42,968 nt of DNA, taken from the IMG/VR virus record IMGVR_UViG_3300028388_004822, positions 1 to 42,968 of that record; one strand, written 5' to 3'. The DNA comes from a virus. How positions within the stretch are numbered: position 1 is the stretch's first letter; each line of letters opens with the position of its first letter. Below the pieces are notes generated by a model. It was not told where the DNA came from and did no database searches. It saw only the letters and a program-made list of their open reading frames with translations. A program made the position numbers and the translations under genes. Shown here one piece after another: positions 1 through 42,968 of the stretch.

Positions 1-9
1 GTTTAGGTG

Positions 10-564
10 ATGGCTTTTGAACTGAATCCGGATCTGATCCGAAATATGATCAGCGCTATCGAGTCGCAGCCGCTTCCCAATCGGGTGCAGCTGGCTGCTA
101 TCTTCGATGTTACGGAGCGAACAATCCTGGATTGGACACGAGACGGCATGCCGGTGCAGGCAGAAAACCAACGCGGCAAGGGAAACGAATACCGGATGAT
201 AGATTGCGTGATCTGGCTGATCCAGCGCGAGTATGATCGCCTGACGCGTGAGACTGCCAAAGATAGGCTAGATCGCACGCGCGCTGATATCGCCCAGATC
301 GAGCTCGCCGAAAAACTCGGCCTGGTGGCACGCGTCGACGAACTGGAAAGCAATTGGGTCCGCGACGTAATGGCGTGCAAGTCAGAGCTTTTAAATCTGG
401 GGCCGCGCCTGGCCGCGAAGCTGACCGCCGTGCTGGGTGTGGAGGTCAACGACGAGCTGATCACCGGGGAAGTCGAAAAGGCACTGGCCAAGCTCGTCGA
501 AGGCGGCGAGCCGGCCGAATCCGACGACGAAGAACTGACGCATGAGTTCGAATCCGAAGATTAA
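10..564 (+). CDS. Terminase small subunit, Nu1-like
   Basis: Predicted DNA-recognition subunit of the packaging motor, 184 aa. The N-terminal third (about residues 22-55) reads as a winged helix-turn-helix of the Nu1/gpNu1 type: it contains the segments VTERTILDWTRDGMPV and YRMIDCVIWLI, followed by a charged helical segment (residues 75-115) of the kind used for oligomerisation. The C terminus is acidic and overlaps the large-subunit start by 23 bases, the usual translationally coupled small/large terminase pair. I chose ATG at 10; a GTG at 7 directly precedes it. Its ribosome site would lie at the other end of the linearised genome. Identification rests on domain pattern and position, so family assignment is good but cos/pac specificity is unknown. 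Confidence 0.85.
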   Translation: MAFELNPDLIRNMISAIESQPLPNRVQLAAIFDVTERTILDWTRDGMPVQAENQRGKGNEYRMIDCVIWLIQREYDRLTRETAKDRLDRTRADIAQIELAEKLGLVARVDELESNWVRDVMACKSELLNLGPRLAAKLTAVLGVEVNDELITGEVEKALAKLVEGGEPAESDDEELTHEFESED

Positions 565-2578
565 GCTTGAAATACTCGCCGATCGCTACGCCATCGGGCA
601 GATGCGTCGTACCGCGCGCCGCGTGATCCGGCGTATCAGAAAACGATGGGCGCCACCGATCCGCATGGCAACAAAACTCTGGGCCGATACTCACCTGTAT
701 CTGCCGCCCGAGAACACCGACCAGGCCGGACGCTTCTCGACCCGGGTGACACCCTACACCACGTCGATCCTTGATGCGATTGACGATCCCAAAGTACACA
801 AAGTGGTTTGCATGAAATCCAGCCAGGTCGGCTGGACGATGGGCGTGTTGATGCCGTCGCTCGGCAAAAAAATCCACATCAACCCGTCGGCCGCTGTCAT
901 CATGTTTCCAAAAGAGGGCCAGGCGCGAGAGTTCAGCCAGGAGAAATTCGCACCGACAATTGACGCGACGCCAGTCTTGAGCGAACGCGTCGACACATCG
1001 GCGCGTAAAAACGGCAACTCGATCCTGTTCAAGAAATTCCCAGGGGGCTTTCTGAAGCTTGTCGGGTCAAACTCGCCGGCGAGCGTAAAATCGACCTCGG
1101 CGCCGTTCCTCGCAATTGAGGAGCCCGACGATTGTAATTTGAACGTCAGAAATCAGGGCAACTCCATCGACCTGTTGCAGGATCGCGCGAAGACCTTCCA
1201 GCGTCACAAGATCATCATCGGCGGCACTCCAAGCCTGAAAGGGCTGTCGTCGATCGAGCACGAGCTGGAATCATCCGACTACCGCGAGCTGCACGTGGCC
1301 TGTCACGATTGCGACGAAGAACACGTATTGAGCTGGGACAACGTCAGCTGGGACGAAAACGCGGACATCGAGCACCGCATCTACGGCAAATCACAACCGG
1401 AAACCGCGCACTACGCTTGCCCACACTGCGGATCGCTCTGGAACGACTGGCGCAAAAACGACAACGTCCGCAAAGCCTGTGAGGCGAAACGCTGGATCGC
1501 CCGCTATCCCTTCCGGGGCATCGCGGGCTTCCGAATCAACGAACTGTACTCGCCGTTCCCTGGCTCGGTACTGGCAAAGCTGGTCGAACGCTACCTCAAA
1601 GCCAAAGCCAAAGAGGCAGCGGGTGACCTCGGACCATTGATCGCGTTCACGAACTCGGTGCTCGGCGAGTCCTACGAGTATCAAAGCGATTCGCCAGAAG
1701 CCGAAGAACTCGAAGCCAGAGCGCTTAAATACTCAGAAAAGACGGTACCGAACGGTGGCCTGATCCTGACCGCCGGCGTTGACATCCAACACGACCGCAT
1801 CGCCATCGCGATCCGGGCCTGGGGGCGGGGTGAAGAAAGCTGGCTGGTGTGGTTCGATGAGATCTACGGGAATCCGATCGACAAACACGATGCCGTCTGG
1901 GACGAGCTCGATCACATCCTGAGTGCGCCTTATCCGCACGAGAAAGGCGTCTCGCTCTACATCCAGGCCGCCAGCATCGACGCCAGCGACGGCCATACCT
2001 CGGAGCCGGTCTATCACTTCGTAAGACCGCGTCAACGCCGCGGCATCATGGCGATAAAAGGCGCGGCCCGCGACAGCATCACCGCCGAGATCTTTTCGAA
2101 ACCGAGAGAAAGCGTCGATACCAACTACAAAAACTCGAAGGCCGCCAAGTACGGCCTGCGCCCGCATGTGGTCGGTACCCACAAAGCCAAGACTTTGATC
2201 GACGGGAAACTTGGCCTGACCGGTCACGGCCCTGGCACGATGCACTGGTACAAAGACGTCCGCGCCGACTACTGCAAACAGCTGGTCTCCGAGGTCTTGG
2301 CACCGCATCCCCGTCGACCGAAAGACAAGGTCTGGCAGCTGAAATCAGGCGAGCGCAACGAAGCCCTGGACTGTGAAGTTTACGCGTTGCACGCGTCCTA
2401 CTCGCTGAAAGTGCATCTGCTCAAAGCGACGCAGTGGGATGCCATCGAGCAAAAGCTGATGCAGACCGATCTGTTCCCGATGGCGGCCGGCTCAGACATT
2501 ACGCCGGCATCCCCAAAGAAAACGGAATCCCCTCCACGCAAACAAGCCGCAGCTGGCGGCGCAGGAAGTTGGTTATGA
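542..2578 (+). CDS. Terminase large subunit, lambda gpA-like
   Basis: ATP-driven packaging motor and nuclease that cuts concatemeric DNA and loads it into proheads, 678 aa, close to the normal gpA length (about 640). The ATPase motif KSSQVGWT is at residues 92-99 (variant Walker A typical of the GpA family) and FLAIEEPDD at 189-197 is the Walker B. A zinc-ribbon-like CxxC pair (CHDC, then CPHCG) lies near residues 255-300. The C-terminal nuclease region begins around GVDIQHDRI (about 410) and includes later acidic residues. It overlaps the upstream small subunit, and its stop overlaps the next gene start as ATGA. Nothing is truncated. Confidence 0.95.
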   Translation: MSSNPKIKLEILADRYAIGQMRRTARRVIRRIRKRWAPPIRMATKLWADTHLYLPPENTDQAGRFSTRVTPYTTSILDAIDDPKVHKVVCMKSSQVGWTMGVLMPSLGKKIHINPSAAVIMFPKEGQAREFSQEKFAPTIDATPVLSERVDTSARKNGNSILFKKFPGGFLKLVGSNSPASVKSTSAPFLAIEEPDDCNLNVRNQGNSIDLLQDRAKTFQRHKIIIGGTPSLKGLSSIEHELESSDYRELHVACHDCDEEHVLSWDNVSWDENADIEHRIYGKSQPETAHYACPHCGSLWNDWRKNDNVRKACEAKRWIARYPFRGIAGFRINELYSPFPGSVLAKLVERYLKAKAKEAAGDLGPLIAFTNSVLGESYEYQSDSPEAEELEARALKYSEKTVPNGGLILTAGVDIQHDRIAIAIRAWGRGEESWLVWFDEIYGNPIDKHDAVWDELDHILSAPYPHEKGVSLYIQAASIDASDGHTSEPVYHFVRPRQRRGIMAIKGAARDSITAEIFSKPRESVDTNYKNSKAAKYGLRPHVVGTHKAKTLIDGKLGLTGHGPGTMHWYKDVRADYCKQLVSEVLAPHPRRPKDKVWQLKSGERNEALDCEVYALHASYSLKVHLLKATQWDAIEQKLMQTDLFPMAAGSDITPASPKKTESPPRKQAAAGGAGSWL

Positions 2579-2808
2579 CCGCGATAACACTAACCACTGC
2601 CCAATCAATGCTGCAGTTCTATATCGATGCCGAAACCAAAGTGCTGAAAGGCCAATCGGTAAAGCATGGCGAACGCACACTCACGAAAGCGGACCTCAGC
2701 GAGATTCGAAAAGGCAGGCAGGAGTGGGCCGGGATAGTAGATGAACTGACTGCCGCGTCGCAGGGCGATCAGCGGCGCGTTCGTTTTATGGAATGGAACA
2801 GCGTATGA
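2575..2808 (+). CDS. gpW-like head-tail joining protein
   Basis: Small protein of 77 aa in the position and size range of lambda gpW, which seals the portal after DNA packaging and permits tail attachment. The sequence has the gpW-type pattern: an N-terminal helix (LTTAQSMLQFYIDAETKVLKG), a short turn with G and R residues (KHGERTLTKADLSEIRKGRQ) and a second helix. The start ATG at 2575 overlaps the terminase stop (ATGA) and its stop overlaps the portal start (ATGA), so the three genes are translationally coupled. The assignment is by pattern and synteny. Confidence 0.85.
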   Translation: MTAITLTTAQSMLQFYIDAETKVLKGQSVKHGERTLTKADLSEIRKGRQEWAGIVDELTAASQGDQRRVRFMEWNSV

Positions 2809-4274
2809 ACGTCCTCGAAAACGTCATCGCTGCATTATCACCGGGTTGGGCAGCCGCTAGAGCTCGTCACCGGATTGCATTGCAAGCCTATGAAGCGGCC
2901 GATACTACCCGATTACGTAAGCCGCGGCGGGAGAACCGCAGCGGCGACGGTGCCGTACGTAAGGCTGGGAAGATCATCCGTGAGCAAGCACGAGCACTGG
3001 ATGAAGATCATGACCTGGTGGTTGGCATCTTCGATACGTTTGTAGCCAATGTCGTCGGACCTCATGGCATTCAGATCGAGCCGATGCCGCGAAAACGGAA
3101 CGGCGAGATTCACATAGAACTGGCTGAGCAAATCGAAGAAGTACGCCGTGATTGGATTCAGCGACCCGAGTCGACCTGGGAATACGATAATCCCATGATG
3201 GAACGCATCATCGCCAGAACCTGGGCACGTGATGGTGAATGCTTTGCGCAGCATCTTGTCGGCAATGTCGCCGGCCTTGAACACGGTACACGGATACCGT
3301 ATTCACTGGAATTGTTGGAGCCGGATCTCTGTCCGATCCATTATGACGATCTTTCGAAAAACATTATCCAAGGGATTGAACGCAACGCTTGGAGTCAGCC
3401 ACAAGCCTTTTGGTTTTATCTCTCTCATCCGGGCGATACCTATGGGTTTCGCAGCATCAACCCAACGGCTATGAAACGGGTGCCGGCAGCGCGCGTACAA
3501 CATATCAAATTGGCGCGCCGGTTACGCCAGGCGCGGGGAATCTCGCTGCTGGCGCCGGTATTGAATCGGTTGCACGACGTCAAAGAGTACGAGGACTCGG
3601 AGCGGATCGCCGCAAAGATGGCCAGCGCGATGGCGATGTATGTGAAAAAAGGAACTCCAGATCTGTATGAGCCCGATAAGACCAGCGACGAAACCGGCGA
3701 AAGTGATCGACGGCTATCACAAGTCGCACCTGGCATGATGTGGGTAGATCTGATGGCCGGCGAAGAAGTAGGCACGATCGATGTCAGTCGGCCGACGAAT
3801 TTGCTTACACCATTTCGTGAGGCGATGCTGCGCGCCGTCGCCGCCGGGACTCAAACCAGCTACAGCTCGATATCACGTAACTATATCAGCAACTATTCGG
3901 CGCGGCGTCAAGAACTGGTTGAGCAGTTCATGCATTACACCACGTTGCAGGGCCAGTTCATTGCGCAGTGGTCGCGCCCGGTCTATCAGCTCGGTCTGGC
4001 TACTGCGATCGCCGCGCGCATCATTCGCATTCCTTCTGATGTCGATCCGTTAACTATTGACGATGCCGGGTACAACGGTCCGGTCATGCCCTGGATTGAT
4101 CCGGCGAAAGAGGCGAAAGCGCAAGAGTTGCTGGTAAAGAACCGCTTCAAATCACACAGCCAGGTGATCCGCGAGCGCGGCGGGATTCCAAGCAAAGTCA
4201 AGAAAGAGATCGAGCGCGAGCAGGCTGAAAACACTGACGTGCCGGCGTCAACATTAGAGGATCGAGCAGCATGA
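2805..4274 (+). CDS. Portal protein, lambda gpB family
   Basis: Dodecameric portal at the packaging vertex, 489 aa from ATG 2805. Family-typical features are the N-terminal arginine-rich segment after the first helix, the segment VVGIFDTFVANVVGPHGI and the C-terminal block SYSSISRNYISNYSARRQEL followed by a basic/acidic tail. An ATG at 2793 could add four residues, but 2805 gives the ATGA overlap with the upstream stop. The stop overlaps the protease-capsid start in the same way. Length matches the lambda portal family (about 500 aa). Confidence 0.93.
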   Translation: MNVLENVIAALSPGWAAARARHRIALQAYEAADTTRLRKPRRENRSGDGAVRKAGKIIREQARALDEDHDLVVGIFDTFVANVVGPHGIQIEPMPRKRNGEIHIELAEQIEEVRRDWIQRPESTWEYDNPMMERIIARTWARDGECFAQHLVGNVAGLEHGTRIPYSLELLEPDLCPIHYDDLSKNIIQGIERNAWSQPQAFWFYLSHPGDTYGFRSINPTAMKRVPAARVQHIKLARRLRQARGISLLAPVLNRLHDVKEYEDSERIAAKMASAMAMYVKKGTPDLYEPDKTSDETGESDRRLSQVAPGMMWVDLMAGEEVGTIDVSRPTNLLTPFREAMLRAVAAGTQTSYSSISRNYISNYSARRQELVEQFMHYTTLQGQFIAQWSRPVYQLGLATAIAARIIRIPSDVDPLTIDDAGYNGPVMPWIDPAKEAKAQELLVKNRFKSHSQVIRERGGIPSKVKKEIEREQAENTDVPASTLEDRAA

Positions 4275-6295
4275 AAAAATCATGGTTCAAAATCAAGGCG
4301 GCAGATGAACGACGGGCGGAAATCTATCTATACGGCGATATTGTCTCTGACAAATGGGATGAAACCGAAGTCACGGCTAAAGATTTCATTGATGAACTCA
4401 ACGCTCTGGATGTCGACGATATTGATCTGAGGATCAATTCCAACGGCGGCGCGATCTTTCAGGCAACCGCGATCTATAACGCACTGCTTCGTCACCCTGC
4501 CCAGATCACGAGCCATATTGACGGAATTGCCGCCTCGGCCGCCAGCATGGTAGCGATGGCGGGTGATCTTATCGTGATGGCAGACACGGGGTTGATGATG
4601 ATTCATAACCCTTGGCTGATGCTGATGATCGCAGGCGATGCGAACGATATTCGTAAGGCATCGGAGCAGACGCTGGTAATGCTGGAGCAAGCTAAAGAGG
4701 CGATGCTCAACGCCTATGTACGCCATAGCAACCTAAGCCGCGAGCAAATCGCTGCCGCAATGGACGAAGAAACATGGTACACCGCTGAGCAGGCGCTCAG
4801 CGGCGGGTTTATCAACGAAATATTTACCGGGCAGAAAGTCGCTGCCTGTATTCGCGCCGGGCGCTATCGACGCACTCCGGCAAATCTTATTGCAACATCC
4901 CGGAGGTTACCCGTGGAAGACGATGACATCAAAGAACCGGAGGATGTGAAAACTCCTGAATCCAAAGTGAATGTAGAGGAAATCAAAGCGGCTGCCCGAA
5001 AAAAAGCACTGGCCGATGAACAGAAACGCCGTACCGACATCGGGGCATTGTTTGCAAAGTTTCCTGGTCAGTCGGACTTGCTACGTGAATGTCAAGATGA
5101 CACAGAGTGCACCGTAGATCGCGCCAGCGCTCGATTGATCGAAGCGCTTGGGGCAGACACAAAGCCCATCGGTCAGACGAACCGAATTGAAACCGGTGAA
5201 GACGAATTCGACAAATTCAAATCAGGGGCGGTAGCAGGACTGCTGGCCAGAGCTCATCGGAGACCTGAGCAGATAGAAGCTGCAGCTGAATATCGGTATG
5301 TCACGTTTCGCCAGATCGCCGCACGCTGTGCCATCCAAGTCGGCATGAGTTCCCGCGAGATCGAGGCAATGCGCTCGCGGGATCTGTTCGGCATGATCAT
5401 CAGCCATTCGACTAGTGACTTTCCTAACATCTTGGAAGATACGATGCATAAGATGATCGTGTCGGCCTATACGGCGTACGGCGATGTTTGGCGCCGGTTC
5501 TGCAAAATTGGTGAGGTTTCGGACTTTCGGATACACCGCCGGCTGAAGTTAGGGAGCTTTAATAACCTAGCTGCTGTCAAGGAAAACGGTGAATATCAGC
5601 AAAGCACAATACCGGATGCCGAGAAAGAAAACCAGCAGGCGGATACCAAAGGCCGCGAGATCCGAATCAGTCGGCAAATGCTTATTAATGACGATCTCAG
5701 TGTGTTTAATGACCTTGGCACCCAGATGGGGCGTGCTGCCGCGCGGACAGTCGAAGCGGATGTTTTCACGTTACTGGCCAGTAATCCGATCATGTCCGAC
5801 GGTACGGCGTTTTTTCATGCTGATCATGGCAACCTCGCCGCTTCGGGGGCGGTGCCGTCTGTTACGACGCTGTCAACAGCGGAAGACGCCATGCGCTCTC
5901 AGACAGATCCCGGCGGCAATGAACTTCTGGATATTCGACCGCGCAGCTTTTTGGGCGGCTTATCAAATGCCCGGCTGACAACAGAAATACTTGGCTCAGA
6001 GTACACACCTGAAACGGCTAGTGGCGCAAAGTCTCAGCAGCGGCGCAACGCGCTATTCGGAATGGTCAGCCAGGACAACATCATCAGCACGCCACGTCTG
6101 ACTAATCCCTGGTATCTGTTTGCTGATCCGATGGAAGCGCCGGCGATCGAAGTGGCCTTTCTGGACGGTGAACAGGACCCGGCCGTGGATCAGTTTGATA
6201 GACGTAATCCGGACGGTATAAGCCTGTTGGTTCGCCATGATTACGGCGTGGCCTGTATCGATTGGCGCGGTGCTTATCGGAATCCTGGCGCGTAA
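4271..6295 (+). CDS. Fused ClpP-type prohead protease and major capsid protein
   Basis: Single 674 aa polypeptide. Residues 1-200 are a ClpP/S14-type head maturation protease: NSNGGAIFQ and GIAASAASMVAMAG carry the oxyanion glycine pair and the nucleophile serine, and MIHNPW carries the catalytic histidine. After a charged linker (about 205-270) comes a major capsid domain of the Mu gpT-like type (about 290-674), with FWRRF-like, HADHGNLA and RNALFG-type segments. In lambda-like heads protease and capsid are separate genes; fused forms are known in some siphoviruses. Self-processing would be needed to release the capsid subunit. It is flanked by portal and decoration genes. Confidence 0.9.
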   Translation: MKKSWFKIKAADERRAEIYLYGDIVSDKWDETEVTAKDFIDELNALDVDDIDLRINSNGGAIFQATAIYNALLRHPAQITSHIDGIAASAASMVAMAGDLIVMADTGLMMIHNPWLMLMIAGDANDIRKASEQTLVMLEQAKEAMLNAYVRHSNLSREQIAAAMDEETWYTAEQALSGGFINEIFTGQKVAACIRAGRYRRTPANLIATSRRLPVEDDDIKEPEDVKTPESKVNVEEIKAAARKKALADEQKRRTDIGALFAKFPGQSDLLRECQDDTECTVDRASARLIEALGADTKPIGQTNRIETGEDEFDKFKSGAVAGLLARAHRRPEQIEAAAEYRYVTFRQIAARCAIQVGMSSREIEAMRSRDLFGMIISHSTSDFPNILEDTMHKMIVSAYTAYGDVWRRFCKIGEVSDFRIHRRLKLGSFNNLAAVKENGEYQQSTIPDAEKENQQADTKGREIRISRQMLINDDLSVFNDLGTQMGRAAARTVEADVFTLLASNPIMSDGTAFFHADHGNLAASGAVPSVTTLSTAEDAMRSQTDPGGNELLDIRPRSFLGGLSNARLTTEILGSEYTPETASGAKSQQRRNALFGMVSQDNIISTPRLTNPWYLFADPMEAPAIEVAFLDGEQDPAVDQFDRRNPDGISLLVRHDYGVACIDWRGAYRNPGA

Positions 6296-6336
6296 TCGCT
6301 CCGGCTTTTAGAACAGCAAGACTTTCGGAGATAGTT

Positions 6337-6714
6337 ATGGCAAAGAACATGAGATACGACGGTAAAACCATCACCTGGACAAACGGTGGCTCGGCGGTGT
6401 CGGCCGGTGACCCGGTCGTTGTGGGCGGCAACGGTACCGCGTTGCTGTGTGTCGCGTTGGGTGATATAGCCAACGGTGAAAGCGGCGAGCTTGCAACTGA
6501 AGGTGTGTGGCAATTACCTAAAGCATCGGCAGCAGTGATTGGGCAAGGTGAGACGGTCATTTTTGATGTCTCAAACGGAAACTTCGAGGATAACCAAGCG
6601 ACACCAGCAACAGGCGATGTCAGTGGAGCCTGTGTGGCCTGGTCTGCAGCGGGCAATGGCGCAACGGTCGTTGATGTAAAAATCAACGTAAGTGTCGGTG
6701 CGATAGCGGCTTAA
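6337..6714 (+). CDS. DUF2190-type capsid decoration protein
   Basis: Protein of 125 aa, rich in small residues and beta-prone, typical of the DUF2190 (RecA/RadA recombinase-like by name only) family that stabilises phage capsids. Recognisable elements are GGSAVSAGDPVVVGG near the N terminus and GVWQLPKASAAVIGQGE in the middle. ATG at 6337 is preceded by CGGAGATAG, a good ribosome site; there is no comparable site farther upstream. It directly follows the capsid gene, where decoration proteins usually sit. Confidence 0.8.
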   Translation: MAKNMRYDGKTITWTNGGSAVSAGDPVVVGGNGTALLCVALGDIANGESGELATEGVWQLPKASAAVIGQGETVIFDVSNGNFEDNQATPATGDVSGACVAWSAAGNGATVVDVKINVSVGAIAA

Positions 6715-6735
6715 ACCTAAACTGTTTGCCAAGTC

Positions 6736-7044
6736 ATGAGCGATTTCAGCATAGCCGCAGCGGACGCTGCCGAAGTTATCTTCGAGACGATAGGCGAGTC
6801 CGCGAGCTATGTTGATGCCGGCATGGCGGAAGCTATTAATTGCACCGTCATACCCACCTTCGGCGTACAGCTAAACACCGGCTACGACGCCATCGTCGAG
6901 CCGATCGATACGTTTTTCTTTCGCCTGGCGGAGATCCGACCGCGAGTGAACGGCCGGGTGACGCTCAACAACATCACATACTGTCTCGTCGAGCTGATCC
7001 GAGGCGATGAAACAGAACAAGAATGGCAGGTAAGGCAGCTATGA
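6736..7044 (+). CDS. Head-tail connector candidate
   Basis: Protein of 102 aa located between the decoration protein and a tail-completion gene, the place of the lambda gpFI/gpFII connectors. It is acidic with beta-strand-like segments (VRPRVNGRVTL-type spacing before the C terminus). Pattern suggests the Phage_attach-like head-tail attachment group, but similarity is weak by eye. Its stop overlaps the next start (ATGA at 7041). Confidence 0.5.
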   Translation: MSDFSIAAADAAEVIFETIGESASYVDAGMAEAINCTVIPTFGVQLNTGYDAIVEPIDTFFFRLAEIRPRVNGRVTLNNITYCLVELIRGDETEQEWQVRQL

Positions 7045-7553
7045 CCGAAGCCAGACCGATTCTCACACAAGCGCTGGACGCGCTGGAAACACGCCTGAAG
7101 CGGATCCGCGTCATCAACGGCTATCACACCGACGCCGGTCAGATCGTCGTCCGCGGCCGTCGCCAGTTCAACGCGATGATAAACCCGGATACCGGGCGGA
7201 CGTACGATCCGTTCCCGCTGCTCAGCATCGCCGATATCAGCGTGAGTCCGGCCGAACGGGCCGGCCAGAGCACATTACACACACTGGCTTACCGCGCGGA
7301 GCTCAGTTTCACCGTGATCGGTGCCGGCCTGATCGGTCAGGAGATCGCGCAAAGCCGAGCCGATGAGCTTTTTGCTGACATTACCAAGGCGATCACGCTC
7401 GATCCTCTTGTCGACGAGGGGCGCGGCATCGTGCCGGGCGATGCGATTTTTGACGAAGTGGAGATCGGAAGCCATATCGTCACGGTGCAGCAAAGCTATA
7501 CCACTGAACTGATCACTCATTACGGGCACGTGCCCGTTACTACAGGAGCTTAA
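7041..7553 (+). CDS. Tail completion/terminator-like protein
   Basis: Protein of 170 aa. Synteny (after the connector, before the tube) and a gpU-like layout suggest a tail terminator or tail completion protein that caps the tail tube and joins it to the head. It contains a helical N terminus (PILTQALDALETRLKRIRVI) and a beta-rich remainder ending in a conserved-looking TVQQSYTTEL segment. ATG 7041 overlaps the upstream stop and has AAGG five bases upstream; an in-frame ATG at 7023 is possible. Confidence 0.55.
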   Translation: MTEARPILTQALDALETRLKRIRVINGYHTDAGQIVVRGRRQFNAMINPDTGRTYDPFPLLSIADISVSPAERAGQSTLHTLAYRAELSFTVIGAGLIGQEIAQSRADELFADITKAITLDPLVDEGRGIVPGDAIFDEVEIGSHIVTVQQSYTTELITHYGHVPVTTGA

Positions 7554-7556
7554 ATC

Positions 7557-8384
7557 ATGTCCGCAACCTTTCCATTGGCGCGTGCAAATCAGGGCCTCGA
7601 TGGCTTTTTAGCCGAGGGCAACATCCTGATGCAGGTCAAGGATGTCGCCGGCGTCTATGGTCCCTTAGAGGGACCGATCAACGGCACGACATTATCTTTC
7701 AATCCCGGCGAAGGAGAAACCAAAGAGCGCATCAGTAAGATGATCGGCACCTCGGGCCAGGCGCTGAACTCCATTATCACCGCCGGGACACCGTCGATCA
7801 CATTCGGATTCAACGATCTGGGCGCTCGTCAGTTCGCACTGGCGTCGCGCGGTGCAATATCAGCGATCAACGAAGCCGGCGGATCGGTTTCCGCGGCAAG
7901 CTTTACGGTCCCGGCCGCTGCAAAAGGAGGCTGGATCGAGCTGCCGAATCGGAATATCGCCGTAGCGGGTTTTTCGATCACCGGCGCCGGCGGCACGCCG
8001 ACCTATACGTTCAGCGCCAATGCCGACCAGGACTACGGGCCGATCAACTATGAGCAGGGTCACGTTTACATTCCCAAGGCTTCGACTATTGCCAACGGAG
8101 CCACCATCGAGGTGACGTATACGTATCTGGCGGTGACCGGCGAGCTGATCAAGGGCAACCAGATTGATCAGACCGTAATGCGCCTTATCTTCGAGGGCAA
8201 GAACAAGGCTAACTTCCAGAAGATGCGGATTATTTTCCACGAAGCGACGGTCCAGCCGACGCAGGATATCGACGTACTGGGCGACGACTTCGCCGGTGCC
8301 GCCTTCAGCGGCAACCTGACCACGCCGGTCGGTAAAGATGCGCCGTACGAAGTCGAGTGGAATCTGACACTGGCAACAGCGTAA
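7557..8384 (+). CDS. Major tail tube protein candidate
   Basis: Protein of 275 aa placed immediately before the small proteins that precede the tape measure. It is beta-rich. Segments such as SFNPGEGETKERISKMIG and DYGPINYEQGHVYIPKAS resemble tail tube proteins of long-tailed phages (a strand with D/N-Y-x-x-D/N-x-x-G spacing). The good ribosome site CAGGAG precedes ATG 7557. The identification as tube is mainly from size and position. Confidence 0.6.
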   Translation: MSATFPLARANQGLDGFLAEGNILMQVKDVAGVYGPLEGPINGTTLSFNPGEGETKERISKMIGTSGQALNSIITAGTPSITFGFNDLGARQFALASRGAISAINEAGGSVSAASFTVPAAAKGGWIELPNRNIAVAGFSITGAGGTPTYTFSANADQDYGPINYEQGHVYIPKASTIANGATIEVTYTYLAVTGELIKGNQIDQTVMRLIFEGKNKANFQKMRIIFHEATVQPTQDIDVLGDDFAGAAFSGNLTTPVGKDAPYEVEWNLTLATA

Positions 8385-8426
8385 TCATCAACAGATCCGA
8401 CTGACTTTTCATCAGGAGATACCACC

Positions 8427-8615
8427 ATGCCTCAAGAACTCAAAGCCCATCCCGGCACGCCCGAAACCGGCGCGCAGATCACCCGCAAAGTGGCCAGGGA
8501 AGTCGAGCATAAGGGAAAACTATACAAGCCCGGTGACGAGATCACCGACAGAGCCGACTATATCCAGCGTCTGGAAGGGATAGGGGTGCTCGAACCGCTT
8601 CCGCAAGGGAAATAA
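8427..8615 (+). CDS. Small tail-region protein, function unknown
   Basis: Protein of 62 aa, charged and soluble, with a strong ribosome site (CAGGAG) nine bases before ATG. The segment VEHKGKLYKPGDEIT resembles the short conserved hypothetical proteins that many phages carry between tube and chaperone genes. It lies 3 bp before the next gene. No catalytic motif can be seen. Confidence 0.6.
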   Translation: MPQELKAHPGTPETGAQITRKVAREVEHKGKLYKPGDEITDRADYIQRLEGIGVLEPLPQGK

Positions 8616-8618
8616 CCG

Positions 8619-9119
8619 ATGGGATCGATCAACACCAGCAGCGGCGATTTCGCCGCGCAGGCCAAGATTGTACTGGGCCTGGCCTCGATAGTGCCGGCGG
8701 GCGCATCGCCGGCCTATGTCAATACCGAGCTCTATGAGCGCGTCACGGTGATTATCAACGTCAGGAATGCCACAACGGTCACCGGCTCGGCGATCACGCT
8801 GCTGCAGGCGACCGATGTGAACGGAGCCGGAGAGAAGGCGGTGTCGTTCGCCACCGCCAAGCGCAACCTGGACGCCGATGCGGCCGACTCGCTCAGCGAC
8901 TTCGCAGTAGTCAGCGACACGTTCACGACGGACGCCACCAATAACAGAAATCTGATGTACGTGATGGACGTGGATCCGGCGAACCTCGACAGCGCCGGCG
9001 GGTTCCAGTTTCTACGCGCCGGCGTCGGTAATGCCACGGCAGCCGAAGTGGAGGTGCTCTATATCCTGTGGGCGTCGAAAGTGTCGCCGTATCTGCCTTC
9101 GGCGAAGGTGGCGAACTGA
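8619..9119 (+). CDS. Virion-associated protein, function unknown
   Basis: Protein of 166 aa, rich in Ala, Thr, Val and Asn with alternating beta-like segments, typical of a structural protein. It lies between the tube candidate and minor tail protein Z, and its stop overlaps the next ATG at 9119. No tail-assembly chaperone frameshift pair (gpG/gpGT type) is evident in this gap, so it does not replace that function by similarity. I do not recognise a family. Confidence 0.55.
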   Translation: MGSINTSSGDFAAQAKIVLGLASIVPAGASPAYVNTELYERVTVIINVRNATTVTGSAITLLQATDVNGAGEKAVSFATAKRNLDADAADSLSDFAVVSDTFTTDATNNRNLMYVMDVDPANLDSAGGFQFLRAGVGNATAAEVEVLYILWASKVSPYLPSAKVAN

Positions 9120-9682
9120 TGGCGGTCGTGGTTAAAGGATTAGAGCCGCTCGTCAGAGATCTGCGGGGGATGCCCAAGAAATCTCAAAAAGCACTGCGCG
9201 ATGCGTTGAATATTGTTTTAGACGAATCGATCAAAGAAATTATCAATATCACGAATAGAGAGCTTGGTATAAAAAAGTCGATAGCTCGCCGGCAATTAAC
9301 CGTAAAACGACCAAAGATTATATCCGGCCAGTTGACTCTATTCGCGAAAATCGAAGCGAGTAAGCGGCGGATTCCACTCAGAGAATATAAACCGAGAATC
9401 ATTACAAGATCACCGACGCGCGCAGCGGTCTCTGTGAAAGATCAGATAGGCAAGCCCACCAGGATATCAGGTTCAGCGTTCGTCAATCCTCGCCATAATC
9501 GAAAAGATGTGATGCGGCGGATTACGCGAAGCGGCAAGCGGGTGGGCCGCTTGCCTGTCAATGTGGCGGCGGGTCCGTCTATGGCCGTGCATCTGGGAGC
9601 GATTGTGACACCGTCGTTTCAGCGCAAAAAGGGTGCACGGCTCGCGCAGATTTTTAACGAAGAGTTAAACAATCGACTGTAG
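9119..9682 (+). CDS. Minor tail protein Z-like
   Basis: Basic protein of 187 aa similar in pattern to lambda gpZ, which acts at the head-proximal end of the tail and in DNA connection. Recognisable are the N-terminal GLEPLVRDLRGMPKKSQKAL, the basic middle with KKSIARRQLTVKR and the C-terminal QIFNEELNNRL helix. ATG 9119 overlaps the previous stop. In lambda, Z precedes the tube and chaperones; here it is directly before the tape measure, a common variant. Confidence 0.65.
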   Translation: MAVVVKGLEPLVRDLRGMPKKSQKALRDALNIVLDESIKEIINITNRELGIKKSIARRQLTVKRPKIISGQLTLFAKIEASKRRIPLREYKPRIITRSPTRAAVSVKDQIGKPTRISGSAFVNPRHNRKDVMRRITRSGKRVGRLPVNVAAGPSMAVHLGAIVTPSFQRKKGARLAQIFNEELNNRL

Positions 9683-9684
9683 CG

Positions 9685-12600
9685 ATGGCATCAAAACTTA
9701 CTAATGTCGTAGAGCTGATCTATCTCACCAAAGATTTAGCGTCAGCAAGCGTCGAAAAAATTGTCTCAGCACTGCGCGGGGTGCCTCCAGCCACTGAAGA
9801 TGCTGCCGCCGGCAACAAACAACTGGAAGAGAGCTTCGAGGAAGCAGAAGAAAAAAGCAATCGATTTTCCGAAGCGCTGCGCAAAACCCGCAACTCGATC
9901 GCGGGGTATGCCGCAGCGATTTTTGGACTGAACTCTCTCAGAAAAGGATTTCTTTCGGTACTGGATGCGGGGGCCGATCTCGAAAAGCTCGAAATACAGA
10001 TAAAGCAACTGTACGACACCGCCGAAGAAGGCGGTGCCGCGTTTGCCTGGGTGCGCCAATTCGCCAAAGAAAATCCGACATTCGATGTCACACAGGCGTT
10101 TGTGAAACTCAAGGCGTTCGGTATTGAACCGGCGACCGGCAGCCTGCAGGCGTTGATCGATCAGTCGGCCAAACTGGGCGGGAATCAGCAAACCCTGGAA
10201 GGGTTGATCCTGGCCGTTGGCCAAGCCTGGTCAAAGCAGAAGCTACAAGGTGAAGAAATTCTTCAGTTGGTTGAGCGCGGTGTTCCGGTTTGGGATCTAC
10301 TGGCGAAAGCAACCGGAAAGAACGTACAAGAGCTACAGAAACTCAGCTCTCAAGGCAAGCTGGGGCGTGCTGAAATCAAGCTGTTGCTCGATGAAATCGG
10401 CCGATCCTCGGAAGGATCCGCTAAAGCTCAGCTTGGTACCTTCAGCGGCTTGATCTCCTCGCTTCAAACGCAATACAAACGCTTCCTCGAAATCATCGCC
10501 AATTCCGGCGTACTCGATACCGTCAAACGCCAGCTCGAAGAGTTCAATAACAACATTGAGCAAATGGCCAAATCAGGCCAATTGGACAGACTGGCTAAAG
10601 GGATTGGTGCGGTCATCACCGGCATCATCAATTTTGTGCGCAGTATGGGCGGTACCGGCGTTGTGCTGCTTCAGGTTGTTGTTGCCCTCAAGGCGGTTAC
10701 ATTGGCATTTGGCGGGTTGTTCAGGGCGATCGGGCTTATTCTCCAGGTGGGTTTAATTCTACGGATTGCTGGCTGGGTCAAGGCGCTAAAGGATTACACC
10801 GTCGTCGCTGGAGCCGCAAATGCAGCCACATCGGGCATGAGTACCGCCGCCGGAATTGCTAGTGCCAGCGTAAGCCGTTTTACCGGGCTTATTTTTAGCC
10901 TCGGCAACGCTTTTAAAGGTACGCTGGTGGTTGCGGCGGTGGCCTCGGTCGTTGAAATCATTAAATTCGGGAAATCACTCTATGACGCGGCGGCCGCGGC
11001 CGTAAATCTCAGAGATACGGTCCAGGACATAGAAGGCAATAACGGATTACTGGCCGAAAAAGCGGCGGAGGCAAAAAAGACACTCGCAGACTATGCGGAT
11101 CAGGCCGTATTGACCGGTAATCAACTGCGTGATCTCTCCGAGGAGGAAATTAAGGGATATCAGCGGAGGTTGGAAGCAGCGCGGGATTATTTTCTGGCCG
11201 TACGCGTCGAGGGACAAGCTCTGGGAGATGAGCCTGGCGTTGCAGCGGCAACTGACAAAATAAAGACATACGAACAAGCGTTGCAGGGCGCTTCGGATCG
11301 TTTAAAGCAACTTCAGAGCGACGCTGCCGCCGCTGCCGCCGCACAGGCACAGGCGTTGGCGGATTTGGACAAAAATCTGCGGGCATTGGGGCTGAGTCTA
11401 TCGGAGGTGCAAACCGGTATTAGTGACTCTGAACAAAAAGTCATCGATGCGTTGACCGAGATTACGAAATCCACTGAATTGACCGGGGATATTCTTGGCA
11501 AAGCATTTACTGAAGCATTCGAAAAGGTTGAAAGCCCTAAAGCTATCGAGCAGCTAAAGTCACTGCTGGACCGGCTTAAATCCGATGCCGTGATCGTGAA
11601 AGGGGAGACGGAGGGCCTCAGGCAGGCTGAAGAAGCCTACAATCGAGCATTGGAGGCGCGTGCAAACACGACCAAGACGGCTGTGGATGCACAAAAAGAC
11701 AACGCGGCCGCGTTGGAAGAACTGGCGAAGAAATATCAGGATGCCAGGAACGAAACGGCGCTATTAGAGCAATCCCAGCAGCTCGGCAATGCCACTGCCG
11801 AACAGGTCATCGATGCCCGTCGGCGCGAAGCGGAAGCGCTTCAGGCGTATAACGATGCTCTGGCCGAGGGCGTCGACGCCGCCGAACGATCACTGGCAGC
11901 CCGCGAGCGCGAAACCAACGCGGCAAGCCGGGCGATCGACGTAAAAATCGCTGATGCGCAGGCCGCCGAGCGATCGGCACAGGCCGCCGGCGACGAGGTC
12001 GGCGCGCGCAACGCCCGTGTGCGCGTTCTACAGTTGGAAGCGCAACAGGCGCGCGTATTGGCCGAAGGCCGGCGTCAGGAAGCCGCTGCCGCTGATGCAC
12101 TGATAAAAAAACTGCGAGAACAGGCCGAGGTAGACGGGATTGTCACGGCCGCCGAGGCGGAAGCTATCGCCAGAGCTCAGGAAAGCGCCGATGCGAAACG
12201 TGAACAGGCGCAAATATCCGAAAGCAATGCCCGATCGAAACTCGCCGAGGCGCGAGCGGCAAAAGAAACAACAACCGCGCTGAACAAAGAGGCTGAAGCC
12301 GTTGAAAAGCTCTCACAGGAACAAAAAGCCGCCCAAAAAGCCGCCGCCGATCTCGGCGCGGCGCAGGAATTTCTTTCACAGATCATCGAGGCGCAGGAGA
12401 AACGCCTGGCCGGAGTATCGGAGGCGGCAAAACAGGCGTTTCAGGATCGGCTGACAAACGGCGCCATCACGGCGGCGAATGCGATCGAGACAACGAACGA
12501 AAAGCTGGAGATCGCCAACGATCGCCTGCTGAACAGCCTGCGGATCGAGCGATCGGCGGCGAGCGGCGCATTTACCCAGATTGCGGCTTATTACGGCCGG

Positions 12601-13431
12601 ATAGCGTCCGAAATCGAAGTCACCGCGCTGCGCCAGCAAGGCGCGCTGGAACGCCTGCTTGAATCAGCTGAAAACGGATCCGTCGCGGCGCTGCGTTCGT
12701 TGACAGCGCTCACCGGGGATACCGACCGACTCCGTAACCGGTTTGATCTGCTCGATCAGTCGACACTGGATCACGTCGTGGGCGAAGTCCAGCGGCTTAA
12801 TGGCGAGATCGCACAATCGGCCGACAAGGTCGCATCGCTGCGTGAACGCCTAGCGCAGCTGCAGGGCGATGAGGCCGAGGTACAACGCCTGCGCAATCAA
12901 CGCGAGCTGCTGGAGATCGAGCGGGAACTGGCCGAGGCCCGGGCCAACGGCACCGCCGATGAGATCAAAAACCTTGAAGAAGCCTTACGGCTGCAGAAAC
13001 AAATCAATGAGGAGGAATTGAGGCGGATCGAGGAGCGCAATAAAGAGAAAGGCCGCCAGCGAGACAGCGAACCGGATCGTGACACCGAACGCCCGGCCGG
13101 CGGCAGTGGCAATCTGCCTGATCGCCGCAACGTCGTGCCGATCATTCCACCGGAATCGATCCGCGAGCCACTGCAGGGGGTGAGCGACGACCTGGGGCGG
13201 AAGCTGGACGGTTTCGTCGATAATCTCGATCGGCGCGATCGTATCGAACGCGACGAACGCCGGCGTGATCGCGAGGAGCAGCGTGCTACCCGTCGGGGTA
13301 ACAGCCTCGATACCCGGCCGATTGTCGTGCCGATATCGGAAACGGAAGTCAAACGCGCGGCATTTAGCGGGAGCTTTTACACGAAACATATCGAGCCGGC
13401 GGCGAAGCGTGCAGCGAGGCTGAGTCTGTAA
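9685..13431 (+). CDS. Tail tape measure protein
   Basis: The longest protein of the window, 1248 aa, which sets tail length (roughly 1.5 angstrom per residue, hence a tail near 180 nm) and passes with DNA during ejection. N-terminal helices (1-300) include the tape-measure-type segment ELLQLVERGVPVWDLLAK-like region around residue 190-210. Hydrophobic segments lie between about 310 and 430 (for example GVVLLQVVVALKAVTLAFGG), and the rest is long Ala/Glu/Arg coiled coil. The C terminus is unusually rich in Asp/Arg (about residues 1110-1220). It starts 2 bp after the gpZ stop. Confidence 0.93.
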   Translation: MASKLTNVVELIYLTKDLASASVEKIVSALRGVPPATEDAAAGNKQLEESFEEAEEKSNRFSEALRKTRNSIAGYAAAIFGLNSLRKGFLSVLDAGADLEKLEIQIKQLYDTAEEGGAAFAWVRQFAKENPTFDVTQAFVKLKAFGIEPATGSLQALIDQSAKLGGNQQTLEGLILAVGQAWSKQKLQGEEILQLVERGVPVWDLLAKATGKNVQELQKLSSQGKLGRAEIKLLLDEIGRSSEGSAKAQLGTFSGLISSLQTQYKRFLEIIANSGVLDTVKRQLEEFNNNIEQMAKSGQLDRLAKGIGAVITGIINFVRSMGGTGVVLLQVVVALKAVTLAFGGLFRAIGLILQVGLILRIAGWVKALKDYTVVAGAANAATSGMSTAAGIASASVSRFTGLIFSLGNAFKGTLVVAAVASVVEIIKFGKSLYDAAAAAVNLRDTVQDIEGNNGLLAEKAAEAKKTLADYADQAVLTGNQLRDLSEEEIKGYQRRLEAARDYFLAVRVEGQALGDEPGVAAATDKIKTYEQALQGASDRLKQLQSDAAAAAAAQAQALADLDKNLRALGLSLSEVQTGISDSEQKVIDALTEITKSTELTGDILGKAFTEAFEKVESPKAIEQLKSLLDRLKSDAVIVKGETEGLRQAEEAYNRALEARANTTKTAVDAQKDNAAALEELAKKYQDARNETALLEQSQQLGNATAEQVIDARRREAEALQAYNDALAEGVDAAERSLAARERETNAASRAIDVKIADAQAAERSAQAAGDEVGARNARVRVLQLEAQQARVLAEGRRQEAAAADALIKKLREQAEVDGIVTAAEAEAIARAQESADAKREQAQISESNARSKLAEARAAKETTTALNKEAEAVEKLSQEQKAAQKAAADLGAAQEFLSQIIEAQEKRLAGVSEAAKQAFQDRLTNGAITAANAIETTNEKLEIANDRLLNSLRIERSAASGAFTQIAAYYGRIASEIEVTALRQQGALERLLESAENGSVAALRSLTALTGDTDRLRNRFDLLDQSTLDHVVGEVQRLNGEIAQSADKVASLRERLAQLQGDEAEVQRLRNQRELLEIERELAEARANGTADEIKNLEEALRLQKQINEEELRRIEERNKEKGRQRDSEPDRDTERPAGGSGNLPDRRNVVPIIPPESIREPLQGVSDDLGRKLDGFVDNLDRRDRIERDERRRDREEQRATRRGNSLDTRPIVVPISETEVKRAAFSGSFYTKHIEPAAKRAARLSL

Positions 13432-16400
13432 TGGCCAGACGCCAGGCGATCCTCAGCAACAAAGACAACCTGATCCGCACGGCGACGCTCACGGCGACGA
13501 CGCCGAAAGCATCGGTCAATACCGTGCGCCCGATACCGACCACGCGCAGCGGTACCGGGAAGGTCAAGCTGATCGCCAATCCCGGCTACACCGGCGCCGC
13601 CGATGCGCAGTTCGATGTGCGCATCAGTAAAAACGGCACCGCGCCGCGCGTATCGACGCCGATCTACACCGGCGCCGGCAACGGCCGCATGACCGATCTA
13701 GCGGTCGGCGCCGGCATCGATGAGCAGACCATTACCTGTACGCTGATCAATCTCGGTACCGACAGCGCGGCGGCGACCGCGCCGTTTTTTCACGGCACGC
13801 TGACCGCCCGGCAGGAAGGCGCCGCGGGTAACGACATTACCGTGACCGTTAACCCAGCGAACCCCGGGGGCGGACTCGGGCCGATCACCCGCACGGCGAC
13901 CAGTTTCAGCGTGCTGTCGGAGATCCCGGCCGGCACAAAACGTTTGGTGTTTACCGGGCAACCGAGCAGCCAATATAACTACGGCGGACTGCCGTTACTT
14001 GCCAACGGTTACCTCGACCCGGCTACGCCGCGTATCCAGTTTGGCGGGTTCCCCAAGATCTACCGCCAGTTTCAGCGCACTGAAAACGGTGATCCGGTGT
14101 TTTATCTCGATGCCGAGACCACCCGCGCGATCCCGGCCGGCACGGTCGTGTATTCGGTGACCGGGGCCTATGAGGTGGTAGTCAGCGACGGGACCACAAC
14201 GGAAACGTACAGCGACATCGTCACGACGTTCGATCTGCTGTCGCGGATTCTGGCGTCACAGCTGGTCGAGTTCGAGGGCGTTGTGACGGACGATCGCACG
14301 CCGGACGGCATGGCCAGTGAGGAGATGCCGCTGCGTACCACATCGACCGCGCTCAACCCGATGGCCACGGTCGCGAACAACGACCGGCAGCTACCACCGC
14401 TGGTCGGTGTGAGCTCAGGGGCAGGAGCCCCGACACAGACGATCACGATCGAGTGCGCGGACAACACGACGCTCGGCGCCGAAAAATGGTCGGTAGCCGG
14501 CTCGGTCTCCAAGGCGCTCGGTACCGCCACGACCGGGCAGGCGTTCGCGAGCTCGGCGATCGCGTTTTCGATTCCGCCGAAATCACCGGACGATACGACC
14601 GGCGAATCCGACAGTCCGCCGATCCAGGGTGAACTGCATCTGCAGAGTAATTTCGCGGCCGACGACAATAACACGGCAATACATCCGGTCGCCTGCCTGC
14701 ACTCCTGGGGGCTGGGGCCAAATGCACGGCCGATGACGATCACGATGACCTACAAGCTGCGGCCTGATCCGACCTGCGAATGCGGCAATCAGGGCGTGCA
14801 GGGGTCGCTTAATCCGGCCTGTTTCGGGGCTGAATCCATCAATTTTTCCGCGCTCGGCGCGACAGGGGGTGAAGCGTTGGAACCCATACCTACGGATATC
14901 GCAGCCCGCATTGTGAGTGCTCGATCATGGCATCGGGATAGGTTGGATGCAATCATCACCATCAGCTCGACGGTTGGCGGGCAGATCGAGAGTTCGCAGC
15001 ATCCGACAACATCAATGGCCAACAATGCGACGCTATTCGATAACTTGTTGGCGACGTTGGAATCGTTTTTATACTCGATGTCGTCGGCGAAAGCCGCGAG
15101 CCTGATCGATCAGTCAGCGTTCGACGCCGGCATGTCGAGTTACGATACTATCTTTTCGCAGCTGCAGAGTGATGCGGATGTCGACAACGTCGACCAATTC
15201 GTCGACCTATCCGATTTGCTTTCCTCGGGTGATTTTTACCCGCGCAAATACCGCGGCCGACTCAATGTCGTATTAGCCGCAGCGGGGTTGCAGCCAAATT
15301 TTAATGAACCCAGCACCGGAGAAACGGGCGCCGGCCAGTGCTGGGTGGATCATGGCGATACCCACTGGTGGGAAGTTCTCACAAGCGAAGGCCAAGAATG
15401 GGCGCCTATGTTTACCGGCCACCCGTATTACAGCGTCGTGGAGACGCGTAAGAACGGCGTGGTGACCTACGAGGCGCTGAATATTCTCGGCGTGCATATC
15501 GAGATTAACTGCCCGGGATCGCTGCAAGTCGGCGATACACTGGAACTCACCATCCAGGGCGGCGCCAACGGCGAAGGCGGTGTCATCGATAACCGCTTTT
15601 ATCAGAAAGGCGACAAGTACCAGATCGACGTGATCTTCGGCAATGACCTGGCCTTGCAGGGCGGCATCGATGGCGACGACACCCACACCTGGGCGGTAGC
15701 CGGCTCGGTCGACGGTGCGAAAGCGGATTACGCCGTCGTCGACGGAGCTGAAGCACTGTATGACAACGGCGGCGCCGGCGACGTGCAGTTTAAGATTTTC
15801 CGAGGCGGCCGGCCGGCCGCGCTGCGCGACAAAATCACATTCACGATCGAGAAAGCCCGCTACGAGTGGCGCAAGGACGGCGGCGCATGGAACGGTCCGA
15901 CGAATCTGCCAGCGGCCGCGACACCGATGACCGACGGGCTGAACATTCAATTCGACCCCGGGATCGCCGCGCCGAACTGGGGCGATCAGGATATCTATTC
16001 GTTCAACGCGATCGCACGTTATAAGCCCGGCCACATCCAGGCGCCGGGGCACGGCACTTACCAGTTCGATGGGGCAACCGCGATCATCACGGCCGATTTC
16101 GGAGCACCGCAGCCGATCAGCATCGTCGCGCTGCCGGTGCTGCGGGATATGCCGGCCGGCGGTTCGGTGACGCTGGAGGGCTTGAGCGGCGCCGACGCGG
16201 TGCTGTGGACATTCTCGATGACATCGCGCGAGGGCATGCTAATCGATTGGTTCGAGACGGGTGATGATCCGATCGATATTCCGGCGAACAAACTGCGGGT
16301 CACATTCGCTACGGCGACCGATACCAAAATCGGCTGGATCTTCGCCGGCCCGCCGGTGATGCCGGCGTACGGCTGTGAGCGTAGCTATATCAGTCCAGCG

Positions 16401-16727
16401 TTTTTGATGGGTGGCGACACGGATACCGCGCAGCTGTTTTTCGGATCAGGCTACGGCGGGCTGTTCGAATGGGATCGCGACTTAGGTTTCGATGATCTCA
16501 AGGCGCTGTACGGATTGATCGACTACGCCAAGCGCCAAAACAACGAACCGGTGGTGGCGATCTCCGACCCGGACGAGCTCGACATCGTCGCGATGATGCG
16601 CATCGATACGGATTCGATCCAGGTCGATCACGTGAGCGATTACCGAAAGTTCGAGCGCACGTTGAGCGATTATCGCGGTAAAGGCGCGTCGCTTAGTCTG
16701 CCGTTCGCGCCGGTGTATCAACCGTGA
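13431..16727 (+). CDS. Large tail-tip/central structural protein
   Basis: Protein of 1098 aa, mostly beta-rich with many Gly, Thr and Asp residues, directly after the tape measure (ATG overlaps the TAA stop). Its place corresponds to the distal tail or tip proteins. There are repeated ConA/Ig-like stretches, for example GAANGEGGVIDNRFYQKGD near residue 710 and a second related block, KARYEWRKDGGAWNG, near residue 805. A Cys-rich segment (CECGNQGVQG) is near residue 450. The C-terminal part, with an LSDYRGKGASLSLPF end, resembles other phages of this kind. A precise role (tip, adhesin or fibre base) cannot be read from sequence. Confidence 0.7.
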   Translation: MARRQAILSNKDNLIRTATLTATTPKASVNTVRPIPTTRSGTGKVKLIANPGYTGAADAQFDVRISKNGTAPRVSTPIYTGAGNGRMTDLAVGAGIDEQTITCTLINLGTDSAAATAPFFHGTLTARQEGAAGNDITVTVNPANPGGGLGPITRTATSFSVLSEIPAGTKRLVFTGQPSSQYNYGGLPLLANGYLDPATPRIQFGGFPKIYRQFQRTENGDPVFYLDAETTRAIPAGTVVYSVTGAYEVVVSDGTTTETYSDIVTTFDLLSRILASQLVEFEGVVTDDRTPDGMASEEMPLRTTSTALNPMATVANNDRQLPPLVGVSSGAGAPTQTITIECADNTTLGAEKWSVAGSVSKALGTATTGQAFASSAIAFSIPPKSPDDTTGESDSPPIQGELHLQSNFAADDNNTAIHPVACLHSWGLGPNARPMTITMTYKLRPDPTCECGNQGVQGSLNPACFGAESINFSALGATGGEALEPIPTDIAARIVSARSWHRDRLDAIITISSTVGGQIESSQHPTTSMANNATLFDNLLATLESFLYSMSSAKAASLIDQSAFDAGMSSYDTIFSQLQSDADVDNVDQFVDLSDLLSSGDFYPRKYRGRLNVVLAAAGLQPNFNEPSTGETGAGQCWVDHGDTHWWEVLTSEGQEWAPMFTGHPYYSVVETRKNGVVTYEALNILGVHIEINCPGSLQVGDTLELTIQGGANGEGGVIDNRFYQKGDKYQIDVIFGNDLALQGGIDGDDTHTWAVAGSVDGAKADYAVVDGAEALYDNGGAGDVQFKIFRGGRPAALRDKITFTIEKARYEWRKDGGAWNGPTNLPAAATPMTDGLNIQFDPGIAAPNWGDQDIYSFNAIARYKPGHIQAPGHGTYQFDGATAIITADFGAPQPISIVALPVLRDMPAGGSVTLEGLSGADAVLWTFSMTSREGMLIDWFETGDDPIDIPANKLRVTFATATDTKIGWIFAGPPVMPAYGCERSYISPAFLMGGDTDTAQLFFGSGYGGLFEWDRDLGFDDLKALYGLIDYAKRQNNEPVVAISDPDELDIVAMMRIDTDSIQVDHVSDYRKFERTLSDYRGKGASLSLPFAPVYQP

Positions 16728-17041
16728 TGCATCTGATCCTGCTCGATCCCGTGCCGGTGTGCCTGTACATGCCGGGCGACCCGGAGCCGGCCGGCTTCGA
16801 CGGCCTGGCCTATCCGTATCTGCTCGACCCGGGGGAAACGCAGGAAAGCGCGGATTGGGAAACCGGCGGCACGGTGCCGAATCACAACGTGACGCTACTC
16901 AATCAGGCCGGTGAAGCCACCGCGCTACTCGCGATCCCGCCGATCAGCGCCCGGCTGGAGGAGGACGGCCAGGTGCTGTTCGAAGGCCGTATCGGCGGTA
17001 TCACGCTGTCGGATACCTGCCGGCTGGAGCTGGTCGCATGA
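16724..17041 (+). CDS. Small tail-tip protein, function unknown
   Basis: Protein of 105 aa. GTG 16724 (or ATG 16727) overlaps the stop of the large tip protein, and its own stop overlaps the next gene (ATGA), so it is part of a tightly coupled tip-assembly block. Segments such as NHNVTLLNQAGEATALLAIPP and QVLFEGRIGGI suggest a small beta domain paired with the following hub-like protein. No family recognised. Confidence 0.65.
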   Translation: MMHLILLDPVPVCLYMPGDPEPAGFDGLAYPYLLDPGETQESADWETGGTVPNHNVTLLNQAGEATALLAIPPISARLEEDGQVLFEGRIGGITLSDTCRLELVA

Positions 17042-18363
17042 GCCTGGCGCAGGCGCTGACCCGGCCGGTACCGCTGCGCACATCGGCGGTATGGCCGTTC
17101 TATCGCCGCATCGAGCCGCTGCGGGTCGGTTATGGCACGATCAGCCTGCAACCGATGCAGTACGACCGTGACCGGCATTTCTTCTTCCTGCTCGATCACG
17201 CGGTGACGGTGATCGGCGTCACCCGCAATGATGAGCCTTACGGCAACTGGGCGCTGCACAATCGGGCCGACGAGCAGGGCGAAACGATCTCGCTGCTCGA
17301 ACTCGGCGACGCACTGGAGGCCGACGAATCGTTGATCGTCGAGTTACGCGGGCGCACCGATCCGGTGACCGGCCGGCTGATCACGAATCCGGCCGAGGTG
17401 CTGCGTGATCTGCTGACCGAGGTCAGCGGCTATACGATCGATTCGAGCCGGTTTATCGAGTTCGCCGACGAGTGCGACGCGCAGCACATCACGATTGCAG
17501 GCCTCATCGATCAATCACAGCCGACGTTACGCGCGACGATCGCCGAGATCATGCGTAGCATCGGTGCGTTATGGGCGATCAACGGCGATCGCATCGCGCG
17601 GTTGTTTCCGCTGCCGGCGCTCGATCCGGATGAAATGATCTACGGCCACTTCAACGGCCGGCCGACAGCACTTGGGCTACGCGACAGCCAGGCACATACC
17701 GCCGATTACGACCCGGTGAAACGCATCACGGAACTGCAGATCGATTACGACTACAACTGGGCAGAAGGCGCACACCGCCAGTCCGTGACGTTGCGGGTCG
17801 ATGCGCAGACATTCGAAGACGTCGGCCGCCAGCCGGAGCAGATCGATGCACGCTGGTTGAGTAGCTCCGCGGCCGCCGATGCGCTGGGCGATCGGCTATT
17901 GAAGTGGCTCGGCCGGCCGCGCTGGTCGGTAAGCTTCCAGGCGATCGACGGCGGGGTGGTACCGGTGAAGCAGATCCCCGACGGTGGACTGATCTCGCTC
18001 AGCGATATCGCTATCAGCCCGCTTAGCGGGCTTTACGTTGTGCAGTCGAAGAGCGTGGATCATGACAGCGGCGCCACGGTGCTGTCGGCCGAAGGGGCGA
18101 TCGGGCCGGTACCGGCCGTGCAGATCGTGCAGCGCTCGGTGCGAATTGGGCAGACGACGAGTGAGTTTTATTTCGTCCGCCAGGGCGAAACCGCGGTGAT
18201 CACGACGACGCCGGGGGCGACTGTCACGCTGAACGGGCAAACGGTGATCGCCGGCGCCGGCGGCCGCGCCTTTTTCCCAAACACGCCGCCGGGTACATAT
18301 GAATTGCGTATCACGCTGGCAGGCTTCGATGAGCTGCTGTTGCCGGAGGTTAAGATTCCGTGA
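17038..18363 (+). CDS. Tail hub/tip-like protein with C-terminal PEGA-like domain
   Basis: Protein of 441 aa. Residues 100-330 have the mixed layout of hub proteins around the tail tip (TVIGVTRNDEPYGNWALHN, then helical segments before DPVKRITELQIDYDYNW). The last 70 residues form a small beta domain with GATVTLNGQTVIAGAGG and PGTYELRITLAGF, a PEGA-like fold found in surface and virion proteins. It starts ATGA-coupled to the 105 aa protein and ends GTGA-coupled to the next gene. The hub role is inferred from position. Confidence 0.6.
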   Translation: MSLAQALTRPVPLRTSAVWPFYRRIEPLRVGYGTISLQPMQYDRDRHFFFLLDHAVTVIGVTRNDEPYGNWALHNRADEQGETISLLELGDALEADESLIVELRGRTDPVTGRLITNPAEVLRDLLTEVSGYTIDSSRFIEFADECDAQHITIAGLIDQSQPTLRATIAEIMRSIGALWAINGDRIARLFPLPALDPDEMIYGHFNGRPTALGLRDSQAHTADYDPVKRITELQIDYDYNWAEGAHRQSVTLRVDAQTFEDVGRQPEQIDARWLSSSAAADALGDRLLKWLGRPRWSVSFQAIDGGVVPVKQIPDGGLISLSDIAISPLSGLYVVQSKSVDHDSGATVLSAEGAIGPVPAVQIVQRSVRIGQTTSEFYFVRQGETAVITTTPGATVTLNGQTVIAGAGGRAFFPNTPPGTYELRITLAGFDELLLPEVKIP

Positions 18364-18878
18364 AACGCCACGGCCGAGCGCCGCAGATCAATACGATTCC
18401 AGGCCAAGAGTTCGCGTTGAAAGCAACATTGCGGAAGCTTCTGCCGCCGCCGGAGCCGGAGCTGGAACCGCCGCCGGTCGCCGGCGAATGTGTCTGTGAT
18501 GTGACGGGCATCTTCTGGGAAGCAGGAGATATATTTTTAAATGACCCAGGCAATTACAGTAAAACAAGCCAGATCCTACTTGGCGGGGCGGGGTTCGAGG
18601 ACAATATGCCAAAGGCGGCGTTGGTCGGGAATACCTGCCCAGGGGCGGATCTGTCAGGAATCACCGCGTCATGGAGCGGCGGCCCCAAGCCTCCGAAGTA
18701 CGAAATCGTCACAATAGATCAAGTGTGGGCGCTTGTTGTGACGGAGATGTTCGACGACGGAACAGGTGAGGGCGGCGGAACACTGACCGTATCCGGGTCA
18801 ATCGTTTGCGGCGAAGAGACGATTAATGTCGGCAGTATTACGCTGCAGCTATTATTCGAAGGTCCCGGTGAAGGGTGA
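18360..18878 (+). CDS. Tail-region protein with proline-rich segment, unknown function
   Basis: Protein of 172 aa starting with GTG overlapped with the upstream stop. It has a basic N terminus, a proline/glutamate stretch (LPPPEPELEPPPVAG, about residues 28-42), then a beta-prone domain with several Cys residues (C44, C46, C93, C151 approximately). It probably belongs to the tail tip. No family recognised. Confidence 0.55.
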   Translation: MKRHGRAPQINTIPGQEFALKATLRKLLPPPEPELEPPPVAGECVCDVTGIFWEAGDIFLNDPGNYSKTSQILLGGAGFEDNMPKAALVGNTCPGADLSGITASWSGGPKPPKYEIVTIDQVWALVVTEMFDDGTGEGGGTLTVSGSIVCGEETINVGSITLQLLFEGPGEG

Positions 18879-18879
18879 T

Positions 18880-18990
18880 ATGAGCCTATTTGTTTTCGCT
18901 CTGCTTCTGCTGGCCGTCTGCGTTTTGGCGCTGGCGATGGGCTGCGCCTACATGGGCGATGACGAGGATGACGATGACGATTGCCTCTGA
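18880..18990 (+). CDS. Small membrane protein with acidic tail
   Basis: ORF of 36 aa: one hydrophobic helix (FVFALLLLAVCVLALAMG) followed by CAYM and an Asp/Glu run. The stretch LAMGC before the acidic tail weakly resembles a lipobox. AAGGGTG directly precedes ATG 18880. It overlaps the sulfotransferase start by 23 bases and lies between tail genes, so a role in the membrane (superinfection exclusion, anchoring or lysis) is possible but unproven. Confidence 0.45.
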   Translation: MSLFVFALLLLAVCVLALAMGCAYMGDDEDDDDDCL

Positions 18991-19663
18991 GAAAAAAATA
19001 TTCTGCGTCGGGATGCCTCGCACCGGGACCAGTTCGCTCGTCACAGCCGGCCGAATGTTGGGGCTGAAATCCGCGCATCTAAATCAACACTACGCCGGGA
19101 ATCGCTTCGGCCTGAGCTCGCAGAAACAGAACAGAATCACTGAGCAGGACGCTGCTCACATAGCACGATACGATCTCTTCGCCGATTTCCCGATTCCGTG
19201 CCTGGTCGGCTCGTTGCACCGGGCTTATCCGGATGCTTATTTCATCCACACGATTCGTAATCCCGATACCTGGTTGGCGAGCTTCCGACGCCTGGCGCCG
19301 ATGACACCGGTGAATCTATATCATGAGTATCACGCGTTCTGGCGTACTATCGCATTCGGTGATCACTACATGAGGAACAAGGCGCAGGAGCAGCATTTCA
19401 AACAGAGGTACATCGATAACAATATATCGATCAACAACTATTTCATCAGGCATCCCGAGGCTCGCTATTTACGATGGGCGCTGACCGACAGGCCGGAATG
19501 GCGAATACTGTGCGGCTTTCTCGGATTGCCCGAGCCGAATGTCCAATTTCCGAAAGTGCACGTGATCGATCGTCGTGGCGGCTGCGAAATGGTGTTCGCG
19601 GGCGAGTTCGGGCGCCGGCTTTATGATGGAATCCAGCGGGGAAGGCTGCAGCCATGGCCGTAA
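18968..19663 (+). CDS. Sulfotransferase family protein
   Basis: Protein of 231 aa that would transfer sulfate from PAPS to a hydroxyl or amine on an acceptor. The 5'-phosphosulfate loop is visible near the N terminus (GMPRTGTSSL, about residues 15-24) and the 3'-phosphate motif around FIHTIRNPDTWLASF (about residue 95-108). The length is near the short bacterial sulfotransferases. It lies within the tail block, ending 10 bp inside the fibre-like gene, so it is expressed with late genes. The acceptor is unknown: it may decorate a tail protein or a host surface glycan. ATG 18968 or 18974 may be used. Confidence 0.85.
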   Translation: MTMTIASEKKIFCVGMPRTGTSSLVTAGRMLGLKSAHLNQHYAGNRFGLSSQKQNRITEQDAAHIARYDLFADFPIPCLVGSLHRAYPDAYFIHTIRNPDTWLASFRRLAPMTPVNLYHEYHAFWRTIAFGDHYMRNKAQEQHFKQRYIDNNISINNYFIRHPEARYLRWALTDRPEWRILCGFLGLPEPNVQFPKVHVIDRRGGCEMVFAGEFGRRLYDGIQRGRLQPWP

Positions 19664-21057
19664 CGGCGTATCTGCTGCCGACGCAGTTTCAGGACGATCT
19701 GGCGAACGGCTACTTTTATTACTCCAGTACATCGTTCGATGACCGTGTGTCATATACGACGCCTAAGTATGATGCTCTGACATCCGTCGTGCTATACGGC
19801 TTTGGCCTGCAATCCGCGGTACCGAGTGGCGATACGATAGACGGCATCGAAGTCCGCTGTAATGGGCAAGAAAATCAGGCTCAGTCATTCGACGTGTACG
19901 CGGAAATCAGTCACGACGGCGGCACGACGTGGACCAGCCCGAAATATTTTTTCCAAAACGATACGTTCGGTTTCCCGGCTGTCGATAAAACAGTAGGCGG
20001 TGCAACGGACACGTGGGGCCGCACGTGGGCCTACAGCGAGCTGAGCGATACGAACTTCCGAATTCGATTTCGGATCAGCGACGAAATGACGGATCAGTAC
20101 GCCGTGACGATCTACTATGTCGATGTCCGGATCCATCACTCAACGGGATCGACGACGGTAGAGGCGGCACTGACTCTGGCCGGTGAGGCCGATATTGCGC
20201 AATCCAGCACTGCCACGATCGAGGCGGCATTATCGCTCGGCTGCTTCGGAGGCATTACTCCGGCAGCTGGCAAAATCATCGAGGCAACGCTGTCATTGGG
20301 CAGCGCCGCCGGGTACACGGATCAGCCGCAGGCGGACGCGCAAGCCGCTGCCTCGTTCGATGGCGTAGCAACAACGGTAGTCGCCGCGTTGGCAACGCTC
20401 GAAGCCAGTCTCACGCTACAGGGCGTCACAGGAGTGTCGTTACTGGGCTCGCTGATCAAAGATGGGACAATCACACTCAGCGGTATCACAGGTGCCACGT
20501 TCGCGGCGGCGGTCAATCAGAATATCATCGAGGCGGCGCTAACACTGGCCGGTACCGGGCAGATGAGCGCGAGTACAAATGCCGTGCTGAATGCCGCGCT
20601 GACAGTAGCAGCGAATACGACGATCAGTGCCAGTGCGCGGGCGAATCTATTGGCCGGATTGGGAATCTCGGCGCAGTCGTCGATCAGCGTTGTCTCCGGC
20701 AGCGATTTTGAGGGCTCGGCGTCATTCGCCGGGCAAGCGGGACTGTCATCCACATCAGAGATATCCATCGAGGGGCTTTTATCTCTCGCGGGACAGGCCA
20801 GCATCGAAACAGCGGCGGCCGCCGACGTCCAGGCGGCCGCCAATATTGCCGGCACCGCCGTACTGCAGGCAATAGTCACCGCTGTGCTGGAGGCCGGTGT
20901 CGACATAGGAGGATTGCAGAGCTTTATAGCCACTGCAGCCGTAGAGGGAGAATTCCCAACATCGCCGGGAAGCGTGTACAGGTACCTCGTTATTCGTCGC
21001 GAGGATCGGATGATAAAAATCGCGCTGGAAATCCGCGCGATGAATGTAAAAGGATAA
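19654..21057 (+). CDS. Repeat-built fibre-like protein
   Basis: Protein of 467 aa. The first 165 residues look like a jelly-roll domain (YLLPTQFQDDLANGYFYYSS, FRIRFRISDEMTDQYAVTIYYVDVRIHH). Residues about 170-430 hold roughly ten degenerate units of about 25-28 residues around the theme A-x-L-E-A-x-L-S-L-A-G-x-A-x-I, such as VEAALTLAGEADI, IEAALSLGCFGG, IEAALTLAGTGQM and IEGLLSLAGQASI. Such low-complexity repeats suggest an elongated trimeric shaft. The terminal 30 residues are basic. It is a candidate tail fibre or receptor-binding component by architecture and position. Confidence 0.6.
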   Translation: MAVTAYLLPTQFQDDLANGYFYYSSTSFDDRVSYTTPKYDALTSVVLYGFGLQSAVPSGDTIDGIEVRCNGQENQAQSFDVYAEISHDGGTTWTSPKYFFQNDTFGFPAVDKTVGGATDTWGRTWAYSELSDTNFRIRFRISDEMTDQYAVTIYYVDVRIHHSTGSTTVEAALTLAGEADIAQSSTATIEAALSLGCFGGITPAAGKIIEATLSLGSAAGYTDQPQADAQAAASFDGVATTVVAALATLEASLTLQGVTGVSLLGSLIKDGTITLSGITGATFAAAVNQNIIEAALTLAGTGQMSASTNAVLNAALTVAANTTISASARANLLAGLGISAQSSISVVSGSDFEGSASFAGQAGLSSTSEISIEGLLSLAGQASIETAAAADVQAAANIAGTAVLQAIVTAVLEAGVDIGGLQSFIATAAVEGEFPTSPGSVYRYLVIRREDRMIKIALEIRAMNVKG

Positions 21058-21062
21058 AAGTT

Positions 21063-21740
21063 ATGCAAGCTCAGCAAGCTCAGATTGCCGCGATCGGCAA
21101 AAACACGTATGGGATCGAGTGCTTTACACCTGATCGGGTGTGGCAGCTACTGAAAAACATTCCGCGCGATATCGGTCGGCTTGCCGCCAGGCGGCACGAT
21201 GGCAGGATTATCAGCGGGCGTATTGTTCATGCGCCAGCGCCGTTTTTTATGGCGATCGGCGGCGGATGCGTTCCAATAAACCAGCTGGAAAGCTGGTGTA
21301 AGCTTGTACCAAAATGGACAGACGCCGTTGAAAATCTTATTCCGAACGAGGGGCTCGATGAGATCCTCGATAAAGTCTATAAAGGATCGGGTTACACAGC
21401 CGCATATTATGTGCTGCTGACCGACGGTACGCCGACCGTTGCCGCGGGGGACACACTGGCCAGTCATGCGGGCTGGGTTGAGATTAGCGCGTATACGGGC
21501 AATCGGCCGGCGATCACGCTCGGGGCCGTCAGTGGGCAGAGCGTAGACAATTCCGCCAGTAAAGCGGCGTTCGCTATTAACACGAACGGCCAGACTATCG
21601 GCGGCACCGGGATTTGTACCGTGGCGACGGGGACTGCCGGCATTCTGGGTGGGGTCGGCGCCTTCGCCGGCGGCGATAAGTTAGTGGATGATGGCGACAC
21701 GCTGAATGTCACGATCACGCTGACACAAGCCAGCGCGTAA
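21063..21740 (+). CDS. Virion structural protein, phage fibre/capsid-associated type
   Basis: Protein of 225 aa. The C-terminal half has a well-spread phage structural pattern: YYVLLTDGTPTVAAGDTLASH, then VSGQSVDNSASKAAFAIN, and GGVGAFAGGDKLVDDGDTLN. The N-terminal part contains DRVWQLLKNIPRDIGRLAARRH, which looks separate. A ribosome site (AAGGATAAAAG) overlaps the previous stop. It is likely a small tail-tip or fibre-attachment protein. Confidence 0.65.
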   Translation: MQAQQAQIAAIGKNTYGIECFTPDRVWQLLKNIPRDIGRLAARRHDGRIISGRIVHAPAPFFMAIGGGCVPINQLESWCKLVPKWTDAVENLIPNEGLDEILDKVYKGSGYTAAYYVLLTDGTPTVAAGDTLASHAGWVEISAYTGNRPAITLGAVSGQSVDNSASKAAFAINTNGQTIGGTGICTVATGTAGILGGVGAFAGGDKLVDDGDTLNVTITLTQASA

Positions 21741-21741
21741 G

Positions 21742-22101
21742 ATGAGCGGCTACATGGAGGACGGCAACGGAGTGCCGATCCACGACGGTCGGGGGCCGGT
21801 CGCGTTTCGGGTGCAAAAAGATCCGGATGCGGTTAAGGACTATAGAATAGCCTGGGGTAACTGGCTGCGATCAGGTGAGACGATCGTAACGAGCAGCTGG
21901 GTATCGGACGGGGTATTCGTGGTGGATAGCACGGATAGCCTGGCGAGTGAGACGATCGGGTCGATCACGTACACAGCAATTGAGGTTGCTTGGTTGTCTG
22001 GTGGCACTCCGGATGCGGAGGGATTACTGACGAATCGGATTACAACGAACCAGGGTCGGACGGAGGAGCGTAGCTTTCGGTTGGTTTGTCGGGAGCAGTA
22101 A
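21742..22101 (+). CDS. Phage fibre-tail adaptor-like protein
   Basis: Protein of 119 aa, starting two bases after the previous stop. The motif KDPDAVKDYRIAWGNWL and the following GETIVTSSWV form the pattern of small Ig-like adaptor proteins that link fibres to tail or appear as conserved phage proteins. The C terminus (NRITTNQGRTEERSFRLVC) shows the characteristic end. It is the last plus-strand gene of the structural block before the minus-strand cassette. Confidence 0.65.
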   Translation: MSGYMEDGNGVPIHDGRGPVAFRVQKDPDAVKDYRIAWGNWLRSGETIVTSSWVSDGVFVVDSTDSLASETIGSITYTAIEVAWLSGGTPDAEGLLTNRITTNQGRTEERSFRLVCREQ

Positions 22102-22152
22102 AACTTCGGTGTTTTCCGATAACTTTCCCTCGATGCAGATTCGGATTTGCGC

Positions 22153-22623
22153 CTATCCGATACGATGGGTTTTCGCTTTCGGTGCGTGTCGCGCTATCCA
22201 ATCATACCACAGTCGCTCCGTTTCGCTTAATGGATACGAAAACGGAGCGCTGCAAAACACATCGCCGTCAATTAGTACCTCTCCGCACGGGGATATTTTG
22301 CAGGGGGTGTCATCGATGAGGTTGTTTTCATCGCCGGTCTGACCGGGGTCCTGCCAGCCGGGGAATCCGCGGAGCTCTCCCAGAGAGATGGGCATCGAAA
22401 AATCGATGCCGGCCAGTGTATCTGGCGCTATTTGCGTGATAGTCCAGTCAGTCGGCCATTCGTCCAGGCCGTGATAGAACATCACGTCGTGAGCAATTTC
22501 CGTCTGATCGCTTCCACACAGAACATCGTCGCCACCGGAGCTGCCGGTATCCAGCTCATAGAGACGATAACTCTCGGAGAGCGCTGCCCAAAGCTCAGGG
22601 ATTGTGTGTGATCTCAGGTTCAT
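22153..22623 (-). CDS. Accessory protein, function unknown
   Basis: Protein of 156 aa, last gene of the minus-strand cassette. It has a strong ribosome site (AAGGAAT) before ATG 22623. It is acidic and rich in Asp/Gly/Trp, with six Cys residues (CGS, CKISPCG, FCSAP segments), and it contains no domain I recognise. It ends 50 bp from the convergent end of the tail block, and the intervening bases hold no clear terminator. Confidence 0.6.
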   Translation of the reverse strand: MNLRSHTIPELWAALSESYRLYELDTGSSGGDDVLCGSDQTEIAHDVMFYHGLDEWPTDWTITQIAPDTLAGIDFSMPISLGELRGFPGWQDPGQTGDENNLIDDTPCKISPCGEVLIDGDVFCSAPFSYPLSETERLWYDWIARHAPKAKTHRIG

Positions 22624-22699
22624 ATGATATTCCTTATGTTGTGTTTAAGTGGAACATTGTCGAGCGGTGCGGATTTGGTCGGGGGACGGCATCTACTGC

Positions 22700-23416
22700 T
22701 TATCCCCTAACATGCTTCATCCAGTTTTTTAGCTGGTCGTCGCCCATCCACTCGATCAGCCGGAATAATTGCTGGGCGGCCGCCGGCGGGCGTTGTTCGC
22801 CTCTCTCCCATTTTCCGTACGTGTCGCGGTGAATCCCGCAACACGTAGCCATGCTTGCAACACTGAGTCCGAGGATGTTTCGGAGTGAAAAAATGTTGGC
22901 GGGAACGGAAAAATCTGTATATTCGCTGAAAAATTCTTTTCCCCACTGAAATGCGAATCCGTTGATACGATCCGTATCGCTATCTCCTATCATTAGTGCG
23001 TTAGCCGGATCGACATCAAAATCTTCGCACGCCTGCATAAGCATACCGCTGCCCGGCTTGCGCCAGTCCGGGCGCCAACTGGCTACCACATAGGGACTGT
23101 CATCGGCGTCGACGACAACGCTGTCGACATCGTCGCAAGACGGCCATTCATCGCGGCCGTGATGCAGTGCTACGTAGATTCGATCGATAGGTAAGACGGT
23201 CGCGATGGCACCCATCCGATCCAGAACATCAGCTAGATCTGGATACGTTTCATCGTCGGTGTGACGCCGATAGCCGACGCCACCCTGATTTGTCACGACG
23301 GCGATCGCCACGCCGTCGCTCTTGATCCGGGTTAGTTTTTGCGCTACGCCCGGGAGAATTTTTGTCGTCCACGATTCCGCGAGCGTGCCGTCAAGATCTG
23401 CTAATAAGAGCTTCAT
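22700..23416 (-). CDS. HAD-type phosphatase fused to a helix-turn-helix domain
   Basis: Protein of 238 aa with two parts. Residues 1-160 are a haloacid dehalogenase phosphatase of the HisB-N/GmhB type: DLDGT (residues 7-11, nucleophile D7 and acid D9), VTNQGG (41-46), WRKPGSG with K120 and GDSDTD (144-149) are all intact. After a linker, residues about 175-225 form an XRE/Cro-like helix-turn-helix with SLRNILGLSVASMA and GKWERGEQRPP. A phosphatase joined to a DNA-binding domain is unusual. The gene lies downstream of the promoter/operator at 24029-24057, which it may regulate. The substrate cannot be inferred. Confidence 0.8.
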   Translation of the reverse strand: MKLLLADLDGTLAESWTTKILPGVAQKLTRIKSDGVAIAVVTNQGGVGYRRHTDDETYPDLADVLDRMGAIATVLPIDRIYVALHHGRDEWPSCDDVDSVVVDADDSPYVVASWRPDWRKPGSGMLMQACEDFDVDPANALMIGDSDTDRINGFAFQWGKEFFSEYTDFSVPANIFSLRNILGLSVASMATCCGIHRDTYGKWERGEQRPPAAAQQLFRLIEWMGDDQLKNWMKHVRG

Positions 23417-23420
23417 TTTA

Positions 23421-23741
23421 TCACCAGTTCACTTGGTACCAAACTGAGCCATCACGGCTGATGTGATTCGCTGACCCATAATAGGTCAGCGTGGTGTTTG
23501 GATACTTGTGGCTATCTGGCGCGCAGATGTGGGCGCTGCTCTCATTTATGAGCCCTACTTTGGAAGGGTCGGACTCCAGTGATTGCCGCGCGGAATCAGG
23601 GTTAACTGGTCTTGATTCGAGCTGCTTCCTTGCTTTGATTACATCCTCGGATGAAACTACGGCCTTGTTATCGATAATGCGGCAAGATGTTTGTGTTGAT
23701 GTCCCTCGATACTGATTGCTGAAATGAATTTGAGCTTGCAT
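23421..23741 (-). CDS. Accessory protein, function unknown
   Basis: Protein of 106 aa starting after a good ribosome site (AAAGGA) and ending 4 bp before the HAD-HTH gene, so the two are probably co-transcribed. The sequence is polar, with a Ser/Gln-rich start (HFSNQYRGTSTQTSC), a region ESRPVNPDSARQSLESDPSK and a C-terminal Tyr/Trp-rich end. No domain is recognised and no membrane segment is seen. Confidence 0.55.
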   Translation of the reverse strand: MQAQIHFSNQYRGTSTQTSCRIIDNKAVVSSEDVIKARKQLESRPVNPDSARQSLESDPSKVGLINESSAHICAPDSHKYPNTTLTYYGSANHISRDGSVWYQVNW

Positions 23742-23800
23742 GACGTTTTCCTTTGATTCGGTTTCTTGAAAACCCGCAGGGGGATTCGTAACGATTTAAT

Positions 23801-23974
23801 TTATTGCTGTTCGCCGTCGGCGCCCACTTTCACGGCATCGTCAAGCTGATCGCTTTCAGGGTCTTCGATGTGGCGAATGACCCATTGGCCCGATTGGTCC
23901 TGACCAACAACTTGGTAAGTGTCATTTTCGTATGCCAGTTCTGCTGCTTTGGCGATCGCGTCTTGTCTGCTCAT
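23801..23974 (-). CDS. Small acidic accessory protein
   Basis: Protein of 57 aa, first gene after the strong promoter of this cassette. The ribosome site AAGGATATT precedes ATG 23974. It has an N-terminal helix (DAIAKAAELAYENDTYQV), a strand-rich middle (GQDQSGQWVIRHIED) and an acidic tail. Small proteins of this type are common in phages; function unknown. Confidence 0.65.
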   Translation of the reverse strand: MSRQDAIAKAAELAYENDTYQVVGQDQSGQWVIRHIEDPESDQLDDAVKVGADGEQQ

Positions 23975-24028
23975 AATAATATCCTTGTGTTGATTTCGGT
24001 TAAGAGCCAATCTCTTAACCTGAAACCT

Positions 24029-24057
24029 ATAATACGCCTGTTAGGCGTACTTGTCAA
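24029..24057 (-). promoter_or_regulatory. Strong promoter with operator dyad for the 23974-22153 cassette
   Basis: Read on the minus strand, TTGACA (24057-24052) and TATTAT (24034-24029) are 17 bases apart, near consensus. The spacer contains a perfect 7+7 inverted repeat, TACGCCT-AAC-AGGCGTA (24033-24049 on the plus strand), placed as an operator that would block RNA polymerase. Another 7+7 inverted repeat TTAAGAG/CTCTTAA lies at about 24000-24018 in the leader. The HAD-HTH protein encoded downstream is the obvious candidate ligand. Confidence 0.8.
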
Positions 24058-24176
24058 GACTTTTTTCCTACAATTGACTGCATTCGTCAACACTTATTTG
24101 CCCTTCTCCGTCTCGGCTTTCGAGCCGGCTTTCCACGCTCCTCCGCCGCGCATCTAATCAGGCGCATCAACGGGCG

Positions 24177-24629
24177 TCAAAAATCATAGTGCTCACGAAT
24201 GATTGTACCGTCCGGCCGTTCCTCCTCACGCGTATACGATTTCAGGCCGATCGCCAGCGTGATACGCCGGTCGGCTGTCTCAGCATGCTGTAATGTGCGG
24301 CCGTTGTCGCCAATCCGCTGGCCCGACGATCGGGCCGAAGAATATTCGGCCGCGGCTTGTAACTGCTCGCGCTGCTGCTGCTCGGCTCTCGCCAACTTAC
24401 GCGCCTGGCGCTCCTGAGCCAGCCGAGACACGCCGGATTGGAACACGCTCCACGCTTCTGACTCGATAACCGATCGGCCGGTATGCTCATCGCCGGCCGG
24501 CGATGGTAGCGGCGTGATGACGTCGCGGGCAAACTGTACCAGCCGACCGGCGAGCTTCGATACCGGCTTCGGTGTCGCTACGACGGGTAACCGGTCACGC
24601 TCGACATAGGGGACGATTTCTTTTTTCAT
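24177..24629 (-). CDS. Last gene of the ParA/FtsK operon, function unknown
   Basis: Protein of 150 aa. It begins MKKEIVPYVERDRLPVVATP, has a Gln/Arg/Ala-rich helical middle (about residues 70-105, coiled-coil-like) and a C-terminal segment ITLAIGLKSYTREEERPDG. It follows FtsK after 153 bases that contain the repeat cluster. The ribosome region ATGAAAAAAG is weak. It could be a partner of the translocase; I recognise no family. Confidence 0.55.
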   Translation of the reverse strand: MKKEIVPYVERDRLPVVATPKPVSKLAGRLVQFARDVITPLPSPAGDEHTGRSVIESEAWSVFQSGVSRLAQERQARKLARAEQQQREQLQAAAEYSSARSSGQRIGDNGRTLQHAETADRRITLAIGLKSYTREEERPDGTIIREHYDF

Positions 24630-24650
24630 AACGAGACTCCAGATCAGGTT

Positions 24651-24826
24651 TATCACCTTCTACGGGTGGCACAAAAGGCCGTAATTTTTTCCAAGTGATG
24701 AAGGTGTGAAGGTGATGAAGGGAGTTATACATACTGTTAAATCAATGGTTAAGGTGATGAAGGTTGGTTCATCAAAGGTTCATCACTCATCGAGGTTCAC
24801 GCCGGGTTCATCACCGGGTTCATCAC
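24651..24826. repeat. GTGATGAAGG / TTCATCAC repeat cluster
   Basis: Direct copies of GTGATGAAGG occur at 24695-24704, 24712-24721 and 24754-24763. In inverted orientation TTCATCA[A/C] occurs at 24768-24775, 24779-24786, 24807-24814 and 24819-24826; a further partial copy ATCACCTTC is near 24653. The last copies lie inside the FtsK gene 3' end (encoding its SDEPGDEPG tail). The compact clustering beside a translocase gene suggests a binding array, such as a loading or centromere-like site. Confidence 0.55.
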
Positions 24827-26513
24827 TTGGGTGAAGGTGGTTTCTAATTGCTTCCAGATGAATTTGAGCCGGCTTGCCCTTGGTCAGTGTGGCGAATCCC
24901 ATCGCGGCCAGTTCCGCGTGTTTTTTCTCCGCCTGGCGCTGGCTGATGCCTAACCGTCTCCGTGTGTCGGTCAGTCTGAGCGATGTGATGTTCTCATCGA
25001 TCAGCCACTGCAAGAACTCATCATCGGCATCGAGCCGGCCGGCCGATGCCGATGACTGGCCAAGCTCTGCCAGCTCCGGAACGTGATGGGTTCTGATGTT
25101 CAGCTGCTGAGCTTTGGCGGCGACGCGACCCACAAGCGTGTTTACCTGATCGGACGTAAACAGAGGCGCCTTGAACTCTGTCAGCTTGCCCTTGCTGGAA
25201 AACACACCCACTCCGGTAGGTAATCCGGCTGCGGCGTCAGTGCCGATGAATGCGCGTGAGCTGTTCTTATCCCCTGTGTCGAACGCGATCCGTGCCGGCA
25301 ATAGGCTTTTGAACTCCGGCGTGCTGATCTCCGGCGTAGGCCGCTGCATGGCAACGATCAGTGTAATACCCGCGCTACGGCCTTGCCTCAGTAGCTCAGA
25401 CGCCAGATGAAATACGTCGGACTGACCAGACTTGCTGCCGTTCGATCCGAGGTTTCCCCATTCCTCGAGGACTACGAAGAGATGACCTTTCACGGTGTAG
25501 ATGCCCTGATTCTGGCGCCGGCGCATTTCGTCGCAGCACCAGGCCAGCGCTTTTTCGGCCTCGTGTTTCTCGCAGATTACCGGGGCAACAAGATGCGGAG
25601 CGTTTTCGAAAATGAGAAGATCTTCGCGCTTCGGGTCAATCAACAGCAAACGCGCCTGGCGCGGGTCGGCATAGCCGACGATTTGCGCCAGCAGATAGCG
25701 CAGGAACGTTGATTTGCCGCTTCCGGTGGTGCCGGCCAGGCCTACGTGCGGAACGGTCGTGGTACCCATTTCAGTTTTCAGCGGGAAGCCGTTGTGGCTG
25801 GCTGCACCGAGAATGATTTCATGTTTTTTCAAATTCGGTTTTCCGAGCAAATCAGGGGTCAGATCCTTCTGTTTCTCATCGCGAACGATCAGGAACGCGG
25901 CGCGCTTCTCGGGTTTGATGTCCAGCGAGAAATCGCCGTGTTTAATCGCAAAGGCAATGGCTGGCTCGATGCCTTTGAGCTGGTCGCCGGCCTGGTCGTC
26001 GAGCAGTTTGATGCCGACGGTCTCACCGATCGGGGTGATGCGCGCACCTTGCACCTGGGCGGCGATCAGATTGTCTTCGATCAGCTTTGCCATGGCTTTG
26101 CACTTTGGTGACGGCAGACGCGCCAGGTCGTGTTTGTAAGGGGGATCCAGCGCGGGGGGGTCGTTCGGTATCTGGCGGCGGTCCGGCGCTGGCTGCGTGT
26201 CCGCCATGATGTATCGCTCCATTGTTTCCAGGCGCATAAACAACGCCATCAGATCGCGGCCTCGGACGTCGAGCGCATCGAGGGCGCTTACCACCGTGCC
26301 GGCCAGTAGGATCAGTAGCAGTAGCGGGGCGTCAGTCACTGCGTGCCAGAAAATCGGCGGCCAGACTGTGACGACGCCGGCGAACAATACCCACGCGCCG
26401 ATGACAAACGGCGTCATCGAGATGTTGACGCCTTCTTTGCTGGTTGTTGTTTCGTCGTTCCCGCTTGCCGACCGGCGCCGGTGCTGCGTTTTTGTTTTTG
26501 TTCGAATCTGCAT
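24783..26513 (-). CDS. FtsK/SpoIIIE-type DNA translocase
   Basis: Membrane-anchored DNA pump of 576 aa. Two hydrophobic segments (about 36-54 and 62-80) lie at the N terminus. The motor has Walker A GTTGSGKS at 261-268 and Walker B LFVVLEEW at 345-352, with IDPKRED and the RPTPEISTPEFKSLLPARIAFDTG region typical of FtsK. The last 100 residues form a winged-helix-like domain (LRLTDTRRRLGISQRQAEKKHAELAAMG), analogous to FtsK gamma, which reads DNA orientation. Host FtsK is longer (about 800-1300 aa with 4 TMs), so this is a compact element-type version. Start ATG 26513 is only one base after the upstream stop. Role (DNA segregation, transfer or packaging) is uncertain. Confidence 0.85.
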   Translation of the reverse strand: MQIRTKTKTQHRRRSASGNDETTTSKEGVNISMTPFVIGAWVLFAGVVTVWPPIFWHAVTDAPLLLLILLAGTVVSALDALDVRGRDLMALFMRLETMERYIMADTQPAPDRRQIPNDPPALDPPYKHDLARLPSPKCKAMAKLIEDNLIAAQVQGARITPIGETVGIKLLDDQAGDQLKGIEPAIAFAIKHGDFSLDIKPEKRAAFLIVRDEKQKDLTPDLLGKPNLKKHEIILGAASHNGFPLKTEMGTTTVPHVGLAGTTGSGKSTFLRYLLAQIVGYADPRQARLLLIDPKREDLLIFENAPHLVAPVICEKHEAEKALAWCCDEMRRRQNQGIYTVKGHLFVVLEEWGNLGSNGSKSGQSDVFHLASELLRQGRSAGITLIVAMQRPTPEISTPEFKSLLPARIAFDTGDKNSSRAFIGTDAAAGLPTGVGVFSSKGKLTEFKAPLFTSDQVNTLVGRVAAKAQQLNIRTHHVPELAELGQSSASAGRLDADDEFLQWLIDENITSLRLTDTRRRLGISQRQAEKKHAELAAMGFATLTKGKPAQIHLEAIRNHLHPSDEPGDEPGVNLDE

Positions 26514-26514
26514 A

Positions 26515-27042
26515 TTACCGGCTGACGACGCATGAAAAATAGCCACGGAGCTGGTCGTAGCAGGTGGTTGTCAGGCGCTGCGCGGCCGGCCAGGCGCGGG
26601 CCTGTTGCTGCGCGGCCTGCTGGTAACTTTTGAAATACCGCTGCAGGTCGTGAGCATAGGTTTCCCACTCGGTTGCGCGGTTGCGCAGTCGTTCGGCGAT
26701 CTGTTCTGTCCTGACGCGTTCCCGTTGGCACTGCGCAAGTTCGTTATGGGTCGGTCGCACATCCTGCCGGGCGGCCAATGATTCCCAACTGCGCGCCTTT
26801 TCCTTCCAGTAGGCGACGTCGTTAAGCAGGCGCGTAATATGATCGGCCTGTGCGGCGGCGCCGGCTGCCCGTTGAATAGAACGATCGGCAGCCTCGATCG
26901 AGGCGGCGGCGTTCGTATAGGCAGCCCTGGCCTCGGTCCCAGCGGGATGGGTCGCGCCGATAATCGTCAGCAGCGCAAACGGGATCAGTGTCAAACCGCA
27001 AGCCTGGGCGTTGCGAATAAACGATGGGCGATAGTGATTCAC
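26515..27042 (-). CDS. Membrane-anchored coiled-coil protein
   Basis: Protein of 175 aa starting with GTG (overlapping the upstream stop as GTGA) and stopping one base from the FtsK start. One hydrophobic helix lies near the N terminus (CGLTLIPFALLTIIG), followed by a long Ala/Arg/Gln/Glu-rich helical domain (about residues 45-160), probably coiled coil. Such anchored coiled coils often scaffold a membrane motor, so it may be an FtsK accessory. No enzymatic motif seen. Confidence 0.65.
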   Translation of the reverse strand: MNHYRPSFIRNAQACGLTLIPFALLTIIGATHPAGTEARAAYTNAAASIEAADRSIQRAAGAAAQADHITRLLNDVAYWKEKARSWESLAARQDVRPTHNELAQCQRERVRTEQIAERLRNRATEWETYAHDLQRYFKSYQQAAQQQARAWPAAQRLTTTCYDQLRGYFSCVVSR

Positions 27043-27320
27043 TCGATTTCTCCCTCGAATACGTCGGAGTCGTCCCACTCCCGCGGTGGTTCCCTCGCGG
27101 GCGGTGGGTCAGAAGGAGCGGGGGCGCCGTTCTCAGCGGCGGCTCTCATCGCGGCGGCATACGTGGCGCGCTCGATCAACGAAACAGCTACCAGCACGAT
27201 CCCCACAAAGGTTAATGCGGTGATCGGGTTCGGCGCTGGAATACCGAGATACGGCCCGTATACGGGGGCGTAACCGATCGCCGCCGTTGCCACGACAATG
27301 ATGAGCTGCCAGGGTGTCAC
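27039..27320 (-). CDS. Small two-helix membrane protein
   Basis: Protein of 93 aa from GTG 27320, which overlaps the upstream stop. Two hydrophobic segments (WQLIIVVATAAIGYAPVYG and PITALTFVGIVLVAVSLI) are followed by an acidic, Pro-rich cytoplasmic tail. It is fully coupled to its neighbours (GTGA overlaps on both sides), so it belongs to the FtsK module. Function unknown. Confidence 0.65.
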   Translation of the reverse strand: MTPWQLIIVVATAAIGYAPVYGPYLGIPAPNPITALTFVGIVLVAVSLIERATYAAAMRAAAENGAPAPSDPPPAREPPREWDDSDVFEGEIE

Positions 27321-27445
27321 CTGGCGTCTCCCTCAACCCGCCGGACGATCAGCGGCTTCAGAACCACTGCGGCGAACTGCGGCACGGGCTTGCGGCGGTC
27401 CGGGCGTTGTCGCACCGGTCGGCGTTCGGTGTTCGATTGCTTCAT
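27317..27445 (-). CDS. Small basic protein
   Basis: 42 aa, very basic (Arg-rich with RRPVRQRPDRRKP), coupled by ATGA at its start and by GTGA at its end. It contains the short hydrophobic stretch FAAVVLKPLIV. The strict overlap pattern supports translation, but nothing indicates its function; charge could suit nucleic acid or membrane surface contact. Confidence 0.5.
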   Translation of the reverse strand: MKQSNTERRPVRQRPDRRKPVPQFAAVVLKPLIVRRVEGDAR

Positions 27446-27639
27446 GCGTATGCTCCGCCCAACAGCCTGCTCGACGGCATCCAGGAGCGTACCGGCCGGC
27501 GGCGCGGCCGTGGCGTATCGACGCATGCCAATACCGCAACGGACACAATGCCGAATGCGATCGTAATCGGATTACAGCCGAGCGCGACCAGAGCGAGCCC
27601 GCGCAGAAAAAACCAAAGAAACCAGTCAACGGCGTTCAC
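27442..27639 (-). CDS. Small membrane protein
   Basis: 65 aa from GTG 27639, with ribosome site AGGAGAT eight bases upstream. It has two hydrophobic segments (AVDWFLWFFLRGLALVALG and TIAFGIVSVAVLACV) and a basic Arg/Pro-rich tail. It is the first of the coupled membrane genes between the partition genes and FtsK; the upstream partner gene ends about 10 bp before it. Family not recognised. Confidence 0.6.
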   Translation of the reverse strand: MNAVDWFLWFFLRGLALVALGCNPITIAFGIVSVAVLACVDTPRPRRRPVRSWMPSSRLLGGAYA

Positions 27640-27649
27640 ATGATATCTC

Positions 27650-28051
27650 CTATGAGTTATCGCGATTATCACCGGATGTAGACCCGGGCAAATCCAGTGC
27701 TTTGAGCAGACACCGGATGCCCATCCGGTAGGCCATTGATTTACTCGCACGGCGTACACCTCGGCGCTTGAGTTCCGCCGCAATCGTTGCGGCTGCTTGA
27801 TCGATCTCCGCCGTACGGAAGATGTCGAACTTCGTCGGGGTGCCGGGGTCGTTCTGCTCATCGATGATTAACCGCCGGATGTCAGCGCCTGATGTGCGTC
27901 CGGCGGTTGCCGTATTTTCCGCGCTATCGCCTGATGTGCATCCGGTGATAGCGTCATCTGGAATATCTACCTCGGCCGGCCGCCGAGGGGCGGCCGGGGT
28001 GGTGTTCGTTGACATTGAGTTAGCCTGCAACAGCGTGGAGATGTTTTTCAT
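27650..28051 (-). CDS. ParA partner-like protein with internal CCGGATG repeats
   Basis: 133 aa protein downstream of and overlapping ParA (by 32 bases), the position of a ParB-type or centromere-binding partner. The N terminus is disordered (TNTTPAAPRRPAE) and contains a degenerate TSGD/TSGA peptide repeat encoded by an 18-base DNA repeat (27886-27903 and 27928-27945). The C-terminal half (KFDIFRTAEIDQAAATIAAE and SKSMAYRMGIRCLLKAL) is helical and may be the DNA-binding or ParA-contacting part. No ParB-box motif is clear. Confidence 0.5.
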   Translation of the reverse strand: MKNISTLLQANSMSTNTTPAAPRRPAEVDIPDDAITGCTSGDSAENTATAGRTSGADIRRLIIDEQNDPGTPTKFDIFRTAEIDQAAATIAAELKRRGVRRASKSMAYRMGIRCLLKALDLPGSTSGDNRDNS

Positions 28052-28688
28052 TATGAGTCTGCTCTTGGCGAATGTTATTAATCCATGCGCACACTGCGTT
28101 GCACAGCTGATCGGCGGCGAGGGTGATGTGTTGGTGAGGCGTCATCTGTGGCAACAGGCCAGCGCTGGTCATGTCGTTCAGTTCCGGCAGGTTGGGCAGG
28201 CCGAAAACCGGGGCGTTAAAACCTTCGGCGATGGCCGGTAGTTTCCGCGCGGGATCGCCGTGCAGATCGTTTGCGATAAATGCTATAGGGGTGTCGTGGC
28301 GGAACATGCTGCGCGCGGCCTCGATGCCTTTGGCGAATCCGCGGCCGTTGTGGATGGGGATGATGACGCCGTCGGCGCTTTGTTGCATAAGCTGTACAAC
28401 CCATTGGGGGGGTTGTCGGCTGCCGTCGTAGATCAGGTAATCGGTCTGCGCCAGGTATTGATCTTCCCAGGTGTCCCGAGTGTAAACACGGAACGGATAG
28501 GTGATGCTGGGATTGAGATAACTCGATACAGTGGGGCTGTTTTCCTGCGGGTTGATTTCGTCACAGTCGAGGACAACGACGCGATGCCCGGCAAGTGTCA
28601 GGGCGTTGGCGAGCAGCAGCGTGATATGGCTTTTGCCCTGTTGTGACTCGGCGTTCGCGACGCCGAGGATAATCGGATCGTGTTGCAT
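28020..28688 (-). CDS. Divergent ParA-type partition ATPase
   Basis: 222 aa P-loop ATPase with the ParA/MinD layout: Walker A segment AESQQGKS (13-20), Walker A' LDCDE (40-44) and Walker B LIYDGS (85-90). The signature lysine of the ParA deviant Walker A (the K of KGGxGKT) is replaced by E14, while the phosphate-loop K19 remains; the dimer-bridging lysine seems missing. The rest (GVIIPIHNGRGFAKGIEAA, PIAFIANDL) fits ParA. It may segregate DNA, position a membrane complex, or have another P-loop switch role. It follows an Arc-like gene, as in partition operons. Confidence 0.7.
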   Translation of the reverse strand: MQHDPIILGVANAESQQGKSHITLLLANALTLAGHRVVVLDCDEINPQENSPTVSSYLNPSITYPFRVYTRDTWEDQYLAQTDYLIYDGSRQPPQWVVQLMQQSADGVIIPIHNGRGFAKGIEAARSMFRHDTPIAFIANDLHGDPARKLPAIAEGFNAPVFGLPNLPELNDMTSAGLLPQMTPHQHITLAADQLCNAVCAWINNIRQEQTHNEKHLHAVAG

Positions 28689-28724
28689 AATAAATACTCC
28701 TGCCGGTCGGTACCGGCGTTACGG

Positions 28725-28919
28725 TTAGTGAGGAGTATTCAGAGCGCGTTCGAGGATCGCCGTGATTTCGGCCTGCAATGAAATATCGCGCTGTTCGGCG
28801 CGCTGTTGCAAGCGTTGGCGAAGCTCGGGAGAAAGCCGGAGCGGGAAGGGTTTGATACGACGGATCACGATGGCGTTATTGCCATCGCGTTCCGTTCGGT
28901 TTACTCTGGTTTCGATCAC
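28725..28919 (-). CDS. Ribbon-helix-helix (Arc/ParG-like) regulator
   Basis: 64 aa from GTG 28919. The core FPLRLSPELRQRLQQRAEQR followed by ISLQAEITAILERAL is the beta-helix-helix of Arc/CopG proteins. It is the first gene of the ParA operon and sits directly behind a promoter whose spacer is an ACCGGAT-type dyad. It is therefore likely an autorepressor and, like ParG or other small partition proteins, perhaps also the centromere-binding factor. A GTG start is assumed; an internal GTG is possible. Confidence 0.75.
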   Translation of the reverse strand: MIETRVNRTERDGNNAIVIRRIKPFPLRLSPELRQRLQQRAEQRDISLQAEITAILERALNTPH

Positions 28920-28955
28920 TCTGATACCCGTAATGTCAGTGTGGTAAGTGCCCGT

Positions 28956-28975
28956 CCGGATGTTGGCGCATCCGG
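28956..28975. repeat. CCGGATG inverted repeat in the parA leader
   Basis: CCGGATG (28956-28962) and CATCCGG (28969-28975) face each other with six bases between. It lies between the promoter and the ribbon-helix-helix gene, so it can act as an additional operator or as an RNA hairpin in the 5' leader. Further copies of the same heptamer are in the promoter spacer (28996-29011) and inside the partner gene at 27672, 27713, 27722, 27875 and 27939. Confidence 0.65.
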
Positions 28976-28989
28976 CGGGGGCGTCTATC

Positions 28990-29018
28990 TTTATACCGGA
29001 TGCGTATCCGGTTGTAAA
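28990..29018 (-). promoter_or_regulatory. Promoter with dyad operator for the RHH-ParA-FtsK operon
   Basis: On the minus strand TTTACA (29018-29013) and TATAAA (28995-28990) are separated by exactly 17 bases. The spacer is a near-perfect dyad (ACCGGAT...ATCCGGT, 28995-29012). This arrangement matches an autoregulated partition promoter, with the ribbon-helix-helix protein binding between -35 and -10. The leader is about 65 nt long and contains the second dyad at 28956-28975. Confidence 0.75.
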
Positions 29019-29330
29019 CGTGAGTCACACCCAAATATTTTGAAATGAGGTCGACCGGCCATTAAGCCGCATCCTGGCACAGAATCCCACGAATCACCTC
29101 GGCCGCGACTTCTTCACGGAATCCTCTTTCAATCCCGCATGCGCTATTTTGATGGGGTGGCCGGCACCTTAAGATAAATCAAGTCTGTTTTTGATTGCTG
29201 TGATGTGCCATTTTTTAACTCCAAATTGTCCGAATATAAATCGGCCTGTATTAATGTAATCATGCACTTATGTGCGCTAGTTTATTCGGAAAAATAATGC
29301 TTTGTTATTGATTTTAGGTGATATAAACCT
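29019..29330. other. Non-coding stretch upstream of attP
   Basis: No credible gene seen in about 310 bases. It is AT-rich toward the right and contains CCGAATA at 29230-29236 and its inverse TATTCGG at 29283-29289, which match the repeats on the right side of attP and may be arm-type integrase sites. Nothing else explains it. Confidence 0.5.
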
Positions 29331-29378
29331 TGATTCGTAATCAGTAGGTCGGAGGTTCGAGTCCTCTCTTCGGCACCA
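29331..29378 (+). other. attP core: 3' half of a tRNA-Thr(CGT)
   Basis: The sequence from TGATTCGTAATCAGT through the final CGGCACCA is the 3' half of a tRNA. It contains the loop TTCGTAA (anticodon CGT), the 3' anticodon strand TCAGT, a T arm (GGAGG-TTCGAGT-CCTCT) and the acceptor 3' strand CTTCGGC plus ACCA. Upstream bases do not supply a D arm or 5' acceptor, so it is not a functional gene but a core that restores a host tRNA on integration. The integrase lies about 570 bp away. Confidence 0.85.
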
Positions 29379-29397
29379 TAAAATCAATAACTTAGAT

Positions 29398-29650
29398 TGT
29401 TTCCGAGGGTGATGTTTTGCGATTTCCGAATATTTTCCGAATATTTTATGGCTGTTTTGGAACATCTTCGGGATTATCCAGCTTGACGTCACGCCATTCT
29501 TGCTCGTGAGCATCCATGTCAAATGGGTGATACTGCTGTTGCAAAACGAATCTGCCGGCTTTGTAAATAAACCTCAAATTCATAGTTGGTTTATGTGTTG
29601 CTGTTTCTGTTTCCGAGGGCGGTGTTTTGCGATTTCCGAATATTTTCCGA
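29398..29650. repeat. 43-bp direct repeats and CCGAATA arm-like sites beside attP
   Basis: A 43-bp block (29398-29440) starting TGTTTCCGAGGG recurs at 29608-29650 with two mismatches, 210 bp apart. Each carries CCGAATATTTTCCGA. CCGAATA is found at 29426, 29437 and 29636, and as a mirrored copy on the left of the core at 29283. Integrase arm-type sites of tyrosine recombinases are usually such short repeats on both sides of the core. The right copy overlaps the 3' end of the MazG-like gene. Confidence 0.6.
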
Positions 29651-29941
29651 TAGGATTGTTATCGGATCGTAATCAAACGAGTGATCCCCCTCTGTGGCGA
29701 CTCTTAGCGCCATAGCTGCAGCCTGAATAGCCTCTTCCCAAACTTCGCGATTGCCCGCGCCGTCATGAGTGTTTTGAATCATAGCTTTGTTGAGTTCTCC
29801 GACTTCCTCGTTGAACGCTGTGAGCACATGTTTATTGATCGGAAACTTTTGGCGGGCCCGTTTCACTTCATCGATCATTTCACTTACAAAAATTTCCGTG
29901 AATACATCGATTCCTTGGATTTTATTTACATCTCTCATCAT
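29591..29941 (-). CDS. MazG-like nucleotide pyrophosphohydrolase family protein
   Basis: 116 aa from ATG 29941, with ACGGAG upstream. The region TAFNEEVGELNKAMIQ followed by WEEAIQAAAMALRVATEGD has the EExxE-helix plus acidic second helix arrangement of the MazG-like all-alpha NTP pyrophosphohydrolases. Such phage enzymes may trim abnormal nucleotides or (p)ppGpp. It sits 7 bp after the integrase and its last 14 codons lie in the attP-side repeat, so integration-related rearrangement may have shaped its end. Confidence 0.7.
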   Translation of the reverse strand: MMRDVNKIQGIDVFTEIFVSEMIDEVKRARQKFPINKHVLTAFNEEVGELNKAMIQNTHDGAGNREVWEEAIQAAAMALRVATEGDHSFDYDPITILSENIRKSQNTALGNRNSNT

Positions 29942-29948
29942 TTTTTTA

Positions 29949-30998
29949 CTACTCCGTAGGATCAACCCGCCGTTTCTTGCGATCGTAGCGCAGTACCATG
30001 CGCGGATCTTTATGCCCGGCGGTGTCCTGTTTATTTTCGCCAGTGAAATCACTGACGCCCTTGGCTCGAAGCGCGTGAAATGTGTAGCGCTCGATGCCAA
30101 ATTCTTCGACGGCTCGGGCCATGATTCGCTGCCAGGCCGTGTTAAATCCGTATTCTGCGATGCCGGCGCCTTTGCCGTTCGATAACAGATAGGTGCTCGG
30201 AATGTCGCCGTGTGTGGCGAGGGCCGCGTCGATCGCGGCGCGCAGTCTGGGTGACCAGTTGGTGATCGTATCGCGGCCGCGCTTCACTCGTTTGGTATCG
30301 AATCCCTCATCGGTGATCTGTGCGCGGGTGGCTTTGAGTATCTCGGCCTTTCTCAGGCGGCAGAGATATGCGAGCTCCATCGCGATCGCGACGCGGTAAT
30401 AAATCGTATCGTCCGGATAGCTGGTGGCGAGTTCGTAGACGATACGATATTCGGTATCGGTGACGTAGCGATCGGATGCGGCTTCGGGATTGCGGGTGAC
30501 GCCGCTGCAGGGGTTCTCGACGCGGGTGAGGTCGCGTTCTAATGCCCAATTCCAGGCGCGGGATATGAGTGCCTTTTCGCGGTTGCCGCCGACACCGGCG
30601 CCGGCGTTAGCTCGGGCATCCAGGTATTGCCGGATGATGCCGGGGGTAATCGCGCGTAGTTTTGCGTCGCCGAATGTCCGGGTCGGGCCGGTCCTGTAAG
30701 CGGTGATATTCGCCGCTTGATAGGTCTGTTCTTTCCGGGTTTTCGGGGCCTTGGTTGCGAATGCCGGGGATGCGAGATATTGATTCAGTAGCCAGCGCAG
30801 GGTGTCGGTTTGGTCGGTTTCTCTTTTGTCCAGATAGTGTTTCCAGACGGTCCCGATCGGCGTCGATAGCGGGCAGAGTTTGATCGCTTTAGAGCGTTGG
30901 CCGCTGTCGTCTTTCGGGCGCCATTCGTAGGCGGCTTTGCCGCGGTAGACGTCGGGCGGCAGCCGCTGGTCGTTGGGGTCTTTACGCTTTCTGCCCAT
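29949..30998 (-). CDS. int: Tyrosine integrase
   Basis: Site-specific recombinase of 349 aa from ATG 30998. The N-terminal half contains core-binding helices (ITPGIIRQYLDARANAGAG, REKALISRAWNWALERDL). The catalytic set is visible: R in YLCRLRKAEIL, K in KRVKRGRDT, HALRAKG (H-x-x-R) and GHKDPRMVLRY with the second H and nucleophile Y. It overlaps the DUF4224 gene by 17 bases and lies near the tRNA-Thr-type attP, typical for proteobacterial prophages that integrate into tRNA genes. Confidence 0.93.
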   Translation of the reverse strand: MGRKRKDPNDQRLPPDVYRGKAAYEWRPKDDSGQRSKAIKLCPLSTPIGTVWKHYLDKRETDQTDTLRWLLNQYLASPAFATKAPKTRKEQTYQAANITAYRTGPTRTFGDAKLRAITPGIIRQYLDARANAGAGVGGNREKALISRAWNWALERDLTRVENPCSGVTRNPEAASDRYVTDTEYRIVYELATSYPDDTIYYRVAIAMELAYLCRLRKAEILKATRAQITDEGFDTKRVKRGRDTITNWSPRLRAAIDAALATHGDIPSTYLLSNGKGAGIAEYGFNTAWQRIMARAVEEFGIERYTFHALRAKGVSDFTGENKQDTAGHKDPRMVLRYDRKKRRVDPTE

Positions 30999-31209
30999 AG
31001 CTGAAGTCGATTGTTTCGGTTTCGACCGATTGTAGCGCGCCGGTGTTGAGCAGGCGAGCGTTGAGGGCATCCAGGGTGGTGACGGGGTTGCCGCCGGCGC
31101 CGATGAAGTAGGGGATTTGATGGCGTTCGAGCCAGTTGATCACGTCGCCGGATCGGCTGTAGCCAGTCAGGTCTTTGAGTTGGTCGACGTTGATCAGGTG
31201 GGGGTTCAT
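30982..31209 (-). CDS. DUF4224-type protein, excisionase candidate
   Basis: 75 aa. The segment LINVDQLKDLTGYSRSGDVI followed by NWLERHQIPYFIGAGGNPV matches the DUF4224 pattern (a winged-helix-like excisionase/terminator helper often just upstream of integrases). ATG 31209 overlaps the upstream stop and its stop lies inside the integrase start region. By position it probably controls recombination direction. Confidence 0.75.
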   Translation of the reverse strand: MNPHLINVDQLKDLTGYSRSGDVINWLERHQIPYFIGAGGNPVTTLDALNARLLNTGALQSVETETIDFSYGQKA

Positions 31210-31529
31210 AGTGGAATTCTGTATATATATTTGAATCCGTGATAGTCGCCTTCCGCCGGCGACTTGGAGCCGAAGTAGTGCCTGTCGATCTGGATCAGGC
31301 CGTCGGCGCTCATCTTCTCCAGCAGGTTCGATAGTTCGCTCGGGCAGTAGCGGCCGACCCGGCCACAGATCCAGTTCATGTCATAGCTGCGGCCGGACCG
31401 CATGGTTTTGAGAAGCTTCAAACGCATTCCTGGCTCGGAGAATTCGGGGTAATGGCGAGCCGGCCGCGACGGCTTCGGCGGCGGTGGGGCCGGCCGGGTG
31501 TCGTTGAGGGGTAGCGCTATCTGGTTCAT
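31206..31529 (-). CDS. Winged-helix-like protein, function unknown
   Basis: 107 aa. A proline-rich N terminus (PAPPPPKPSRPARHYP) precedes a compact domain with MRLKLLKTMRSGRSYDMNWI, ELSNLLEKMSADGLIQIDR and YIYRIPL. The helix-helix-helix-wing pattern resembles small replication or regulatory winged-helix proteins. It is ATGA-coupled to the DUF4224 gene and lies 10 bp after the methyltransferase. Confidence 0.6.
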   Translation of the reverse strand: MNQIALPLNDTRPAPPPPKPSRPARHYPEFSEPGMRLKLLKTMRSGRSYDMNWICGRVGRYCPSELSNLLEKMSADGLIQIDRHYFGSKSPAEGDYHGFKYIYRIPL

Positions 31530-31539
31530 CGGTATGGCT

Positions 31540-32352
31540 CTATTTCAAAATGTGCCATGCTGTTGCAACCACTGCCGGTACCTGTCCGTCTCCAATGGCT
31601 TCAACTCTGTCCACCCTATTGGCCACCCCATAAGCCACTCTGTCCATTCCGGGTTCAGTGGTCCACCAGGGATGACCTCTTTCAATCCACGTCTGCAGTT
31701 TCGCCCTGGCGGTATCTTCGGATTGTATCCGCCGGTTGCGTCTGACTTCAGCGGTGTCGGATACATTCTTGCGTATCCTGCCAAGGACATGATTCGATTC
31801 CCGTTCCGATCCCTCTGGTATGCCCTTGACCGGGCATCTATCGTCGTTGGCGTGGGCACAAATCCAAACCCGGTCTCTCTGATGAGGGGCGCCGACGGCT
31901 GAAGCTGGTATGCAGTCCCATCGACCCAAATACCCGATCTCGGCCAAGTCACTGATGATTGTGTCGAAATATCCGGAAACAATGAGCCTTGAACTGTTTT
32001 CCAGCAGCACATGCTCTGGTCGTACCAGGCGAATGCATTCAATAGTGATTGGCCACATGTTGCGAGGATCTGCTGCGCCGAGCTTCTTCCCGGCCCAGCT
32101 GAACGGCTGGCACGGGAAACCGGCGGTAATGACATCAGCCATTCCCTGATATCTTTGGGCGTACCCTTGACTGACGAATGTCTGGATATCGCCGAAAATT
32201 GGGGCTTCGCCAAGTATTCCGTCATTTATGCGGGCTCTGATGATGCGCTGCCTGTAATCGTCATGTTCAACATATCCAATGTGATCCCACCCTAGTAACT
32301 TTGTGCCGAGCAGGCCGCCACCGGCTCCGGTGAATAAACTAAGCTCTCTCAT
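31540..32352 (-). CDS. C5-cytosine DNA methyltransferase
   Basis: About 270 aa from ATG 32352 (ATG 32355 is adjacent). Motif I LSLFTGAGGGLLG, the catalytic motif IV GFPCQPFSWAGKKLG (P-C nucleophile) and ENSSRLIVSGYFD (motif VI ENS) are visible, followed by SAVGAPHQRDRVWICAH (motif VIII, QRxR-type) and the terminal motif X region RVEAIGDGQVPAVVATAWHI. It modifies DNA at an unknown site, probably protecting phage DNA from restriction. Its start overlaps the preceding gene end, and its 3' two-thirds are also open in a second frame (next entry). Confidence 0.92.
   Translation of the reverse strand: MRELSLFTGAGGGLLGTKLLGWDHIGYVEHDDYRQRIIRARINDGILGEAPIFGDIQTFVSQGYAQRYQGMADVITAGFPCQPFSWAGKKLGAADPRNMWPITIECIRLVRPEHVLLENSSRLIVSGYFDTIISDLAEIGYLGRWDCIPASAVGAPHQRDRVWICAHANDDRCPVKGIPEGSERESNHVLGRIRKNVSDTAEVRRNRRIQSEDTARAKLQTWIERGHPWWTTEPGMDRVAYGVANRVDRVEAIGDGQVPAVVATAWHILK
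31545..32225 (-). CDS. Second reading frame inside the methyltransferase gene
   Basis: A 226-codon open frame fully inside the methyltransferase gene, in the +1 frame. Unlike a random shadow, it reads like proteins found beside phage C5 methyltransferases: CWKTVQGSLFPDISTQSS, TWPRSGIWVDGTAYQLQP, then PTPTTIDARS, MYPTPLKSDATGG and near the end GGPLNPEWTEWLMGWPIGWT. ATG 32225 has no clear ribosome site; a later start (for example the Met before CCWKTVQ) is equally possible. The methyltransferase frame over the same bases is also conserved. Translation of this frame is likely but unproven. Confidence 0.5.
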   Translation of the reverse strand: MTEYLAKPQFSAISRHSSVKGTPKDIREWLMSLPPVSRASRSAGPGRSSAQQILATCGQSLLNAFAWYDQSMCCWKTVQGSLFPDISTQSSVTWPRSGIWVDGTAYQLQPSAPLIRETGFGFVPTPTTIDARSRAYQRDRNGNRIMSLAGYARMYPTPLKSDATGGYNPKIPPGRNCRRGLKEVIPGGPLNPEWTEWLMGWPIGWTELKPLETDRYRQWLQQHGTF

Positions 32353-32701
32353 CATCGGATTCCGCGAACATGTCAGTCTGTTCCGGCGCGATCTGTTCCA
32401 GCCAGGCGAGGATTGCAGTCTTTGCCGTGAGATGCTGGCGGGATTCGAATCCGAGTGAGGGTAATACGGTCCGGATGCAGGCGGCGGCGCAATGAATAGC
32501 GGCGGTACGGGTCGACTCGGGGCCGAGGTCCGGCAGCCGGGCGACGCCGCTGTGCGTCCAGCGCATGATGTTGCCGGGGACCGCCGGTAGTCTGATGCGG
32601 TAGCCGTAGTACCATCGATTATCATCGGCGGGGTTGAGTTCGATCGTGCAGTAGCCGCCGGTGATCGGTGGGGCCTGCAGGGTTTCGGGTTCGGAGATCA
32701 T
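32339..32701 (-). CDS. Hypothetical early protein
   Basis: 120 aa. ATG 32701 overlaps the stop of the DUF5131 gene (ATGA); a further ATG lies 18 bases upstream at 32719. It has GGYCTIELNPADDNRWYYGYRI, PGNIMRWTHSGVARLPD and a helical C terminus with HLTAKTAILAWLEQIAPE, ending in an acidic tail. Its end overlaps the methyltransferase start. No family recognised. Confidence 0.65.
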   Translation of the reverse strand: MISEPETLQAPPITGGYCTIELNPADDNRWYYGYRIRLPAVPGNIMRWTHSGVARLPDLGPESTRTAAIHCAAACIRTVLPSLGFESRQHLTAKTAILAWLEQIAPEQTDMFAESDDERA

Positions 32702-33552
32702 GCCGGGTACTCGTCCCATGTGCGGCCGTCGAGTTCGCGACCGGCTTTTTTCTTGCCGCGGCGATGAACGGTAGATGGCTCAGCGTTTTGTTTTTTCGAG
32801 ATCCATTCACCCCACTGCTTGAAGAAAAACGGGATGCCAGAATCTATGCAGTCATCCCGAATGGTTCTTGCCCATTCTATGCGCATGGGGCGGGCCTCTG
32901 GGCCAGACTCACCACCGACCACGACCCATCTGACACCGGGGCCAACCCATGCCTCCGAGCATTCCGGAGCATCGCACCAATCCACGCAGTTAAGCACATC
33001 CGTGAAGGCTTGCCGGCCACAGCAATGCGCGGCATCGTTAGGGCAGGGGATAGGTATTTGATTCAGGAATATCGGCCCGAGCAGCGGTTCACAGCTGAGC
33101 CACCGTATGGCAGCTGGTGTTTCCAGCAAGACAGGAATGCGCTCGGCTGCACTTGCCATGTCTTCAACACTGACGCCCAGCCATAAATTAGGGAGTGGCC
33201 AGTGCTCCAGTTTTTTCAGTATCTCTTTCGCTCTTACGATACGCTTGGTCAAAATCTGAAAGGTATGCTGAGGACAGCGACCGATGATGCTGATGACCTC
33301 AGCGATAAAATTATCTGGGATATCTTCATGGAACAGATCGGACATCGAGTTCACGAACACCCGGCGCGGTTTCTTCCAACGCAGTGGCTGATCCAGCCGA
33401 TCGGGGTGACATTGAACGTCTGTGAATTTCCGGCCTGGGTAGACGCGAGGCCACCAGCGTTCGGCGTAGCAGTTTTTGCAGCCTTGGCTGACTTTGGTGC
33501 AGCCGGTGACGGGGTTCCAGGTCTCGTCGGTCCATTCTATTTTACTGGTCAT
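32698..33552 (-). CDS. DUF5131 (phage Gp37/Gp68-type) protein
   Basis: 284 aa from ATG 33552. The N-terminal IEWTDETWNPVTGCTKVSQG, CKNCYAERW and FQILTKR, WLGVSVED and WLSCEPLLGPI are the hallmark pattern of the DUF5131/Gp37Gp68 family. Its cysteines (CxxxxxxCxxC) resemble a radical-SAM-like cluster site, but the biochemical role is not established. In many phages it accompanies early DNA-modification genes, as here (next to a methyltransferase). Confidence 0.9.
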   Translation of the reverse strand: MTSKIEWTDETWNPVTGCTKVSQGCKNCYAERWWPRVYPGRKFTDVQCHPDRLDQPLRWKKPRRVFVNSMSDLFHEDIPDNFIAEVISIIGRCPQHTFQILTKRIVRAKEILKKLEHWPLPNLWLGVSVEDMASAAERIPVLLETPAAIRWLSCEPLLGPIFLNQIPIPCPNDAAHCCGRQAFTDVLNCVDWCDAPECSEAWVGPGVRWVVVGGESGPEARPMRIEWARTIRDDCIDSGIPFFFKQWGEWISKKQNAEPSTVHRRGKKKAGRELDGRTWDEYPA

Positions 33553-33766
33553 CGCGGCACTCCATAGCTGCGTCTTGCCTGACATTCCACCGCTCAAGGC
33601 ATTCCTGGAGTGACGGAGCTTCGACGTATACGACTGCGATGCAGTCTTTATTGACGCATTCAATGAATGCGTTTCTATTCACCGTGATGTTCATCACCCT
33701 CTTGGGTTTCGGGGGATTTATGTTGGGGTTCTGGCCGCAAAACGGGCAAGGCTTGATCTTGTCCAT
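33542..33766 (-). CDS. Lar-like restriction-alleviation zinc-ribbon protein
   Basis: 74 aa with KPCPFCGQNPNINPP at the N terminus, then FIECVNKDCIAVVY and a C-terminal helical segment LQECLERWNVRQ. This CPFCG...C-x-x-x-x-C pattern is the Lar/restriction-alleviation zinc-ribbon family. In Rac prophage, Lar modulates type I restriction; here this is an inference. It overlaps the next gene by 11 bases. Confidence 0.75.
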   Translation of the reverse strand: MDKIKPCPFCGQNPNINPPKPKRVMNITVNRNAFIECVNKDCIAVVYVEAPSLQECLERWNVRQDAAMECRDDQ

Positions 33767-34014
33767 CACAACAACTCCTGACAATCCCGCGCCGCCTCCA
33801 TCGCCATATCCCGCGCGCCTCGGTAGTAGTGATATTTTTTCGTGTCCGAGATTTCGAGGTGCAGCAGCATATCGTGATTGCATTGCCGGGCGCGGCCTGC
33901 CCAGAGTGATATCCGATTCTTGATCAGTTTCTGATAGCTTGCATCGCCGATGATCATCAAATGTTGTTGCTCGGTCATCGGCGCCGGGGCCGGTAAAGGG
34001 TTTTGTGCGTTCAT
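33766..34014 (-). CDS. Hypothetical early protein
   Basis: 82 aa, starting after ribosome-like ATCACAACG and overlapping the neighbours on both ends. It is helical, with QKLIKNRISLWAGRARQ and HYYRGARDMAMEAARDCQE, suggesting a small helical bundle. No domain recognised. Confidence 0.6.
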   Translation of the reverse strand: MNAQNPLPAPAPMTEQQHLMIIGDASYQKLIKNRISLWAGRARQCNHDMLLHLEISDTKKYHYYRGARDMAMEAARDCQELL

Positions 34015-34445
34015 CGTTGTGATCCTAATTTTCGATTCCTGGTGACGAGATCCCGAACGGCCCGGCGGTGTTGCTCCGGTACACAGAGCAGCGCCAGCGA
34101 TCGGGAGCTGGGGCCGTACATCTGCATCACGGCGTCGACGTAGTCGCGGATTTTGTCCATGCCGGTGATGTCGGCACAGGTGGCCAGCACGTCGCCGTGA
34201 CAGATGTTCGGGGCACAAAAGCATTTCAGTGTTTGTCCGCGCAGTTCGCCGATGTCGGCGAGCAGTTTCGGCTGTTGAGCCAGCCAGCGGGCGTAGGCTT
34301 CGATGCAGGGGATTCGTTCGTAGTTGTAGTTTTTGAAATGAAACGGGTTTCCCCACTTGGAGCCGCGGCCGATGTAGATCGCCTCGACGCGGTGATCTTT
34401 GTGGTCGCGGATGTTGACGACGAGGGTTCGGGGCAGCGGCGCCAT
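34011..34445 (-). CDS. DUF4326 family protein
   Basis: 144 aa. The pattern AIYIGRGSKWGNPFHFKNYN, IEAYARWLAQQP and LRGQTLKCFCAPNICHGDVL matches the DUF4326 family (about 110-145 aa), found in many phages and of unknown activity. Conserved Cys and His in CFCAPNICH may bind metal. It begins 7 bp from the Zn-ribbon gene. Confidence 0.85.
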   Translation of the reverse strand: MAPLPRTLVVNIRDHKDHRVEAIYIGRGSKWGNPFHFKNYNYERIPCIEAYARWLAQQPKLLADIGELRGQTLKCFCAPNICHGDVLATCADITGMDKIRDYVDAVMQMYGPSSRSLALLCVPEQHRRAVRDLVTRNRKLGSQR

Positions 34446-34451
34446 GGCGGG

Positions 34452-34760
34452 TTATGCCTGAACGATGGAGAAAACTTCCGCATCGACGCGTACGGATTGG
34501 ATGCGGATGGCGAACTCTTTGCCGCATCCTTCTTCGAAGAGCTCGGGGGCCTCGTCCGCAAAAGGGACGCGGCAGGTACGCAGCGCTGTAAAGTTGGGGT
34601 TTATGCCGTCGAAAGCATGCTCGCAACCGCAATACGGGCAATTGATAAACACGGAATAGCGGTTTTTGTTTCGGGGGGGATGGACTTGCGGGTATCCATG
34701 ACAGTGGGGGTCTGTCGGTTCCCGGTCAGGTAGCAGCTGGATAGGTAGATTTGTCGTCAT
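34452..34760 (-). CDS. Zinc-ribbon-like early protein
   Basis: 102 aa. INCPYCGCEHAF and a second Cys region (LRTCRVPF ... EEGCGKEF) could form a zinc site. Its leader, TAAGGAGATCGCTATGA, is identical to the one preceding ATG 35375 on the same strand. It is the first ordinary gene of the leftward early operon left of the inserted plus-strand gene. Confidence 0.65.
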   Translation of the reverse strand: MTTNLPIQLLPDREPTDPHCHGYPQVHPPRNKNRYSVFINCPYCGCEHAFDGINPNFTALRTCRVPFADEAPELFEEGCGKEFAIRIQSVRVDAEVFSIVQA

Positions 34761-34773
34761 AGCGATCTCCTTA
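34757..34773 (-). repeat. Duplicated 17-bp ribosome-site leader, left copy
   Basis: TAAGGAGATCGCTATGA on the minus strand is an exact copy of 35372-35388. This one serves the zinc-ribbon-like gene (34760). The pair frames the plus-strand cargo gene, as if a gene start was duplicated when cargo was inserted. Confidence 0.75.
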
Positions 34774-34793
34774 AATTTGTATAATCATGGATT

Positions 34794-35330
34794 ATGAGGA
34801 TTCCCAAACTTCACAAAGATTATGTGCAGTCATTCTGCCGCCGCGTGGTTCCTGGCAGTAAGCCGTTTTATGTCCCGGTGGAGCCCTTGACCGATAAGCC
34901 ATTCAACGAATGTTTTACGATTGTTCCAGAGCATGTGATTGCCCACGGTGGCGAACAGTGTTTCGGTTGGGCGATTTGGGAATGGCGACGGGTCTGGTTG
35001 GAAGCGGAGTTTCATGTCATCTGGAAGCGACCAGACGGTACGTTCGTCGATATCGTTCCCAGGCTGAAGTCGTTCGATCGGATTCTGTTCGTGGCTGATC
35101 CGGAAAGACATTACGAGGGACGCCAGGTCGATTCGATCCGCAAAGCTTTGACAAAGGATCGACGGGCTCAGCAGTTCCTCCGGCTTGCCCGCGAAAGTTT
35201 CAGGATAATGAATGAAGGTGATCTGGCTGACGAAACAGGGGAAGTGGAGGTTTCCGGCAGAATAGTCGAAGTACGTAAGGAAATGAGCAAGCTGGCAGCT
35301 GAGCTCATCGAAAAGTTCGGGAACCCTTAA
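34794..35330 (+). CDS. Plus-strand cargo (moron-like) protein
   Basis: 178 aa, the only plus-strand gene in the minus-strand early block. Segments such as FNECFTIVPEHVIAHGGEQC, FGWAIWEWRRVWLEAEFHVIW and DGTFVDIVPR look like a conserved bacterial hypothetical family. A TATAAT box at 34779-34784 sits just before ATG 34794 and suggests its own promoter. There is no strong ribosome site. Orientation, isolation and the flanking duplicated leader fit an acquired gene expressed in the lysogen. Function is unknown. Confidence 0.7.
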   Translation: MRIPKLHKDYVQSFCRRVVPGSKPFYVPVEPLTDKPFNECFTIVPEHVIAHGGEQCFGWAIWEWRRVWLEAEFHVIWKRPDGTFVDIVPRLKSFDRILFVADPERHYEGRQVDSIRKALTKDRRAQQFLRLARESFRIMNEGDLADETGEVEVSGRIVEVRKEMSKLAAELIEKFGNP

Positions 35331-35371
35331 TGTTAAGCTACCGACACTGCTTGGTTTGTTGACGATAACAA

Positions 35372-35388
35372 TCATAGCGATCTCCTTA
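35372..35388 (-). repeat. Duplicated 17-bp ribosome-site leader, right copy
   Basis: Second exact copy, directly behind the leftward early leader. It opens a 181-codon frame antisense to the cargo gene, which I consider probably non-functional. It may be the remnant start of a displaced early gene. Confidence 0.65.
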
Positions 35389-35392
35389 CATT

Positions 35393-35452
35393 AAAAAACG
35401 CGCCGTTCAGCCCGGTCAGTGACCGACGTTTGGCAGAGTGGCTCGGCCGGCG
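35393..35452 (-). promoter_or_regulatory. Structured leader/attenuator of the leftward early transcript
   Basis: In the minus-strand RNA a stem of CGCCG/CGGCG (35448-35452 with 35401-35405), an inner AGCC/GGCT pair and a central CGGTCA-TGACCG palindrome are nested, and the RNA then runs into six U residues (35398-35393) before the ribosome site. It therefore looks like an intrinsic terminator or attenuator at the start of the early operon. The pairing was found by eye, not computed. Confidence 0.55.
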
Positions 35453-35468
35453 TTGCCGTGTTAAGGAA

Positions 35469-35497
35469 ATGCTATAAGCACTTTAAATGCTTGTCAA
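35469..35497 (-). promoter_or_regulatory. Leftward early promoter (PL-like)
   Basis: On the minus strand TTGACA (35497-35492) and TAGCAT (35474-35469) are 17 bases apart. The two operator dyads at 35477-35491 and 35497-35511 overlap the spacer and the -35 hexamer. It would drive the leftward early/integration genes, reading through the plus-strand cargo gene in antisense. Confidence 0.75.
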
Positions 35498-35511
35498 GCA
35501 CTAAAAGTGCT
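35477..35511. promoter_or_regulatory. Twin repressor operators OL1/OL2
   Basis: AGCACTTTAAATGCT (35477-35491) and the perfect dyad AGCACTAAAAGTGCT (35497-35511) are 20 bp centre to centre, two helical turns apart, suitable for cooperative binding. A related site, AGCAGTTTAAGTACT, lies in the rightward promoter at 36005-36019. The likely ligands are the CI-like and Cro-like proteins encoded between them. Confidence 0.75.
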
Positions 35512-35521
35512 ATATGTGGGC

Positions 35522-35546
35522 AAAAAAACGCCCGCTACTGCGGGCG
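35522..35546 (-). terminator. Terminator of the CI-like gene
   Basis: On the minus strand CGCCCGC-AGTA-GCGGGCG (7-bp stem, 4-nt loop) is followed by seven U. It insulates the leftward early promoter from repressor transcription; in plus direction the T-run is poor. Confidence 0.9.
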
Positions 35547-35609
35547 ATATTTTACAATTCTTTTAGATCGTCTAATCCTTTTCCTTCAGCTGCTTCACTA
35601 AAGCCGCTA

Positions 35610-35897
35610 CTATTTCCTTGTTTTTTCAGACAATTGAGCGTATGCAAGCGCAAATTCAATGCCTTCCTTGTCAAGAAGCTCAAGTTCCTCTAATCCAAAT
35701 AAGAGATGCGCTGCCGATACACCCAGCTTATCGGCAATTTCCATAATTAAATCCCTCCTGGGCAGTTTCGTTTCCCCGCGCTCGATTTTAGCTATTGTAG
35801 TTTGGGCTGCGCCTACAAGGTTTGCTAACTGTGCTTGACTTAAGCCCTTTTCCTCTCGCGCGAGCTTTAACCTCTGACCTAGACCTTCAAGACTCAT
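35610..35897 (-). CDS. CI-like repressor, XRE family
   Basis: 95 aa, all helix-turn-helix: GQRLKLAREEKGLSQAQLAN, LVGAAQTTIAKIERGETKLP and a short C-terminal tail with LLFGLEELELLD. There is no C-terminal LexA-like autoprotease domain, unlike lambda CI, so SOS cleavage is not the expected induction route. It is read away from the Cro-like gene, has a good ribosome site (GAGGA) and sits between the operator groups, which makes it the likely lysogeny repressor. Confidence 0.8.
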   Translation of the reverse strand: MSLEGLGQRLKLAREEKGLSQAQLANLVGAAQTTIAKIERGETKLPRRDLIMEIADKLGVSAAHLLFGLEELELLDKEGIEFALAYAQLSEKTRK

Positions 35898-35996
35898 TTA
35901 ATCCTCACCGATATGGTAGTCGAGTTTCTGAAAACTTTGGGTGCTCATTAGGTATTGTATTGCCTTAGATTATTTCTATCCAACGAAAATAAATGC

Positions 35997-36026
35997 TTGA
36001 CATAAGCAGTTTAAGTACTCGATTAT
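35997..36026 (+). promoter_or_regulatory. Rightward early promoter (PR-like) with operator
   Basis: TTGACA (35997-36002) and GATTAT (36021-36026) are 18 apart; the operator AGCAGTTTAAGTACT (36005-36019) fills the spacer. The expected start site is around 36033, immediately before ATG 36034, which has no ribosome site, so the Cro-like mRNA may be leaderless. Confidence 0.65.
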
Positions 36027-36033
36027 AAATAGC

Positions 36034-36321
36034 ATGAGTACATTAGCTGAACGACTGAAATCCCGGCGGATAGAAAAAGGCTTGTCACAGCGGGCCTTTG
36101 CAAAAGCGGTTCGTCTATCACAAAGGACCATTTCGAAAATTGAAACAGGTGACACTGACTTACCTCGCATGGCTCATCTCGAAGCTATGGCCGATGAGTT
36201 AGGGACTACACCTATATGGCTGTTGTTCGGAGTAAATGTTAACACCAATTGCGGTTGTCAACATGCTCAGAAGTTTTCACCAAGTGCGGAGTTGAGCAGT
36301 GGTAGCTCGTCAGGCTCATAA
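36034..36321 (+). CDS. Cro-like XRE regulator overlapping the tRNA gene
   Basis: 95 aa. Residues 1-70 are an XRE helix-turn-helix (LAERLKSRRIEKGLSQRAFA, LSQRTISKIETGDTDLP). The last 25 residues are Ser-rich and include NCGCQH. The final 37 bases lie within the tRNA gene, and the stop codon uses the tRNA anticodon loop (TCA TAA). It is the first gene of the rightward early transcript and, by position, the Cro counterpart. The leaderless start is inferred. Confidence 0.75.
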   Translation: MSTLAERLKSRRIEKGLSQRAFAKAVRLSQRTISKIETGDTDLPRMAHLEAMADELGTTPIWLLFGVNVNTNCGCQHAQKFSPSAELSSGSSSGS

Positions 36322-36359
36322 TCTGAAGGTCGCGGGTTCGAATCCCGCCTCCGCTTCCA
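36285..36359 (+). tRNA. tRNA-Met(CAT), initiator-like
   Basis: A full cloverleaf of 75 nt with encoded CCA: acceptor TGCGGAG/CTCCGCT, D arm GAGC-AGTGGTA-GCTC, anticodon arm TCAGG-CTCATAA-TCTGA, variable AGGTC, and T arm GCGGG-TTCGAAT-CCCGC. It shares with bacterial initiator tRNA an unpaired first acceptor pair (U1/U72), A11:U24 in the D stem and the CTCATAA loop with the AAGGTCG neighbourhood. The three consecutive G:C pairs at 29-31/39-41 are not retained (A:U, G:C, G:U) and the discriminator is U73. It overlaps the Cro-like gene end. Confidence 0.85.
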
Positions 36360-36365
36360 TCCTTT

Positions 36366-36417
36366 GCGACTGCAGCGGGATGCCGTCTTGTCGAGACGGT
36401 ATCACCGGTGCATTCGC
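36366..36417 (+). ncRNA. Structured RNA hairpin 1 (short-loop copy)
   Basis: Long imperfect stem GCGACTGC...GCATTCGC outside and TGCCGTCT/AGACGGTA inside, loop TGTCG, starting 6 bases after the tRNA CCA. The internal part AGCGGGA opposite TCACCGGT has a G/G mismatch and one bulged A. Copy 2 (36484-36596) shares this arrangement. No protein is encoded. Confidence 0.7.
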
Positions 36418-36442
36418 ACCCTTGGATCTTTCCACCCAGATT

Positions 36443-36477
36443 CGGCCGGCTGTTCCTTTGCGGCCGGTCGCTTTTTT
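36443..36477 (+). terminator. Intrinsic terminator between hairpins 1 and 2
   Basis: CGGCCGGC (36443-36450) pairs with GCCGGTCG (36463-36470, one G:U) over a 12-nt loop, then C and six T. It should stop rightward transcription about 440 bases after the PR-like start unless antitermination occurs. Confidence 0.85.
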
Positions 36478-36483
36478 ACTGCT

Positions 36484-36596
36484 GCGACTGCAGCGGGATG
36501 CCGCCGAGAAAAGGCCGGGCTGGCCGAGTGTCGGAATCAGGCCTTGCCAGATGAAGCGAGCCGGCCTGTCCGAGGCGGTATCACCGGTGCAGTCGC
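36484..36596 (+). ncRNA. Structured RNA hairpin 2 (long-loop copy)
   Basis: GCGACTGC (36484-36491) pairs with GCAGTCGC (36589-36596) perfectly. TGCCGCC (from 36499) pairs with GGCGGTA (36574-36580). The apical 68 nt contain a further nested stem (AGGCCGG with CCGGCCT, CTGGC with GCCAG). Against copy 1 an inner T:A pair has become C:G and an outer mismatch has become a pair, which supports RNA structure. Confidence 0.7.
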
Positions 36597-36629
36597 ACCA
36601 ATCCAAATTTCTCCTTTTGGTTGTTATCT

Positions 36630-36665
36630 TTGCGGTCGGAGACACTTTCCTCTCTTTGGCCGCAA
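36630..36665 (+). promoter_or_regulatory. Hairpin before the membrane gene
   Basis: TTGCGGTC (36630-36637) pairs with GGCCGCAA (36658-36665, one G:U), 20 bases of loop. It has no T-run, so it is not a terminator. It precedes ATG 36685 by 19 bases and could affect translation. Confidence 0.5.
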
Positions 36666-36684
36666 TCTATTCCGGGCTGCCGTC

Positions 36685-36849
36685 ATGGATCTGATCTGGA
36701 CGGTAGTCGCGCTGCTCGTCGGGGTACCGGCGGGGTTGATCCTGACCGTGGCGGTCGTGGCACATTGGCGCGGTCGTTATATCCGCCGCCGGCGTACTCG
36801 GCCGACGGGCTTCTGGCTCCACGGCGAGCAGCACATCAAGAGGCTGTAA
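36685..36849 (+). CDS. Small membrane protein
   Basis: 54 aa. One long hydrophobic segment (IWTVVALLVGVPAGLILTVA) followed by a very basic tail (WRGRYIRRRRTRPTGFW). ATG 36685 has only a weak ribosome site. With the next gene it forms a pair of tiny membrane proteins in the structured RNA region. Function unknown. Confidence 0.5.
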   Translation: MDLIWTVVALLVGVPAGLILTVAVVAHWRGRYIRRRRTRPTGFWLHGEQHIKRL

Positions 36850-36851
36850 CG

Positions 36852-36983
36852 ATGAGTGATACGGCCTTTTTGATTTTTGTCCTGGTGTTTTGGGTGCCGG
36901 TTATACCGGTGGCTGTTCTGATTGCGATCGGGTGCCTTGTCTCTGTCCGGCGGCACTGCGATCGGTACCGGTACCGGGGTTAG
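36852..36983 (+). CDS. Small membrane protein
   Basis: 43 aa, hydrophobic from residue 4 to 34 (AFLIFVLVFWVPVIPVAVLI and IAIGCLVSV), then RRHCDRYRYRG. It starts two bases after the previous stop. A role in the membrane (lysis regulation, exclusion) is only a guess. Confidence 0.5.
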   Translation: MSDTAFLIFVLVFWVPVIPVAVLIAIGCLVSVRRHCDRYRYRG

Positions 36984-36993
36984 TCATGGTTTT

Positions 36994-37049
36994 CGCGATC
37001 CAGGTGGTTCCATCACTCACTACCCATCCTGCTTTACGCCTGGGTCGCG
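36994..37049 (+). promoter_or_regulatory. 11-bp stem hairpin upstream of the attenuator
   Basis: CGCGATCCAGG (36994-37004) pairs with CCTGGGTCGCG (37039-37049), ten Watson-Crick pairs and one G:U, around 34 loop bases. It lies at the beginning of the 374-base non-coding region that follows the small membrane genes. Confidence 0.6.
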
Positions 37050-37059
37050 CTTTGAGTCT

Positions 37060-37141
37060 CCATCAGCTTGGCATTGCTAAGCGTTTCTCCTCCTTTGTTA
37101 GTGGGTCTTGCCGGCTGATGGGTCATCACCCGGCCTTTTTT
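37060..37141 (+). promoter_or_regulatory. Antiterminator/terminator switch
   Basis: CCATCAGC (37060-37067) pairs with GCTGATGG (37114-37121), enclosing nested stems (GGC/GCC and GCTAA/TTAGT). Alternatively GCCGG-C-TGATG (37110-37120) pairs with CATCA-C-CCGGC (37124-37134), followed by six T. The two cannot form together. The second is an intrinsic terminator (ten pairs, one C/C mismatch, 3-nt loop). Such mutual exclusion is typical of attenuators and riboswitch expression platforms. Confidence 0.6.
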
Positions 37142-37172
37142 ATGAGGGGATCGAATAACCACAGCGAGGCGT

Positions 37173-37224
37173 CCGGCCCGGCGTGTTGCCTTAGTCACGT
37201 CGCTTGTCAGTCACCGAGGGCCGG
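37173..37224 (+). promoter_or_regulatory. GC-rich hairpin in the rightward early leader
   Basis: CCGGCCC (37173-37179) pairs with GGGCCGG (37218-37224), with 38 bases enclosed. It is followed by CGGTGCATCTTTTTC, a weak T-run, so it may be a poor terminator or part of the larger structured leader. Confidence 0.45.
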
Positions 37225-37238
37225 CGGTGCATCTTTTT

Positions 37239-37274
37239 CTCTGAATGCGCTTTGTCAGCAGAGCGCATTCAGAG
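37239..37274 (+). promoter_or_regulatory. Perfect 13-bp hairpin
   Basis: CTCTGAATGCGCT (37239-37251) and AGCGCATTCAGAG (37262-37274) are perfectly complementary with a 10-base loop. A neighbouring hairpin GAGGGGCCT/GGGCTCCTC (37272-37280 with 37288-37296) overlaps its end by three bases, so the two compete. Neither is followed by a T-run. Confidence 0.65.
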
Positions 37275-37323
37275 GGGCCTTTCGACAGGGCTCCTCTATT
37301 CTCCTTCTTGAAAGTACCGATTT

Positions 37324-37347
37324 GCCGGACTCCGGTCCGGCTTTTTT
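37324..37347 (+). terminator. Intrinsic terminator before the early gene at 37358
   Basis: GCCGGAC-TCCG-GTCCGGC followed by six T. Only ten bases separate it from ATG 37358, so the downstream ribosome site AGGAG lies within or right behind it; termination here would silence the replication genes unless read through. Confidence 0.88.
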
Positions 37348-37357
37348 AGGAGTTTTT

Positions 37358-37570
37358 ATGACCCGGGATGAGGCGATCCAGTTTCTTGACGATCGGCCGG
37401 CCGATGAGCCGCTGCTGATCTTGCCCGCCGGCGATCCGGCGGTGCTGGCCGTGTGCCAGATTTTGCTCGTGATGGCGTTTAAAACCGGTGACCTTGCCGG
37501 TGCCGAGCAGATTCAGGCGCTTGAGCGGCGGATGCGTGAGTATCAACTGGCTCGGGAGCGGGGATTATGA
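37358..37570 (+). CDS. Small early protein, function unknown
   Basis: 70 aa with TAGGAG before ATG. The sequence is helical, with DEAIQFLDDRPADEPLLILP and AEQIQALERRMREYQLARER. It resembles small early helical proteins of phages and may bind another protein. It overlaps the next gene as ATGA. Confidence 0.6.
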   Translation: MTRDEAIQFLDDRPADEPLLILPAGDPAVLAVCQILLVMAFKTGDLAGAEQIQALERRMREYQLARERGL

Positions 37571-37767
37571 GCGTGATGTGTTTCGGCTGCCGGCATCGGC
37601 GGCCGTCGTGGCCCGGTGTGGCTGCGTGTCATATTTTTGCGGATGTGCGGCCGGTTTTCGCGCTGCATGATTGCGCGCAGCGCGAAAACAAGAGTGTCAG
37701 GAATAGGAGTGATCATCGTGGATTTCGATCACATCAGCGTCGGCCAGCGCAGAGACCGACCCTTTAA
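37567..37767 (+). CDS. Small Cys/His-rich protein
   Basis: 66 aa with CFGCRHRRP, ACHIF and HDC spaced like a small zinc-binding protein. Coupled by ATGA to the upstream gene. The last 15 codons overlap the region where the next gene could start. Translation is plausible but less certain than its neighbours. Confidence 0.45.
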   Translation: MSVMCFGCRHRRPSWPGVAACHIFADVRPVFALHDCAQRENKSVRNRSDHRGFRSHQRRPAQRPTL

Positions 37768-38299
37768 AGAGTATAAGCCAAAGAAGCATTTTTTTATGGA
37801 TCAGCAAACTGAAACTGCCGCGACGCCGGCGCAGACGAAGGCGAAAGAGACGAAGGCGCTGAAACGATCGTCGTGTCGGAACGCCGATGAGCTGCTGACG
37901 TGGATCCGGCTGAATCCCGGTCAGAATGTCGCGCAGATCCAGGCGGCTTTGGGTGTCGATGGGCGCCGGGTCGGCGGCTGGTTACGCACGCTTCAAAACA
38001 AGGGCCAGGTCCTGCGAGATAAGGCCGGGTTATGGTGGCCTGTCGACGAGGCGGAGCCGGTGACGGACTCGACGCCCGACGAGTTGCCCGATTGGCGATC
38101 GGTGCAGGCGGCCATCGATGCGCTGCAGATATCAGTTATGCGCCGGCCGGAGCTGGAGCAGGCGGAGCGGCGGATTTATGGGCTTATAGGCCTGGCGGAC
38201 TGGCTTGAGAAGGTGCGCGCTGATCATTTGCTCATCAACGACCTGAGGGTGATTGCGGAGTTTGTTTCCGAGGTGACCGGCGAAGGGCCGCCGAAATGA
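37718..38299 (+). CDS. Helix-turn-helix early protein
   Basis: 193 aa from GTG 37718 (AGGAG eight bases before); ATG 37796 would give 167 aa. After a Lys/Thr-rich segment the region MLTWIRLNPGQ-like ELLTWIRLNPGQNVAQIQAA with RVGGWLRTLQNKGQVLRDKAG is a winged-helix fold like those of early phage regulators or replication accessory proteins. The C-terminal half is helical (PELEQAERRIYGLIGLADWL). It is ATGA-coupled to the next gene. Confidence 0.65.
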   Translation: MDFDHISVGQRRDRPFKEYKPKKHFFMDQQTETAATPAQTKAKETKALKRSSCRNADELLTWIRLNPGQNVAQIQAALGVDGRRVGGWLRTLQNKGQVLRDKAGLWWPVDEAEPVTDSTPDELPDWRSVQAAIDALQISVMRRPELEQAERRIYGLIGLADWLEKVRADHLLINDLRVIAEFVSEVTGEGPPK

Positions 38300-38586
38300 G
38301 CGGCGACACGGTGATTATACAGGTCGGTAACAGTGACGACCGTCTATCGCAATACGAATGGGCATTGTTTATCGCCGAGCTGCGATCTGTTATCGAGCAG
38401 AACGTTGTCCAGGTGCATTTCAGCGGCGGAAGCGACTGGTGCGCACCGTGGCAGAACGCCTGCTGGGTGTGCCAGATTGCCGATGACGCGAATGTCGAGC
38501 AGCTGATCGAGAAGATACAGGATTGTCGGGGGCGTCACCGGCAGGACGCGGTGGCGGTGACGGTCGGCACGACCCGGTTTGTTTGA
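38296..38586 (+). CDS. Hypothetical early protein
   Basis: 96 aa. A small alpha/beta-looking protein (VIIQVGNSDDRLSQYEWALF, VQVHFSGGSDWCAPWQNACW) with four Cys residues. It starts inside the upstream stop (ATGA). The intergenic space to the primase contains another small ORF. Function not recognised. Confidence 0.6.
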   Translation: MSGDTVIIQVGNSDDRLSQYEWALFIAELRSVIEQNVVQVHFSGGSDWCAPWQNACWVCQIADDANVEQLIEKIQDCRGRHRQDAVAVTVGTTRFV

Positions 38587-38624
38587 GTAGTTTTATACCC
38601 ACATAATTTTTCGGGAGAGAAACA

Positions 38625-38687
38625 ATGGGCGAGCGTTTTTGTGTGAATTACGGCCACGCGGGCAGATTCGATGAGCACAAAAAATAA
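38625..38687 (+). CDS. Leader-like 20-aa ORF before the primase
   Basis: The ORF from ATG 38625 has a good ribosome site (GGGAGAG) and ends inside the primase gene at 38687. The primase start (ATG 38671) has no clear ribosome site of its own, so translation may be coupled through this small ORF. The peptide itself need not have a function. Confidence 0.45.
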   Translation: MGERFCVNYGHAGRFDEHKK

Positions 38688-41394
38688 TATCCGACCTGAT
38701 CCCGCTGAAATTGCCCGGGCGCTCGACATTCTGGTTGAGCCGGAATCCGTTTGTGAGCTGCGGGTTCTAAAGACCGGAAAAACCCGCACGGTACGCGGGT
38801 ATTTCGATAATATCGATGCCGCCGTCGAAGCGGCCGCGGCCTGGTCGGGCCAGGCTCCGGCTGTGTATCTCACGCTCAATCCGGTCAATCCCGCGCTGTT
38901 GGCGCGCGCAGCTAATCGTTTGGAGCCGTACGCGGAAAACTCAGCGCTCGATCCGGATATCGTGCGCCGGCGCTGGCTGCTGATTGATATTGATCCGGAT
39001 CGGCCATCAGGAATTTCCTCGTCGGATGCCGAACACGAGGCGGCGATCGCCGCGGCGCGTGCGGTGTATCAGTGGCTGAAGTTTCGCGGCTGGCCTGCGC
39101 CGGTCGTGGCGGACAGTGGCAACGGGGCGCATCTGTTGTATCGCGTCGATATGCCGAATGATGAGGAATCGCGCGATCTCTTCAAGGCTGCGCTGCAGGC
39201 GCTGGCCGCGCGCTTCAACGACGGCGTTGTCTCGGTCGATCAGACCGTATTCAACGCGGCGCGGATCAGTAAGCTTTACGGCACGGCGGCCTGCAAGGGC
39301 GATGATACGCCGGATCGGCCGCATCGCTTGTCCCGCATTTTGACCGCGCCGGACGATGGGCTGGCTCTCGTGTCCGTCGATCAGCTGCGCAGCCTGGCGA
39401 AAGAGTCACCGGAGCCGGAACCCAAATCGGCGCCGAAGTCGCACGCGCGTGGGCGCGAGTCTTCGGCGGATTTTTTCGGTTCGGTCAATGATCGGGCCAT
39501 GCAGAATCTGGCGGCGTGGGTGCCGGCACTGTTCCCGGCAGCAAAAGCCTATCAGGGCGGGTATCGGGTTAAATCGAAAGATCTGCACCGGAATCTGGAG
39601 GAAGATCTTTCGATTTTGTCTACGGGCATCGTCGATTTCGGCGTGGCAGATCAGGGGGACTCGAAAGAGGGCCGGCGTACGCCGATCGATTTGGTGATCG
39701 AGTGGGGCAGCGCCGGCGACGCGGTCGAGGCGGCGCAGTGGCTGTGCAATCAGCTGGGGATCGATCCCGAGTCGATGGGCTGGCGGAAATCGGCGCCGAA
39801 ATCGCGCGCACCGGTGGAGAAGCCGGAACCGGCGCCGGTGTTGGATCTGGTTGAAATCAAGTCCCGGCGACTTGCTTTTGAGAAGCAAATCGAGGCGACT
39901 GAGGATATTGAAGAGCTATCCGTTGTCATTGCGCCGGCCATCCAAGGATGTGAGCTTTTGCCCGTGCAAACCCGATCACGCCTGTTGAAAATGATCGCAA
40001 AAAAAGTCGGTTTGTCACCGGTGGAATTAGCTAAGAGTCTGCGGCCGCCGAAAGAGGATGCCGCAGAACCGGAGCCGATTGAGGACGATCATCTGATCGA
40101 GTCCCTCAATCAGCGTTATGCTGTCGTGAAGATCGGCGGCCGGGCCTGCATCATGAGTCAGGATTACGACCCGGGGCTTGAACGGCCGATGTTGTCGTTC
40201 CTCGGCCGAAACGACTTCGAGTTATTACATTGCAATAAGAAAGTCGGTCTCGGCCGGCATGCGGTAACGCTCGGACAGCATTGGCTGGAATCGCCACGCC
40301 GGCGGCAGTATGAGGGCGTGATCTTTTCGCCCGGAAAGAATGTCGACGGCTACTACAACCTGTTCCAGGGATTCGGCGTTGAGCCGAAAACCGGTAGTTA
40401 CGGGCGCTTTGCTGAGTTTGTTCACAACATCATTTGTGCCGGCAACGATGATCTCTTCGAGTACGTATGGTGTTGGCTGGCGCATCTGTTTCAGCGGCCG
40501 GCAGAGCTGCCGGGTACGGCCATTGTGCTGCGTTCGGTGGAGCAGGGCACTGGGAAAAACACGTTTGTTGAGACGATCGGCAAGCTGGTCGGCCGGCAGC
40601 ATTTCATCCAGCTCGCGTCGATGCATCAGGTAACCGGGCGTTTTTCGGGCCATCTCGCGGATCTGTTGCTGGTCCACGCCAATGAGGCGATATGGGGCGG
40701 CGATAAAAACGCCGAAGGCGTATTGAAAGGGATGATCACCGATGCCATGGAGACGATCGAGCGGAAACATCAGGACGCGTTCAGCGTCCCGAACTTCAAA
40801 AGGGTGATGATCTCCACAAACAACGAGTGGCCGATTGCGCGCGATGCGCACGATCGGCGATTTGTCGTTTGCGATGTGTCGCCGATGCATCAACGCGATC
40901 GTGCCTATTTCGGTGCAATCCATGAGGAGCTGAATAACGGCGGCTATGAGGCACTGATGCAGGCGCTGCTGGAGGTCGATATATCCGATTGGTCGCCGGC
41001 GGCGGTACCGGAGTCACTCCAAGAGCTGGGTTGGGACATCAAGATTCGGTCCGGATCGAGCGTGTTGAAGTGGTACTTCCAGTGTTTGCAGGCTGGATAT
41101 CGGGTTCCGGGCGATCCTGACATCGATCAGTGGCCAAGTGAGCCGATCAAGAAAGACCATTTTCATTACAGCTACCTCAAGTGGTGCGAACGCCTGCGCG
41201 AAATGCATCCGCTGCATATGACGCAGTTCAGCCGCGAGTTGCAGAGTTGGGGCGCCAAGATTGGCCGGCCACGGTTTGGCGGCGTGCAGACGCCGTGTTT
41301 CTTGTTGCCGGAGCTGACGGCGGCGCGCGAAATGTTCGCGCGCGTGGTGGGCATCCCGATGGAGGTCTGGTCCACGGATTATTTTGATGAGTAG
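38671..41394 (+). CDS. Primase-helicase (AEP-like primase plus SF3/D5-type helicase)
   Basis: 907 aa replication protein. The N-terminal part has the AEP primase motifs WLLIDIDPDRP (about 102-112, with D106 and D108), VVADSGNGAHLLYR (about 145-158) and the conserved ARISKLYGTAACKGD (about 202-216). The C-terminal half is an SF3/DUF5906-like helicase with RSVEQGTGKNTFVE (Walker A near 624-632) and SFSGHLADLLLVHANEA-like Walker B. It both synthesises primers and unwinds DNA at the origin. The repeat-rich region immediately after its stop fits a replication origin. Length matches other phage and plasmid primase-helicases. Confidence 0.9.
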   Translation: MSTKNNIRPDPAEIARALDILVEPESVCELRVLKTGKTRTVRGYFDNIDAAVEAAAAWSGQAPAVYLTLNPVNPALLARAANRLEPYAENSALDPDIVRRRWLLIDIDPDRPSGISSSDAEHEAAIAAARAVYQWLKFRGWPAPVVADSGNGAHLLYRVDMPNDEESRDLFKAALQALAARFNDGVVSVDQTVFNAARISKLYGTAACKGDDTPDRPHRLSRILTAPDDGLALVSVDQLRSLAKESPEPEPKSAPKSHARGRESSADFFGSVNDRAMQNLAAWVPALFPAAKAYQGGYRVKSKDLHRNLEEDLSILSTGIVDFGVADQGDSKEGRRTPIDLVIEWGSAGDAVEAAQWLCNQLGIDPESMGWRKSAPKSRAPVEKPEPAPVLDLVEIKSRRLAFEKQIEATEDIEELSVVIAPAIQGCELLPVQTRSRLLKMIAKKVGLSPVELAKSLRPPKEDAAEPEPIEDDHLIESLNQRYAVVKIGGRACIMSQDYDPGLERPMLSFLGRNDFELLHCNKKVGLGRHAVTLGQHWLESPRRRQYEGVIFSPGKNVDGYYNLFQGFGVEPKTGSYGRFAEFVHNIICAGNDDLFEYVWCWLAHLFQRPAELPGTAIVLRSVEQGTGKNTFVETIGKLVGRQHFIQLASMHQVTGRFSGHLADLLLVHANEAIWGGDKNAEGVLKGMITDAMETIERKHQDAFSVPNFKRVMISTNNEWPIARDAHDRRFVVCDVSPMHQRDRAYFGAIHEELNNGGYEALMQALLEVDISDWSPAAVPESLQELGWDIKIRSGSSVLKWYFQCLQAGYRVPGDPDIDQWPSEPIKKDHFHYSYLKWCERLREMHPLHMTQFSRELQSWGAKIGRPRFGGVQTPCFLLPELTAAREMFARVVGIPMEVWSTDYFDE

Positions 41395-41434
41395 CGTCCA
41401 CCCGGCTCAAGCCGGGTTCTGAGCCGGGTGGACG
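41395..41434. repeat. 15-bp perfect inverted repeat after the primase gene
   Basis: CGTCCACCCGGCTCA (41395-41409) is exactly complementary to TGAGCCGGGTGGACG (41420-41434), ten bases apart. Each arm contains the iteron core TGAGCCGGG. It may be an origin element and also a stem in the primase mRNA 3' end; no T-run follows. Confidence 0.8.
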
Positions 41435-41682
41435 ATCCATTTAACTTCTTGATACGAGGAGAATATATACGTCTGAGCCGGGTGAGCCGGGTGCTTTTCT
41501 AAAACTTTTCCCTACGGGGAAAAAAATTTTGTCTGCTGTTTAAAAAAACTTTTTCGCATATGCGGAAAAGTACCCGGCTCACCCGGCTCACCCGGCTCAA
41601 TCCATATAACTTATTGATCATTAGAATATAAATAATATTGGGTTGAGCCGGGTAATGGACGATTTGAGCCGGGTGAGCCGGG
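41395..41682. other. Candidate replication origin with TGAGCCGGG iterons
   Basis: Ten copies of TGAGCCGGG are present: five direct arms at 41420, 41474, 41483, 41644, 41665 and 41674 (six in this orientation), and inverted at 41401, 41573, 41582 and 41591. Between them is an AT-rich core with the palindromes TTTTCCC-TACG-GGGAAAA and CTTTTTCGCATATGCGGAAAAG-like (22 bases, 41550-41571). Tandem copies at a 9-base pitch are unusual for iterons. Position right behind the initiator/helicase supports origin function. Confidence 0.7.
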
Positions 41683-41710
41683 CATGCATAAGTAACATAA
41701 GGATAGCGGT

Positions 41711-41836
41711 ATGAAACAAGTACTAATCATTACATTAAATGATCGGGCAGGACTAAGTGTCAAAGAACGTTACAGGGGGATTAATTCACAGAGTTCGTGG
41801 CGTGTCGTATGCATAATCAGTCCCAGACTAAACTAG
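41711..41836 (+). CDS. Small ORF before the membrane genes
   Basis: 41 aa (begins MKQVLIITLNDRAGLSVKE) from ATG 41711, preceded by AAGGATAG. Its end overlaps the next gene. Its N terminus is hydrophobic but short. It may be a leader or a small regulator of the membrane-protein operon; function unknown. Confidence 0.45.
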   Translation: MKQVLIITLNDRAGLSVKERYRGINSQSSWRVVCIISPRLN

Positions 41837-42246
41837 TGAAATTGCGATGGCGAGCTGTGGAGAATTTGATATTTATCGGTGTGGTTGGTGTCGCTGCCGT
41901 TATGGGCGTATCATTGGGCGCACTTGCATCATATACCGCCAGGATACGTGATGAATCGGAACAAACAGGCAAACCCATTGAGCAACTGTATTCTAAGCAT
42001 GCTCTTGCGGCAGAAGTCATCATTGCTGCTTTTATTGGCCTTGCTGGCTGCGTCATTGCCTTTGTTACTGCTCGCCGCTACTTATCTCTGACCGACATCT
42101 ATGAAATCACCGCGATATCCATCGTGGTGGGCTCGCTGTTGTCGTTCTTCAATCGATCCACCATTCTGCTGGCCCGGCAGCATCTGCCCGGGCTGATCGG
42201 CCATTGGGCCAAAAACAATAACAATAAAAACGCAGGTGAAGGCTAA
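41809..42246 (+). CDS. Membrane protein, holin candidate
   Basis: 145 aa with three hydrophobic segments (LIFIGVVGVAAVMGVSLGAL, AEVIIAAFIGLAGCVIAFVT, and AISIVVGSLLSFFNRSTILL). A charged loop separates segments one and two and the tail is basic. Size and topology fit a class I holin-like protein. It is ATGG-coupled to the following membrane protein. No sequence family confirmed. Confidence 0.55.
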   Translation: MHNQSQTKLVKLRWRAVENLIFIGVVGVAAVMGVSLGALASYTARIRDESEQTGKPIEQLYSKHALAAEVIIAAFIGLAGCVIAFVTARRYLSLTDIYEITAISIVVGSLLSFFNRSTILLARQHLPGLIGHWAKNNNNKNAGEG

Positions 42247-42614
42247 TGGAACATATGCATATGGTGGTTATCATCATCATCGTTGTCAGTAACATCGGCA
42301 CCGCTATCGACTACGCGGTAATTGGGTTACGGATGGTACATCAGTCAACGTGGCGGCGGGACATAATGCTATTGATGCATGACATGATGAGCGTTATGCA
42401 CGGGACCTTTATATTCAGTTGCGGGTTGGCTCATTTGGCTATGGGTGTCTCCTGGCTGTGGGTGGGCCATATGATGACCTGGCCTGTGGCACTGGCGTCG
42501 CTGTTCATGTTCCTATGCTCGACCCCAGTTGCGTTGCTGATGCTGATCAGGCCGGGGAAACGTTATCAGCTGAACCTGCACAAATACGAGGTAACAGTCA
42601 CCAGGGCAACATGA
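42246..42614 (+). CDS. Second membrane protein of the putative lysis block
   Basis: 122 aa, Met- and His-rich at the N terminus (MEHMHMVVIIIIVVSNIGTA) with about four hydrophobic segments (including FIFSCGLAHLAMGVSWLWVG and ALASLFMFLCSTPVALLMLI). It may act with the upstream protein as holin or antiholin. It overlaps the Mor-like gene by ATGA. Confidence 0.5.
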   Translation: MEHMHMVVIIIIVVSNIGTAIDYAVIGLRMVHQSTWRRDIMLLMHDMMSVMHGTFIFSCGLAHLAMGVSWLWVGHMMTWPVALASLFMFLCSTPVALLMLIRPGKRYQLNLHKYEVTVTRAT

Positions 42615-42889
42615 TGGTTAGACAGGACCAGCCATCAGAATTGACCGATCTTCAGCAGGTATTACTCGGCGCTGGGTATGATCACGCGATAGTGACATCG
42701 GTTGTGAGGACGCTGATATCAAGCGAACTCGCAGGGTCATCGCTCTACATACCAAAGTGCATGAGTATCAAAATCGCCGAACGCAATGAGATCATCGTCG
42801 GCCAGGCCCGATCCGGCATGAGCAAAGCCGACATTGCTCGGCGCCACAACCTTTCTATCCGCACCATCGAACGGATTCTCAATCCATAG
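42611..42889 (+). CDS. Mor-family late transcription activator
   Basis: 92 aa. The second half SLYIPKCMSIKIAERNEIIV followed by GQARSGMSKADIARRHNLSI and RTIERILNP is the Mor/C pattern (dimerisation helix then helix-turn-helix). In Mu-like phages Mor activates middle transcription. Here it is the last gene before the terminase start, so it probably switches on the late packaging and structural genes that begin at position 10 in the circular form. Confidence 0.75.
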   Translation: MMVRQDQPSELTDLQQVLLGAGYDHAIVTSVVRTLISSELAGSSLYIPKCMSIKIAERNEIIVGQARSGMSKADIARRHNLSIRTIERILNP

Positions 42890-42899
42890 CGAATCACCT

Positions 42900-42934
42900 G
42901 CGACATCCATTTGTACAGATGTCGCGATCTTTTT
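42900..42934 (+). terminator. Intrinsic terminator after the Mor-like gene
   Basis: GCGACATC (42900-42907) pairs with GATGTCGC (42918-42925), loop of 10 bases, then GATCTTTTT. It ends the membrane/Mor operon and, in circular form, insulates the terminase start. Confidence 0.85.
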
Positions 42935-42968
42935 GGTAAATCTAAATAAAGCGGGTCCTTCCCAGACC
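42935..42968. other. Right end, possible cos/junction region
   Basis: 34 bases after the terminator hold no gene. In a circular map they are directly upstream of the small terminase gene, the usual place of cos. GGGTCCTTCCCAGACC could be part of such a site, but no symmetry is conclusive. Confidence 0.3.

Follow-up and report, generated by a model that had tools for sequence, protein, structure and literature searches.

A candidate tRNA-linked cluster of structured small RNAs in the early region of a lambda-like temperate phage

The early region and its initiator-type tRNA

The DNA analysed here (the window) comprises an entire virus record, 42,968 bases long, and belongs to a lambda-like temperate phage. 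Its left part carries the terminase, portal and capsid protease genes, and it further encodes an integrase, two back-to-back HTH regulators and, to the right of the hairpin region described below, a primase-helicase. Its TerL protein is closest to that of Marinobacter phage PS3 (50%), followed by that of Pseudomonas phage KT1 (46%). The host probably belongs to the methanotrophic Gammaproteobacteria. Elsewhere in the window, an FtsK/SpoIIIE-like ATPase (24783-26546, minus strand) lies among leftward phage genes, and a 238-aa protein (22700-23416, minus strand) matches HTH families in its C-terminal part, while its N-terminal half appears by eye to be HAD-type phosphatase-like. Behind the primase gene, at 41395-41682, TGAGCCGGGTG repeats are clustered in both orientations, and this cluster is likely a replication origin with iterons. 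The features of the early rightward region are as follows.

35997-36026, plus strand: presumed early rightward promoter, PR (TTGACA, 18 nt, GATTAT), matching the consensus at 10/12 positions; its placement is presumptive
36034-36321, plus strand: HTH_3 (Cro/CI-like) regulator of 95 aa, the last 37 nt of its gene inside the tRNA
36285-36359, plus strand: initiator-type tRNA-Met(CAU), an Rfam match, with its features read from the letters
36360-36366, plus strand: spacer TCCTTTG, identical in the relative L093
36365-36418, plus strand: hairpin 1, with repeat arms (MFE -37.6 kcal/mol, z -7.1)
36419-36442, plus strand: linker from hairpin 1 to terminator 1, with the pyrimidine stretch TCTTTCC
36443-36477, plus strand: intrinsic terminator 1, with an 11-bp stem and six T
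36483-36597, plus strand: hairpin 2, with the stem and repeat arms of hairpin 1 and an apical extension of ~68 nt (MFE -71.5 kcal/mol, z -6.0)
36601-36622, plus strand: possible small hairpin presenting TTTCTCC, its pairing read by eye from the sequence
36629-36667, plus strand: further stem TTGCGG.../...CCGCAA with CTTTCCTCTCTTT on the loop side, likewise read by eye
36686-36984, plus strand: two short hydrophobic ORFs (54 and 43 codons) of uncertain coding status, without family match
37066-37141, plus strand: small-RNA-like unit of a hairpin, the anti-Shine-Dalgarno (anti-SD) run TTTCTCCTCCTTT (37084-37096) and a terminator
37239-37347, plus strand: small-RNA-like unit of a 16-bp hairpin (37239-37274), the run TTCTCCTTCTT (37299-37309) and a terminator (z -6.0)

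Early rightward RNA is expected to start at ~36033 from the presumed promoter, so the mRNA of the HTH regulator would be nearly leaderless, and no Shine-Dalgarno (SD) sequence is visible for the gene at 36034-36321. Promoter-like matches in the region are no more numerous than in shuffled sequences. Since the final 37 nt of the HTH gene are also part of the tRNA, an RNase P cut would remove the stop codon of that gene, and the HTH mRNA left after tRNA processing would be non-stop. The spacer TCCTTTG behind the tRNA is a possible processing site.

Is the tRNA a genuine initiator? Two initiator marks are present, namely the 1:72 mismatch (T1/T72) and A11-T24, and those of its matches in Methylococcales genomes that were inspected are initiator tRNAs. 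The discriminator is T73. Of the three G-C pairs that typify the anticodon stem of an initiator at 29:41, 30:40 and 31:39, only the middle one is kept; these positions are A-U, G-C and G-U in the window and A-U, G-C and U-G in L093. The host initiators carry G-C at 29:41 and 31:39, the two pairs changed in both phage tRNAs, and across 311 Methylococcales genomes the phage-type anticodon arm was found only on the L093 phage contig. VapC toxins cleave initiator tRNA between the anticodon stem and loop (PMC8522696), anticodon-loop changes have been proposed to let phage tRNAs escape such nucleases (PMC10264068), and phages generally avoid encoding a tRNA-fMet targeted by VapC-LT2 (PMC10264068). 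One may speculate that the changed anticodon stem serves escape from initiator-tRNA nucleases. A third phage sequence, L239, has an initiator-type tRNA at ~2741-2819 with 29:41 and 31:39 changed and T73, and the tRNAs of the window (36285-36359), L093 (6759-6833) and L239 occupy the same early place near a Cro-like gene. In TerL-related phages and prophages, tRNA-Met genes of two sequence types sit in the head cluster, ~1.8-1.9 kb behind the terminase gene (L026 at 10677, L027 at 13822, L028 at 13772, L039 at 13769 and L053 at 3553).

Sibling hairpins, terminators and pyrimidine runs

An earlier note had described two related hairpins behind the tRNA, and both are present. Their 5' arms are a direct repeat of 21/21 nt (36365-36385 and 36483-36503, 118 nt apart), their 3' arms repeat at 27/29 nt (36392-36420 and 36571-36599, 179 nt apart), and none of 200 shuffles folds as well as either hairpin. 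A 20-nt pattern of the 3' arm, allowing up to three mismatches, has two sites in the window where 0.01 is expected, and these are the two hairpins. The G/G mismatch, the bulged A, the inner change from T:A to C:G and, at the outer position, a C/T mismatch in copy 1 against a C:G pair in copy 2 are all as that note had them, and its apical extension of ~68 nt in copy 2 does fold, although large parts are ill defined in the ensemble (centroid). Its further claim that the structure is kept under change fares less well within the phage. With copy 2 joined by hand after removal of the apical extension, one compensatory pair among 23 separates the copies and 251 of 500 shuffles do equally well, so this covariation proves almost nothing statistically; modest support comes from the one relative, L093. 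A protein-coding repeat was considered and rejected, because the 118-nt offset is not a multiple of 3 and the overlapping ORFs have no PHROGs match.

The strong terminator placed between the hairpins by the earlier note lies at 36443-36477, and a sequence scan together with folds identifies it and those at ~37110-37141 and 37324-37347 as three intrinsic terminators with strong stems and six T. That note overlooked the initiator-type tRNA overlapping the HTH gene, the hairpin at 37239-37274 and three anti-SD-like runs. Pyrimidine runs of at least 11 nt that contain CTCCT or CCTCC occur only three times in 43 kb on either strand, and all three (starting at 36608, 37084 and 37299; 11-13 nt) lie on the plus strand within the non-coding stretch 36608-37309 (~0.7 kb), and in two cases the run separates a hairpin from a terminator; the run criterion was set after inspection of the sequence, hence no formal probability attaches to this count. 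The run at 36608-36618 has a mean unpaired probability of 0.73, and that at 37084-37096 (TTTCTCCTCCTTT) of 0.93 when folded alone and 0.48 in a long fold.

A diverged relative and searches for further copies

The relative L093 (IMGVR_UViG_3300027822_000403) was reached via a primase alignment of distant phages, and its primase is 47% identical to that of the window. Its DNA is the same as that of a contig in the Methylococcaceae MAG UBA2778, possibly mis-binned there. The L093 tRNA lies syntenically between the HTH genes and the primase and is 86% identical over 81 nt, through the 3' flank CCATCCTTTG. Behind it stand a ~60-nt hairpin CACTCCTC, a CUCCUC linker (unpaired 0.90) and a terminator, together forming a unit at 6834-6950. 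The sequence of this hairpin is largely different from that in the window, and L093 keeps the first module only, the second hairpin and the later modules being absent. In the region behind TCCTTTG, the two phages align better than do 990 of 1000 dinucleotide-shuffled sequences in a global comparison and 970 of 1000 in a local one; the hairpin 3' arms are alike at 18 of 22 positions (alignment p ~0.01-0.04), and three aligned pairs of the folds are changed on both sides. This one relative thus provides good evidence for a conserved layout and modest evidence, from the sequence comparison, that the hairpins may share common descent. Contigs carrying this tRNA type numbered 101; in the subset that was read completely, the TCCTTTG flank followed by hairpin, linker and terminator was seen on L190 alone, which is the L093 contig.

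The earlier note matched the hairpins to no named RNA family, and Rfam 15 agrees, giving only the tRNA above the gathering threshold; at E values up to 5 all other matches are at chance level, the best being sub-threshold at E 0.04. The covariance-model search that the note proposed recovered no further copy: model R1 gave nothing convincing in ~3.4 Mb of related loci and no match in 311 Methylococcales genomes. A match of R1 in L080 (E 0.002) was rejected, as it lies inside overlapping long ORFs without conserved neighbours. The exact 5' arm was not found in viral contigs, where a core-with-gap pattern gave four matches that were judged to be chance because their flanks lack the arms, and a stricter pattern found none in the contigs of 85k genomes. 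Searching the window with filters off revealed no third copy, and DNA similarity searches with the hairpins returned only chance or tRNA matches. Single queries with the terminase, primase and early proteins found no close relative among viral contigs, and the TerL relatives do not share the early genes except for a distant primase; in some of them tRNA-Met lies at another place and has no such hairpins. In L207 (~3958-4110) and L224 (~11417-11570), an initiator-like tRNA is followed by a strong hairpin GAATGCCGTCTCAGCTGAGGCGGTATTC that superficially resembles the inner stem of the window hairpins, to which the covariance model gave no score.

Interpretation and comparison with known systems

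A fundamental question is what this arrangement does in the early transcript. Our leading reading, held tentatively, is a tRNA-linked cluster of structured small RNAs released from that transcript, and some of these might occlude ribosome-binding sites; the RNAs are most likely of an uncatalogued type. We infer that the early rightward transcript would carry the initiator-type tRNA and then the cluster, that RNase P would free the 5' end of the tRNA, and that cutting or trimming of the spacer TCCTTTG would separate the tRNA from hairpin 1, with 3' ends set by the terminators at 36477, 37141 and 37347. The sibling hairpins would form the stable 5' domains of two small RNAs, probably bound by a ProQ/Hfq-like protein, the single-stranded pyrimidine linkers would pair with SD regions of host or phage mRNAs, and the replication genes downstream would be supplied by terminator read-through. 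The rationale for this reading is that the hairpins are far beyond chance and duplicated; that the succession of hairpin, pyrimidine linker and six-T terminator occurs three times in the window (36365-36477, 37066-37141 and 37239-37347) and once in L093; that the only long anti-SD-like runs of the phage fall in 36608-37309; and that its layout has precedents in NmsR (PMC5362039) and rrA/rrB/rrF (PMC8144298). The trans-acting small RNA option of the earlier note likewise fits the layout of the window and of L093. Small RNAs with an anti-SD run between hairpin and terminator are suggested at 37066-37141, at 37239-37347 and at 6834-6950 of L093, and more loosely by the hairpin 1 module, whose linker TCTTTCC has no real anti-SD motif. 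The sibling hairpins are therefore not units with the best runs, which limits our confidence. Also weighing against the small-RNA reading, no second promoter stands out in the region, no named sRNA family matches, and the single module of L093 has a hairpin z of only -2.0; a non-coding stretch may simply be where pyrimidine runs accumulate.

Nearly as good an explanation, although on its own a doubtful one, is that the hairpins and terminators do no more than insulate the tRNA within the early operon and promote its maturation, with no trans-acting function; they would serve as an exonuclease barrier, as an RNase III substrate, or as partial terminators that balance regulator and tRNA against replication mRNA. 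About 6 nt separate the CCA end from hairpin 1, the TCCTTTG spacer, hairpin and terminator recur in L093 despite the diverged hairpin sequence, as expected of a structural spacer, and in L028 and L063 a terminator likewise stands directly behind the phage tRNA-Met; left unexplained are the exact repeat of hairpin 2 behind a terminator, its 68-nt extension and the anti-SD runs downstream. The other option of the earlier note, a put-like cis-acting antitermination RNA in which each hairpin would bind the elongating polymerase and let it read through the terminators into the replication genes, is unlikely, although the hairpins may act like put by some different means. Its position behind PR holds, with hairpins preceding terminators and several intrinsic terminators on the way from the presumed PR to the primase; the profile match, a copy behind the leftward promoter and the two-stem fold do not. 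A profile (R2) built from HK022 putL and putR, which were placed by mutual similarity in an HK022 record without annotation and given an RNAalifold rather than cryo-EM structure, recovers both sites (99 and 104 bits) and finds nothing in the early region of the window, its best score being 7 bits on the other strand. Moreover, the leftward operon shows no strong internal terminator on the minus strand, and with terminator 1 between the copies, copy 2 would be made only once that terminator had been passed. N proteins are too divergent to rule out an N-like gene.

It is improbable that hairpin 2 and the later hairpins are 5' leaders of moron cassettes, each with its own terminator, that regulate translation of the hydrophobic ORFs (36686-36984) and of the gene at 37360. 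Two such ORFs do follow hairpin 2 directly and terminators separate the cassettes, but the ORFs have no family match, the SD before the first is weak and each cassette lacks a promoter. Only a slim chance is given to a phage take-over of translation initiation, in which the altered initiator tRNA and co-transcribed anti-SD RNAs carried on conserved long hairpins would damp SD-dependent initiation to the benefit of leaderless phage mRNA, the HTH regulator's message being one example; the tRNA change lies next to the anticodon loop, where VapC-type toxins cut. Least probable, and very much so, is an element acting as DNA, either a protein-binding palindrome or an attC- or REP-like single-strand recombination site. 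Bulges, conserved arms and a variable terminal loop are features reminiscent of folded single-strand sites, yet neither the attC core (RYYYAAC/GTTRRRY) nor a GTAG foot is seen by eye, the element was not found in host genomes, and the phage tyrosine integrase gene is located elsewhere.

If the RNAs of the proposed small-RNA cluster are made, they would represent an uncatalogued phage small-RNA type that is tied to a phage initiator tRNA and belongs to the first transcript after infection or induction. An initiator tRNA with a changed stem alongside RNAs that could cover ribosome-binding sites would make phage RNA action on translation initiation testable; if only tRNA maturation and the tuning of termination are at work, the locus is an ordinary operon detail.

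How does the locus compare with known systems? NmsRA and NmsRB of Neisseria are tandem sibling small RNAs with an anti-SD stretch between stem-loops (PMC5362039), and the likeness lies in the tandem copies, a stem-loop followed by a UC-rich anti-SD stretch, and intrinsic terminators. In contrast to the window, the NmsR genes are chromosomal, have their own promoters and are not linked to a tRNA; there is no sequence match, and Rfam NmsRb hits the window only at chance level. The rrA, rrB and rrF small RNAs lie between the dual terminators that end E. coli rRNA operons (PMC8144298) and resemble the arrangement proposed for the window in that a small RNA made by read-through stands behind stable-RNA genes with a terminator between, although these are bacterial rRNA operons and no sequence relation is expected. 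In HK022, putR lies ~270 nt behind PR (PMC9378689), and hairpin 1 of the window lies ~330 nt behind the presumed PR start; both are on the early rightward transcript of a lambda-like temperate phage, a few hundred nucleotides behind PR and ahead of intrinsic terminators. The put sites, which counter termination in cis by way of the beta' zinc-binding domain, are however compact two-stem-loop elements of ~70 nt with a copy behind each of PL and PR, whereas the window has single hairpins of 52 and 113 nt, a terminator between them and no copy behind PL.
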